Assembly: GCA_036320915.1 (NCBI GenBank)
Contig: JAXBDG010000006.1
Span: 434,001-498,000 of the forward strand
Reading direction: 5' to 3'
Length of the DNA: 64,000 nucleotides
From: Linnemannia elongata
Taxonomy: Eukaryota > Mortierellomycota > Mortierellomycetes > Mortierellales > Mortierellaceae
A model generated the notes under the pieces. The model was not told the DNA's origin. It saw only the letters and a list, made by a program, of their open reading frames with translations, and ran no database searches. The position numbers and the translations under genes are program-made. Shown here one piece after another: positions 1 to 64,000 of the stretch. How positions within the stretch are numbered: the stretch's first letter is position 1; each line of letters starts with the position of its first letter.

Positions 1-1
1 A

Positions 2-112
2 CCTCCGATCGCCACAACAGATATGATTACCCCCAAAGCAACTAACAAGAAGTACACCAAAGGAGGAAGACCCATCAATAAATCTACTTCTAGAACCAGC
101 TGGAAAAAATAA
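2..112 (+). CDS. C-terminal end of LINE ORF1 (partial)
   Basis: An open frame from the window edge ends at a TAA at 110-112. The 36 visible residues are basic and rich in Lys, Thr and Ser, and end in Trp-Lys-Lys. That fits the nucleic-acid-binding tail of a LINE ORF1 (Gag-like) protein, but no diagnostic domain is visible. The stop shares its last A with the ATG of ORF2 (TAATG). This arrangement is known from some non-LTR retrotransposons that translate ORF2 by termination and reinitiation. The assignment rests on position and the overlap. Confidence 0.55.
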   Translation, partial: PPIATTDMITPKATNKKYTKGGRPINKSTSRTSWKK

Positions 113-3100
113 TGCGGATCGTGAGCCTGAATGTACGAGGATTGCGAAAGCAACACCTTCAGAACAACAATGCAACCGGTCCATCTAACTTTTTCACCTG
201 GCTTCGGAAAACGGATTTTGATATAATGGCACTTCAGGAAATCAACCTACCGTCAACACCAACCACCACTGAACAAACCAACTACAATCAATATCTCAAC
301 ACTCATAGCTCTGTCTGGTCTTCTCACTGTGCACTTCTTCTTCGCGACCCTGACCTTTCTTTCTCTAACACCTCTTATGCAGAAGAAGGAAGAATTATTG
401 TTACTACTGTCTCCTCCTCATCCACATCCTTCACGGCCACCTTCTGCATTATGTATGCCCCAGCCAACAAGACGGCACGACGCCAATTTATGATGAACTG
501 CCTGTCACTTCCCTTCTTTCTCTCCCCTCCTCCAAAGGCCTTTCTTTTAGGCGACCTCAACTTCAAACACCACACTCATCCCCGTCCCCACCCCCTGTTT
601 CAGGACTGGGTTGACACTCATCTTGTAGACTGCATCACTCCACCCCACACTGATCCCAAACCCACTCACACCCATACAGTAAACAAAGCCCGCCATACCA
701 TTGATTACATTTTCTCCTCTATCCATTTCCTCTCACAGGTATCTAAATCTGAGCAACTCTGTACATCTCCCTTCTCGGACCACGATATGCTGGTACTGAC
801 ACTCTCCCTCACCTCCGCCCCTGTGACAGGTCGAGGGATATGGCGAATGAATACCCGGCTCCTCAACAGTGACTTCCTCAAAGAACTCACCGAACACTTG
901 ACCGCATTCTCCTCACCACATCCTCACCAAAGCAACACTCAACACTGGGACAGAGTCAAGACCGAAATCAAACGATTCTGCATCTCTGCCTCCATCAAAA
1001 GGAAACAGGATCAACAATCCGCCATAAGAGAACTCAACATACAACGTCAAAACAAACTAGCCCAGCTCTCCCTTGCTTCCGGTGCAACAAAGGACACCAT
1101 CATACTGGAACTGGAAGCCCTGGAATCAACTCTCCAACATCACACATCGGAAGACCTGGATGCCTATGCCCTTCGTTCGGGAACTTTGTGGCGTGAACAA
1201 GGGGAAGGCAACACCTCCTACTTCTTCCGAGCGATCTCCCAACGCAACAAAAAACGACTTGTACCTCACTTGCTCAACCCTGCCACCAACGCCCTAACAA
1301 CCACAACCGAAGAACGACTAAACGTAGCAACAGACTTTTACTCACAACTTTACTCCTGTGACCCCTCAGACCAGGATGCGACAAACCAACTACTGAACGC
1401 TATCCCCCCTCAGGCAATCCTCTCCGATCAGGATAGCATTCGTCTCCAAAGGGACGTCACACCAGAAGAGATAGACGACGTAGTGAGCAGATCACCACTC
1501 AGCAAAGCCCCAGGCAAGGATGGGTTGCCTTTCGAGCTTTACCGACACATCCTTCTCATACCCTGGATCAAGGAACTATTCACCACAATCATCAACGACG
1601 CGCTGACTCACGCCACCTTCCCCGCATCCTGGCAGGAGACAGTGATGATCCTCCTCTTCAAAAAAGGAGACGCAACAAAACTGGCTAACTGGAGACCCCT
1701 CTCACTCATCAACTCGGACGCCAAACTATTCACCAAAATCCTTACCCTACGCATTCAGCCACACATGTCCAAGCTAACAGGAGCATACCAAACCGGGTTC
1801 ACGGCAGGACGACACATAGCAGACAATGGCTTAGTGCTTACCACCCTTCGGGAGTACTGTAACACAAGGAAGACAAAGCATGTTGGCATACTACTGGACC
1901 AGGAAAAAGCATACGACCGTGTGCATCCCATTTATCTACGACAAGTCTTGAGACGTTTTGGATTTCCATCAAGTGTCATCGAGTCGGTCGTTCAACTCTT
2001 CTTCTCCACGAAGATTGCCCTCAACATCAACGGCTTCGTATCAGATACCTTCCCACAATCAAGAGGACTCCGCCAGGGTGATCCGCTATCTCCCCTTCTC
2101 TTCAACCTCGCCTTTGAGCCGTTGCTTGCCTTCATTCAACAATCCCCAACCATCCACGGTATCGAAATCCCTGGTCGCACGGAATCCATCAAACTAGGCG
2201 CCTATGCAGACGACCTCATGACCATTATATCCACCACAGCAGAATGGATAGCATTGGAGAACTGTCTACAGACCTATGGCCGCGCATCCAACGCCAAAGT
2301 CAACCTGTCCAAAACCGTAGCCTTCCCAATGGCCCCCTCCTATTCCATTGAATTGCAAACTCGACTTGAACAGCTGCACATTCAATGGCATGACCATAAC
2401 TCCGCTGACGCCTTAATTTACCTGGGATTCCCGATCCCCTTCAACCATAACCAGGAACAAGGATTCTGGGACAAGATGCTGAAGAAAATACAGTCAACCA
2501 TAGCCATTCACTCTTCCCGCTCCCTCTCCGTTCTAGGCCGAGCGACCATTGTCAATTCCCTCATCCTCTCCAGACTATGGCACCTTTCTTGGGTAGTCAA
2601 ACCCCCGCCAGATTTTCTGCGGAAAGTGAAGTCCGCCGTATCTAGCTTCGTGTGCTCCTTCAAACCAAGACCATCATGGGAGGTGATCACTACCCCGAGA
2701 GATAAAGGAGGTCTGGGAGTTATTGATCCAGCCATTCAAGGTCAAGTGTTTCAACTCAAACACATACGCAACGCCCTCGCCACCAATATCTCTTGGGGTA
2801 AGGATATCATTCTCGACATCATTCGATGGAAAACCAAAACCTCTCACCGCCTTGCATTCCTTCTAGCACCTGTGGAGGGACAATACAGATCACTGCTGGC
2901 GGGATTCCCCAGCCTGCAACGCTTGGTGACTGTAGCATCCTCCATTCCTTCCCTTAAAGCACTGGCCCTTGCCGACACTCTGCCCGACTCCGCAACTCTC
3001 GCCTCCTCACCGATCGAATGGTGGTTTGAGACGACGGACACCACCATCAAGGCCCTCAGACTCCGAGTGGAAGACCTTTTCCAGTTCTCCACAAACGACA

Positions 3101-3891
3101 ATGGGCTCCTCCGACTTGTCAGACGAACGAACCTAACCCCCAAGCTCCGCCTTATCCAAGTGGAGCTAGGAATCCAAGCCTATCAGGAACGTCGGTTGAT
3201 GCGTCACAACATGCAACAAGCACTCTCGAACCCCCCCAAGCTCACACAGGAGGACACCCTGGCACAACGCATCCTCTCCTCAGTTTTGCTACCAAGCACC
3301 AAGAATCCCATTACTCTCGAATTGGCTACAACTAAACATCTTCGAACCTTTCTGAGACAAGACACACCGCCAGACCCAAACTCATCAACCCATCCAGAGG
3401 CGGGTTCCTTAAAACAATGGCGCCGATTCTGGAGAGCCAAGATACCACACCGGGCTAGGACCATGTGGTGGAGGTTTAAAAGGGATTGGCTCCCCTGTGG
3501 AACTCTACGTCACAAGATCTGGAAGCAGGAACCTCACTGCAGCATGGCCGGTTGTCGAGAGCGACACGAGGACAAGACACATCACATCTTTCAGTGCACC
3601 CCCAAGTACATTGCGTGGCAAACAATCCTTAAGCAACACACCTCCAAAACAGTATGGTCGGATGATGATCTTCACAAGGTCTTGTCATTCCAACCACCAT
3701 CCTTTGATATCAAACCCCAATTCAACATCACTATCCCACAACTACTGGCCTGTTGCCTTATTGGAATCTCAACAGCCAACACTGTTCTCTTTTTACACCA
3801 ACACACACAATCAAGCAGTGATATCATCCACACCATTCTACAAGAAATCCAGAAAACCATAGCGCAGAATAACTTTCTAAAGGCTTTTTAA
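112..3891 (+). CDS. LINE ORF2: APE-type endonuclease and reverse transcriptase
   Basis: The 1259-residue polyprotein nicks target DNA and reverse-transcribes the element RNA. The apurinic-type endonuclease fills roughly residues 1-230, opening with SLNVRGLR, with the catalytic Glu in LQEINL, GDLNF near 147 and SDHD near 223. The reverse transcriptase covers about 450-800, with RPLSLINSDAKLFTKIL, DQEKAYDRV near 597, GLRQGDPLSPLLFNLAFEPL and the YADD active-site box near 698. A Cys-Cys-His-Cys cluster near 1143-1161 matches the C-terminal zinc knuckle common in LINEs. No frameshift or internal stop is present and all visible catalytic motifs are kept, so the protein may be functional. No RNase H domain was recognised between the reverse transcriptase and the zinc knuckle. 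The start is the ATG in the TAATG overlap. Confidence 0.95.
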   Translation: MRIVSLNVRGLRKQHLQNNNATGPSNFFTWLRKTDFDIMALQEINLPSTPTTTEQTNYNQYLNTHSSVWSSHCALLLRDPDLSFSNTSYAEEGRIIVTTVSSSSTSFTATFCIMYAPANKTARRQFMMNCLSLPFFLSPPPKAFLLGDLNFKHHTHPRPHPLFQDWVDTHLVDCITPPHTDPKPTHTHTVNKARHTIDYIFSSIHFLSQVSKSEQLCTSPFSDHDMLVLTLSLTSAPVTGRGIWRMNTRLLNSDFLKELTEHLTAFSSPHPHQSNTQHWDRVKTEIKRFCISASIKRKQDQQSAIRELNIQRQNKLAQLSLASGATKDTIILELEALESTLQHHTSEDLDAYALRSGTLWREQGEGNTSYFFRAISQRNKKRLVPHLLNPATNALTTTTEERLNVATDFYSQLYSCDPSDQDATNQLLNAIPPQAILSDQDSIRLQRDVTPEEIDDVVSRSPLSKAPGKDGLPFELYRHILLIPWIKELFTTIINDALTHATFPASWQETVMILLFKKGDATKLANWRPLSLINSDAKLFTKILTLRIQPHMSKLTGAYQTGFTAGRHIADNGLVLTTLREYCNTRKTKHVGILLDQEKAYDRVHPIYLRQVLRRFGFPSSVIESVVQLFFSTKIALNINGFVSDTFPQSRGLRQGDPLSPLLFNLAFEPLLAFIQQSPTIHGIEIPGRTESIKLGAYADDLMTIISTTAEWIALENCLQTYGRASNAKVNLSKTVAFPMAPSYSIELQTRLEQLHIQWHDHNSADALIYLGFPIPFNHNQEQGFWDKMLKKIQSTIAIHSSRSLSVLGRATIVNSLILSRLWHLSWVVKPPPDFLRKVKSAVSSFVCSFKPRPSWEVITTPRDKGGLGVIDPAIQGQVFQLKHIRNALATNISWGKDIILDIIRWKTKTSHRLAFLLAPVEGQYRSLLAGFPSLQRLVTVASSIPSLKALALADTLPDSATLASSPIEWWFETTDTTIKALRLRVEDLFQFSTNDNGLLRLVRRTNLTPKLRLIQVELGIQAYQERRLMRHNMQQALSNPPKLTQEDTLAQRILSSVLLPSTKNPITLELATTKHLRTFLRQDTPPDPNSSTHPEAGSLKQWRRFWRAKIPHRARTMWWRFKRDWLPCGTLRHKIWKQEPHCSMAGCRERHEDKTHHIFQCTPKYIAWQTILKQHTSKTVWSDDDLHKVLSFQPPSFDIKPQFNITIPQLLACCLIGISTANTVLFLHQHTQSSSDIIHTILQEIQKTIAQNNFLKAF

Positions 3892-4026
3892 GCCACAATA
3901 AAATCGTACTGAAAAAAAAAAAAAAAAAAAAAAAAATCTTTCGAACAAAAATCCACCTGGTGTAAGGCACTCCTCTTGTTGTGGCTTACAAGAGATCCTG
4001 GGATCAAACCCCAGTAAAATTAGTCC

Positions 4027-4430
4027 CTTCAGCTTGGGATGGCTGTAATATCCCGTCAGGAAATCTCTCCTCTTCAGCCTGGGATAGCTTTAATATCCCG
4101 TCAAGAAACCTCTCTTCTTCAGCCTGGGACGGCTTCATTGTCCCAACCATCTCTCTTCCTTATGTCTTTCAAGTAGTCGTAGTCTATCTTAAAAAATCAA
4201 TAACATCTCAAAGCCTCCTGCGGGAGTTATAGCAGAAAAAAAAATCGAACAAATCTACCACCAAGTGCAAGTGGTTAAACTGCACTGCCATGGGTGAGCG
4301 GGTTTTACGTTCAGTTTTCTCGTTAAACTCTCTCTTTCTTCAGCCTGGAACGGCTTTAATGCCCTGTCAATCTTTCCTCAACCAGGGAAGGCTTCAATAT
4401 CCAGTCTTGAATTCTTTCAATAGCCATAGT
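4027..4430 (-). repeat. degenerate 45-bp repeats, probably rDNA spacer
   Basis: A unit beginning CTTCAGCCTGGGATGGCTT recurs at 4027, 4072 and 4117, exactly 45 bp apart, with diverged copies near 4338 and 4380. The repeats lie just beyond the 3' end of the truncated 28S fragment at 4455-5036, read on the minus strand. The simplest reading is subrepeats of the ribosomal intergenic spacer retained with the rDNA fragment. No promoter or ORF was recognised in them. Confidence 0.55.
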
Positions 4431-4454
4431 CCGTCAGAAAAATCAGTAAAAAAA

Positions 4455-5036
4455 AATCGAACATATCTAGAGAACAATGGGATTAAATCTCAGCAGATCG
4501 TAGCAACAAGGCTACTCTACTGCTTACAATACCCCGTTCAATTAAAGTCGTCTGCAATGGATTTATCCTTGGCAATATTTGAAATTAACATTAGTGGGAA
4601 TGTCACAAAGCCTTTTCACTCTCCAACATAACCCCACGTTCGTATGATTCTGGACCGTAGGTCTATTCGTATTCAACTAAAAATGGCTAAGGCGGTAATC
4701 ATCGCGTTCTAGCACGGGTTCTGACTTAGAGGCGTTCAACCATAACCCAACGGATGATAGGTTTGGGCCATTGCCTGCTCAGGCAGGCCCAAATACCAAT
4801 TATCCGAATGAACGGTTCCTCTCGTACTAAGTTCAATTACTATTGCAACAACATTTCATCAGTAGGGTAAAACTAACCTGTCTCACGACAGTATAAACCA
4901 TGTTCAGGTTCCCTATTAGTAAGTTAACAACCCAACGCTTACTGAAGTCCGCTTCAGTACGATAGGAAGAACCGACATAGAAGGATAAAAAAGCAACGTT
5001 GCTAAGAACGCTTGACTGCTACAAGCCAGTTTACGT
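4455..5036 (-). pseudogene. 28S rRNA 3'-terminal fragment, decayed
   Basis: Read on the minus strand, this stretch carries recognisable conserved large-subunit rRNA sequence in order. It contains the segment with TCAAGCGTT, the GACAGGTTAGTTTTACCCTA block (4862-4881), AGTACGAGAGGAACC beside the sarcin-ricin region (4816-4830), the GAACGCCTCTAAGTCAGAA stretch and the natural 3' end near 4460, followed by a T-run. Point changes and small indels show it is no longer functional, and everything upstream of about 5036 is missing. It is a fragment of a rDNA unit in a dispersed location. Confidence 0.88.
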
Positions 5037-5183
5037 AGAGTTAATTGTCATAGGAAATGAAGTCTACGAGGGTCCCCTTGAAGATGCAGATGTGATTGGA
5101 TGTGACGTTTCGTATATTGAAGTGATCGAAAAGGAATGATATACGACAAAGAACTATATATGCGTGAAAGGGGACTGAGCCAC

Positions 5184-5471
5184 CTACCCCAGGTTCTTAA
5201 TAATATCCTTGGACAGATCGGTAAACGACTTGATACTATCTGCCTGCGACGTTCTGTACATATGATACTCAGCTAAAGCTGATTGATAGTCTGCCAACAA
5301 AGCTGGGTCGTCGGGATGTTCTTTAAGAGCTTTAACTGCCTCATCCAATTTAGATTTCAGAGTATTTACGCCGATGTCGAAACTTGTGTGTTGTTCAGAC
5401 GTCCAACCCCCCGAAGCTGCTGGGCCAATGGCAGGAGTGGGGACATCTTGCGGTTCGCGTTGCTCACTCAT
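5184..5471 (-). CDS. type III secretion needle-like protein (SctF/PrgI/MxiH family)
   Basis: The 95-residue product matches the small helical-hairpin subunit that polymerises into the needle of bacterial type III secretion systems. What is seen: a variable Pro/Ala-rich N-terminus (1-22), Trp23, a first helix from Phe31 to Leu49, the P-D-D-P turn at 53-56, then a second helix carrying LLADYQSALAEY (58-69), Tyr72-Arg73, Gln76, Lys81, Asp85 and a terminal IIKN (90-93). Length, turn position and the Tyr-Arg...Gln spacing agree with the family. The ATG at 5471 is chosen because the family is 80-95 residues long; the frame also extends six codons upstream. No Shine-Dalgarno sequence precedes it. 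The leader is pyrimidine-rich on the sense strand, as in the fungal genes here, and no other secretion gene is nearby. The gene is intact, lies among fungal rDNA scraps and retroelements, and has no known role in a fungus. Transfer from a bacterium is inferred; assembly chimerism is the main alternative. Confidence 0.8.
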   Translation of the reverse strand: MSEQREPQDVPTPAIGPAASGGWTSEQHTSFDIGVNTLKSKLDEAVKALKEHPDDPALLADYQSALAEYHMYRTSQADSIKSFTDLSKDIIKNLG

Positions 5472-5520
5472 TATGACTTGAGGATACAAATGGAGGTCTT
5501 GGAGGAAAGGCTGAACGGGT

Positions 5521-5620
5521 GTTGAGTAGGGTTCCTAGTCTTGAGGAAGAGTGCTGAAGGAAATAATACTGTTGAGTAGGGCTCGTAGGCTTGAAGAAAG
5601 ATGTTGCAGGGAGCATGTTG
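5521..5620 (-). repeat. two tandem 50-bp repeats in the leader of the needle-like gene
   Basis: Two imperfect direct copies of a unit beginning GTTGAGTAGG (plus strand) start at 5521 and 5571, exactly 50 bp apart. They lie 50-150 bp upstream of the needle-like ATG. On the sense strand they form a CT-rich leader like those of nearby fungal genes. They show local duplication and need not be regulatory. Confidence 0.6.
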
Positions 5621-6340
5621 GAGAAAGGAAAGATGTTGAAGGAAGGTTAAAATATTCAGCAGCTCTGACCCACTCCTCCGAGTCAACTCTCCTCCGAGGC
5701 AAAAAAAAAAACTGGTGCCCAGCATAAGAGTTGTTAACGATTCTTACCCCTTAATCTACCATCTTGACGTTGTTCCAAAACTCCAGTGCCCTTTACATAA
5801 TTCAACCTCACCATAGTTAGCCAAATGTAAATGATACACTACTGTAGTAGAAATAGGGCAGCATGGTGGTTCTTTTGCTCCTTGCCTTTTCCAAAGACAC
5901 CTCGAGGAGCACCTAACCAACGTTAGTTGACTTGATTATTTTCAGTGTAACCGCGCATGAAGTTTATGGCGCCCTGTTCAAGGAATCCAGAAGCAATAAC
6001 TGAGAGTGCAACGATCGCTCTATCCTCCATATCGAACGCACTGATTCTGTAACAACACGGACAATCTTGAACGCCATCTGTCTTTATAAAAGGCCCTTAA
6101 ATTGTGCTCGGAGAAAAAAAAAGGAAAAGTAGAGAGAGGAGATGTAGTCTCGAATCCAGCCCATCACTACGTGGGTTGAATCTTATCCAACATCTTCACG
6201 AAGTGAAGGTCTGGGTTTCTTGGATAGGTATTGTTACAAAAAGATGTGGTGGCTAGGCAGTGGCGGCGAGGCTTTAGATTAGCAGTCATTTCCTAGCAGA
6301 CTAGTATTAGTAGTGCGCCGAGCTCTTTCGTCTGCTCCTT
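5621..6340. other. no gene recognised
   Basis: No supportable coding region, RNA gene or clear transposon domain was seen between the needle-like gene and the direct repeats at 6341. The stretch is AT-rich, with short A-runs near 5700 and 6115 and scattered stops in all frames. An A/T-rich AATATTTTAA near 5645 (minus strand) could serve as a weak core promoter for the needle-like gene. Confidence 0.5.
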
Positions 6341-6478
6341 GTCCTTTTACACAAGAGCAGAATTGACAAGAGTTTCGTTGGCGCACTGCAGGTATTTAAC
6401 CCTTCCCCATCGATATTATTAATACAAAGTCCTTTTACACAAGAGCAGAATTGACAAGAGTCTCGTTGGCGCCTGCAG
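6341..6478 (+). repeat. ~45-bp near-identical direct repeat pair
   Basis: The 45-bp string beginning GTCCTTTTACACAAGAGCAG occurs at 6341 and again at 6429, with one mismatch, and both copies run into a GCGC...CTGCAG end. The 88-bp spacing and high identity suggest a recent local duplication or remnants of a small repeated element. No ORF lies between the copies. Confidence 0.75.
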
Positions 6479-6602
6479 CTTGTATTCTTTAGGACCCGTT
6501 AACGCTATACTACGACAACCCTTCCCCCCCCCCCCCTGTACCAATTGAGGACTTCACAGCGGTCCTATAACTCTGACCCAGGACCTCTCCCCTGAGTAAC
6601 AG

Positions 6603-6681
6603 TATGGAAGGTTGTTAAGGGTTTGGGTCGCGTCTTCAGAAGACTCTTTTCGATATAGGAAACCCTTAACAACCTTCCATA
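6603..6681. repeat. perfect 22-bp inverted repeat (hairpin)
   Basis: Positions 6603-6624 (TATGGAAGGTTGTTAAGGGTTT) are exactly reverse-complementary to 6660-6681, with a 35-base loop. Within the loop GTCTTC-A-GAAGAC forms a second perfect small palindrome. No coding potential accompanies it. It could be the end structure of a small non-autonomous transposon, a transcribed hairpin or a relic of inverted duplication; the sequence alone does not decide. Confidence 0.7.
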
Positions 6682-6989
6682 TAGGGACGAAAATCTCAGG
6701 TCTGCCACATACCCATCCAAGAAACCCGGACCTTTACTTTGTGAAGATGTCTCTTTTCGCCGAGGACTTGTCCGACGGCTTATAAGCATTGTACAAGATG
6801 AGAAACCCACTTCATTTCCCGTCCATCCCACCCCATTAGTGTAGTTTTACGATTGGAATTATTGGTTGCGCTGGTGTACCCGACCATCTCTCAGAAGGCT
6901 AAAGCCACTCAGCAGAAAATTATTAAGCTTTTAACAAAACTCAACGCTTAATGGAATTCACATCTTTTGTTCATTTGCTCCGCTGTTAG

Positions 6990-7430
6990 TGGGTGCGACT
7001 CAGTTGTCTGAAAACCATGCGGACCAGGGAAGAGGCGTCTGTAGAACACAGAAAATGGAGCAGAGCTGTGAAGAGCTGCTACGCGATTGTTCATTTGCAT
7101 TTGAACCATTGGGGTATGATCATCCCATAATGCAACGATTTTTTCAAAGGCAACTTCAATGTGCGAACGTATCTTTCAGCTACCTCATTTACTCTTGGAT
7201 GGTAGGGTGTAGTCAGTTTGTGCTTGATCTTCAGTATGTTCACGAGATGGTGGCCTCGTTGACTAACTCGGATCTGGTATCACTTTGAATTATTTTTGGA
7301 AGTGAGATCAAGCAAACAGCTAGAAAAATCGGCAAGCGACTGTAGATTTGTCAGGTATAGGCTCAAGGAACACAAATCGGGGACAGTCATCAACTGCAAT
7401 GACCAATCTGGAAGTTTCCAGATGTGCCAA
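6990..7430 (-). pseudogene. retroelement integrase remnant (Ty3/gypsy type)
   Basis: The minus strand carries pieces of a retroviral-type integrase catalytic core in two frames. Near 7420-7330 there is an AVDDCPRFVFLEPIPDKS-like segment. Near 7270-7100 there are SDTRSELVNEA, then KHKLTTPYHP and NEVAERYVRTLK, which correspond to the family's Asp...TPYHPxxN...ER motifs. Stops and at least one frameshift separate the pieces, and neither protease nor reverse transcriptase is evident. It is a decayed fragment of an LTR retrotransposon. Confidence 0.7.
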
Positions 7431-7670
7431 AGACGAGAAAGTAGGAGAGAGTTGACAATGGTGCTTCGAGCCAGGATTGAAAGTTAGCGACCAGAGTGTA
7501 GGTTGATATGGTATTCGATTTTTTTTGTGAATGGCGTTGAAGAATGAGTCTCGTTGTACAGTGTTGAGGGGGAAGGGGTAGCCCACGTAGGCCGCCGCTG
7601 ATAAAACCAAATAATTTTGGTCACACATACGTCGATCTAGACTTTTTTCACCACAGTTAAACAATTGGAC

Positions 7671-7897
7671 TAAGATAAACTCTTTCCCTATCTTAGCTTT
7701 TGCGCAGCCTAACCAATTGATTTTGTTCATACTGATCCGGTCCTTCTCTTTTCCACGGTCAAGTAATCACTGACCATAAATGAAGCAACAGGACACACAC
7801 AGCGTCGTCGTTTAAAACTTGGTCGTACGAAGAATAACCTCCTCGTTCACTGAGGATAAACCCTTTCCCTCTTTTCTTTTGCGCAGACTGGCCAATG
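7671..7897 (+). repeat. imperfect ~48-bp direct repeats
   Basis: A segment with GATAAACTCTTTCCCT...CTTTTGCGCAG at 7671-7718 recurs in diverged form at 7850-7897, 179 bp apart. The second copy lies just upstream of the TATA box of the oxidoreductase gene. The pair may be remnants of a terminal repeat from the neighbouring dead retroelement, or duplicated promoter sequence. Confidence 0.5.
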
Positions 7898-7932
7898 CAC
7901 ATTCCACTGGCTATAATCGACTACAGAACGCA

Positions 7933-7939
7933 TATAAAA
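7933..7939 (+). promoter_or_regulatory. TATA box of the MDR oxidoreductase gene
   Basis: TATAAAA within GCATATAAAAGACAGG lies 189 bp upstream of the ATG at 8122. It is followed by a strongly CT-rich leader (7960-8115) typical of fungal genes. Position and context make it a good core promoter candidate. Confidence 0.65.
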
Positions 7940-8121
7940 GACAGGCAGGATTTACTGTCCCTTCTTTTCCTCACTAACATTCACACATTTTTCACTTTCA
8001 CTCTTCTCTGTCTGATTAACACCCACACTCACCTACTCTCCCGCTGGACTTTCACTAACTTTCTGACTCGATTTTCACCCACTCTCTCACTCGACTTTCA
8101 CTCACTCATTTCTATCATACA

Positions 8122-9331
8122 ATGACCGAAGGAAGAACAGTGAAGGCGGCGCTCTACAAAGGCGTCAACCACTCTGCTCCCCTCCTCAAAGTGACCGATC
8201 TTCCCGCCCCAATCGCTACCAACGGTGATGCAGTCGTCAAGATCCTCGCCTCCCGCGTCGTCAGCTATGCCAAAGATGTCCTCGACGGCACTCGTCCTTT
8301 CCCAAACCTCCTTCCCATGGTCCCTGGAACCGGAGGTGTCGGAATCATCCAGTCTGTCGCCCCCGGTGCCATCCATATCAAACCAGGACAAATGGTCTTT
8401 ATCAATTCCGCGGTCCGATCTCGCGACCACCCCGTCACACCCGAGAGCATGGTTCAAGGTCTGCTTGCATTTGGCAGAAGCAAGGAGCTCCAAAGAGTCT
8501 GGAACAATGGCTCCTGGGCTGAAGAGATGTTAGTCCCCCTCGAGAACTTGACTGTGATCCCCGAGAGTGTTCAAGCCAAGTTTGACCCTGCCGAGTTGAC
8601 CTCCATCAGCAACTATGCTGTCTCATTTGGAGGACTCTACCCCAATCTTCATCCCGGCCAAACGGTGGTCATTACGGGATCGACAGGCGTGTTTGGCTCC
8701 TCTGCTGTGGCGGTCGCGCTAGCTTTGGGAGCGCGATGTGTCATTGCCTCAGGAAGAAATAAGAAGCAGCTCGATGAGTTTGTGACACTCTATGGACCGC
8801 GAGTGGTCTCTGTGGTGACGACGGGCGATGTAGCCAAGGATACCGCGGCGTTTGTGAAGGCTGCTGGAGAAGGGTTTGACATTGATGTCTCGTTCGATAT
8901 CCTGCCGCCCCAGGCTGGGTTTGGTGCTGTGAAGTCGTCTATTCTTGCATTGAGGGCTGGTGGTACTGCTCTCCTCATGGGAGGTGTCAACTCTTCCGTC
9001 GAGGTAACTGCTGTGTCTTCTCATTCTGATACCCCTTTACCCTGTCACTGTCATCCTTGACTTGCGAAAAAAAATTACTTACACATCCTCTACTGTCAAT
9101 GCAAAATAGATCCCATACTCTGTGATTATGAACAAGGGTCTCACGATCAAGGGCGTCTTTATGAGCGATCGCGCAGGACCCACCACCATTATCGGCTTAG
9201 CCGAAGCCGGTCTTCTTGACCTCCACCACCGGCAGGAGCCCAAGATCTTCAAGCTAGACGAGATCAATGACGCCGTCGAGTGGTCAGCCAACCACTCCAG
9301 TGCCTTTGATGCCACCATTGTTATTCCATAA
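8122..9331 (+). CDS. zinc-independent MDR-family oxidoreductase
   Basis: Two exons (8122-9003 and 9110-9331) are joined in phase 0 by a 106-bp GT-AG intron and encode 367 residues. The product is a medium-chain dehydrogenase/reductase. It has a GroES-like N-terminal half to about residue 150, then a Rossmann NAD(P)-binding segment with ITGSTGVFGSSA near 182-193. The catalytic-zinc motif of classical alcohol dehydrogenases is replaced by PGTGGVG, and the structural-zinc cysteines are absent. It therefore probably belongs among the non-zinc quinone-oxidoreductase-like or fungal alcohol-dehydrogenase-like members; the substrate is unknown. The 3' end is only 67 bp from a transposon insertion, so its polyadenylation site may lie inside the element. 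Confidence 0.85.
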
Positions 9332-9397
9332 GGACCCACAACAGCTTGAGCCCAGAACACAAACACAAGAAAACATGCTATAGTCCCTAGAAAAGTA

Positions 9398-10953
9398 GAT
9401 CCAATAATTTCAACTTTTTTACATTCTTTCAATTCTCTCTTTTTTCTCTCAACCGTCCATCTTCAACTGGCCAAGGTAGCTTCCCCTCGTTCTCCTCTTT
9501 CACCACATACAACTCAACTAAAGATGACTTCACGCAAGCATCATGGACATCCCTTAGAAGACAAGCAATTGCAGTGGATCAATTATATAAAAATGAAATT
9601 AGCTACATGCTCTTCAACCGGTGCGTTGATTAGTACTTGGTAGCGCGTCCTTTCTTCTGGATAACCTCCGCCATACGTTTGAGTTGCTTTCATGTAATCC
9701 TTAAAGGAAGTCATTCTGAAGGGTTTCCCAGATGACCTGGACACGTTCCCAGAGCTCATCCATGTTCATTGGTGCCTCTGCTTGCTTTTTCCAGCTTGCG
9801 TTGCAACTACGCCCAAACGTGTTCAATAGGGTTGAGGTCGGGAGAGTTGGCGGGCCAGGGAAGAACAGGGATGTTCTTCCTCTCAAAGAACTCCATGACA
9901 TTGCAGGCGGTATGCACTCGAGCATTGTCCTGCTGAAAATGAATGTCGCCGAGTCCATGTGGTACTAATTGCGCGATCGCAGAACGTAATCCTTGACGAC
10001 ATCGAGGTAGACATCGGAATCGATCTTGCCCTGGATCCAGCTTGCATCACCGGGACCAAAAAATGGGATGCAACCCCATAGCATCATCTTGACACCTCTT
10101 CCTTACAAATTTGACTGGATTTGATGTTGATGGAACGCGCGGTGTTCGGGCTTGCAATGGTAGTATGACTTGCGGAAGGTCCCGATGCGACTGATTACTG
10201 TTTAGTCCAAGAGCATCACTCCCTTCCAGTCATCAACCGTCCAGGGGATGTGGTCCTTGGCGAATTGGAGCCTTTAAGCGATCTGATTCGCGTTGAGATT
10301 GGGTTTCTTGGGTTGTGAGTATGTTTTGACGCCCTCCTGTTGTAGATTGTGTCGGACTGTGGTGACATGAACCTGCTTTCCTTCAGTCGCTTGGACAAAT
10401 CGTCGACCATCCTTGTACGTTTTTAGAAGACCAAAATCACATTTCCGTGCCTTGGCTGACATTTGATGACTTTGAGATCGATCTTGGTCTGCAAGAGGGA
10501 AGGTCGAGTATGATTTCCTTGTCTTTGTTCCTGATCCCGACAACCGAATCCAGTGAGATCTTGAGAGAGTCTGCCACTTCTCTGCATGGTCTGCCTTGTT
10601 GAAGCAGGTCCTTTGTATCGTTGACCATTATTGGGGAGAGTTTCCTTATGATGGTAATGGTCGAGCTGATGATTTTTCCAGAAGGTGGAAAGGTAATGGC
10701 TGAATGTGTTTGAGCAAAAAAAGGAAGGAATAGTGCTTTATAAGGAGAGGAATGGATAAGATGCAGCATTTAAAAATCCAATGGAACTGCTTGTCTTTTA
10801 AGGGATGTCCATGAGGCTTGAGTGAAGGCATCTTTATTTGAGTTGTATGTGGTGAAGGAGGAGAACAAGGGGAAGCTACCGTGGCCAGTTGAAGATGGAT
10901 GGATGAAGGAAAAGAGAAGAGTGAATGAATGTAAAAAGGTGAATCATTGGATC
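9398..10953 (-). mobile_element. Tc1/mariner-like DNA transposon with ~180-bp inverted repeats
   Basis: The left end (9398-9579) and right end (10776-10953) are imperfect inverted copies about 180 bp long. Both begin GATCCAAT read inward, with long matching blocks such as CATCTTCAACTGGCCA and CATGGACATCCCTTA. TA flanks both outer ends (9396-9397 and 10954-10955), the expected target duplication of the IS630-Tc1-mariner superfamily. The element is 1556 bp and encloses a broken transposase on the minus strand. The repeats are much longer than those of most mariner elements and closer to long-TIR Tc1-like groups. Confidence 0.9.
9700..10650 (-). pseudogene. broken Tc1/mariner transposase
   Basis: Reading from about 10630 on the minus strand, an N-terminal helix-turn-helix part (LLQQGRPCREVADSLKIS) is visible. 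A middle segment in another frame follows (VTTVRHNLQQEGVKTY), then a catalytic part near 9950-9800 with QQDNARVHTA and PVLPWPANSPDLNPIEHVW. The last two hold the second and third acidic residues of the DD34D/E-type site. The pieces lie in different frames, and a TAG follows HVWA, so the protein cannot be made as one chain. Confidence 0.88.
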
Positions 10954-11231
10954 TATGAATCTCCAGTAAATGGGCTGGTAAAAAATGAGAGGTGGTTGGT
11001 AAGGTTCTCAAAAGGAAATATACTTAAGGGTTAGCCATACACCTGTGGGAAACCTCAATGCTCTCCTTGACCATGCATCCATCCAAGCATATCGTTTTCT
11101 CACGCTCTCTCACTTTTCATCCACTCCCCCTTACCTCTTCTCTCCTCTTCTTCATACCTCTCTTTCACCCTCCTCGCACCTCTTCTCTCCTCTTCAAGTA
11201 AATTATAAGGGCAAGGGACACCGGGCGACAA
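10954..11231. other. no gene recognised
   Basis: The short stretch between the DNA transposon and the LINE remnant holds a CT-rich block at 11096-11200 (tandem-like CTCTTCTCTCCTCTTC) and no convincing ORF. It may be the flank or 5' part of the truncated LINE. Confidence 0.45.
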
Positions 11232-12585
11232 GTGAAATATGACAACAGACAAGGCGGCCAAGGAAGCCCAATCGGTGGCACGAAAAGCATGGGCGGTCAA
11301 CGCGGAGGACCAGGACGACATGCGATACTCAGTATCATTGGCTGGCACTACACACGAAATCGACGCCAGGCAGGCCTTGAATATGCACAACCAGACGGTG
11401 GCATCAGACATGAGGATCACTAAAGCGGCACAAGAGGTCGATCCAGGACCACGACGGCACAGACTGTCTTCGTACCCTCGCCAGTATCCACAGCAACAAA
11501 CCAGTACACACATTCTTCAGCTCACAGCAGGACACTCGACTACGCAGCCAATGGATAAAGAAAATCCTTGGTATGTTTCCGACAAGGATATTCTTCACGC
11601 CCAACGATCAAACCTGCACAAAACGATCAATGTCGACAGTGTCATGCGATGACGGAGAATAATGAGCATATATGGCTATGCCCAGAGAGCAAGGAGGCCC
11701 ACGACGAGATCTGGAAGGACGGACTTGGGAGAACCGACTTCTGGGTAGCGATTGCCACGAAACACCACAACAGAGAAAGGAAGAAGGGAAGGAAGGAGGG
11801 AGAAGCGAAGCCCAAGGAGATTGAGTGGGTTGCCGCGAACGACAGAGCATGTAGAAGGCTTCTGAGGAAGATCACCCTATGGCCAAGCACGGAGGACGGC
11901 CACGATGGATACATGGGCGATGAGAAGTGAACGGTCTGCCACATACTTAGAGGGCTCGTACCGAAGGCCCTCGTAACCGACTGGGCTAGCGTCTTCAAGG
12001 AGATGCCAAAGAGCGTTGTTGAGCACGTCAGCCGCTTATTCTGCCGGTTCATCGAGAAGGATGGTCGAGAGAAGAAATGGAAACCACGATACGAGAGAAC
12101 CGTCGAATGGGAGAGGCAACAGGGTATCACAGAGAGGCAGAAGCACGAACCCCCGGAGGAAAGGCCAAGGTCTCAATGGCATCAAATATATGGACGGAAA
12201 CCCGAGCGAATGAATGCGAGTACGGGCGACTCTTGGTGGAGCACGGGAACGGTCGATACCCTGGCGTCCAGAATGATACACATGCAGCCGACCGCGTGGT
12301 GATCGAGGCCCTTCTAGGTCGGAGGCGAATGGATATTATGAGAGGAGAGGAGCGATGATAGGCCTAAGTGATGATAAATGAAGAGTTCGAGATGGAAAAT
12401 ACCTAGTTTTCTCTTGAACCGCCTCCGAAGGGTAACAAGAGTCAACCGGAGGTATGCGCAGGTGCGCCTGATGCAGAATAGGGATTGTGCTTCCTCAGTT
12501 TTGTGTAGTACACTTTATCTATTCTACTTTGCTATTGCGATGTAGTTCGTTTTCGGATTAAAAACATTGACGTTCAAAAAAAAAA
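11232..12585 (+). mobile_element. 5'-truncated, decayed LINE remnant
   Basis: The segment ends in ten A (12576-12585). In shifting frames it encodes what looks like the C-terminal end of a LINE ORF2: TDKAAKEA near 11241, which fits the last RNase H motif (DxxAKxA), then CRQCHAMTENNEHIWLCP near 11620-11680, a CCHC zinc knuckle. About 650 bp of interrupted tail follow. Reverse transcriptase and endonuclease are missing. The RNase H motif distinguishes it from the intact LINE at 1-3936, so it is probably another family. Confidence 0.65.
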
Positions 12586-12639
12586 CGCGATTTTCCTAGT
12601 ATCCATTGATCTTTTTCAGCATCTCTTGTTTACCCATCC

Positions 12640-12845
12640 CTTGATGTTGTCCATTGGTGTTGTCCCTTGATGTTGTCCATTGGTGTTGTCCCTTGATGTT
12701 GTCCCTTGATGTTGTCCCTTGATGTTGTCCCTTGATATTGTCCCTTGATGTTGTCCATTGGTGTTGTCCCTTGATGTTGTCCATTGATGCTGTCCCTTGA
12801 TGTTGTCCCTTGATGTTGTTCCTTGATGTTGTCCCTTGATATCAT
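12640..12845. repeat. 13-bp minisatellite
   Basis: About 15 tandem copies of a 13-bp unit, consensus TGTTGTCCCTTGA, with CCATTGGTG variants at regular intervals. Because 13 is not a multiple of three, all frames stay open and give repeated GQHQGTT-type peptides that should not be taken for a gene. Looser TTGATTTTTCCAGCAT-like motifs continue to about 13260 and may be older, decayed copies. Confidence 0.85.
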
Positions 12846-12865
12846 CCTTTGACGTTGTAGAGTCC

Positions 12866-12960
12866 AACGTTTACTGAATTCTGCTTCAGTTGGATAGGGT
12901 GAGCTGACGTTGAAGAATCAAAAAGCCACGTCGCTATGAGTTCTTGACTGCCACAACCTG
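12866..12960 (-). pseudogene. 28S rRNA scrap 1 of 4
   Basis: A diverged copy of the same ~100-nt 28S segment found at 4928-5036: CAACGTTTACTGAATTCTGC ... CACGTCGCTATGAGTTCTTG ... CTGCCACAA (plus strand shown; rRNA sense is minus). It directly follows the minisatellite. Neighbouring 28S sequence is absent. Confidence 0.72.
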
Positions 12961-13446
12961 GTGTTGTTCTTTGCTACTCTTTCTTGATCATTTGCTTGGA
13001 GTCAGTCTTTCTGCATTCCACTTCCTCTTTTTAGTTTTTTTTATTTTTCCGCGCATATTAATCTTTCCGAGTGTCCCATGATCTTTCACATCCTTCTTGC
13101 TAGTCATGCCAGCTCCCCTTGAAGTTTTTTCCAGCATTCCTTGATTTTTTCCAGGACCCTTGATCTATTCCCAGCATCCCTTGACTCTCCCCCAGTATCC
13201 CTTGATTCTTTCTAGCATTCCTTGCTATTCATGCTAGCATTCCCTCTTTCTTTTTCCAGCATCCCTCTGATTATTTTTTTGCTTTTAGACATCGTCTTGT
13301 TCTTTTAGAAATACCATCACTTCTTCACATCTTGTCCTTTCTGCCATGCAATATCTCTTATCTTTTCTGCTGCCTCCTCTTTTTCAGGATCCTTTATAAG
13401 AGTAAGATTGTTTGTATTCCCACTTGTTTTCCCTATAATTGGCGAG
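12961..13446. other. CT-rich decayed repeats, no gene
   Basis: This stretch contains irregular copies of CAGCAT-CCCTTGA-like motifs and T-runs and no supportable ORF. It appears to be decayed tandem repeat sequence related to the minisatellite at 12640. Confidence 0.45.
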
Positions 13447-13550
13447 TAGTTCAGCTTTCACTGACTTTTAGCTCAGTATGACAGAAAGAGCCGAAGTGGG
13501 AGGATCAAAAAAGCAACGGCGTTCTGAACGCTTGATTGCCACAAGCCTTG
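13447..13550 (-). pseudogene. 28S rRNA scrap 2 of 4
   Basis: The plus strand shows GGATCAAAAAAGCAACGGCG ... GAACGCTTGATTGCCACAA. It is the same 28S segment as at 4928-5036 and 12866-12960, again with rRNA sense on minus. It covers roughly 100 nt and has several substitutions. Confidence 0.72.
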
Positions 13551-13827
13551 ACAAAAGATTTGCATGAATTTCAAGGGAGATGTTGAGGGCCGTAAGGAGT
13601 GAATTTTAAGGGATTGTGAGCAGAATGGCCCATTCCTTTTACTCTCATGAACTAAAAACGTATGCATACCCCTGACATCTCTTCCTTTCAAGGGCCGCAT
13701 GTTGTACACCTCCATCTCGCCGTCCCTTAGAATTCATGCTGGTATTTCCAAAATGCAATGCAAAAGACCATACTCCGAGTCAATTTGATGCTGTAAATAA
13801 TGATACTCGAAGAGAAGGATTATCACA

Positions 13828-13836
13828 TATATAAAA
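13828..13836 (+). promoter_or_regulatory. TATA box of the eight-cysteine peptide gene
   Basis: TATATAAAA lies about 100 bp upstream of a GTAAGT donor at 13936. A CAG acceptor at 14098 closes a 163-bp intron in the 5' leader, and the ATG follows 45 bp later. This is a well-formed fungal promoter and leader. Confidence 0.65.
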
Positions 13837-14143
13837 GAGTCGAGTCACCCTCAAACTATTGGAACTCAAACTTAACTACCACTCTGCTCAATACTCACAG
13901 CTCGCTCGCAAGAACCTCAGCTCTTCCCTTGAAAAGTAAGTAGATGTTACAGTTCTTAGTTTTATTTGCCGGTAATATACTTCTAAGGTTCTCCTGGCTT
14001 ACTCGTCTTTACTGTTGTACTCCTCCTTCGCTCCTTTCCCATAGTTATCATAAGGATCTCCCTCACCCTCACCAGTTCCGAAGCCTTTTGCATTTCAGCT
14101 CAGACCCGTAACAAAAACTCTCGCCAAATCCTACCTTTTGAAC

Positions 14144-14353
14144 ATGCAGTTTAAATACGGTTTCCTCCTGCTGGCTGTCCTGGCTTTTGTCATTGTCGGG
14201 GTCGATTCTCTGGGTAACCCGAATTGCGCGCCGTGTTTCAAAGCGTGTGACGTCGCTTACAAGACTTGTGTGGCGAGAGCTAGAGGCCCTGCGGAAGCGA
14301 AAGCCTGCTACAGCAAGAAGTGCTTGGATGATTGTTCCTCGAAGTTTTGCTAA
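14144..14353 (+). CDS. small secreted eight-cysteine protein
   Basis: The 69-residue product has an N-terminal signal peptide (hydrophobic core roughly 6-20) and a mature part of about 45 residues with eight cysteines at 28, 31, 35, 42, 55, 60, 64 and 69. That would allow four disulfides. The spacing (CxxC, x3, C, x6, C, x12, C, x4, C, x3, C, x4, C at the very end) with CFKACDVAYKTC and KACYSKKC could stabilise a paired-helix fold. No named family is recognised. The ATG at 14144 opens the signal peptide directly. A TATA box, a 5'-leader intron and an AATAAA-like signal near 14437 support an expressed gene. It lies between 28S scraps. A surface, hydrophobic-interface or effector-like role is possible but unproven. 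Confidence 0.75.
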   Translation: MQFKYGFLLLAVLAFVIVGVDSLGNPNCAPCFKACDVAYKTCVARARGPAEAKACYSKKCLDDCSSKFC

Positions 14354-14504
14354 AATACTGGAGCATAGCAAGAAAGTTTGCAATGGAAAGCAGCATAGTG
14401 CACAGAGATGGGCAACCAACTCCTTTCTGTTGCTATAAATAAATTGGTGTTAACATGATACAGATGAACAATGCATCTACAACGCGACCTCGAAAGATAA
14501 TGAG

Positions 14505-14562
14505 GGAGGAGATAGAGACCCGACATCGAGAGCAACGTGCTATGAACGTTTGGCTGCCAAAA
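14505..14562 (-). pseudogene. 28S rRNA scrap 3 of 4
   Basis: AGCAACGTGCTATGAACGTT followed by TGGCTGCCA matches the same 28S segment for about 45 nt; rRNA sense is minus. It begins about 150 bp after the stop of the eight-cysteine gene. Confidence 0.6.
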
Positions 14563-14861
14563 ACCCGTTAAAAATCATCTTTCCATCGCGAATGCTACAC
14601 AGACCACAGTATTCACGATAGAAGTAAAGAAACAATATTTCTATCGCTAGTGTTGCACTAGAAGCATGCATGTTTACCAGTTACATTTCGTTAAACAGTC
14701 AACAACCAAGGCCTGGAAGAAATAAAGAGAGAATGAAGAACAAAATCTACATAAGTCAACCCAGTCATGGTTGACTCGGTCATCCAGTGATATGCTGAAC
14801 TTCCCTTAACACCAGCGCCTGAAAAAAGAAGAAAAAAAAAGATAGGAGTCGTTGTTCCATC

Positions 14862-15145
14862 GAACAAATCTCTAGAATACTGGGCTTAATCTCAGGATAT
14901 CATAGCAACAAGGCTACTCTACTGCTTACAATACCCCGTTCAATTAACTTCGTCTGCAATGGATTTATCTCTTACGATATTTGAAATTAATATTAGGAGA
15001 AACCTCACAAAGTCATATCACTCTGCAAGGTCGACCCCTTGTAGTATGGTTCAGGATCCGAAGATCCGTTCGTAGAGTGGTGATCGTCGCGTTCTAGCAC
15101 GAGTTCTGACCTGGAGGCGTTCAGCCATAACTCAACGGATGATAA
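14862..15145 (-). pseudogene. 28S rRNA scrap 4 of 4: 3'-terminal fragment
   Basis: The fragment matches the last ~290 nt of the 28S copy at 4455-5036. Shared blocks include AACAAGGCTACTCTACTGCT, ATACCCCGTTCAATTAA, GCAATGGATTTATC and CGCGTTCTAGCACGAGTTCT. It has more substitutions and an internal deletion around 15035-15080. rRNA sense is minus. It ends about 75 bp before the TATA box at 15221. Confidence 0.85.
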
Positions 15146-15220
15146 CTTCTTTTAATTTGAAAGTCAGAGGGTTGGCACAAGGTTTCGACTTTGAGAGCAT
15201 TGCTCAAAATTCAAAACACA

Positions 15221-15227
15221 TATAAAG
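15221..15227 (+). promoter_or_regulatory. TATA box of the small membrane peptide gene
   Basis: TATAAAG within ACACATATAAAGCC is followed by a CT-rich leader. The leader has two good intron candidates (GTAAGT at 15335 to CAG at 15419; GTAAGA at 15487 to TAG at 15619) ahead of the ATG at 15630. Confidence 0.5.
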
Positions 15228-15629
15228 CCTCCGTCTCTCCCGCACTTTACATGACCTCTTCTGCTTTCTCTCCACCTGTACTCCCACTACATTTCTCGGA
15301 CCAGTCATTGATCTTCTGACCGTAGCAACCTTCTGTAAGTTTAACAAAAGCAAGTATAGTCTTTCATTTTACCACGAACCTGTTTAAATTTGATGCTCAT
15401 CCAATTCATACACTCGCAGCGGCTACAATCCAGCAAGAGTCCCTTTGCCTCTCTTACGTTCTTCATCTCGTCACCAAACCTACAAAGTAAGAATATGCTC
15501 ATGTGTCGATGCATCTGTCAATTGTGACCACTCAATTAATTTACAAACAAGACACACTGAGCACTGGCAGGATTTTCTTAACAGACCTAGTACTAATGTT
15601 TTATGCATCATCACAATAGGCACCACACC

Positions 15630-15815
15630 ATGTTCGAACAGACTTGGCAGATTGTTGTAGTAGCGGCGGTGGGTGGTACTATTGTTCTGTCTCTGCTCAT
15701 TTACGCATGGAAGATTGAATTTCAAAGAAGACGATTGCAAACAAAGATCTTGAAGTTGCAAGTAAAGATCTTGGAGAAACAGTTGGCAGACCTAGAGAAT
15801 AAACAGGATGTCTAA
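15630..15815 (+). CDS. small membrane-anchored coiled-coil protein
   Basis: The 61-residue product has one hydrophobic membrane segment (about residues 7-25, IVVVAAVGGTIVLSLLIYAW). A basic heptad-patterned helix follows (KIEFQRRRLQTKILKLQVKI...LADLENK) that should form a coiled coil. The ATG at 15630 follows a predicted leader-intron acceptor. A 17-codon upstream ORF starts at 15251 in the first leader exon. No family was recognised. Membrane anchoring with a cytoplasmic coiled coil fits the positive residues after the membrane segment. It could be a real microprotein gene or a chance ORF; the promoter and splice signals favour a gene. Confidence 0.5.
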   Translation: MFEQTWQIVVVAAVGGTIVLSLLIYAWKIEFQRRRLQTKILKLQVKILEKQLADLENKQDV

Positions 15816-15843
15816 ATATGTTTCTGACTTCTATAAGTCCAAG

Positions 15844-16764
15844 TCAAGCAATGTGTTGAGGACAGTAGTTCGAAAGGATGTTGACCAATGGGTCTGCCAG
15901 ATCACTCCTGAGAGTGGGGTTATAGATGTTGGGAGTCCGGAGCCCTAGCCTGTTGAGATGGTCCAACGTCTTCATGAGGACGGTCTTGTCAGGTGGAGAT
16001 CCGAAGGCAGGGAGTGACGTAGTGATCTTTTGGATCTCGTCGGCGAGAGGCTTGCGACCAGCCTTAAGGATAGCTGTCTCGTACATGCAGCTAGAGAACA
16101 AGTCCTGAAGCTTCTTGATGTTTCTCTGGGCTGCAAGGTCTCCTCGAGCAAGCCTGGCGGACTTTCCCAGAGAGACATCCACGATCGAGCGGACGATAGG
16201 CTGCGAAGCAAATATTTCAAATATAAAGCCGACGATATTTTATAGTCTTGGTATTTTGTTCATGCGAACTTAAAAGAAGAAAACAATACCAATAGATGGA
16301 TAGATGCTTACATCGTTGTTATACTACACTGTTTCTATGTTTCTAGATGGCCGACAGATGTCCCGCTAGAAGGGATTTCGTGCTTGGCATAGAATCCGCC
16401 ACCTAAGGAAGCAGTGAACAAAGGAGAGGTACATGCTTGTCAGTTGCTTTCTTGTGTTCCTCGTTTTGATCATTTAATCCCGCTGCAAAGGGGAAAAGCG
16501 GGTATTTACAGGCGAACTTGCTAAAGTGCTGGCTGGGTTCAGCGAGGATACCAGCTGCTGTCAAACGACACTGAGGAGTCATGCAAGTGACCTATTAGAG
16601 AGGAAGGAATGTTAGAGGAATGAAACGAGCAAAACAACTTACGCAGGGCTAAGTATACCGAGACGAAGTCGTGGGGATAACGGATCATGGGGGAGGATTA
16701 CTTTATTTCCGTGGTTGATGTCAGGACCAGCCTGTACAACACTGACAGCGACATTAATTGCCAT
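15844..16764 (-). pseudogene. peptidase M13 (neprilysin-like) N-terminal fragment, broken
   Basis: Spliced pieces on the minus strand follow the start of an M13 zinc metallopeptidase: CMTPQCRLTAAGIL, then FAC|GGFYAKHEIPSSGTSVGHLET across a GT-AG intron, then NND|PIVRSIVDVSLGK across a second intron, and KNIKKLQD-like NIKKLQDLFSSCMYE. A frameshift and a TAG fall between GHLET and NND. The first exon does not join in frame, and the sequence stops after about 200 residues at 15844. The catalytic HExxH half is absent. The parent would be a secreted or membrane peptidase; this copy is dead. Confidence 0.72.
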
Positions 16765-17812
16765 AGTAGCCGAAACTTTGCCGCGAACATTACGGTTCCT
16801 TTTTCGGAGAGTGAAGAGGAATGATGTCGCAAGGGCGGGGAAAGAATGACAGGGGGGAAGTAAGAATATATCAGAAGTGAATAGCGAAAAAGATGGTACA
16901 CGGTCGTGCATTATTTTTTGTACCTAGCAAGCTCGGTCTTGCAAGGGCCTGGAAGAATTGGGCTGTTGTCGACCGGGAGGCATAGCCGTCAAAATTTAGA
17001 GCTCAATAACCCTTCTCACGCCATTGTTCTCACATCAGTAACATTTTTGTTCTTCTCGGGACAGATTGCCGGATGCGTTGTTGCGCTCAGAAAGACAAAC
17101 AAGGCGAAGTGAACTGAGCATAGCCGAGTCGGATGTGTCCCTTTTTCCAAATGGTCACCAAGCGTACTCACGGAACACCTTTGAAAAAAATAGTGCTTTC
17201 TGTTCTTTTGTTAGTTCATTTTTTTTCTTCTTGAGTGCTTGCCAATTGACCAAACTGTAGCCACATGAATTGCCCTCCCTCTCTTTATGTGCTCACATCA
17301 AGCAACCACCTCCCACCCTCACCCGATCACAATTCCCTCCCTTTCCGCATAAGATGTTTAATCTGCTTATTATTATTATTATTATTATTATCATCATTAT
17401 TATTTTTTGCTAAAACGCTGCCCCAAACACTGTGAGCTGAGCATTTACCGGGAACAGCAACCGAGCGAACCTTACACGACAAAAAAATCGCTAGGCTGCA
17501 ACAACACGGAGGAGGAGAGCTAGAGAAGTGTACGCGTGAGCGATCAGGGGGGTGATCAGTACCTTAGTGATTTTAAGAGACGCGAGACAGATTACTGTGC
17601 AATTTTTACTCCTTTCTTAATCGCGCTTTTTTTTGTTCACCTTTTTGTCGCCTCTTCCTCCCCTCTTTTCTCCTCTCCTCTCCCTCTACAACTGCCCTCC
17701 CTACTCTTTAGCTTTTGGTACTCACACACTTCGCTCCCCACAACCACTACAAAATCATTAAAAAAACAGCCGTCACCAACTGGCCAAACAACTAGCACTT
17801 ACAAGCACCACA
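16765..17812. other. intergenic, with a TTA microsatellite
   Basis: No gene was recognised. A (TTA)n/(TCA) microsatellite occupies about 17367-17404. The last 200 bp before 17813 are CT-rich and probably form the leader of the next gene. Confidence 0.5.
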
Positions 17813-18982
17813 ATGCCGCTCAAGGGCCTCCACCTCGAACTCCTGCGACGGGACTCGTTCAAGTTTCTCGAATACGAGGACAAATTCGGAACTGATACTC
17901 TACTCAAGCTATACAAGGTCTACTACTCTGGTACCAAAAACTACCGCCTTAGCTCCGAAGAGTGGTCATCTGCCCTTTACTTTCACGGAACAGCGCATTG
18001 TGGATGTTTGTATATCCGAACTCAGAACTTGGACGAGTACAACGAATTCGATGAGTACTACGATTCCGACGAGTACTACGATCCCGAGGAGTACAACGAG
18101 CTTGAAGAGTACACGGATCCTGATGAGAACAACGAGCTTGAAGAGTACTACGAGATTGAAGAGTACGAGGATTTCGAAGAGTACAACGAGCTCGAAGAGT
18201 ACCGGTACAACGAGCTCGAAGGGTACAACGAGTCCAATGAGTGGAACGACGACAGAGATACCAAGGGGGCTGATGATTTCAATAGGGAACAGCAACAGGC
18301 GGATAGTGTTGTTGTTGTGAAGGAGGAGGAGAGCATGTCAGTGGTTGGCGAGACTCGCATGACTCGTATTCGGGTCAGAGCTCAAGACTGGTGCTCGGGC
18401 ACTTTTTGTCCTACCAAGGGAATTCTGAACTTTGGTCACCGAAAACACCTCATCCGGCGCGGAGGTAACAGCGAGCAATGTGTTTGCCATTGTTTATGGT
18501 TATAAGAAGGAATCCTTTTCTTGCTGATCAGCGTGTTTTTTATTCTCATTATTACTTTGTTGCCAATCTAGGGGGTCACTACTTCTCGGCGTACTACCAA
18601 ACGGCAAAGTTCTTTGCCCTTCAAAAGCTGGGCGAGTTGAAGACAGCCAGATATGCTATTCAGAGGAAGAATCTGCCTATGAGAGCCGAGGTTGGATTGC
18701 TCTACTCGATTTTCATCTGCCGGGTCCGCAACGTCTGCATGGCAGGCTACAAATATGTCCTCAATGATGAGGTGAGAGAGTGTTTTGTCATTCTCTTGAA
18801 GCAAAATGATCACGAGCATTGTGATGGCCGAAAGTGTGCTGATATATGACTAGCATGCTGATGGCGTTCGTACCTTTTTCTTATTTGCCTGTGGATAGGA
18901 TATCCTCCCCTGCTACTTGGCCATTGTCCGCCTCGACAATGGCTCTGTTGGCCAGCCCCGCTTTGAGGAGGATAAGGCCTAG
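17813..18982 (+). CDS. putative ADP-ribosyltransferase-fold protein with acidic repeat insert
   Basis: Three exons (17813-18464, 18572-18771, 18899-18982) join exactly and give 311 residues. Residues 1-65 end with LYFHGTAHCGC. Residues about 70-150 are an acidic, Tyr-rich run of EEYNEL-type repeats. The rest contains WCSGTFCPTKGILNFGHR, then GGGHYFSAYYQTAKFFALQKL across the first intron, and a final strand LPCYLAIVRLDNG. The HGT...GIL...GG-x-YFS...AKxFA pattern resembles the His-Gly-Thr and Tyr-Phe-Ser core of PARP/ART-like enzymes (compare DUF3990-type proteins). A catalytic Glu cannot be placed with confidence. This is fold-level inference; the repeat insert separates the two halves of the supposed core. 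It may also be an unrelated fungal family. Confidence 0.6.
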
Positions 18983-20263
18983 CGTATCTGAGTCGACAGT
19001 CCATCCCCGGTCGCTACACTCTCCTTTTTCCCACATCATTTTCACTTTTTTCATCTTGCATTCAGTACGTTTCGTTTTTTTCACCCGTCTCTTTCATTTC
19101 TCCACTCATCTCTTCCACTGTCATTTTTGCACTTCCCTCTTGCTTATCCTTCCTTGCTTTCAATTTTTGCATATAATTCATCTCTCTTGATTTCCTTCTA
19201 CATACACCTCAACTGGCTGCATCATAAACATTGCAGTATTGTTCAGTGCAACATCATATTCTCCAATAAACGCTCACCACATTCGCATTTCATAAAGATC
19301 ACACTCTTCTGGTGTCTTTTTGTTCGTCTGTTTGTTTGTTATTTGAAAGATAAGAAAAAAAAGAGAGAGTAAACCGCTCAGAATGTGCGACCGCCCTCAT
19401 CATAGCCACCTTGAAGGGTGACTAGACAAGATCATCAATAAGCAGGCACCCGACTCTTCAAGAGAAGAGTAAACAGGTGTGCTTCGCTTCCCTTTACGGG
19501 CAGCGCACTTCAACTCATCGTCGAGGGTAAACCGTGTGTCTATGTTGGGAAACAAAGACTGGAAATGTACTAGACAGAAATCCTGTAAGTACAGTCGATA
19601 GAGAACAAAACCCTTCGCGGTTGCCAATTCAATTTATAGTCTGTGGTGAGAAGGGTGTGACTTTGGAAATTGAGGAAGAGGAAGGGATGAGGTATTGGAA
19701 AAAGAAGGGGTTCATGGGAGATGGGAAGAAAGGAATTCAAGCGCCGCTTTTTGTGGTTTGGGTGGTCGATTTTTGAAGGTTTTTGTCTCTTCTTGATGTC
19801 CTCTCCCCTAGTATAGACTGCTTTTATGCTTGCAGGTTCCTCGTTATAGGTGTTGCAAGTTTTGGCAGTGTTTGTCCAGCTGAAGGATTGCCAATGGTAC
19901 CAAGGGAGTTGAATAGTCAAGGGAGCGCGAAGAAATCAATCCTGAGTCGTGCTGGTTACACGGGATTGGTGGCGCACTCCTTCCTTCCCACCCTCGGTCC
20001 ATTCTTTCGCTCAGGCACAAAACAAAGGCATGAATGATGAAAAGAAAACACAAATACGCAGTCACGCTTACTTTTTTTTTTTTTTTTTTTCTGTGCTTAC
20101 AGAACGCTCGCAGTCGAGTCGGTCTTTTCTGCTGACTTGCCCTTGACTGACAAAGCAACCGTCCGCAGGCAAATTCGACCACTTCCTTCGTTTCCGTCTT
20201 GCCTCGTCTTCCCCTCCTCCCCCCTTCGTTGTACATCCCCATCCTTCATATACATCTCACACA
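18983..20263. other. intergenic; no secure gene
   Basis: CT-rich sequence follows the previous gene. Around 19390-19620 the minus strand has a weak coding-like block, but its implied intron would be only 28 bases, so no gene is called. A poly(T) tract lies at about 20070-20092, and the final 100 bp form the CT-rich leader of the GTPase gene. Confidence 0.4.
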
Positions 20264-22736
20264 ATGGGACGCACAAACAACAACCCCAGAGCTGGAAAGA
20301 CCGGCAAGCAGGCCAGAGCCGCTGCTGCTGCCCACTCCAACAACAGTAACGTCTTCTTTCATTCCTCTCGACATTCATTCACTTTTTCCTCGGGACTTAT
20401 TCGCATTAGCACACAGACAAAAAAAAAAGATGGTATGACCATTAGCCACCACTATACTCACACTCACACTTTTTCACCCTCTCTCTTTCACTCATACCCT
20501 TTCTTCCATGATAGAGCTGAGGAAGGACCCAGGTGTGCCAAACTTGAACCCCCTCCGTGAACAAATGCTCCAAAAGAAAATGCGTGCCGCAGAAGCCAAA
20601 CAACAACAGCGCGAAGCCCGTGAAATGGCCATGAACAAGAACCGCAAGATCATCTCCTCCTCCGCGACCTCCATCCACGATATGGCCCGAATTGCCAACG
20701 CCCGCGGGAAGGAGTACGATGCTACCGCTGTGGAAGTCAAGGCGGATGATGGTGTCCGAGAGGTCGTAGATTCTGCGGCTGTTGGTGGCAAGGATAACTC
20801 GAGAAAGGCGTATTACAGAGAGTTTAGGAAGGTTTTGGAGAATGCGGATGTGATCCTGGAGGTTTTGGATGCTAGAGATCCTTTGGGATGCAGGACAAAG
20901 CAGATTGAGAGGTTGATTATGGATGCCGGAACTGATAAGCGTATCATCCTCGTTCTTAACAAGATTGGTAAGTTTTACGTTTCTTTTCTTTCCTTTATTA
21001 TTTGAGGAGGGATACAAAGAAGAGTGAAAGGTCAGGGAAGATGAAAAAGAGACAAGGAAAAGACAGACGACAAGAACGAGATGAAACGACATGAATCATC
21101 AGGATGAGATACATGGACAAGTTAAATGCCAAAGAGAGGACAAAGGACAAGAAGAACATGAAATTCATAAATGGGCTGGATATGTATCTCCTATTATCCA
21201 CTGATCCCATGATAAAAGCAACCCTTTATCAATCAATTGAGAAACGGGAATATTTACTATTTATCCCCCGTTTTCTACTTCTGGAATCTAATAACTTTTT
21301 ATTGCCGTTGTAATAGATTTGGCGCCGAGAGAGAATGTGGAGAGCTGGTTGAAGTACCTGCGTCACGAATATCCCACCATTGCATTCAAGGCCTCAACTC
21401 AATCACAACGCAGCAACCTTGGACAGAGCAACGTTGGAACAGACATGGCAACAGACGACATGTTGACGAGTAGTGAATGTTTGGGAGCCGACCAACTGGT
21501 CAAGTTGCTCAAGAACTACTGCCGAAACGCCAACATCAAGACCGCCATCACAGTCGGTGTCATTGGATACCCCAACGTCGGAAAGTCGTCCGTCATCAAC
21601 TCTTTGAAGCGCTCCAAGGTCTGCGGTGTCGGTTCTACCCCTGGATTCACCAAGGTCGCACAGGAAATCAACTTGGACAAGAACATCAAATTGCTGGATT
21701 GCCCCGGTATCGTCTTCAGTAAGGGTGACAACGGAGAGACGCCTGCGGAGTTGTTGCTCCGTAACTGTGTCAAGGTCGAGTTGCTCGAGGATCCTATTTC
21801 GCCCGTCGAGTTGATTGTTGGACGTTGCCAGAAGGAGCAGTTGATGGAGATGTACGGTGTCCCTCTCTTTGACGACGTCAATGACTTTTTGGTCCACTTG
21901 GCCCGTATCCGTGGAAAGCTGAAGCGTGGAGGTATCCCTGACACCTTTTCGGCCGCGCGCTCGATTCTCAACGACTGGAACTCTGGAAAGATTCCCTTCT
22001 ACACCATCCCCCCAGCCACCCAACACACTCCTGCCGCCGCTGCCTCGATGGTTGAAGGATGGAGCAAGGAGTTTGATATCGATACTCAGGAGGATGTTCA
22101 GGTCTTGGCCAACATGAAGTCGACCATTGACATGAAGCACGCCATGGCCATGACTGCCCACGAGCTCGAGGAGGGAGAGATGGATATGATGGGCAACGAC
22201 GAGGACGAGATGTACGACAGCGATAACGACATGGCGATGGACGAGGATGGCTTTATGGATCAGGATGAGATGGGCGGTGATCAGGAGACTCCCGTAGTTG
22301 GACGCTCCTCCAAGCCTGTGATCAACTTCAAGCCCAAGGGTAAGAAGATTGAGCCCAAGGTGAAGCCCCAGATGGCGTTCACCCCCGAGGAAGCCGAGTT
22401 GAACCCTCGTCTGAACCAGGACCGTAAGAAATGGCTCAAGCAGCAGCAGAAGAAGGCCCGCAAGGCTGCCAACGCGGTCGAGGCTGGCGAGGATCTGGAT
22501 ATGGACGATGACGATGAGGAAGATGTCGGTTTCGCACAGCCTTCTCGCTTCGACTTTGGACAGTTTAACGGCCAATTCGGCGGCGACGACGAACGTAGGT
22601 GTCTCTTTGAATATTTTTTTCTTGATATCTGTATCTGTGATGTCTTGTATTGAAGTGTGGACATGAATGCTAACAGTTGCTTGTTTTTTATTATCATTTC
22701 TTAATCCTAGTACCCGATGAAGACGAAGATCTGTAG
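20264..22736 (+). CDS. NUG1: nucleolar circularly permuted GTPase (GNL3/Nug1 family)
   Basis: Four exons (20264-20345, 20515-20967, 21317-22594, 22711-22736) give 612 residues. The protein is a YlqF-type GTPase with permuted motifs: NKID (G4) near 178 created across the second intron, then GYPNVGKSS (G1) near 262 and DCPG (G3) near 306. The N-terminus is basic, with [12 protein letters not shown] and the family block [28 protein letters not shown]. An acidic tail of Asp/Glu/Met runs follows from about residue 440. Family members act in 60S ribosomal subunit assembly in the nucleolus. The paralogue choice (nucleostemin, GNL3L or Nug1/Grn1) is by resemblance; Nog2 is less likely given the N-terminus. 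Confidence 0.9.
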
Positions 22737-23036
22737 AACACCATTCACTCAGCATCATCATCATCATCATATCCGTAATACTACACCTTTTGTCATATCC
22801 CTTTGCATCCATTAAAGCATCATTCATACACGCATCCTAGACGCTCCCTTTATCCTTTTGCGAATTCACGTGTGACTATTTTCCACGTCAGTCAAAGACG
22901 CGCGTCCGTCCCAAACGTATTTCAAAAGAGCAATTTTTTTAACTCGTGTACTACTTTTCCTTTCCCACCCTCTCTCATCCAACGTCCTCATCGCACCACT
23001 CTCCAGAAACAACATAACATCCCCACAAGAATACAA

Positions 23037-23999
23037 ATGAACTCATTCATACCATCACCAGGCTTTGACGCCCGCCGGTTCAAGGGTACAACCCTCATCC
23101 TCCCTTCAGTCTCGATCGGCAATGTGCCCCAGCTGACAACAGATCTCTTGCTCTCGACCCTTAAACTCGACCGCGTTGGTTGTATCGAGGACGAGAACGT
23201 CGTCCCCGTCCTTGGAGCTGCTGACCGACCCCATTCCAAGCCTACTACCATCGCCACCGCAGGAACAGGAATAACAGGAGTGTCGGGAGGAGGATTGCTG
23301 TCGCTCGCGGTCGAAGTGTTCCAATCCAAGGATGGAAAATGGACACTCATCCAACAGCGCTCGCCCACGGTCTCCCACCGGTCTCACCACTACGCCGATA
23401 ACTTGGTCCGCTTTATTCAGGACTCGGAGTTTGATCAGGTTGTCCTCTTGGCTTCGGCAGATGGGGCCCGCAGGATCGATATCCAGTTGCGGTCGGGGAA
23501 CCCGGTGAGGTACATCCCTTCTCCACAGTTGCCCGGGACGCTTTTGGAAACCCTGAGAGGCTTGGGCTTGCAGGCGCTTGAGAACATCCCGGCGACGGAT
23601 CGAGAAGTGGAGCGGGCACGTGAGCTGCATGTGCAGTTGACTGAACAGGTTCAGGATATCCAACTCGACGACCCCTCCTTGACTTCCTCCTCCTCCACCA
23701 CAACAACATCAGCACAAAAGACTCTGGAGAAGGTGCCAAGGATACCGAATGGAGGTTTCGCGCGTCGATTGCATTCGTTGTGCCAAGAGTCTGGGATTGC
23801 GATCTTGACGGTGGTGGCGTTTGCAATGGAGGGAGATAATGCACCGGATGCGATCTTTTTGGCGAATGTGTTGAATGCGATTTTGAGGGTTCATAACCCG
23901 ACTGAACAGCAGGTGAGGGATGGGGAGGGCGAGTGGAAAGTTCCGAAGAGTTGGGATTCGTTGTATGGCAACTCGCATCATCAGGATATGTACCAGTGA
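23037..23999 (+). CDS. ADD66: proteasome assembly chaperone 2 (PAC2/PSMG2/Add66)
   Basis: An intronless gene of 320 codons. PAC2 pairs with PAC1 to guide assembly of the 20S proteasome alpha ring. The N-terminal FKGTTLILPSVSIGNVPQLTTDLLL and the glycine-rich GTGITGVSGGGLLSL region are characteristic. So are RSPTVSHRSHHYADNLVRFI and the later NGGFARRLHSLCQESGIAILTVVAFAMEGDN. Length is slightly above animal PSMG2. The ATG at 23037 is the first in frame after a CT-rich leader; earlier codons in the same open frame look like untranslated leader. It lies about 300 bp after the GTPase gene on the same strand and converges on SPT4. Confidence 0.9.
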   Translation: MNSFIPSPGFDARRFKGTTLILPSVSIGNVPQLTTDLLLSTLKLDRVGCIEDENVVPVLGAADRPHSKPTTIATAGTGITGVSGGGLLSLAVEVFQSKDGKWTLIQQRSPTVSHRSHHYADNLVRFIQDSEFDQVVLLASADGARRIDIQLRSGNPVRYIPSPQLPGTLLETLRGLGLQALENIPATDREVERARELHVQLTEQVQDIQLDDPSLTSSSSTTTTSAQKTLEKVPRIPNGGFARRLHSLCQESGIAILTVVAFAMEGDNAPDAIFLANVLNAILRVHNPTEQQVRDGEGEWKVPKSWDSLYGNSHHQDMYQ

Positions 24000-24304
24000 G
24001 ATTTTGTTTTTTGGCAACAAAAGTATAAGCAGTAAAAAACGATATATTCACATATAAGAATGACAACGAACGATGGGTGTTGTTCATGGTGCGAAGCAGA
24101 TGTAGTAGATGATGGATGTTTAATTTTATTGTACAAAATGAAGAGGAGAACGCATTCTTAATCCCTGGCCGAACCATCCCTACAAAGTGGTACGACAAAG
24201 TTATTTTTCCTGATTAGAATTGATAAAATAAGCGCAGAGACGAATGCTTTGTCCTGGCAGATATCTTGATATCTAACACCATAACCCCCTCTTTTTGAAG
24301 TACG

Positions 24305-25235
24305 TTACCTTGGCCTGTACTTGATACCCTTGCCTTCGAGCTCGTCTTCAATCTCCTCGGGGAGTCGTCCCTGTACCTGAACAGCGTAGATTCCCTTCTC
24401 GAATTTATCTATTGTGTTTTTGTTGTTTGGTTACATCCAAGACAGTTAGCACAGTCGTCATTTCGTACAGAAGAATTGAGTTCCCTGTGTGTGTTCCTAT
24501 GTGTGTGAAAAAGGCTCGATCTGTGCGAGCTGAAACGATTCACATCCTGTACGACCATCTTTCTTGATTTGTTTGTTGATTATGATATTCTACGCCTCTG
24601 GTCGCGGCAAAGTTGAGTTGCTTCCCAGTTATATGTGTGTTGCTGTTGCTTTCCTTGTTGTTGTATCTGGATTGTGCAGGGTGCCTCGTCTTACCGATAC
24701 GCTGCCATTTGGCGACCCAGCTCTCTGAAGGCTGCATAACAGCAATTGCACTACATGTAGCAGAACCCAACAAAAAATATTGCCGCAGCCGCGGGGTGGG
24801 TGATGTTAGTTGCTTGGTATGCAGATCATGCTGTTTCCTCCTCCAATTGGCCTGCCTCCTTTTAAAAGATAGTGCACGAATCGACCAGGATATTGTCGTT
24901 GCTTGTAAGTGCAGGTGGTGGTTATTTTTTACCCGTCGTAGTGCTGACTGGTGCAATCCATGACGCGGTCCATATGTCCTCTCATCTCCAGAAGGGATTC
25001 GCAATTGTCGCATCCGCTCTTGAAGAACTGCTCCTGCTTCTATTAGTTGTTTGAATGGCAAAACACAAAATGTCCATCGTTAGTTGTGAGGAATGGAACA
25101 AATGGATGGCTTCGAGAGAATGGTTGAACAGTTTGCTTAGTTGGAGGGAGCGAGTCCTAAGTTCCTTGCCTTGATGAGGGAGCAGAGTAGGCAGGCTCTG
25201 AGCTGCTTCTTGTCGGTAGGGATGATTCCTGACAT
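24305..25235 (-). CDS. SPT4: transcription elongation factor SPT4
   Basis: Four exons (25170-25235, 24933-25039, 24695-24750, 24305-24408) give 110 residues. SPT4 forms DSIF with SPT5 on elongating RNA polymerase II. The order MSGIIPTDKKQLRACLLC ... CDNCE gives the Cys4 zinc finger, then MRGHMDRVMDCTS, the block MQPSESWVAKWQRID and the ending LPEEIEDELEGKGIKYRPR. All match the family over its normal length. Intron 1 appears to begin with GC (AAG|GCAAGG) and end in TAG. No GT donor in that position preserves the conserved frame, so a GC-AG intron is inferred. The gene is divergent from the ESA1-type gene, with 440 bp between the two ATGs. Confidence 0.95.
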
Positions 25236-25315
25236 GGCGAAGTGGTGTGAGATGAGGTTACGAGAGAGAAGGTGTGATTCGCTTCAGCTGGAATTTGGCA
25301 AGTTGAAATAGCTAA

Positions 25316-27247
<1,932 letters not shown>

Positions 27248-27631
27248 TGATCATTTGCCCGCACAAACAAATAAAATGTGACTGCTGAAGACAAATAAAA
27301 AGAACAAAAAAAGTGGATAAAATGGACTACATGGTGCAGGAGTTGAATTGTTCTTTCTCTTTTTCCGCCCTTATTTTTCTTTCTCCACCGCTCCCCCCTT
27401 TGACGACTTGAACGAACCCACAAAGCCGTCCTTGTTGAACCACTTCTCGGCACACACGCACACACTCAACAGCGACAGTTTTCAGGAGCAACTTCCTTCT
27501 CCAACCTTCTTTCAGTCGTCACTCTTCCCCCACATTCGTTCACCCTCTTCTTTGCATCCAGGAGGAAGCTCATAAGAACGAATCACTCAACCATCAGGAG
27601 AAAAAAAATAGTCAACAACCCTGACTTCACC

Positions 27632-29751
27632 ATGCAGCCTCAGCCTCTCAACTATACCAACGCCGCCATCCTTGCGCCTATGGTAATTACACACACCACC
27701 CTCGTCTGCTTACTTTAAGCCCGCAGTCAAAAGCATGAGGACTATACACTTGGACCAAAACGACAGCACCTGACCAGCCTCCTCCCTTCCCTTCTTCGAC
27801 TTTTTTCTTATTGGATGTATAGGTCCGGATTGGCACCCTGCCAGTCAGACTGATGGCTCTGGAATACGGCGCCGATCTGGTTTACACCCCCGAGGTTGTC
27901 GATAAGGGCATCGTCGGCTGCGAGCGAGTCGTCAACGGTATTCGTCGTCATTCTTTCCTCTCCTTATTCTCGCTCAACCTTGTCTGCCAAAAAAGGCCAG
28001 GGAGATAATGGTTGTCATGATGTCTTGCTCCAAGTATTGCATTTTACTAACTGTCGTGTATTCTTTGTTGAATATAGAGGACAATGGAACAATCGATTAC
28101 TTGTCAAAGGGCGTTTCGATCTTCAGGACCCATCCTAGCGAAAAGTCGAAACTGGTTTTCCAGATCGGATCAGCGAATGCCGATTTGGCCCTTCAGGCTG
28201 CCTTGACTGTGTAAGTGGGTGGAACCCAATTTCCAAGGGCATTGACGTTTGTCTTACTTTTGGAAGGCTCTGAGGGTGGGGTGTTAAATTTAATGCACGA
28301 TACTGAATTATTTTTTTTTACCTTGTGTGTGTCAAAAATGTAGTGCTCAGGATGTGTCAACAATTGATTTGAACTGCGGCTGTCCTAAGCGATTCTCGAT
28401 TCATGGAGGAATGGGCGCAGCACTCATGGAAGAACCCGAGAAGCTCTGTGGCGTACGTCTTTCTTCTCTTTTTCACCTCGTTTTGCACTATGCACAAAGC
28501 ATCACATCACAAAGGAACCCCACCACGAACAATCAAAACTAACCAGGTAGCATATTATTTCATATCCAAAATAGATCTTGAAGAACTTGGTAGACAACTG
28601 TGGATTGCCCGTGACATGCAAGATCAGGATCTTCCCCGACCGGGAAAGAACATTGAAGCTCGTCAAGATGATCGAGGCCACAGGAATCAAGGCCCTGGCA
28701 GTCCATTGCCGGTACAGGGATGAGCGGCCTCGTGAGCCAGGCCATTGGGACAGGTTCAAGGAGATTGTTGATGCAGTCTCGATCCCTGTTATTGCCAACG
28801 GCGATATCAAAGAGTATGCTGATATGGCCCGAATCCGCGAGTTGTCAGGTAAAAACAGGAAGGGGTAGTTTATTTTCGTATTCACTGTTGTGCGCAAGTG
28901 TTTTTGTCCGCGCACACTTTTAGTTTGGTCTGGTTTTCTAACTTTTATTACCACGTTTTCTACGAATGTATGAATGGATAGGTTGTGCGGGAGTTATGAT
29001 TGCAAGAGGAGCAGAGGCGAATGTCTCCATCTTTAGGAAGGAGGGTCGTTTGCCTTTCATGGATATTGTCCGCCAATACATGCGCCGCGTAAGTTTCTCC
29101 AAGGAACCACACACTGGCCAAGCGCTTTTCAATTGATCAAGACAGCCGTCTGTTATTCCCTCTCACTAACATCTTCTATTCTTTCCCTCCATCTGCCCCC
29201 CTAATGTGAATAATTAGTGCTTGGAGACAAGAAACCACCACTCCAACACAAAATACTGTGTGATGCAGATGTTTGTCGATAACACCAAGTCGCCCTACTA
29301 CAAACCTCTCTGCGAGGCCAAGAGTTTCAGAGCGATCTGCAAGGTGTTTGAGATGGAGGATGAGCTGGATTCATGGATCAAGAACCAGGAAGAACATGGG
29401 TGGCCTACTGATCTGGATAGCGCCCCTCGTAAGGCTGCTGAAGCCAAGGAGAAGGAGGCCAAGGCGGCGGCAAATGGCAAGGCCAAGAATGATAATGTTG
29501 CTGATGTGAAGATGGAAGAGGTGGTTGCAGAATCGACCTTGGGAAAGCGGAAGCAGGATGATTTGAAGGAGGAGGAGGCAGCAATAGTGGCTTCTGTTTC
29601 TATGGAGGAGGCTGTTGAAGGTACTCCTGCGGCGAAGAAACATGCTGCTGGGGATGGGGCCTCTTCTCAACCCACACCTGCCGATACTCCTCAACCTGAC
29701 GTCGAGACTGAGGTCGAGACCATCTCTACTACGTCTACCCCTCTTGCATAA
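27632..29751 (+). CDS. SMM1: tRNA-dihydrouridine synthase 2 (Dus2/Smm1)
   Basis: Seven exons (27632-27682, 27823-27937, 28078-28210, 28344-28452, 28575-28848, 28982-29088, 29218-29751) join without a frame error to give 440 residues. The enzyme reduces U20 of tRNA to dihydrouridine using FMN. Visible features are [29 protein letters not shown] at the N-terminus, the catalytic-Cys block LNCGCPKRFSIHGGMGAAL near 108-126, VHCRYRDERPREPGHWD and VIANGDIKEY of the TIM barrel, and GVMIARGAEANVSIF. The C-terminus is Lys/Glu/Ala-rich low complexity; the double-stranded RNA-binding domain of animal Dus2 is not apparent. Confidence 0.94.
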
Positions 29752-30141
29752 ATCACATAATACATCCAAATCTGCATAACTCCCGCTTGTTCAAAATGTC
29801 ATTATATGTACTTTTTTTTTTGCTGTGGCTAATCCCTATACAACTGTTACTACTGTCGTCTCCTGTCCTGCAACCATATGTTTTCCCCTCTACATGTTTT
29901 TCCTGTTCCAAGGTTCCTCAACTCGTCGTTATTTGGCACGCATCCCTAAATGCTACCATTTTCTTAAATGGCAAAGTTGTATTGGTATTCCGACTCTGTG
30001 CTCTGGGCCACCCACAAAATCGCGGCACTATTTTCATTCACAATGAAGGCGATTAAGAGGAGATAAGTATATGAAAATGGACCCCTGTGTTCATATCACC
30101 CCTTCATACTACTTCACGTTGATCGCAAGGTATCATGTTTT

Positions 30142-31257
30142 TTACCTGGCCATGAGGGATCCGTTCTGGATGACGTTACTGATTCCCCAAGAGGTGAAGA
30201 TCTTGCCGTAGTTGGGCAAGAGGTACTTGATGCATAGCACCGACTATAAAATATCAACAAGAAAAAACATTGCCAGACAAGATAATATACGTCAGTACCA
30301 AGTCCGGTTTTCCCACAACTGTGTTCCCTTCTCCTTGTCTCCCAACACACTCGCCTCTGAACAAAACGAGATGCTAACAAAAAAAAAATTGTAAAACAAC
30401 ACGACAAGAAAAGAACGTACGACAGATCCTGCAAGTCCTCCAGCCATGAACGCAAAGCCGACAAACAAAAAAACCCGAGCTTTCCAGGCGACACTGGTGC
30501 CGCCGCCGTTACTGGAGAACGAGAACGAGTCTCCGCGTAATGCTCCCTTGTCAATCAAATTGATGCTGTTTTTCGTTATTTGTTGTATCCAGGTCCCGGT
30601 GTGTTTCCATATGTGGAGAAAAGAAAAAAGATTTGGAAGGGAGCAGTTAGAAACAAGGAAATAAAATCGTCATATGCACCAAGTCAAGCAAATGGTCATT
30701 GTTGAAATATACTCTTAGCAAAAAAAAAAGGAGAGGGATAGAAAGCAATCAAACAAACGTGGCCGGACTAAAAAGGGACATTTAAACCTCAAGAAAAAAC
30801 ACCCCCCAGGAAAGAAAAACCTACACGAGCATGCCGACGGTGCTGCAGATACCCGGCACCCAGTCGACAAAAGAGACTGAAGCATGCTTGGGTCCGTCAT
30901 CATAGTTCCAGTTCTTGGACCTGATCACTGCATCGATAAAAAACCACCATCCTAGCGCAAACTAAATTGGTCCCGGGTTAAGCGTTAACGAAGGAAAATA
31001 AGGCCGTCAGTTGTTTGTAGAGGTGAAGGGGGGGTAACAGAGCATCGTCCCCTGGTTTTTCTCTATGCCTATGTCGACGAAAAGAGAAACAGTGCACTCC
31101 AGCAAGAGACAGGGAAACTGAAAAAGAGGAGACGTACGAGGGCGCCAGAGATGTAGATAGCGGCGTCACGGGCCTTGGGACCCAGGCGGGGTATCCTTGG
31201 CATGGGGAAAAGGCAAATGCGCTTCTGCCTGTCACTGAGATTCCATTGGTTCGACAT
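30142..31257 (-). CDS. TMEM50/Vps68-family four-span membrane protein
   Basis: Four exons (31138-31257, 30825-30961, 30421-30565, 30142-30243) give 167 residues. The order of membrane segments and the landmarks LGWWFFIDAV, INLIDKGALRGDSFSF, RVFLFVGFAFMAGGLAGSV and SWGISNVIQNGSLMAR match the UPF0220/TMEM50 family. Yeast Vps68 belongs to it and acts in endosome-to-vacuole sorting and lipid transfer. The N-terminus is basic and cytosolic-looking. The donor of intron 2 (GT|GTAGGT) was chosen to keep the frame. The gene converges on the Dus2 gene. Confidence 0.88.
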
Positions 31258-33179
31258 TCCTGTTTTGTTGAGTTGATGTATGGTGAGTGGGAGAGTCGTA
31301 AGGTGTTCTGGGTGGTGTCCTGTGGGTGACTTTGTTATTGAGGTCGTTATAGCGAGAGGGAGGTTGTTTGTTCGCTAGAGTGGCGTGAAGAGAGTGACAA
31401 AAAGAAGAAGGGAAAGAGAGTGTGTAAAAGTGGGTGAAGAAAAGAGGGAAGGAAGGAAGGAAGGAAGGCTGAGAAAAGGTGCGGTGTAAGTTCAAGTGCA
31501 AGAGTCAAAGCATGACGAGCGAAAAAAAAGTAAACTCCGCCAACACTGACAAAGAAGGGAACGCCAAACTCAACGGTGACCCCGTGAGCATCACTGACCC
31601 TCTCCCTCTTTCTCTCCCTTCTCTCCCTTCTCTCCTGCAGCAAAAGCATATAATGTCAGCCAAATCAAGGCTTTGCTCTGCTTCGACTTTGAACATGGTT
31701 CACAAATGGGTATGGTGGCTTCCTTTTCTTTTATTTGCTCCTTCCCTTGGACTGCTCCTTGTTCTTTCTTCTTTCTCCCAGTCATCCCCAATACACGCAT
31801 ATAGATATACGTACCCGCTTCTCGTTCATTTCCATCGCTCTTGCACTACCATTTATGGCTAGCAAGGCAACATCCCCACAGACGTACTCCATCGCTGAAC
31901 GAAAATGCTTCCCCCCTTTCTGCGATTCAGGCACGCACATATTTAACACCAGGTTCATTTTTGTAACCAAAAGATGTCTCTCTCTTGCCTATCGAACCTT
32001 TCTTCGCTCTATGTCACTACCACACGTTGCTGTCACCGGCCATGTCAGAATAGGAGGGATAAACATAGGCCATCAATTGTTCAATCGGTTCACAAGCAAC
32101 AAGAAGCGAGAAAACAGGAGCTGACATATTGCAAAGTTAGATCGACACCAGTCGAATGACTAGACGAGCCAGAGTAGCCCATTTTAACAAACACTCTGTG
32201 GCCATCACACAAGACCTTCCCAAAATAATCACATCAATGAGACGCAAACAAATGCTTTAAACGCGTATTGTACCGTGAAAACCATTTCCGTGTCCTTCTT
32301 CCCAACAAAGGCGGCGCTTTGCTAAAGAGCTATGAACACTATTGAGAGGAGAAAAGATGTGGAATTTGAAAGAACGATGTTTGGTGAAGTTGAAGGAGTG
32401 TGATTTGAGAGGGGAGAGGAGTTGGAGAGTGAAAGGTGTTTTGGGACAGATATAGATCCCAAATAAGAGGCATTTTTACTATGAAAACGCGGGAACCAAT
32501 TCTGAAGGAATTCGTTGAGTTATGGCGAGAGGGGTCGCGTCGTTTAGCAATGTTCTTTAAGAGGCTGCATGTACAGATCGAGTTTGTGCAAGATAGGAGA
32601 CAGGTGTTGAAATAGAGGTTGGATGCACAATGCGTATTGCGAGGAGTTGGTTGATAGACAACAAGTGGCAGCTTGCCCTATGCTGATCAAGATAAACGGA
32701 CCACCCAACTGAGAGACTTCACAACATGAGCAAAGGCATAGATGACCTCATAATCCAATTGCCGGGCTCCATTGCTGGTGAGCTTAACATGACGCTTGGT
32801 GAAGGTGGGAGGAAAAGAGGAGACTAGAAATGAATTAGGGAGAAAAACTCAACTTTCAACCCCTTGGACGTTTGCTGTGTTGAAAAACGTGCGCATCTTG
32901 TGCCTGAAAACGACTAGAAAGGACCCGCTTGTTGGCTTTGTCTCATAAAATAAAAGGAGGCCATCCCATCCATGGCGAACATTGTAACACAGCAGCGACA
33001 ACGCGCGTGAGGCACTCTTTTTTTTTCTGATTATTGACATTCTCGCGAGACCATATCACAATTACTAGTAGAATCAATTGGTTTAGGTAACTTTTTTGCA
33101 ATGGATCCGAGTTATTGTTTAATGGGCTATCTTTTCACCTTTATCTCTCTTCAGCAAGACAACACAAAAGTGGAGATGT
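31258..33179. other. intergenic; no secure gene
   Basis: Small AG-rich tracts (GGAAGGAAGG near 31450) lie upstream of the TMEM50-type gene. A short spliced ORF starting at 31512 was considered (see findings). From 31900 to 33100 no coding region, RNA gene or repeat domain could be supported. Confidence 0.45.
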
Positions 33180-33434
33180 TTAGTGCCAGCACTTGTAGCC
33201 TCCATGCTGGTAGTAGCAGCTCCCGAGGAAGGCATTGTACTTTCCGATCTGGTCCAAGCCGCAGGAGCTGCCATCGTAGTTGCCGCCGGCATCGCTGCAG
33301 GCCCGCTTGGTCTTGGCTTGGTCGTTGCTGCAGTTACACCAGGCGGGGAGGGTCACGGCCTCGGCATCCTGGCTCATGACGACGAGGGCAAGGACGGCGA
33401 CGAGGAAGAAGGGAAAGATCTTGTTGAGAGCCAT
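33180..33434 (-). CDS. small secreted six-cysteine protein
   Basis: The 84-residue product has a signal peptide (hydrophobic 6-20, likely cleavage after Ala24 or Ala26) and about 58 mature residues with cysteines at 33, 35, 46, 58, 73 and 82, enough for three disulfides. The mature part is Gly/Tyr-rich with a CNC start and a CWH end. No named family is recognised. A TATA box (TATAAAAAG, minus strand, about 33624-33616) lies about 190 bp upstream of the ATG, and the leader is CT-rich. It resembles the small secreted proteins of plant- or soil-associated fungi in form only. It is unrelated in cysteine spacing to the eight-cysteine protein at 14144. Confidence 0.72.
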   Translation of the reverse strand: MALNKIFPFFLVAVLALVVMSQDAEAVTLPAWCNCSNDQAKTKRACSDAGGNYDGSSCGLDQIGKYNAFLGSCYYQHGGYKCWH

Positions 33435-33615
33435 CTAATACAGATACGAAGAGGGTGGTGAGTATAGGGATTCTTGTGGATCGGGTTGGAGCTTGGATAG
33501 TGTGTTTGAGTAGGAATAAAGTTGGAATAATTGTTCTTACTGTGTTTGTGTGGGTGGGTGTGGAGGATGTGGAGAGTAAGGAAAAAAATGAGGGATGCGT
33601 TGGATCCGGGTTTGG

Positions 33616-33624
33616 CTTTTTATA
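33616..33624 (-). promoter_or_regulatory. TATA box of the six-cysteine protein gene
   Basis: GGTATAAAAAGCC on the minus strand is the only strong TATA element upstream of the ATG at 33434. The intervening leader is CT-rich and ends TCTGTATTAG immediately before the ATG, so a leader intron is also possible. Confidence 0.55.
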
Positions 33625-33639
33625 CCTGAAAAACTCATT

Positions 33640-35113
33640 TTGGATCCCCATCGAGCGTCAGCTTGATTTACTCTGGAGCTTCCCATTGAACTCTTGCCAT
33701 AGTGTCATTCAATGGCGACCAGGATCTACAAAAGCGGAGCTAAAAACCCCCCACCCACGTTGTGAAAGGTGCAAAATCAAACGGGAGGTGAAGAGAGGAG
33801 GCGTAATTACCCTGGACTCAAGCCCAAATTGCCACACAAGTATGACATGGCTGCTGCTGTTCTGAGCGAATAACGTCAGGGAGCCTGAAAGTTCAAACAT
33901 TGGCGGAGGAGACAAGGCGCATTTTTTGTGAACCCTCAAACTCAAAAAAAAAGATTTAAAAACCAATTGCTCACTTCTAATGGACACCGTGGCCAAGATT
34001 GCTACCCAGATGCTACTTCCAGTGATCGGGCTTTGCACCGGTTTTACTTGCACTGCCTTTTACAGTCCGCTACCCTGTACTAAAAAAGCAAGTGACGTTC
34101 GCTAAAGAGACCGGCCGCTGCCATTGCATGCATAAAAATTATGATACACACAACACTCAATGGTGGTTAGCAAGTCAATTTGTGCCATGATGGGAAGCTA
34201 TCTCAAGAGTTGAGGCTGATCAGGTAGCTTTTATTTTGAACATTCTACTGCACGCCTCCTCTTGCAATCGTTGATGAGACAGAGTCATGAATAGACCTAT
34301 AGCTTTTTTGGACGCCCTTTCTCCAACTGTCAAGGGCACCTATGAAAATCCTAGGGCAAGGAAACGGTCAGCCAATGTGATCACAATAACCAATATGTTA
34401 AGTAGCCGATATCCTTTTCTTCTCGCAATACGATGGCCCCCACTTTGACGTTACCGTTCCATGAGCATTTTTTTCTTTTTTGTTGAAGCGGAACTGATGG
34501 TGTTTGCCTTTCTCTTTCGATCCCCACAGTGTCGTCTCAATAGCCCACCCTTTTGTTTTCTGTTGCTACAGCTAAAGATTGGACATGACCATGACATGAT
34601 ACATGACCTTGAAGAGAGATGCGCCTTGGGTACATCCCCATGACTTTCGTTGCTGTGTGTTAGTACCCTTTACCGATCCCTGTCTCCCAGTCCCTTGTTC
34701 GCAAATACGACTCCGTGCCGTAAGGGCATGAACATCCCTATTGCACCAACGAGTGCAGGAAAATCCATATTACATGCCATTGTTTGTTTTATTGCTGGGA
34801 GAAGATAACAGGGAGGAGAGGCTAAGCTTCATACAAGTCGGAGTTGCTTCCCGTGTCTTTTCTACGTACTGTAAATGTGCTTTGCATTGGGCTGTGCAAG
34901 CGGACAGGATATTATAAAGTGCCTTGCAGGGAAAAGAAAGTGTACTTTAAGACCGTTACTGGTCGATAATTCAAATGGCTGGTGCCGTATCTGTTGAGGA
35001 TAAAAATCAAATCGAGCAAAATGTTGATGTTATGCGTAAAAAAATAGAATAGCGTTCCTCGCGGTTTTGTTGCCATGGATGGACGTTGACGAACTGCAAC
35101 CCCTCTGTTACTC

Positions 35114-35149
<36 letters not shown>

Positions 35150-37720
35150 TGGTCACCAACAAATAGCCAGAAAACGTTAACAACAGGACTAATACTCCGC
35201 TTGCAGCCTCGCTCTCATTCCTGCTTATGTGTCTGAAGTATTTCGCATCTATGTGTATGTTTTTGCGAGTCGCGTTTGGTGTCATAGCACCTCCTACAAG
35301 AAGTTGCGTGTTTATTTCGAATCCTAGAGACGGGGGGTGTGTGGGAATGTCTACGTCGGAACCTTCTCCCTTAGTAGCGTGAGTAACTTAAGGTGGGTAT
35401 CGGAGTGAAAGTGGCACTCGACCTCGGCTCCTCCAGGAGCAGTGGGAATGTGTGACATTGTTATTATAGGTACCAAGAGCCTTGTTTGATCGAGGGGATT
35501 AGTGTGCGCGATAGCGATGTGTACAAGGGTAGTGGGAGTAGTGATCCACTTAGCCGATAGTATGGTATCCAGTGAACCCTCATATCTCCTGTGCATTCAA
35601 TCTTTGAGGACTAGTGTCTTTTTTTGAATTTACTCAGCTACCGAAATGTCAAGTTGTTAGCACAAATACTGAGCAAGACCTGTCTTGAATCTTTCAAAGT
35701 TAAAATGTCAAGTCCATGCAATTGAAACAACATCTTGGGGGTAACCATCTGGCTCCAACTGATTTATCACTTCCCAACATAGTGAGACTATATCTGACCC
35801 ACCATATTCCCATGAAATCCCATAGGTCCCTTCTGTCGAGCATATGCTGGCTGAGGTATGTCGCATACCAATATAAGGTGTCAAGGTGACAGAGCTCTGT
35901 CAATTGGCATTCAGTCTTCTGGAGAAAAGTAGGCAAGCTGGGGCGAGGGTGACAGAACGTTCCTGTTTAGCATCAAATTATCCGGAGCTCAGCCAGCCTT
36001 CCTGCGGAACAGGTTTTGTGTCGATGTACCAGTCCCAGGCCAATCTTGAGCGACCCGCTTGTGATAATGACTGGATGAGGCAGGCAATGGGGCCATGTGT
36101 GCTACTTCGGACATGTTACTTGTGAGAGTTAGAGCTGGTCGTTGGGTTGGTGGACAATTTCTCAAAGGCCATCGAGGGTGGTTGGGGCATTGAACGGAAT
36201 GAATAATACAAGAAAACAAAAAACAAAAAACAAAAAAGGCGCACAGACGCCAAGAGAAAATGTCTTGTTCCACCTTAGCATTCCCCTATGCACCCTTACT
36301 ATCCTCAATTGCTCACTTCTGGATGGGGTTTTGTCCTTGGCTAGTGGACTTGTTGTTCGTCGGTCTGTGTATCCACAGGAAACTGTAGACACGATGGTCA
36401 TTCCCTTTGGCAAGAGAAATGGGCTAAGACAACATAATGAAAAAAAAAATGGACAGGAGATAGCAACTTTGCGATCATTTGTCTATCCGTGGAATCGATT
36501 GACCCCGAAGTACACGATGGTAAGAAGTGGAGAACGGACCATATAACTACAAAAAAAATAGAGAACAACAGGCCGACGAATACATTCGAAGCATAGGCTT
36601 GCCTGCTAGGCTGGGTTGGGCTATCAAATGAAAGATAGAGATAATGAAAGTGCGATGATGCCCATTTTAAATCGGGAAATAGAGTGAAGGGGTTTGACCC
36701 ATAGTAACCAAATAGGAGAGCAGAGAGAAAGGGATAAATGGTGGAGGAAGAAAGAGGACGAGTGATAATGTCCCGAACGGGAGGGCGCGTTTCTACAATC
36801 CATACATAAACGTCCTACTAGAACAAAGAAATAACAATCCCGAATAGAAGTATATGCGAAGTGTCTGTACAAGGTGACCATGCCATGCGATGCAACCATG
36901 CAGGACGTATCCTTAACATGTGTTGGTTTGTTACAGATTTTAGATTTCCAATTGAACGTTTGTAAGTGCCAAGGATGGGTGGGCCATGTATGTTTGACTT
37001 GACAAAGATTCGTTCTCCTTTTTTAGTACTTCCAATCATTCCTCACTTCCTCTTGGCTCACTTTCTTCCCTCCATTTTGTAGCTAGGTTCTTTTCTTGAA
37101 GTGAAGTAAAAGAACTAGAGTGCATTGTCCCCCCTTTTTCGCATTATTATTTTGTTGGGTGCTCCATGCACGAAAACAGAGCAAACAAGCAACTTTAAGA
37201 CAGACAGGGACGGATGGGGACAGGTGGCAGACATATATCGATCGGTTCGCCTTTTGAGAACCGATGGAAAAAGGCGGTCGGACCTGCAGGGAGAATAACA
37301 TACCCATCAAAAAGCAAAATTGGAGCGGCGAATTATGGTATGGGTGGAAAGGGTGGATAAGGTTGTCCCTGAAACCATTTCCCTTTGATAAAGCCAGATT
37401 CGCATATAAAACGAGCTTTTGGGTCTCATCAGGTTTCGCTTTTTTTTTTTTTTTTTTTTTTTTTTGTTCCCTCCATCAACAATATCATCAAGACAACAAA
37501 AGACAACAAAGCCAGCATCAATTATCTTTGACTCCACTTTACTCTCTTGACCTCTTCTTTCTATTTCTTTCTTCCTTCTTTTCTTCTTTTTTTCTTCTCA
37601 CTTCACTTTTTACTCTTTTCCCCCTCTATTTCTACTTTCATACACGTCCAATTGACTATCTCATCCTCTCATTCCCACACCACACTTTCCCACATTACAC
37701 ACACATCAATCACACCGACA
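33640..37720. other. 4-kb stretch without a secure gene; T31 tract and micro-ORF
   Basis: Frames are closed or low-complexity throughout. Notable points are a TATA-preceded 25-codon ORF at 34975-35052, a run of 31 T at 35117-35147, a second T-run at about 37439-37465, and the CT-rich leader of the TMEM135-like gene from 37540. The T31 tract could be the A-tail of a retroposed sequence inserted on the minus strand, but the sequence to its right was not recognised. Confidence 0.45.
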
Positions 37721-40566
37721 ATGGCAAAGATATTCACCGTTACACCAGCAGAACTCAACATCCTCAACGACAGGAATGCCAATAACACTCATAACGACCT
37801 TGACTCTTCCTCAGATACTTCATACCCATCCACCCCTACAGACACACACCCCTCCAACCCATTCTCGTCACACTTCCGTCCCCTCAAGTCCACTTCAACT
37901 GCAAAGGGAGGAGACCTGTCCAAGGTTGTGCTCTCCTTCTTCCTCTCGCCTACAGGATACCGTCTCTTGAGATTCGACACAAAAAGCAAGTCCAAGAAGG
38001 GGAAATCTACTTCTCCTACTGCCTCTACTACGTCTGGCCCTGATTCCAAGAAGAAGACCAAGGCTTCAGTGACCGTCTCGCACAAGAGTCTTCAGAGGCT
38101 ACGCACCTCTCTCGTTGACCCTGAGGAATACGAGCAATGGTTCAAGTAGGTTTTCTTGTTCAAGGTCAATTACGGGATAACGAGAAAAAGAGAGAGAGAG
38201 AGAGTTCATTGGGGCAGGATTATGGACTCACTGAATTGGGCTAGTGGATCCCTTTTTCCCCTTTTTGTTTTTGTGTACGCCCCAATCCTTCTTTCTTACT
38301 CACCCCACAACAAATGCAAGGGCCAATCAAACCCAGAAACCTAACTTTTTCCCTCCCTCCATTCTTGTTTCTTCGTTCACCTTCACTATGTTACCCAACA
38401 AAGATCCCAAGCCAACATTAACAACAACAACAACAGACCCTCAATTGACGACGAATACCGTGGTAACAGCAGTATCAACAAAACGAAAGTAAACAGGAAT
38501 GTAGCAGCACTCTCTTCAGCAACACGCGCTGGAATCAGAGGTTTCACCCTCGCATTTCTGGCAGGCACGGCCATGGACGTCCTCCTCCCCGCTCTCCTCA
38601 AACAAAGATTCAGGGGTCTCGTCCACAAGATCTTTACCAACCCTTCGTCCTTGCGACTGGGGGCTTCCTGTGGTCTCTTTGCATTCGTCTACAGACTGTC
38701 CTTCCATATTATTGCCCTCGCTCTCGACCGCGTCTCCCAGGATCAACATACAGCAAGTTCCAGGAGGTCGGATTCTGGAATTGGTCTTGGAGGCAGGCAA
38801 CGACGAGGTCAACATGGAGACGGCAAGATTGTGTTTGGAGGGTTGACACAGCTCGACAGCGGAGACGAGAACCAACAACAGAGTGGATCTGAGGATGATG
38901 ACGATACGCTCCCAGTGAACCCCAAGGTGCAGGCTGCAAGGAACAGGAAAAAGTGGATCCCCGCCCTCTTGGCCTCCCTTGTCGCCGCACCAGCCTACAG
39001 CCTGATCCCCGAAAAGGCCCGTCGGTTGACGATGGCGTTATACTTTTTGACGTACGCCGGTGAATCTGCTTATGCGGCGCTGGAACATGAGGGCCTCTTG
39101 AAGTGGTTGCCTAGTTGGGTCGGGATCTGGATCTTGGCGCCTATTAGCACCTCGCAGATTGTGCACACCTTCATCCAGCATAACGACTGTAGTCCTGTAA
39201 GTGTCGTCTTTGTTGCTCCGCTTTTCTTTTTCTTTATTATTTTTTTTTGCTATGCAATCCTCCTATCCTTCTCCTTTTCCTGTTTTTCCGCCCCCTGTTT
39301 GTCGGATCGGGTCGAAATCTCTTTCTGATCCCCACCAAACAACACAACAACACCAACACGCCTTTCTCCTCCTTCCCTCCTTTCCCCAATTTCTATCCTT
39401 GTCGCGTTTTCTTACCTTATATTCCAAAAAAGAAAACGAGGCGCACATCCATCCCTTTTTTCGCTTTACGTACCTTTTTTCAGATCCAGCAATCGACTAA
39501 CCAACGCGTCCCCTTGTTTCTTCTCCTATCCTTACTCTCCTTCGCACAAATGTGTATTTATACTTATCATTACCTTAGATGGGATGGACGAAGTTGATCA
39601 TGTCACAATGCGACCCATACCTCCACCGCCCCAAGGGCTTCAACACAAAGACCCTAGGCGCCTTCCCCACCTCCGGACAACTCTTTGAAGGCGCAAAAGC
39701 CTACATGAACGCCGGGTACTTATCCCAACCCATCCTCGCCTCCGCTGCCGCCACTGCAGCAGCCGCAGCCCTCACAGGAGATGTCAGTGGTACTAGTGCA
39801 AAGGCGTTCTTGTTGCCAAGGGCTTGTGAGAGTACTTTCAAGTTCACAGAGTCCATGGGTCACCACTCGGCCGGATGCCAGATGTTTCATCCGGGGGTAG
39901 CGAGCTGTGGTACTGCGACGAAGCAACTTTTGGGAAAGAATGCAGTTTTCTCGTTCAAGATGTATGCAGTTCTGGCGGCTTTGACGTTTATCGCCCGTGG
40001 GGGGAATGTCTTCCAGAAGGGGTATGTTGTTTTTTTTTGGGATTTTTTGTTTGTTTGTTTTTTCTTGGATGCTTTTTTGATGTGCTTTGCCAAGATCCTA
40101 TTGAATGCTAATAAGCTTCACTCTCGTTTTTAACATCCACCCCTCCGAACTATTTAGGGTGATGAACTATGTGTCAAAGACAACCATTGCCACCCTTCGT
40201 AGCACAATCGCAACCTGGGGTATCGTCGTTACCGCATTCCCACTCTTTTGCTCCATGGACAAAACCCTTCCGACCTGGTTCCTCCCCACAAAACGACACT
40301 ACCTTAACGGGTTCCTGGGCGGACTCTGGGTTCTCCTCGAGACACCGGCCAGGCAATCGGCTTTGACTTTGTATTTTACAAGGTTTATGATTGAAGCCCT
40401 TTGGAGGAGGGCTGTCAAGGCTGGATGGGTAAAGAAGGTGAAAGGTGGAGAGACCATCTTGTTTGGGTTTGCGATGGCGGTTGTTATGGGTGTTTTTGAA
40501 ACCTCCCCCGGAATGGCGAGGAAGACGGTTATTCAGAGTATGTTGAACAAGATTTTTGTTGATTGA
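37721..40566 (+). CDS. TMEM135-like multipass membrane protein
   Basis: Four exons (37721-38145, 38404-39196, 39579-40021, 40158-40566) give 689 residues. TMEM135 proteins are peroxisome/mitochondria-linked membrane proteins of the Tim17-like fold. Landmarks are TRAGIRGFTLAFLAGTAMDVLLP and GASCGLFAFVYRLSFHIIALAL, the hydrophobic block ALLASLVAAPAYSLIPE, the Cys/His cluster GHHSAGCQMFHPGVASC near 490, and the C-terminal NGFLGGLWVLLETPARQSALTLY. The N-terminal ~140 residues are polar and Ser/Thr-rich and unlike animal TMEM135. The join of exon 1 to exon 2 uses an acceptor after CCCAACAAAG, which lacks a good pyrimidine tract, so this first junction is less sure than the others. Confidence 0.83.
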
Positions 40567-41623
40567 GCTCTATAAGCAGGTGCGTGGGTGTGTGTGTATG
40601 TGTGTCCGTAGGCGTGAGGCGACGCGTATTACCCTTGCTCTGTTTTTTTTTTTTTTTTTTTTTTTTGCTTCTTTACATCTTTTCTTTTTCGTTCCTTTTT
40701 TTTCTCTTCTTATTCATACCCTAATTACCCACGAATAAATAAATATATCGCGAAAACAAAAAGCAGTAAGTGCTATGCGCACGAAACGTGTTTGATGAGC
40801 CGGGGGAGGTGTGTGGGGTTTGTGAGGAAGATCACGTTTTTTATTCTATGTTGTGTAGTGCATGTGGTAAAAGAGAAGGGTAAAGAAACAGTCTATGAGT
40901 GAAAAAGAGGAAAGAGAAAGAAAGAAAGGAAAAAAAAAAGGATGTGGAAATCTATGATGGAATGGGATAAGAGGTGTGCCGAGGTGTGTTGAAGTGCAAA
41001 GTCGGTCTATGCAAGTCTAGAAAATGTGTCGTGTGCTGGTCGGTAATCCGAGTCTAAAAATGAAAAAAAAAGTCCAAAGGGGATGGCTGTGGGGGGGGTC
41101 TATGACTGTAGAAAAAGTATGTGGATGCTTGAAGAAGGTCTGGATGTGTTTGGATGTGTGGAAGTTTGAAGATGTCGTGGATACCGTGGGCGAAGTTGCG
41201 GATGAGAGTTGTGGTTCTTGAGTGGGTGGATATGGGTCAAGGAGTTGCGTGGTGGTGGCAGTGGTGGTGGCACGTGGTTGTGGATAAGGGGTGGGGAGAA
41301 GGCATGGTGATGATAGTGGTGATGTGTTGGCGATGGGTGGGCGAGTTGAAAGGGAGAAGAGCAGAAGAACAAAGAAGAGAGTGAATGGGATATTGTAACA
41401 GAAACAATGACACCAGAAGAGAGCGAAAGAGAGAGAGAGAAAAAAACGAAGGTGCAAACATCCAAACAAACAAAAGCAGAAGGTGGTAAAAAAAACTAAG
41501 AAAAGTAAAAAGAAAGGGCCTATTAAAAAGAAGTGGAAAGGACGTGGAGGAGGTGGTGGAGCAAAGAAGTGAAAGAAAGAATTGTTGGGCATGTGTCCTC
41601 AGCTCGCTCTCTGTTTCCTCCTC
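40567..41623. other. intergenic, strand-asymmetric low complexity
   Basis: A T-run lies at about 40643-40666, followed by purine-rich plus-strand sequence (GTGG/GAGAA runs) from 40790 to 41580. Long ORFs on the minus strand here are only translations of CT/CA-rich repeats and are not called as genes. Confidence 0.5.
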
Positions 41624-42948
41624 TTAGCGGATGACAGTGCGAGTCGACTTTCTTCCATCCTTCTTTTCAGCCATGATCTTCTTGAAATCAATCCCAATCC
41701 GGCCACTCGCAACCTCATTCCTCACAAAGCCCTGCAACTCCCTCGAATCCAACAACTCGTTCACATGCTCAGTCCACTGCGAATGACTCTGCTGCATATG
41801 AGGCCCACCCCCTTGACAGGGCTTGGGTGGGAGGACTGCGAGGAGCTTAGGCTTGAGGAAGGCGACGACCCAGATCTCGAATTGGACTTCGCCGTCTTTC
41901 ACGAGCGGGCGGAACCATTGAGGGAGAGCATGGTGCGAGTTGGTGGTATTTGTGGAGTGGCGGACACGTTTTCCTTCACGGGTGTCTTCGCCGGTGGCAT
42001 CTTCGTCCTCTTCGTCCTCATCGTCATAAATGTCGCCATCGACTTGTTCGGGAACCGTCTGGGCTGGTGCGTTGGTGGATGGGGCTTCTGAGTAGGGTGG
42101 AGGCGACGCGACGTCTGATCCATCCGAAGGGTCCGAATGGCCCATCGACAAGCCTAATTGCAACATGAATTGAAAGGATAAAAGGAGGGTGAGTATCGAA
42201 AGCATCTTACTCTCTGTGTCTGCGTTCGACACAACCAACATGCAAAGAAAATCATAAACGAAAACGACAAAGATAACCTACACATATCGATATAGGCAGA
42301 AGCGTTGTTGGACATCCAAGACGCGACATGATCCACCCCTAAAAACATCTTCGAAAGTTCCATCCCCCCACCACTGGTACCGTCGCCACCGGCCATATCA
42401 TCATCGGCCAGAGAAGAGCTGGTATCATCACCAGCATTGCTGGATCCATCTCCTCTCATACTATCACTCCCACTTGTCCCACCCCCGGTAGTGGACCCAT
42501 CAAACCCGGGCAAACGCGCCAACGTCTCCGCTGTCAAGATCGGAACTTCAAGGAAACGTCTCATCACCAGCACCGAGTCCTCCAGATCCGACGCGGCGGC
42601 GTCCTCCCCGCCTCCAGCGGTAGTGGCACCTGCGGCATTAGCTACAGCATCGACAAGATTGGTCGCAGGCTTATGACCACAGAGCGCGCGAAGGTCCTTG
42701 GTCTCGACGTAGGAGCGACGATGCTTGGCGGGCGCCGGTTGTTGGACAATGTAGAGTCGCAGGGGGAAGTCATTGGAATCGGCAGGGTGGAGACTCTTGA
42801 AGGTTTCCAGGAATTGGCTGTCTTGAGGGTAGTTTGAGGTGGCTGACGCGAGATAAGCGAGGATGTGGGCCGGGTCAATGGCTTCCGGAGGAGTCGATAC
42901 TGCTTGCTTGCTTGCTTTTTGGTTGGGTAGTGGTGATTTGTTGCTCAT
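41624..42948 (-). CDS. unknown conserved-looking protein, 398 aa
   Basis: Two exons (42282-42948 and 41624-42153) join in frame through GT-AG. Residues 1-110 look globular (PAHILAYLASATSNYPQDSQFLETFKSLHP; FPLRLYIVQQPAPAKHRRSY). Two Gly/Ser/Asp-rich linkers (about 115-145 and 170-215) surround LEDSVLVMRRFLEVPILTAETLARLPGF. An acidic stretch (DIYDDEDEEDEDATGEDT) precedes a C-terminal globular part, FEIWVVAFLKPKLLAVLPP ... LDSRELQGFVRNEVASGRIGIDFKKIM. No membrane segment or known motif is seen and the family is not recognised. The ATG at 42948 is favoured over upstream in-frame codons because only low-complexity leader precedes it. GTAGGT at 42281 is the donor. Confidence 0.75.
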
Positions 42949-44912
42949 GTTTGCCAAAGGGGTATGTTGAGGGTGATGAAGTAGAAAAAGTTCTGAAGAG
43001 GATGAACAAAAAAAAGTGGTGGATGAGAACGATGTTCTTATAGTAGTTGGCGAAAACAATAATTGCCGACCAAAAAAAAAAGAGAGAGAGTTAACTTGAC
43101 GGTGATGTTGTGGATATCCTCAAGAGCAGAGAGAAAGACGCGCACGTCGACAAGAACGGATGTAGGTGTGTGGATAGCCACCGCGACAATTACTCGAATG
43201 GTCGATGAAAGCAAGAGGGTCCTTGTCAGGGTCAAGCAGCCTAGCTGGCTGCAATGGGTGACACAAGGCACCGACGTGCGGCAGAAAGAGGAAGACAGTG
43301 GGGAGGTAGAAACGGCATGGACGAAAAGGGGAAGGAAAGAAAAAGAGGAAACAAAGGGAAGAAGGGAAGACAGGAGAGGACGATGAGTTGCCAATGGCTT
43401 TTTTAGGATAGCAAAGAAAAACAAATGGAAAAGGAAGGGCAAACAAAAGGGGGACTGATAAGGGAAGTGAGTGGAAGAGGAGAAGAAAGGGCGAAGGAGT
43501 AGATCATAGGGGTTATTATTGGCCATCGGTGGCATCCTAGTTGAGATCCTGGTTAGCATAGTGGATAGTGATAAGCAGCCTTTATTGTTTGAATTACATC
43601 TCTTGATCTGTGGAGAAGCGCATGCTGCGTGAGTAATATGTGGGGTGTGTTGCACACCCCTCCCTGCACCATGAGAGGCATGCCAGTAAGTATGCGTTTG
43701 AGAAGCGGATACCTTTTCTTATTGTTTTCTTGTTCTTGGGAACAGTGGCAGGCGAGAAGAAAGAAGGTTAGTGGTACAGCTGTGCGCGTCCTTCTTCTTG
43801 TGGAGATACTGTATTAGGCAAGCAAAGAGAAATGAATACCATGGAGCACAGAGGAACCAAGGGAGGCATGAATGTATTGGGCCATCAAGGTCGAGATTAA
43901 AAAATAAAAATAGGCTTGTTTGTTTGTGCATCCAAGGCACATACTTGTATCTCTGCGGTGCTGTTCTCTATTGTCATCGGTTCTATTTTCTAAACTTAAG
44001 CAACAACTCTTGCCAGTTGTTGTCCTCCTTACGCAATTTGCTTCCAATAACGGCAATTGCATGTAACAGAAAGGGACCCCTGGACACTACTTGTGTAGGG
44101 TCGGTGTTTGCAATCTCGCTTTACTGTCCCCTTGTGAACCTTTATTAACTTTTTATTAGCCTTCAACCCTTCAACTTTCTTCCTTGTGTTCATCTTCTGC
44201 GCTATATACGCACCCCCCTTGACGAAGCATGCTCCCTCCCACTCCGGGTAAAAGACGAAAATGAAAATAAAATCGCTCACTTGTCTTCAGGGTGTGTGTG
44301 TGGTCTTGTTGGCCAATGGCATGACTCGATGACCCTGCTCTGCCTTCTGCCCCTGTTCCTGTGTGCCCCCACCTCCCCTCCTCAGTCCAGCCCTGTCCTT
44401 CTCCTGCCTCTGACGACAACACATAAGTTTTCCCGACATATACCACAGTCAGTCAGTCAGTGACCATTGAGTGAGTGAATACTCCAACTGTGTCTGCACT
44501 CTCTGTACACCAATTGAACCCTTCTCCTTCGCTCCATTTGGCAATTTGAGTCCACCGGCCCTTTTTTCCTTCCCTTCGTCACCCTTCTTCCCTTCCGCCG
44601 TCTCTTCCTTTTTCCTCTTTCCCTTCCTTCTCCTCTTTATCACCTCCTCTCCCTCCCCTTTTCTTTGTCCTTTCTCCTTTCTCCTTTCTCCTTTCTCTTC
44701 CTCCTTCATTCATTACCAAAAAAAAAATAATAGTCGCCAGCATCACTCGCTCACAAGTCCGACATCAAGATCCGAATCACCTGGAAAAAAAAAACTCCAC
44801 CCGCTTTACTATCTTTGTCCGAGCCTTGTCAAGTGACAAAATAACCCCCCGGCCTCTGTCCACTCAAGAAGAAAATATAACCGAACAGCAACAAGACAAC
44901 GCATAGGCAGTA
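42949..44912. other. intergenic between divergent genes
   Basis: About 2 kb without a secure gene. A possible 28-codon spliced ORF lies near 43672-43818 (see findings). CT-rich sequence at 44540-44710 and T/C-rich blocks precede the velvet gene and probably form its promoter and leader. Confidence 0.45.
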
Positions 44913-47339
44913 ATGGCTTCAATCCATAACCTCATCAACCAGGAGCCAGAAGACGACAGGCAACAACACCACTCTTATCCTAACCCTTATCCTCACCATC
45001 AGCAACAGCATTCATACCCACCTCAACAGCAAAAGCAACAGCAACAGCACCTCCCACCAGTACAGTCTATACCTCCAGATCGCCACCACCAGCAGCATTC
45101 AAGCAACCCGTTGCCGCCCATGCGCAACTACCCAGCAGCACAGCCCGTCGAACCACCGCACCCGGAACAACCTATTCGAGCACCACACCATCATGATCGG
45201 CACCCGCCTTATCATGTCCCGCACTACCATCCTTACCCACATCCTTCGAGTGGTTCTTCCTCATCTTCGTCATCACCAAGTGGCTTCTCACACCAGCATC
45301 AGCATAGACACCCTTACCCAGCGGTAGCCGTCGACCCTTCGCAACAACAGCAGCACCATTATCCTGGACCGCCTCCTCCTCATTCTTCTCATGGTCACCC
45401 TCACCCACATGGACATACACACTACCACGACCAGCAGCAACAGCCACCGCAGGGGTATGACAACAGGCACCCGTACGACCACAACCGTCCTCCTCCTCCA
45501 GCGCCAGTAGCACAACAAAAGGCACCCGTTCCGAAGGAGACTTCGTCTTCCTCAAGACGCCCATCTGGCCCTACTACTTCTAGTTCTGGACAGCAGCAGC
45601 AGCAAGAGAGAGGAGAGATACACCCGATCGTCAAGACTGAGAATACTCGTCGTCCTTCTGCTACTGGTGCCACAGCAGGTACCACAACGGCAGCACCAGA
45701 AGACCACCAGCGGTAAGAAGGAGGAAAAAAAAATGTTTTTTACAGCTCAGATTTGCCCTTTGGGATGGAACCCCAACAGTCACGTTTGAGAAAATGGATA
45801 AACCTCAAATCCCCACTTTTCTGCACCGTCCTTCACCACTTACGCACACTCTCACTACTTTAACTTTACCCCCTGCTCGAACATACTCGACCCCCCTTGA
45901 GCTTGAGCCTTCAACCGTTATACTTAACAACATGTCAACATCTTCTCCTCCTCCAATAACAACAATAACTCCTATATCGGATAGGCAAGCAAGGATCAAA
46001 ATTGTACAACAACCCCTCCACGCACGTATGTGTGGGTTCGGCGAGAAGGACCGTCGACCCGTCGACCCGCCCCCAATTGTCCAGCTTCTTCTCGACGAAC
46101 AGCACGATCAGCATCCTGCGAGACGTGCGCACCGGTCTGCTATTGCTGCTGCCCTCGCTGTCGCTTCTTCTACCGGGAAGAAAGGGAGCTCGGCCAAGAA
46201 GAAGAGCGCAGGAGCAGGAGCAGGAGCAGGGAAACAGGTCAAGGGCGGGAAGAAAGCTGGAGCAGGAGGACAGGAAGAGGATGCGGATGAAGAGAGTGCG
46301 CAGGGGGATCATGAGGATGATGACGGAGATGAGACTTATCAGCATGAGGAGGGAAGCGACGCCGATGAGGCCGGTGGAGATAAAAAGACTTCTTCAGCTC
46401 GCAATGGTCGGTCTTCGAAAGGAGGAGCAGCCAAGAATCTGAAGCATGAGCACGGCACCGGATCCGCATCCTCACCCTCACTCGGCAAACACGGCCGCCA
46501 ATCCACCAAGAGCGATCACTCCAACAGCGACTCGGACAACAACAGTGACTCTGAAAACGACAACAACGATATTGGAGACAATGGAGACCTAGACGAACAG
46601 GACCCGCTCTTCGTCCTTCACGTCTCCCTCTGGTCGCATGACGGTACTGAAGTCCGCAACATGATTGCAACACCTGGACAATCTGACCCTCCCAAGCTGA
46701 CCAGGATCTTGATGGGCTCCCTGGTAGTATCCCCGATTCTGTTGAATAACCCAGAGGGAGTTCCGGGGTGGTATTTCAGTTTTCCGGACTTGAGCATCAG
46801 GACTGAGGGGACTTATACCCTCAAGTTCTCCCTTATGCGCTTTGGAAGGTAAACATCTCTTCTTTCTTCCTTTCTTCCTTTCTTTCTTTCCTCCTTTCTC
46901 TGTTGCTTGCTGTGTGTGTTTAATGTATGAGGGGCTGTATTGTTTACTAAACTACATGTATTTCCCTTCGTTTTTTTTGTATGCTAATTTAGCTGTGATT
47001 TTTCGAGCAGTGAGGATGGACAGGCCTCCCTCTTGGTCGCAGAAGAAATCAGCGACCCATTCCAAGTCTTTTCCGCCAAAAAGTTCCCCGGCATGACCGG
47101 TAAGCCTTTCACTTTCGGCCTTCCCCCCCCCCCCCCCTTTTTTTTTCCATTCCGTTGAACTTTGGTGTTTTTCTTAGTAATCATTTCAAGACGTGAAATT
47201 GACATTTATATTATTCCTTCTTGATCCTTTTTATTTTGTATATGTAGAATCAACGGAGCTGTCAAAGGCGTTCGCAAAGCAGGGGCTCAAGATCCCTATC
47301 AGGAACGACCTCCGAGTCCGCAAAGCCGACCGCGAGTAA
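44913..47339 (+). CDS. velvet-domain regulator with Pro/His/Gln-rich N-terminus
   Basis: Four exons (44913-45712, 45985-46848, 46993-47099, 47248-47339) give 620 residues with every junction in frame. Velvet proteins are NF-kB-like fungal DNA-binding regulators of development and secondary metabolism. Residues 1-265 are almost wholly His/Pro/Gln/Ser low complexity. The velvet domain starts across intron 1 with QARIKIVQQPLHARMCGFGE and VDPPPIVQL. It is split by a ~140-residue Gly/Lys then acidic insert (about 325-470) and resumes with FVLHVSLWSHDG ... ILMGSLVVSPILLNNPEGVPGWYFSFPDLSIRTEGTYTLKFSL and SDPFQVFSAKKFPGM. An insert at this place is typical of VelB-like members. The acceptor at 46992 was preferred because it follows TGCTAAT. 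Confidence 0.92.
47126..47149 (+). repeat. poly(C)-poly(T) tract in a velvet intron
   Basis: About 15 C followed by about 9 T lie inside intron 3 of the velvet gene. Comparable C-runs occur at 47751-47767 and 55507-55526, with a shorter one near 6527-6537. C homopolymers of this length are usually rare and assembly-prone. Confidence 0.7.
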
Positions 47340-48086
47340 TGTAGGGATGGAGTAACTAGAGTCAGAGTAGAGGACGGGGTACATCAAAAAAAAAAAAAAA
47401 AATGCAAGAACCAGACAAAAAAACCTTGCCTCAAAAAAAAACCTCCCCAAAGGTGGGCAGCAGGACTGACCCACCATTGACGCGATGACAAAAGACACAT
47501 ACATACACACGCACACAAAAAAAAACGATGTGGGAGTTTGTAGATAGACGGCCAGATACCATTTAGAACAATAACACCCGTTTTAAAACAGTGTCGCGAT
47601 TATGAAGGGGTAGGCGGAGGAGGAGGAGGAGGGGGAAGGAGGGGTGGTTGGTTTGAACCTGACCTATTGATGGTTGACCCCCCCTCGGTGCCTCGGAGTG
47701 AATTTGGTCCGCAGAGAAAGAACTCATCCTTCTAAACAATTTACCCAGACCCCCCCCCCCCCCCCCCTGACTGACAAAGTGCTGGTAAAAAGACACAAAA
47801 ATGCGTCGTTTCTACAACGAACGCTGGGTCTTTCCCCAGATTGCAAGTTCCAATAGCTGTCTCGAATACAAAAGTTGTTATTTTATTTTGAAGAAGGGAA
47901 GCTACAAACAAGAAAACGTGAACCGTCTCTTGTTATTTGATGTGAAAAGGGAGTGTGAGAATGGGGGATGTGAGGAAGTGTGGGTGGCGACATACTTTTT
48001 TTTTCGATTTTCTTTTCTTTGAGTAGGGTAATGGCTTTGACGATGGTGGTTAGTTGGAGTTTTTCGTTTGCTTGGGCAGCAGAAGA
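47340..48086. other. intergenic between convergent genes
   Basis: The shared 3' region of the velvet and RSP5 genes contains A-runs near 47385 and 47515 and a C-run at 47751-47767. No gene was seen. Confidence 0.5.
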
Positions 48087-52705
<4,619 letters not shown>

Positions 52706-53048
52706 GGTGGTCTGTAGTGGTTTGGTTGTTTAGGAGGGAAGACTCCTGTTAAAAGTCGATAGGGATGTGAATAAGGGCGAGAAGGAGGGAAGGTGGAGGA
52801 GAGGGGTGTGTGATGCGGATAGGGGGAGAAAAGGGTGTGTAGGAAAGAGTGACGGTGATGAAAGAGAGAGGGAGGGAGAGAGAGAGGGAGTGAGTGAGTG
52901 GTATGAGGAGGGAAAGGGATGAGACAGAGGAACAATAAAAGAAAAGGAAAAGGAAAAGGAAAAGGAAAAGGAAAAGGAAAGAAGACGAGGAGCGCCAAGG
53001 AAGGAAATAAGGGAAGGGAGAGAAGGGAAAAGGAAGGGAAGGGACGAA

Positions 53049-53080
<32 letters not shown>

Positions 53081-53892
53081 AGACGAAAGAAGGGAAAAAG
53101 GGAGACAAAAGTCAGAGTGAGAGCGAGAGACAAGAACAAGAACAGAAATCGACAGCTTTTGTTGTACTCTGAATGTCTGTGATTTATTTTTGGTTTCTCG
53201 AATCGAAGAGAACAGGGGATGGAAAGGAAGCCAATATAGACATGAAAATGAGTGGAGTTTGGAGAGGAGGATGAACACTTCTTTCTGGATCATTGATCAA
53301 GATACACACACACACACACCGTGTCAGTTACACCACTCTTCAATGCTACTCTTCTTGACCCTTTTCCTCTCTTCCCTTTTTTACTGCCTCTCCTCTCCTC
53401 CATCTGTTCTTTCTTTCCCTACCCCTTTCGAATATATATATATATATATACAAAGTGTGCGTCAACGGTTGGAAATACAGAAATGAATGATCAATGAGAT
53501 ATGACCATCCATGGTATATGTGAATAATAAATAATAATTATTATCGTTCAGAAGGACTGAAGAGAACGGCAAGAACAATCTCTTTGACAAACAAAAAGAG
53601 AAAAAAAAAACATAATTGTGAGCTCTCTCCCTCGGGGTTGCCTTGTGTTCTTGTCGAGATATACAAAAAAAATGGTGAGAAAAATGAACTGAAGAAAGAA
53701 AAAAAAAGGGCGCAGAGCAACCAAAAGAAGAACCTCAATGTTGGCATGCCATGTTATTCGTTATTCGTTCATGGTGAATTAACTGTGGTGAAAAAAAAAA
53801 AAAGGTGCTCACAATTTTCACAGTTGGGTTGGTTTGGTTGGGTATACAGGTGAGTAAACATGACAAGTGGCAATAACTGGATGGATGGATTC

Positions 53893-53928
<36 letters not shown>

Positions 53929-54673
53929 AGAGAACGCGCACTGTCGCTTTTGTCTGTGTTTTGTTTTTGTGGGTGGTGATAGTATTCTGCGACGGGACAA
54001 AAAGTGCGACCAGGCAGGGGACAGGGGTGGGTGGCAAACACTCCACAGCAACAAGCAGGGGGGGTCTTGCGTTTTGATGGGCGAAGATAATGCACACGAC
54101 TGTCTTACCGGTGAAAGCAAAGGATGACTGAAAAAAAAAAAAAAAGGGGAAGCGGGTATGAATGTCAGTCTGTGTGCCACCAAAACAACAGAGTAAAGAG
54201 CGAGAGATAGAGAGAGGGAAAATTAGGACAAAAAAGCAGAGACAAGTCGACAGAGAGGCAATTTTTGGTACCTTCGCATTTATCCGCTCAAATGCGATGT
54301 GCATGCAAAACAGAACGCAATCGTGACCTGACCCCGATCCCTTTTCTCAACCTATCCACCACGTCGGTCGATGACAAATTGCGCCGCGTTCGAAGCACAT
54401 ACACACTGCACTATAATGTTTCTATCTTTTTTCAAATATATGTCTTCCGTAGAATCCTTAATAATCTCCCAGTGACATTCCTCACTACCATCATGTTCGT
54501 CATACCTGTCGCCTTATTCCTCTCTCTCTCACTCACTCAAACAGCCAACACAACAATACTCACTACCTCGGACCATATCAATGCGCGTTGTCTATTATTT
54601 ACTAAATGTATTTTTCAGAAAAAAAAAGGGTGTGCGAGATTCCCTATCAAGCGTTCCTTATCCTCCGCATCAT
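52706..54673. other. RSP5 upstream region rich in simple repeats
   Basis: Plus-strand purine tracts are equivalent to a CT-rich promoter and leader for RSP5. They include (GGAAAA)n at about 52935-52980, (GAA)n at 53046-53090 and a long AG-rich stretch. Other microsatellites are (CA)n near 53305, (TA)n at 53433-53451 and (TC)n at 53895-53926. Long ORFs here are repeat translations. No gene was recognised between 53200 and 54673. Confidence 0.6.
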
Positions 54674-55378
54674 TTACCTCCTACGACCCTTCTTGACTAC
54701 AGTCTCAAACCCATCCTCATCAATAATCGGCTCTGGCTTCTCCTTCTTCACCGGCTCAGGTGCCTCCTCACCCATTTCCACATCCATATCCTCCCCTTCT
54801 TCAGCATCATCGTCACTGCTATCATCATCATCGTCACCACCCTTCTGAGCCTTGGAACTCGTGAATGCTCCACTGATCTTTTGAGAATCCTGCTTGAGCG
54901 TTTGAACAAGGTCGTATTTCCCATGAGTACAATCCAAAAAGAGTTGTTCGAGGACCTTGGAGATGTGTTGTTCAGACTTGTCCTCGAGCATAATTGAGAA
55001 TTCGTCGTTCATGATCTGGAGTAGGATGTCTTCCAAATCGAATGTATCCACCTTCTTTCCATCTATTATGAGGGTTGTATGTCAAGTAGATTTTGTTCAA
55101 ATTGTTAGTTTCTTAGTCATTTAGATACATTTGTCCCTGTTTTAACTTGGTCCTTTGACTCCTGATTTAAAAAAAAAGCTGTGATAAGAGGAGCGAAGAA
55201 GAAAAGACTTACGCTCGCCAAAGTAATCGACGATGGTATCGACGAACCAGTCCCGCTTGGCGGCAGAGTCATGTCCACCCCACTCGCCGTCGACAGCCAG
55301 CTTGAGCGCAGTCCAGGAGTGGAACAAATATTCGACACCCTCCCTGAAGGCAACCTGATTCGGATGAGGAGCAGCCAT
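54674..55378 (-). CDS. TSR2: pre-rRNA-processing protein TSR2
   Basis: Two exons (55213-55378 and 54674-55062) give 184 residues. TSR2 is the escort of ribosomal protein eS26 into pre-40S particles. FREGVEYLFHSWTALKLAVDGEWGG carries the WGG motif, followed by KRDWFVDTIVDYFGE and, after the intron, FDLEDILLQIMNDEFSIMLEDKSE. An Asp/Glu-rich segment and the basic end KKGRRR complete the family layout. Length is normal. It is divergent from the membrane-protein gene starting at 55809. Confidence 0.93.
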
Positions 55379-55506
55379 TCTTGTTGTCTCTTGAATGTAC
55401 TTGAGTTGAAAAAGGTGATGCTGAAAGCAATGGCTATGTTGCAAAAAAAGTAGAAAAAAAAAAAGTTGCCCTCAAAACAACGCCTCTCCCCCACACAAAC
55501 AAGCAG

Positions 55507-55526
55507 TCCCCCCCCCCCCCCCCCCC
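55507..55526 (+). repeat. poly(C) tract upstream of TSR2
   Basis: About 20 consecutive C lie 130 bp upstream of the TSR2 ATG, in the interval between two divergent genes. On the TSR2 sense strand this is poly(G), which could form a stable four-stranded structure. Confidence 0.7.
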
Positions 55527-55808
55527 TCATATCCTTTTAATAGCCCGCAAGTGTGCCCTCAACTTACTGCAATGCGATTCGTTCCTGGTGTGGCTTGAAT
55601 GTGGATCGAACACAACCGCCAATTATCGCATCTGTTGCTCCCCTTTCGCACGCCAGCTAAACCCCAGAACCTTTTTTTTTTTTCTCACTTCAGAGCATCA
55701 TCTCACTCATCCTTCCATCCTTCCTTCACTCTCATCACCCCTCCTTCCTTCTCCCCTCCCTAAGACTCCCAACCTCTCTCTCTCTCACATACACCCGCCT
55801 TCCCGAAA

Positions 55809-56718
55809 ATGGTCAACAAGCCCCCCAAACCAGTAAAAGCCCCCAAAGCCAACAAGCGTTCCAAGGCCGGCGGTCCTTCCAACGCCGAGCTCCCCTTCCA
55901 GAAAAACTACTTTTCTGAAGAATCCCTCTTTGGCCGCTCCCAAAAGTTTGTTCAAGAGAACGATGCCAGACCCTTCCGCGACTTTGGTTACTTTATCGCC
56001 TTTATCCTTTCTATTTTTATTTGGAGATACCAAGCTGCCCTTGCTGACAATCGTGAGAGTAAGTATTTTTTTTTTTTTTTTTGTACGTAGTCCACGGTTT
56101 GGGGACGTGGACGGGACAACAAAACACGGACACATGCTTATCCTAACCATGCTCTCAAAGAACAAGAAAAGAAAACTAACAATTTCACGCCTCTCCCTCC
56201 TCTCTGAACAACTACCAACCTCCCTCCCCACCCCCCTTCTAAAATAGCTGGAGTGTCAATCTGGGGTTTCTTGACCTTCGCCTTGATCCTCCTGATCAAC
56301 ATCTGGACCTACTTCCTCGTCCTCATCAAGTACCGTCGCGGCGGTGACATTGGCATTGTCAAGATCGCCGACGAGGATATCCACCGCTTCATGTGGATCT
56401 CGGGTCTCTTTGGCGCCTGGGCTGGTATCGTCTGTAAGTCTTATTCTTTTTTGCTGTTTTGTGCTCCGTACCTCAATGAATTTTAATTTCTCTCACCCTC
56501 TCTCTCCCTCGTGTGATCAACTCGATCGTGGCACTTACATGTCTACTTTTTTTCCCCCTCCTTCTCTCGCGTGGGCGTGCTAAATGAATTTGTATCCTCT
56601 AGGGTTCGGATATTACCCCAAGACGCCAAAGTTCTTTGCAAAGGCGATCGTCTTCTCCGTCTTCAGCTTAGCTTGGGTTGCCATCGGCATCAAGCTCTTC
56701 TCCTCCGTTTCCGTATAA
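55809..56718 (+). CDS. small multipass membrane protein, faint DUF1294 resemblance
   Basis: Three exons (55809-56058, 56248-56433, 56603-56718) give 183 residues. A basic, Lys/Pro-rich N-terminus (about 1-25) precedes four hydrophobic segments: FGYFIAFILSIFIWRY, WGFLTFALILLINIWTYFLVLI, FMWISGLFGAWAGIVWFGYY and AIVFSVFSLAWVAIGIKLF. The SGLFGAWAGIVWFGYYPKTPKFF block resembles the GGxxGAxxG...F-H-K-T-x-K-x-F signature of DUF1294 proteins, with Tyr-Pro replacing the Arg-His pair. The function is unknown, and organellar or ER membrane location is an inference. All junctions are GT-AG and in frame. Confidence 0.8.
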
Positions 56719-56986
56719 CATCTTTTTTTTTTTTTTTTTCCCTCACAGGTCTCGACCTCCGGTGCAATACTAGCCATAATAAATAATAACCGCCTGTTTT
56801 CACTGTATTCACCAGATGATATTTATAAGATGCTGAGCAGAAAATAATAGTTTATGAGAAAGATGTGATGAACAAGAAAAAAGTAGAGAAAGAAAAAAAA
56901 AACGTGTGGTGAAGGGGAAAGGATGAACAGAAGGGAAGAAAAAAAAAATCCAAAAAGTCTATAGCAAAATGATACGTTTTTTTTTT

Positions 56987-58417
56987 TTACTCCAATGAGA
57001 CGGTGGCACCCAAATCCTCAAGGGTCTTCTTCAACTTCTCGGCATCAGCCTTGTTCAAGTTCTCCTTGACGACCTTTGGTGCTCCCTCAACAAACTTCTT
57101 GGCCTCAACCAGGTTGATGCCGGGGATGATGTTCTTGATCTCACGGATCAACTTTGCCTTGGCAGCAGCATCGAACTTCTCGAGCTTGACGGCAAACTCG
57201 GTCTTCTCAGCAACCTTCTCCTCCTATTAGAGATGTTAATGGGGGGAAAATATGCAAGGGTTAGATTAAATTGTTCCAGTAACAACGACACAAGTTGTAA
57301 TTGTGAGAAAAGTGTCGATCCATCGCGAGTCTCGTACCTCAACGGGGGCGGCGGCGGCGGCAGGGGCAGCGGCAGCTCCACCTCCGACGGGCATAGCGAT
57401 CTCCTGGATGTTAAGACGGGTCTATTCCATACAATAAAGAATAAAAGAAAAAAAAGAAAAAGAGTCAGTCGATTGATCTCATATATTACAAATCCTCAAC
57501 AGACTCCAACTGACAGATCACTGCAGGCAATCTTCGGTGAAAGGTGTCATACCTTCAACAAGGAAACCAAGTCGGCGGTCTGAAGAAGGGTCAATCCAGA
57601 GATCTGGTCCACAATCGAAACAATCTTGGGGTCAACATCCTTGCTCGATCCGGGAGCATCCAACTTGTCGGCAGCAGACGAGTAGTTGGCAACCCTGCTG
57701 ACAACAACGCGGGGAGCGATTCTAGATCAATTTCATTATGTGAGCGAGCGAAAGCAGTTCGTTAGTGAAAAAGAACAATGAGGCATAAAAGGGTAAAAGA
57801 CTGGGAGCAATTGAATGTTGACGGAATAAAGAAAGAGGCGTTAAGCGAACAGAATGAAAAGAGATCAATTGAGGTAAGGCCATACCTGGAGACGGTGCGG
57901 GGAGCGAGGCGGGCAGAGATGGTGCGCAACTAGTTTTGGTGAAGAAACAACCATAGGGTCAAGACAGTGGTCAGAATTGAGTGAATTCGAATAGCAACAC
58001 TAAAGGTGCCAGGAAGCCTCCTCAAGTTGAACGAAAAGCCGAAGCTGTTGGAAGAGTGGGAGACTTGTTTTCTTGCTTGTCGTGTGAATCAGTCCCGCCT
58101 GTTGAATCGCGCGGTTTGGGCTAGTCAAAGGTATAAGTTGCTGATCGCCGTCGGTCACAACCACAGTTGCTCCTGAACTCTCAGGTCTTGGTCCACTTCC
58201 TTCTCAGCTCTCCTTTCCCTTCCCTTCTCCTCATTCTGTTCTCCGAAGAAGTGTGTGTCCTGATCAGCCTTTGCTCGTTTGTAGCACGAAAAGTAAGAAA
58301 ACTCCAGCCACAGGGTCGATGTCAAAACAAGGCGGGTGCAGTCTGAATACGGGTTGCGTGAACGGCTGTCGTGACCCTGCCTGTGCGAGAGCGAAGTGAG
58401 GTTGCTGTTATTACCAT
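56987..58417 (-). CDS. MNP1: mitochondrial ribosomal protein bL12m (L7/L12)
   Basis: Five coding exons are proposed (58415-58417, 57886-57929, 57553-57721, 57338-57421, 56987-57223), giving 178 residues. The mature part has the L7/L12 layout. An N-terminal dimerisation segment ([35 protein letters not shown]) leads to an Ala/Pro/Gly hinge. The C-terminal domain [51 protein letters not shown] follows and ends DLGATVSLE. The first coding exon would hold only the ATG, followed by a 485-bp intron with a GTAATA donor. The joined start [31 protein letters not shown] is a typical Arg/Ser-rich mitochondrial presequence. No other ATG gives an open frame into exon 2. The exons after the ATG are secure; the ATG exon is inferred. 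Confidence 0.85.
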
Positions 58418-59189
58418 GGTGAATGTGTGGGATGTGTGGATGGTGTTGGTGGGAGACGACGGGAGTAAAGGTTGAAATCAGAGCAAAGGACCGAGGGTAA
58501 ACAAAAGTTGCCAGGAACACCTTGAAAGTGACTGTCATTGGCAAGGTAGATTTGGTCATCGTACAAGCTACATTTTTTATTAGATTTTGTTCGTTCCTTC
58601 GATGGTATGGGACAAGGTGAAAGAGGATATCCCGTCATTGCTCTAACCCTCGCAGCTCTTGCCCTACACACACACTCGCATTCATACTTTTATCATTGGC
58701 AAAGAGTAAAGGAGACATAACCTATTATTCTTGTAGTGTTGAAAACCGATTTTGTATTATTTTTTTGCTCGCTCTCTTATTCTTGAAAACTGCTTTTGTA
58801 TATTTTTTGTAGGGTTGTGTTGTTATTGTTGGCGCTTCTCGTCTTCCTTGTTTACACTGTTTTTCCACCGCTCTTGACAACCACTGCCCTTCTCAGACAA
58901 CACCTGCAACAAGTGAGCAAACACAAGTATCATCCTTCAAATCGGAGCAAAAGAACCAACACATGCGTGCGCTTTTCCTGGATCCTTCTGCAAGATCTCT
59001 CGATCCTCATCATCACTCCCTCTCATATCCTGTTTTGTAAACGATCATCCTGTTATCCGTGCCTTTGTCCGACTAAAAGAACGCTGTAATGAAAGAAAAA
59101 AAGAAAATAGAAAAGGTTATCCTTGATCCTGATCCTGTTCAAAACGCTCCGTTACTCCCAAAAGTGTAGCAAGTCTATGTGTAGCCCAT
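58418..59189. other. intergenic upstream of bL12m
   Basis: No gene was recognised. The sequence is T/C-rich and contains short ORFs without motifs. It should hold the bL12m promoter and the 3' region of the PABPN1-type gene. Confidence 0.5.
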
Positions 59190-60270
59190 TTAGTAAGGAG
59201 CATAGTATCCTCCTCTGCCTCCACGACCACGACTATTGTCAACACGAAAAAAACAAAAATACGTCAGCCAATTGCGTTTCCAATCCATAGCTATTAGTAT
59301 TTGCATTATATCCTGTAAAAAAGAATCAAGTGAGAGATCTTACCCGCCACGGCCGCGATATCCTCCGCCACCGGGAGGTCCGTACATGGGTGGTGGGGGG
59401 CCATAAGGATGGTGTCCACCACCACCATAGCCACCGTGGTGACCAGCAAATCCTCCACGGTAAGCACCCCTGCCGCGTCCACGGCCACGGGCGGCCATTC
59501 CTGGAATGTTGGTACGCTTAGGAGTGACCTATAACAACGACAGAGAAAAGGGGGCCATGTGAGTACAGTCTTCAGCATTCAAAGCAGTCAAGCAGGAGCA
59601 GGAGCAGATGCCATTGCATGCAACCAAGGAGTTACCTTGATGAGACGAGCACGGAAGAGAGAGTCATTGAGGACCATGGCGTTGGCGACCGAGGAAGCAT
59701 CAGCAAACTCGACGTAGGCGTAACCCTTGGGCTGGCCAGTCCACTTATCGCACAGGATAGTAATGCGGTTAATGGTACCGCACGACTGGAAGTGTCCTTG
59801 AATCTCCTCGGGCGTTGAACCCCAATCCACATTACCGACATACACCGACCTAGAGTCCACAGCCTCCTTGTCTAAAAAGAATGAAAGATCAAACATGGAA
59901 AAAGGGTTAGATCGATTTGCTACATGAGTGCAGAAAGGAGCCTTGCCTAATTCATTGTATACGGTATGAAAAAGAAAGAATGTGTTGGTACCTTCTTCGC
60001 CCATGTTCATGTCCTTCTCGGCTTGAGCCTGCATCTCACGCAACTTGGCAGCTTCAGCCTCCATCTCCTTGACACGCTGCTTCATAGCCTCGATTTCCTA
60101 TTGTCGGATTGAAGTTAGTTATCAATGTCAGTTCCATACCAGGGATATTTTCGGTTACTCATCACACGACATGTGGTTGAAGTCTCTAAGATCGAACTTA
60201 CCTCATCACCAATATCTCTCTCGAGATCCTCGTTAATAAGACCAGCCTCCTGTTGTTCTTCTGCGGACAT
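59190..60270 (-). CDS. nuclear poly(A)-binding protein, PABPN1 type
   Basis: Five exons (60202-60270, 59992-60097, 59636-59871, 59344-59528, 59190-59232) give 212 residues. Such proteins bind poly(A) tails and influence mRNA tail length and export. The N-terminus is acidic and followed by a coiled coil ([22 protein letters not shown], about 24-55). One RRM spans about 62-140 with RNP2 VYVGNV and RNP1 [10 protein letters not shown]-terminal Arg-Gly-Gly/Gly-Tyr tail ends [10 protein letters not shown]. The motif [10 protein letters not shown] directly after the RRM is characteristic of PABPN1. All junctions are GT-AG and in frame. Confidence 0.93.
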
Positions 60271-60892
60271 TCTACAGGAAGAGGAAAAGGTGGATAGAGG
60301 ATAAAGCAATATTTTAGAGATGTAGGCCGATTTGAGAGGGAGGGTGCCACTCTTGGTGTCTGGAAAGTTTGGCGGTGAAGGCTTGCTCCTGTTCCAAAAA
60401 CTACTGTTTCTCAAATGACATCAAGCAGCTTGTCAATTGAGTCCCTCTTCGTCGCATTAATTGATGTCCAGTGTCGCGCTGCTGCTTGGTTTCTTCCTCA
60501 GCTGTTGATGACTTTATTTTGGTGGTTTTGCAAGTCGAATGTCGCTGATGTTATGAGGCCGAAGGACTGTAAAAGTCGAAGGTGTTGCCGAAGCCGCCCT
60601 CAGGCAGCGAGGTGGGGGTAGGTCTGGTAGGTGTTGATGGTGCTGTGAACTTACGTGAATATGAGTGTGAGTGAGTGAAAGTGAAAGTATGTTGGAGTGC
60701 AAACAAGCAAAGCAAAAAACAACTTCACTTATCTGCCTCATGCGGGTGCTAGAAATTTTTACACGTCAATGTATCCGAATCAGACGCATTTCCTTCACTT
60801 TTACGATCTGCTGGACCCTTGCAACGGTCCCCAAGTCGTCCCTATTCTCCTTTTTCTTGCACTCGCAAAACCACACACAAAACAGCTCAACA

Positions 60893-61266
60893 ATGGACAA
60901 AGTCAAGGATCTCCTGTACGCAGAACCAACACCCCCGGGACCACCCAAGCACAGCAATACCAACACTGCAGTCCAGCCTCACCGCTGTGCAAAGCATGTC
61001 GAGGATCTTATGGTCGCCATCATGAACTTTGAAGTTGAGGATCAGATGTCACTCGTCTGGAAGTGTATGCGGAGCGAGAAGGGGTATGTACAGTAAACAG
61101 ATATCATCAACTAGGCATTTTCTCAAGAGCTTGCAGACGGGCGATTAAATACGCCACGGGATCCGTCTGGTACATAAACTAATACTTCCTTGGTGTTTTC
61201 TCTTATACTAGAGATGAGCCTGCCAGACACTCGCCTGCTCAGGTCAAGCCCGACCACGACGTTTAA
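60893..61266 (+). CDS. unknown small protein, 81 aa
   Basis: Two exons (60893-61083 and 61212-61266) join in phase 2 to give 81 residues. The Pro-rich N-terminus (EPTPPGPPKH) is followed by a likely helical core HRCAKHVEDLMVAIMNFEVEDQMSLVWKCMRSEKG and a polar tail. Two cysteines and two histidines in the core could bind metal but make no standard motif. No signal peptide or membrane segment is seen. It is divergent from the PABPN1-type gene (623 bp between ATGs) and has a CT/CA-rich leader. Intron signals support a real gene; no function is recognised. Confidence 0.62.
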
Positions 61267-61969
61267 GTGATCCAGGAATGCTTGACATCTCTGCACCGGA
61301 AGTGGGATACAACAGCGTCAAAGAATATAATATTCCGAGAAGTAGGATCAAGGCGCGATCAAGGAGCAGGATCTGGAGGGGCTTCCGCCATACATGACCA
61401 CCTCCTTCTCATTCTACCCAGCGTCTGCCTGCGGTTGACACAATTGCGGTCCACCCTTACCTGCCAACAGTTGAACCAGGAGACGAAAGAGAGTGGCATT
61501 GGTGTGACGACAGATTCTGATCCGACTCAACGGCGATGGTTTAGGTGATGATCTCGACTGCCGAAATGCCCAAAGTATCAGGGCAGGGCAAGGACAAAGA
61601 ACGAAAATAAACATTTCATTTTTTTGTTCACCAATACCTACCGCCAAGCTTTTGAATGTCTGGACCCAAAGTCAGTCTAATGAGCATCTCACAAATACAT
61701 GTATACTGGTTGTCCACGGGCACTGATGGCACCATGCCGCTTAAATATGCTGAGCGACACGAGAGGATTTTCGTCCACAGATTTGCGGACCATTGTGCAG
61801 ATCTGGTGACTGCTTCCCCCTCTCCCCCTTTTTCGTCGTCTTCAGCTCGACACCCAAAAGTCGACACTCACACACTCCCCCTTTCACCCTTTCATTTCAG
61901 CCAACAACACATCACCTTCTCACATCACTCTCTCTCTCTCAAACACCAAAACACAACAGTCAAAAAAAA
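61267..61969. other. intergenic, probable VMA12 promoter
   Basis: No gene was recognised. The last 130 bp are CT/CA-rich and end in nine A directly before the ATG of the V-ATPase assembly gene. Confidence 0.5.
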
Positions 61970-63008
61970 ATGGTTGCCATGGAATGGACACCTCGCCTCG
62001 AAAGCGCATTCAAAAGACTCCAAGACCGCAAAAAGTCCCTCTCCTCCACCTCTACTTCATTCACTCCCGACGAGACAAAGACCGCCCAAGAAGTCGATAC
62101 CTTCTTGACTGACACAAAGAAGAAAGAATGTGTCGACTTGGACTTGGTCAAGCGGGTCTCGGCACTGTTGTTGAAGTACTCGAGCAGTACTGGTGATGCG
62201 AGTGGTGTTGGTGGTATGTCCTTTAAGAGGAGTGGGGGAGGATATCTCATATATTTTGTCGTTGGGGGTTGTTTTTTGAAACCGTTAAAAGAATGAGACT
62301 TTTACCACATGTATTTTGCCAGGTTGATTTTGACTGACTTTTTTCTTGTCGTGTCATGTGTGCCCACTACTCCCCTTTTTCTAGCATCGTCAGAAGACTG
62401 GATCCATACCATGGTCAAGGGCAGCACCGTCTACGTCCCCAAAGCAGCGCCAAAAGAGCGGGTACGTGCACTTTTGTTCATTCTTCCTTCATAACCCCCC
62501 ACCCATATTGGCATGCCAAAGCCCAGAACACGCTTGCTAATACCAACACCAATACACCCACCAACAAAAATAGAGCCCAGAACTGGAGAAACTGATGGAC
62601 ACCTACAAATCCCAACTCGCCTCAAAAGAATACTCTCGCATGGTCTCCAGTATCGATCCCAACTCTCTTACCTCCTCCACCTCTTCAACTATCGCCTACA
62701 ACCTCCGTCAAGACATGAAGGATCTCAAAGATGTCAAAGCTCACTCTATCGGGATCGTGAATGTTTTGTACACGGGTGCGGCAGTCTTTACGGCGGTATT
62801 TATGATCTCGGCACATTTTACGGAAGATCTGGGGATGAGGGTGTTGTTGTCGTTTTTGGCGTTTGTGGGGATTGTAGCGTGTGAGGCTTATCTTTATCAT
62901 CGGCATGCTCAGACTGCCGCGGGAGGGTCAAAGGTGAAGAGGGTAAAGGCCTTGCCGGAGGATGTTGTCATTAAAAGCGTGACCATTGGTAAAGAGAAGT
63001 ACGCCTAG
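61970..63008 (+). CDS. VMA12: ER V-ATPase assembly factor, Vma12/TMEM199 family
   Basis: Three exons (61970-62213, 62385-62461, 62574-63008) give 251 residues. Vma12 works with Vma22 in the ER to assemble the Vo sector of the vacuolar ATPase. The cytosolic N-terminal half contains the WIHTMVKGSTVYVP and SKEYSRMVSSID blocks (the YxxMV motif is characteristic). Two membrane segments follow near the end: HSIGIVNVLYTGAAVFTAVFMI and RVLLSFLAFVGIVACEAYLY. A short basic tail with a Lys-rich end completes the protein. The frame closes exactly. Confidence 0.88.
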
Positions 63009-63142
63009 TCATCATTGTCGTCATATCCATATCAACTTTTGTACAATAGTTTCTTTTTTGTTTAAGTTCGTAACAAATATAATGCAATTGCATAAAAAAA
63101 AAAAAAAACAACGAAAGTGTGAGAAAAAAAAACCAAGGTGAA

Positions 63143-64000
63143 TTAAGGCTCGGAGACGTCAGGTTGGTCCTGCATGGGAGGACCATAGGCATGCATGACG
63201 GAATCGTCATTACCGTCCTCTATCCATTCGGTGCCCATATCCGATTTCCGAACCCTCAAAGGTCGAGGACGCTGATGGTGCCGCAGTCCAGATCCACTGC
63301 CGCTTCCAGATCCACCACTGCCGCCTGGTCCATAACTACCACCTCGGCTGCTATCGTATCCTCCTTGCGTGGTCGACGACATATCCACACCCGTGTCGGC
63401 ATCGACAGCGCTGGTTCCCGGTCCATAATATACCTTGCTGTTGGCCATCTCCGAAACCTCGTCCAGATAAAACTGCTGCTCGACTGAGGCATCCGAACTG
63501 TGAAGGTTCGGCGTCCAATTGATCTGTTTGAACAGCTCCTCGTCCTCCCATCGACGGAAATTAAACGCTCCCATGTACCCATCTTCATCGTCCGATGGCA
63601 CCACTGCAGGTGTTCCCCATCCAGATCCATCTCCAGGTGTGGCCAAGAAAGGCACGTCAATAGAGTCGTCAAAGTAGAAATCGCTGTACTTGAACGACGG
63701 TGGCTCAAGTAACGTTGATGTTGGTTTCTTGCCGAACACCTCGACCTCCAGCCACTCCTCATAGTTTTCCTCAAATCCAGCATCCAGCTCAATATCGCTC
63801 AGCGTCAGATCCCGCTTCCGTTCCCCATGCAAAGAACTCGAGCTGCTATTGTGGCTTCGACTACTGTGATGACTCTTCACACTCTCCTCACTCTCCGACT
63901 TTGATCCACCGCCGCTGCTGCTGTTGTGGTGACCATGACCGCTACTGTGATCCATATGGCCGACTTCTGGAATCGACGCATGGGCCTCATACATCTCCTG
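63143..64000 (-). CDS. C-terminal end of an unknown Ser/Gly-rich protein (partial)
   Basis: The 285 visible codons run off the right edge; the gene starts beyond 64000. A His/Ser-rich stretch (GHGHHNSSSGGGSKSESEESVKSHHSS) precedes an acidic, aromatic region that looks conserved (DAGFEENYEEWLEVEVFGKKP, SFKYSDFYFDDSIDVPFLATPGDGSGWGTP, FNFRRWEDEELFKQINWTPN). A Gly-rich linker and a basic/acidic end (RPRPLRVRKSDMGTEWIEDG) follow. No domain was recognised. Several short Asp/Glu-plus-aromatic segments suggest docking motifs in a disordered tail. Confidence 0.78.
   Translation of the reverse strand, partial: QEMYEAHASIPEVGHMDHSSGHGHHNSSSGGGSKSESEESVKSHHSSRSHNSSSSSLHGERKRDLTLSDIELDAGFEENYEEWLEVEVFGKKPTSTLLEPPSFKYSDFYFDDSIDVPFLATPGDGSGWGTPAVVPSDDEDGYMGAFNFRRWEDEELFKQINWTPNLHSSDASVEQQFYLDEVSEMANSKVYYGPGTSAVDADTGVDMSSTTQGGYDSSRGGSYGPGGSGGSGSGSGSGLRHHQRPRPLRVRKSDMGTEWIEDGNDDSVMHAYGPPMQDQPDVSEP

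What the first reader, a model, noticed from the sequence alone, without database searches (positions are those of the whole stretch)
5184..5471. Bacterial type III secretion needle-like gene inside a fungal contig
A complete 95-codon ORF has the length, helical-hairpin layout, P-x-x-P turn, DPALLADYQ...EY...YR..Q second helix and IIKN ending of the SctF/PrgI/MxiH needle family. It is flanked by decayed fungal 28S rDNA on one side and retroelement remnants on the other, with no other secretion genes and no Shine-Dalgarno. Burkholderia-related endobacteria live inside Mucoromycota hyphae, and some relatives carry type III systems, so transfer from an endosymbiont is plausible. A lone needle subunit in a eukaryote would be new; it could be recruited as a filament-forming or membrane-active protein, or be a passenger.
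Basis: partly seen in the sequence, partly recalled or inferred. Interest (0 to 1): 0.92.

Follow-up and report, generated by a model that had tools for sequence, protein, structure and literature searches.

The report
Bacterial injection-needle gene in a fungus
A soil fungus, most likely a Linnemannia or close relative, carries on a chromosome-sized contig an intact small gene for the building block of the bacterial type III secretion needle, apparently gained by gene transfer, and what it does there, if anything, is unknown.

Summary
The ORF is real: 95 codons on the minus strand (5471 to 5184), matching T3SS_needle_F (PF09392, E 1.1e-13, above cut-off), SctF (TIGR02105) and PrgI (1.8e-15). 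AlphaFold predicts the needle hairpin. It lies on a 2.8 Mb contig of a 51 Mb genome between fungal repeats and fungal genes; one neighbour is 91% identical to Linnemannia zychae and 88% to Podila. It is single-copy; no secretion gene was found beside it and no SctV/FlhA match in the assembly. The '28S' flank is a dispersed ~575-bp repeat (39 other copies listed). Visible bacterial relatives reach only 36-48% identity, so the donor is unresolved; an endobacterium is plausible, not shown. The ORF keeps the hairpin, the PDDP turn and many core residues but has changed lumen charges (PrgI Lys69, Arg80) that are invariant in 60 bacterial relatives. Best reading: a horizontally acquired SctF gene, no longer part of a secretion machine. 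Domesticated or passenger cannot be decided here; long reads, transcripts and sister genomes would.

The parts
5184..5471 (-). 95-aa ORF of the SctF/PrgI/MxiH needle-subunit family, intact, stop codon included
5190..5402 (-). codons of the predicted hairpin: helix 24-51, turn with P53-D-D-P56, helix 56-94
   Evidence: (25-51 and 56-93 from the sequence alone)
5472..5671 (-). pyrimidine-rich leader (65% C+T over 200 nt, upper 6% of the window), A at -3, no Shine-Dalgarno; possible fungal 5' region, weak evidence
5032..6057. stretch for which one search lists no second copy and which holds the ORF; no trace of the PrgH/PrgJ neighbours of a bacterial operon
4457..5031 (-). dispersed repeat derived from the 3' part of 28S rRNA, directly 3' of the gene
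112..3891 (+). LINE ORF (endonuclease and reverse transcriptase); poly(A) run at about 3913-3937
6229..6500 (.). repeated sequence of the same genome on the 5' side of the gene
8122..9060 (+). fungal zinc-binding alcohol dehydrogenase exon, 91% identical to Linnemannia zychae

Best explanation
A needle-subunit gene (SctF, closest to the PrgI/MxiH or SPI-1 type) was transferred horizontally from a Gram-negative bacterium, plausibly an endohyphal one, into the nuclear genome of a Linnemannia or close Mortierellaceae. It sits alone in a repeat-rich stretch of a fungal chromosome. Its product is predicted to fold as the needle hairpin. No export apparatus was found for it and part of the conserved charged lumen face has changed, so it most likely no longer serves as a secretion conduit. 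If expressed, it would be a free or self-associating helical hairpin in the fungal cell. Shown: family, location in the assembly, single copy, intact frame. Predicted: fold. Inferred: transfer, direction, age, donor, expression, fate.
For: Family. Fold: with relatives pLDDT 78.9, from the sequence alone 68.9 with the same two helices; in Foldseek against PDB the 21 matches at E <= 0.001 are all chains of needle structures or of complexes that hold the needle. Fungal contig: 2.82 Mb; neighbour ADH; of 20 window ORFs given to Pfam 8 had a hit: PAC2, MYST, velvet, HECT, two WW, RRM, and the LINE; repeats of the same genome on both sides. No operon partners in the window; no PF00771 match in the assembly while 4 of 14 control genomes rang. 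Divergence with kept chemistry: of 25 columns invariant in 60 bacterial needles 16 are identical and 23 have BLOSUM >= 0; replacements are milder than in neutral simulations (6 of 2000 and 0 of 2000 runs as mild). Precedents: PMC11291939 (passages), PMC5877345 (passages).
Against: No reads, transcripts or orthologues could be examined. Codon usage is not that of conserved fungal genes (GC3 0.45 against 0.62 over 1829 codons; none of 5000 samples drawn from fungal usage was as low). No close donor was found. The kept 'immutable' PrgI sites (12 or 11 of 21, by reference) are not more than neutral drift gives (P 0.12 and 0.14). The tree is unresolved. The 16S check of the assembly did not complete. 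A neutral path of this length stays open in 6-11% of runs, so an intact frame does not prove selection in the fungus.
Confidence: 0.82

Rival explanations
1. Passenger: the gene was transferred but has no function in the fungus and is drifting among retroelements.
For: Repeat-rich setting, single copy, codon usage not like conserved fungal genes, changed lumen residues, no other protein found by the ORF alone (strict filter).
Against: Intact 95-codon frame; mild replacements; the divergence would have to lie mostly in the donor lineage.
Confidence: 0.45
2. Domesticated: the fungus expresses the hairpin under constraint, as a filament-forming or signalling protein or as a decoy for an endobacterial needle.
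For: Intact frame, predicted hairpin and PDDP turn, mild replacements; pyrimidine-rich leader and A at -3.
Against: No expression or orthologue data; the constraint may have acted in the bacterium; the leader signal is weak (upper 6-10% of windows); codon usage unlike conserved fungal genes.
Confidence: 0.37
3. Assembly chimera or bacterial contamination.
For: Endobacteria occur in this host group (PMC12306442, passages); reads were not seen and the 16S check did not complete.
Against: 2.8 Mb contig; repeats of the same genome begin 152 bp 3' of the ORF, and 5' weakly at about 590 bp and strongly at about 760 bp; no neighbouring bacterial coding sequence found; no SctV match in the assembly; no visible bacterial match above 48% identity.
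Confidence: 0.1
4. A native fungal helical hairpin that resembles needles by chance.
For: Helical hairpins are common (recalled); base composition is near that of the local DNA.
Against: 40-47% identity over 73-74 residues, colinear over nearly the whole profile, two curated cut-offs passed.
Confidence: 0.01

Closest known systems
PrgI / SctF needle subunits of SPI-1 (Inv/Mxi-Spa) type
   Same: Length, predicted hairpin, P-(S/D)-(D/N)-P turn, about 40-47% identity over residues 21-94
   Different: On a fungal contig, no operon, 21 residues before the conserved Gly (6 in PrgI), 9 of 25 bacterial-invariant columns changed, among them PrgI Lys69 to Thr and Arg80 to Gly
Reported gene transfers between Mycoavidus and Mortierellomycota (NOD-like receptors; PMC11291939, passages only)
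   Same: Same host group and a plausible donor group; similar identity (about 45-50% in that report)
   Different: Those are multi-domain receptors; this is a structural subunit of a secretion machine, and its donor is not identified

Membership tests
T3SS needle subunit (SctF, PF09392/TIGR02105) | curated profile score | tested here: met
   51.6 bits against 29.4; 43.6 against 41.7. The narrower model NF011854 is below its cut-off (65.5 against 96)
T3SS needle subunit (SctF, PF09392/TIGR02105) | two-helix hairpin with P-(S/D)-(D/N)-P turn (motif from PMC3605151, passages) | tested here: met
   P53-D-D-P56; helices 24-51 and 56-94, 25-51 and 56-93; prediction only
T3SS needle subunit (SctF, PF09392/TIGR02105) | conserved charged lumen residues, PrgI Lys66, Lys69, Asp70, Arg80 (PMC6155069, passages) | tested here: inconclusive
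   2 of 4 kept: K81 and D85; Lys69 is T84 and Arg80 is G95
T3SS needle subunit (SctF, PF09392/TIGR02105) | polymerises into a hollow filament | not testable with these tools
   needs purified protein
Type III secretion system | export apparatus (SctV) in the same genome and needle neighbours in an operon | tested here: not met
   no PF00771 match in the assembly; among the top 20 hits of two Chromobacterium T3SS loci against the window only the needle ORF is credible. PF04888 was uninformative, as no control rang

The most novel reading that the evidence does not exclude
A eukaryote has domesticated a bacterial injectisome needle subunit. Freed from export duty, the hairpin serves in the fungal cell as a self-assembling filament or as an immune or symbiosis signal toward endobacteria that carry related needles.
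Probability: 0.15. Interest if true: 0.95.

Novelty: new variant of a known kind. Interest (0 to 1): 0.72.

Why it matters
In the passages that I saw on gene transfer into fungi no structural part of a secretion machine is among the transferred genes. An intact lone needle subunit in a fungal chromosome would record a past contact with a bacterium bearing an injection machine. It would also be a testable case of what such a polymerising protein becomes without its machine, in a fungal group whose dealings with endobacteria are open to experiment.

Tried and rejected
Closer donor: the ORF alone in 5.8 billion proteins gave only itself among 3 candidates (the filter is strict, since the 47%-identical Providencia needles did not appear either). 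The profile search gave 221 hits, of which the 120 best were visible; apart from the ORF itself all that bear a name are bacterial. The genome-contig scan gave 4 loci from 233 pattern matches. I could not reach a Mycoavidus needle, and Uehling 2017 is not held.

Tree of the ORF with 60 of the 119 other listed proteins: a very long fungal branch, placement unsure. All 60 were found through shared words, so their C-terminal conservation is inflated. Corrections to my notebook: entry 2 says '15/15 invariant columns kept', a count that included the ORF itself and is replaced (16 of 25); entries 1 and 3 say 40 or more further 28S copies at 87-92%, where one search lists 39 at 83-92%.

Neutral simulation: the stopping test was made at only part of the mutation steps, so runs overshoot the wanted divergence a little, which favours stops and losses; runs with stops were kept in the averages.

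Sigma-70 and terminator scan of 5032-6228: 2 promoter-like sites, both on the other strand (shuffle mean 1.5), and 1 terminator-like site (shuffle mean 0.7), so no excess.

Paper searches, listings only unless said: HGT with Mortierella and type III secretion (11 papers), Mycoavidus with type III secretion and Salmonella, HGT in Mortierellomycotina (12 listed of 109), needle protein with fungal genomes, Mycoavidus with secretion systems. No listed title or abstract start names a needle gene in a fungus. Passages only were read of PMC5877345, PMC5282467, PMC6155069, PMC3605151, PMC11351046, PMC11708051, PMC12306442, PMC10666400 and PMC11291939. PMC11708051 does not hold the word Mortierella in its main text.

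Full report
Observation. The ORF at 5184-5471 lies on the minus strand, begins with ATG, ends with TAG and encodes 95 residues. Pfam gives one family, T3SS_needle_F, at 1.1e-13 and 51.6 bits against a cut-off of 29.4, over residues 29-93 and profile positions 6-70 of 71. NCBIfam's SctF model TIGR02105 is above its cut-off (43.6 against 41.7); the narrower NF011854 is not (65.5 against 96). In the PDB the best chains are PrgI, then MxiH and the Burkholderia needle protein, and a weak YscF (3.1e-5). This is not chance.

Fold. AlphaFold with 60 relatives gives helices 24-51 and 56-94 (pLDDT 78.9, pTM 0.56). The sequence alone gives 25-51 and 56-93 at lower confidence (68.9, pTM 0.41).

Setting. 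The window is part of contig C29 (2.82 Mb) in a 51.1 Mb, 32-contig genome. Of 20 larger window ORFs scanned, 8 hit Pfam: the LINE, PAC2, MYST acetyltransferase, velvet, HECT, two WW and one RRM; 12 hit nothing. The ORF at 8122-9060 is 91% identical to one Linnemannia zychae protein, 82-83% to proteins of L. gamsii and L. schmuckeri, 84% to Mortierella sp. AD031 and 88% to a Podila verticillata protein. From this one protein the host is most likely a Linnemannia, certainly near it within Mortierellaceae. A LINE with an uninterrupted 1259-codon ORF lies at 112-3891. The '28S rDNA' is window 4457-5031, one of many copies of a 28S-derived repeat: 39 others are listed, and 40 of 314 candidates were scored, so the count is a lower bound. 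For the gene's own surroundings, 5032-6057, one search lists no second copy (with the same limit); a weak short match begins at about 6058 and strong ones at 6229.

Alone. The genome holds one PF09392 match and one match to the protein (all candidates scored) and no match to SctV/FlhA (4 of 14 control genomes rang). Open pieces of at least 60 residues from two Chromobacterium T3SS loci, searched against the window, give the needle (7.8e-19) as the only credible hit in the 20 shown; the next independent one is 7.5e-6, elsewhere in the window, with filter and composition correction off. A search for translocators was uninformative because no control rang. The 16S search of the assembly did not complete, so endobacterial contigs elsewhere in it are not excluded; the gene itself is on a contig with fungal genes.

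Relatives. Plasmids: 190 records match, best Providencia at 46.6% over residues 22-94; 40 records were shown. Phages: 1 record, filed as Salmonella. Proteins: 221 hits with the profile, 120 visible, identities to the ORF 36-48% over 67-89% of it. The ORF alone retrieved only itself, but that filter also dropped the 47% Providencia needles, so moderately diverged fungal orthologues could be missed. The tree is unresolved, with an extreme fungal branch. The donor is therefore open. Published passages make an endobacterium plausible: Mycoavidus of Mortierella elongata AG77 has a T3SS likened to those of Salmonella and Yersinia, although strain B1-EB has only a component partly like the hrp system of Burkholderia rhizoxinica (PMC5877345); Glomeribacter expresses a T3SS (PMC5282467); Burkholderiales are a main source of transferred genes in Mortierellomycota, and NOD-like receptors are said to come from, or at least be shared with, Mycoavidus at about 45-50% identity (PMC11291939). 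That last figure is comparable to the identity seen here.

What has changed. Against 60 bacterial needles (of 119 listed), in columns filled in at least 45 of them, 16 of 25 invariant, 6 of 14 nearly invariant and 10 of 40 variable columns keep the majority residue; 23 of the 25 invariant ones have BLOSUM >= 0. With PrgI numbering (ORF residue minus 15), of the 21 'immutable' sites of a PrgI mutational scan (PMC11351046 Table 1, seen in a passage) 12 are identical to the Providencia needle and 11 to a Chromobacterium one. Against Providencia five more are Tyr8 to Trp, Ser39 to Asp, Ser62 to Ala, Val65 to Ile and Ile71 to Leu; four are less conservative: Leu9 to Thr, Val12 to Gln, Lys69 to Thr, Asp72 to Ser. 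Of the four charged residues said to form the raised lumen groove (Lys66, Lys69, Asp70, Arg80; PMC6155069, passages) two are kept. In neutral simulations to about the same identity the frame stays open in 5.75% and 10.6% of 2000 runs each, the number of kept immutable sites is not unusual (P 0.12 and 0.14), but the replacements seen are milder than neutral ones (6 of 2000 and 0 of 2000). The path from the bacterial ancestor was thus probably under constraint somewhere; these data cannot say whether in the bacterium or in the fungus.

Signals of use. The 200 nt before the ATG are 65% pyrimidine (upper 6% of the window; the ADH start has 72-76% over 50-150 nt), there is an A at -3, and no Shine-Dalgarno. 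Codon choice is near local background (GC3 0.45), unlike 1829 codons of supported fungal exons (0.62), and only slightly nearer to fungal usage than GC-matched random choice (P 0.09). That fits foreign origin, low expression or drift.

Verdict. An SctF-family gene sits on a fungal contig, most likely by horizontal transfer, and is detached from any secretion machine that I could find. I rate passenger (0.45) and domesticated (0.37) nearly alike. The protein belongs to the needle family by profile, predicted fold and turn motif; the assembly shows no sign of a type III system. No paper listed in my searches reports this (listings, and passages of nine papers).

Noticed in passing
window 4457-5031 (-); L004-L014: A ~575-nt piece of the 3' part of 28S rRNA is dispersed over the genome, 39 further near-full copies listed at 83-92% identity, most ending near the same two points; it looks like a 28S-derived retroposon.
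   Followed up: partly
window 112-3937 (+): LINE with an uninterrupted 1259-codon endonuclease and reverse transcriptase ORF and a poly(A) run.
   Followed up: no
window 19373-19598 (-): U3 snoRNA gene, 88.9 bits.
   Followed up: no
window 6603-6681: Perfect 22-nt inverted repeat with 35 nt between the arms.
   Followed up: no
L021 6001-6102: A contig labelled Tessaracoccus lapidicaptus (an actinobacterium, recalled) has a weak needle-like match, 47% over residues 44-77, E 2e-5 among candidate stretches only; chance or contamination of that record.
   Followed up: no
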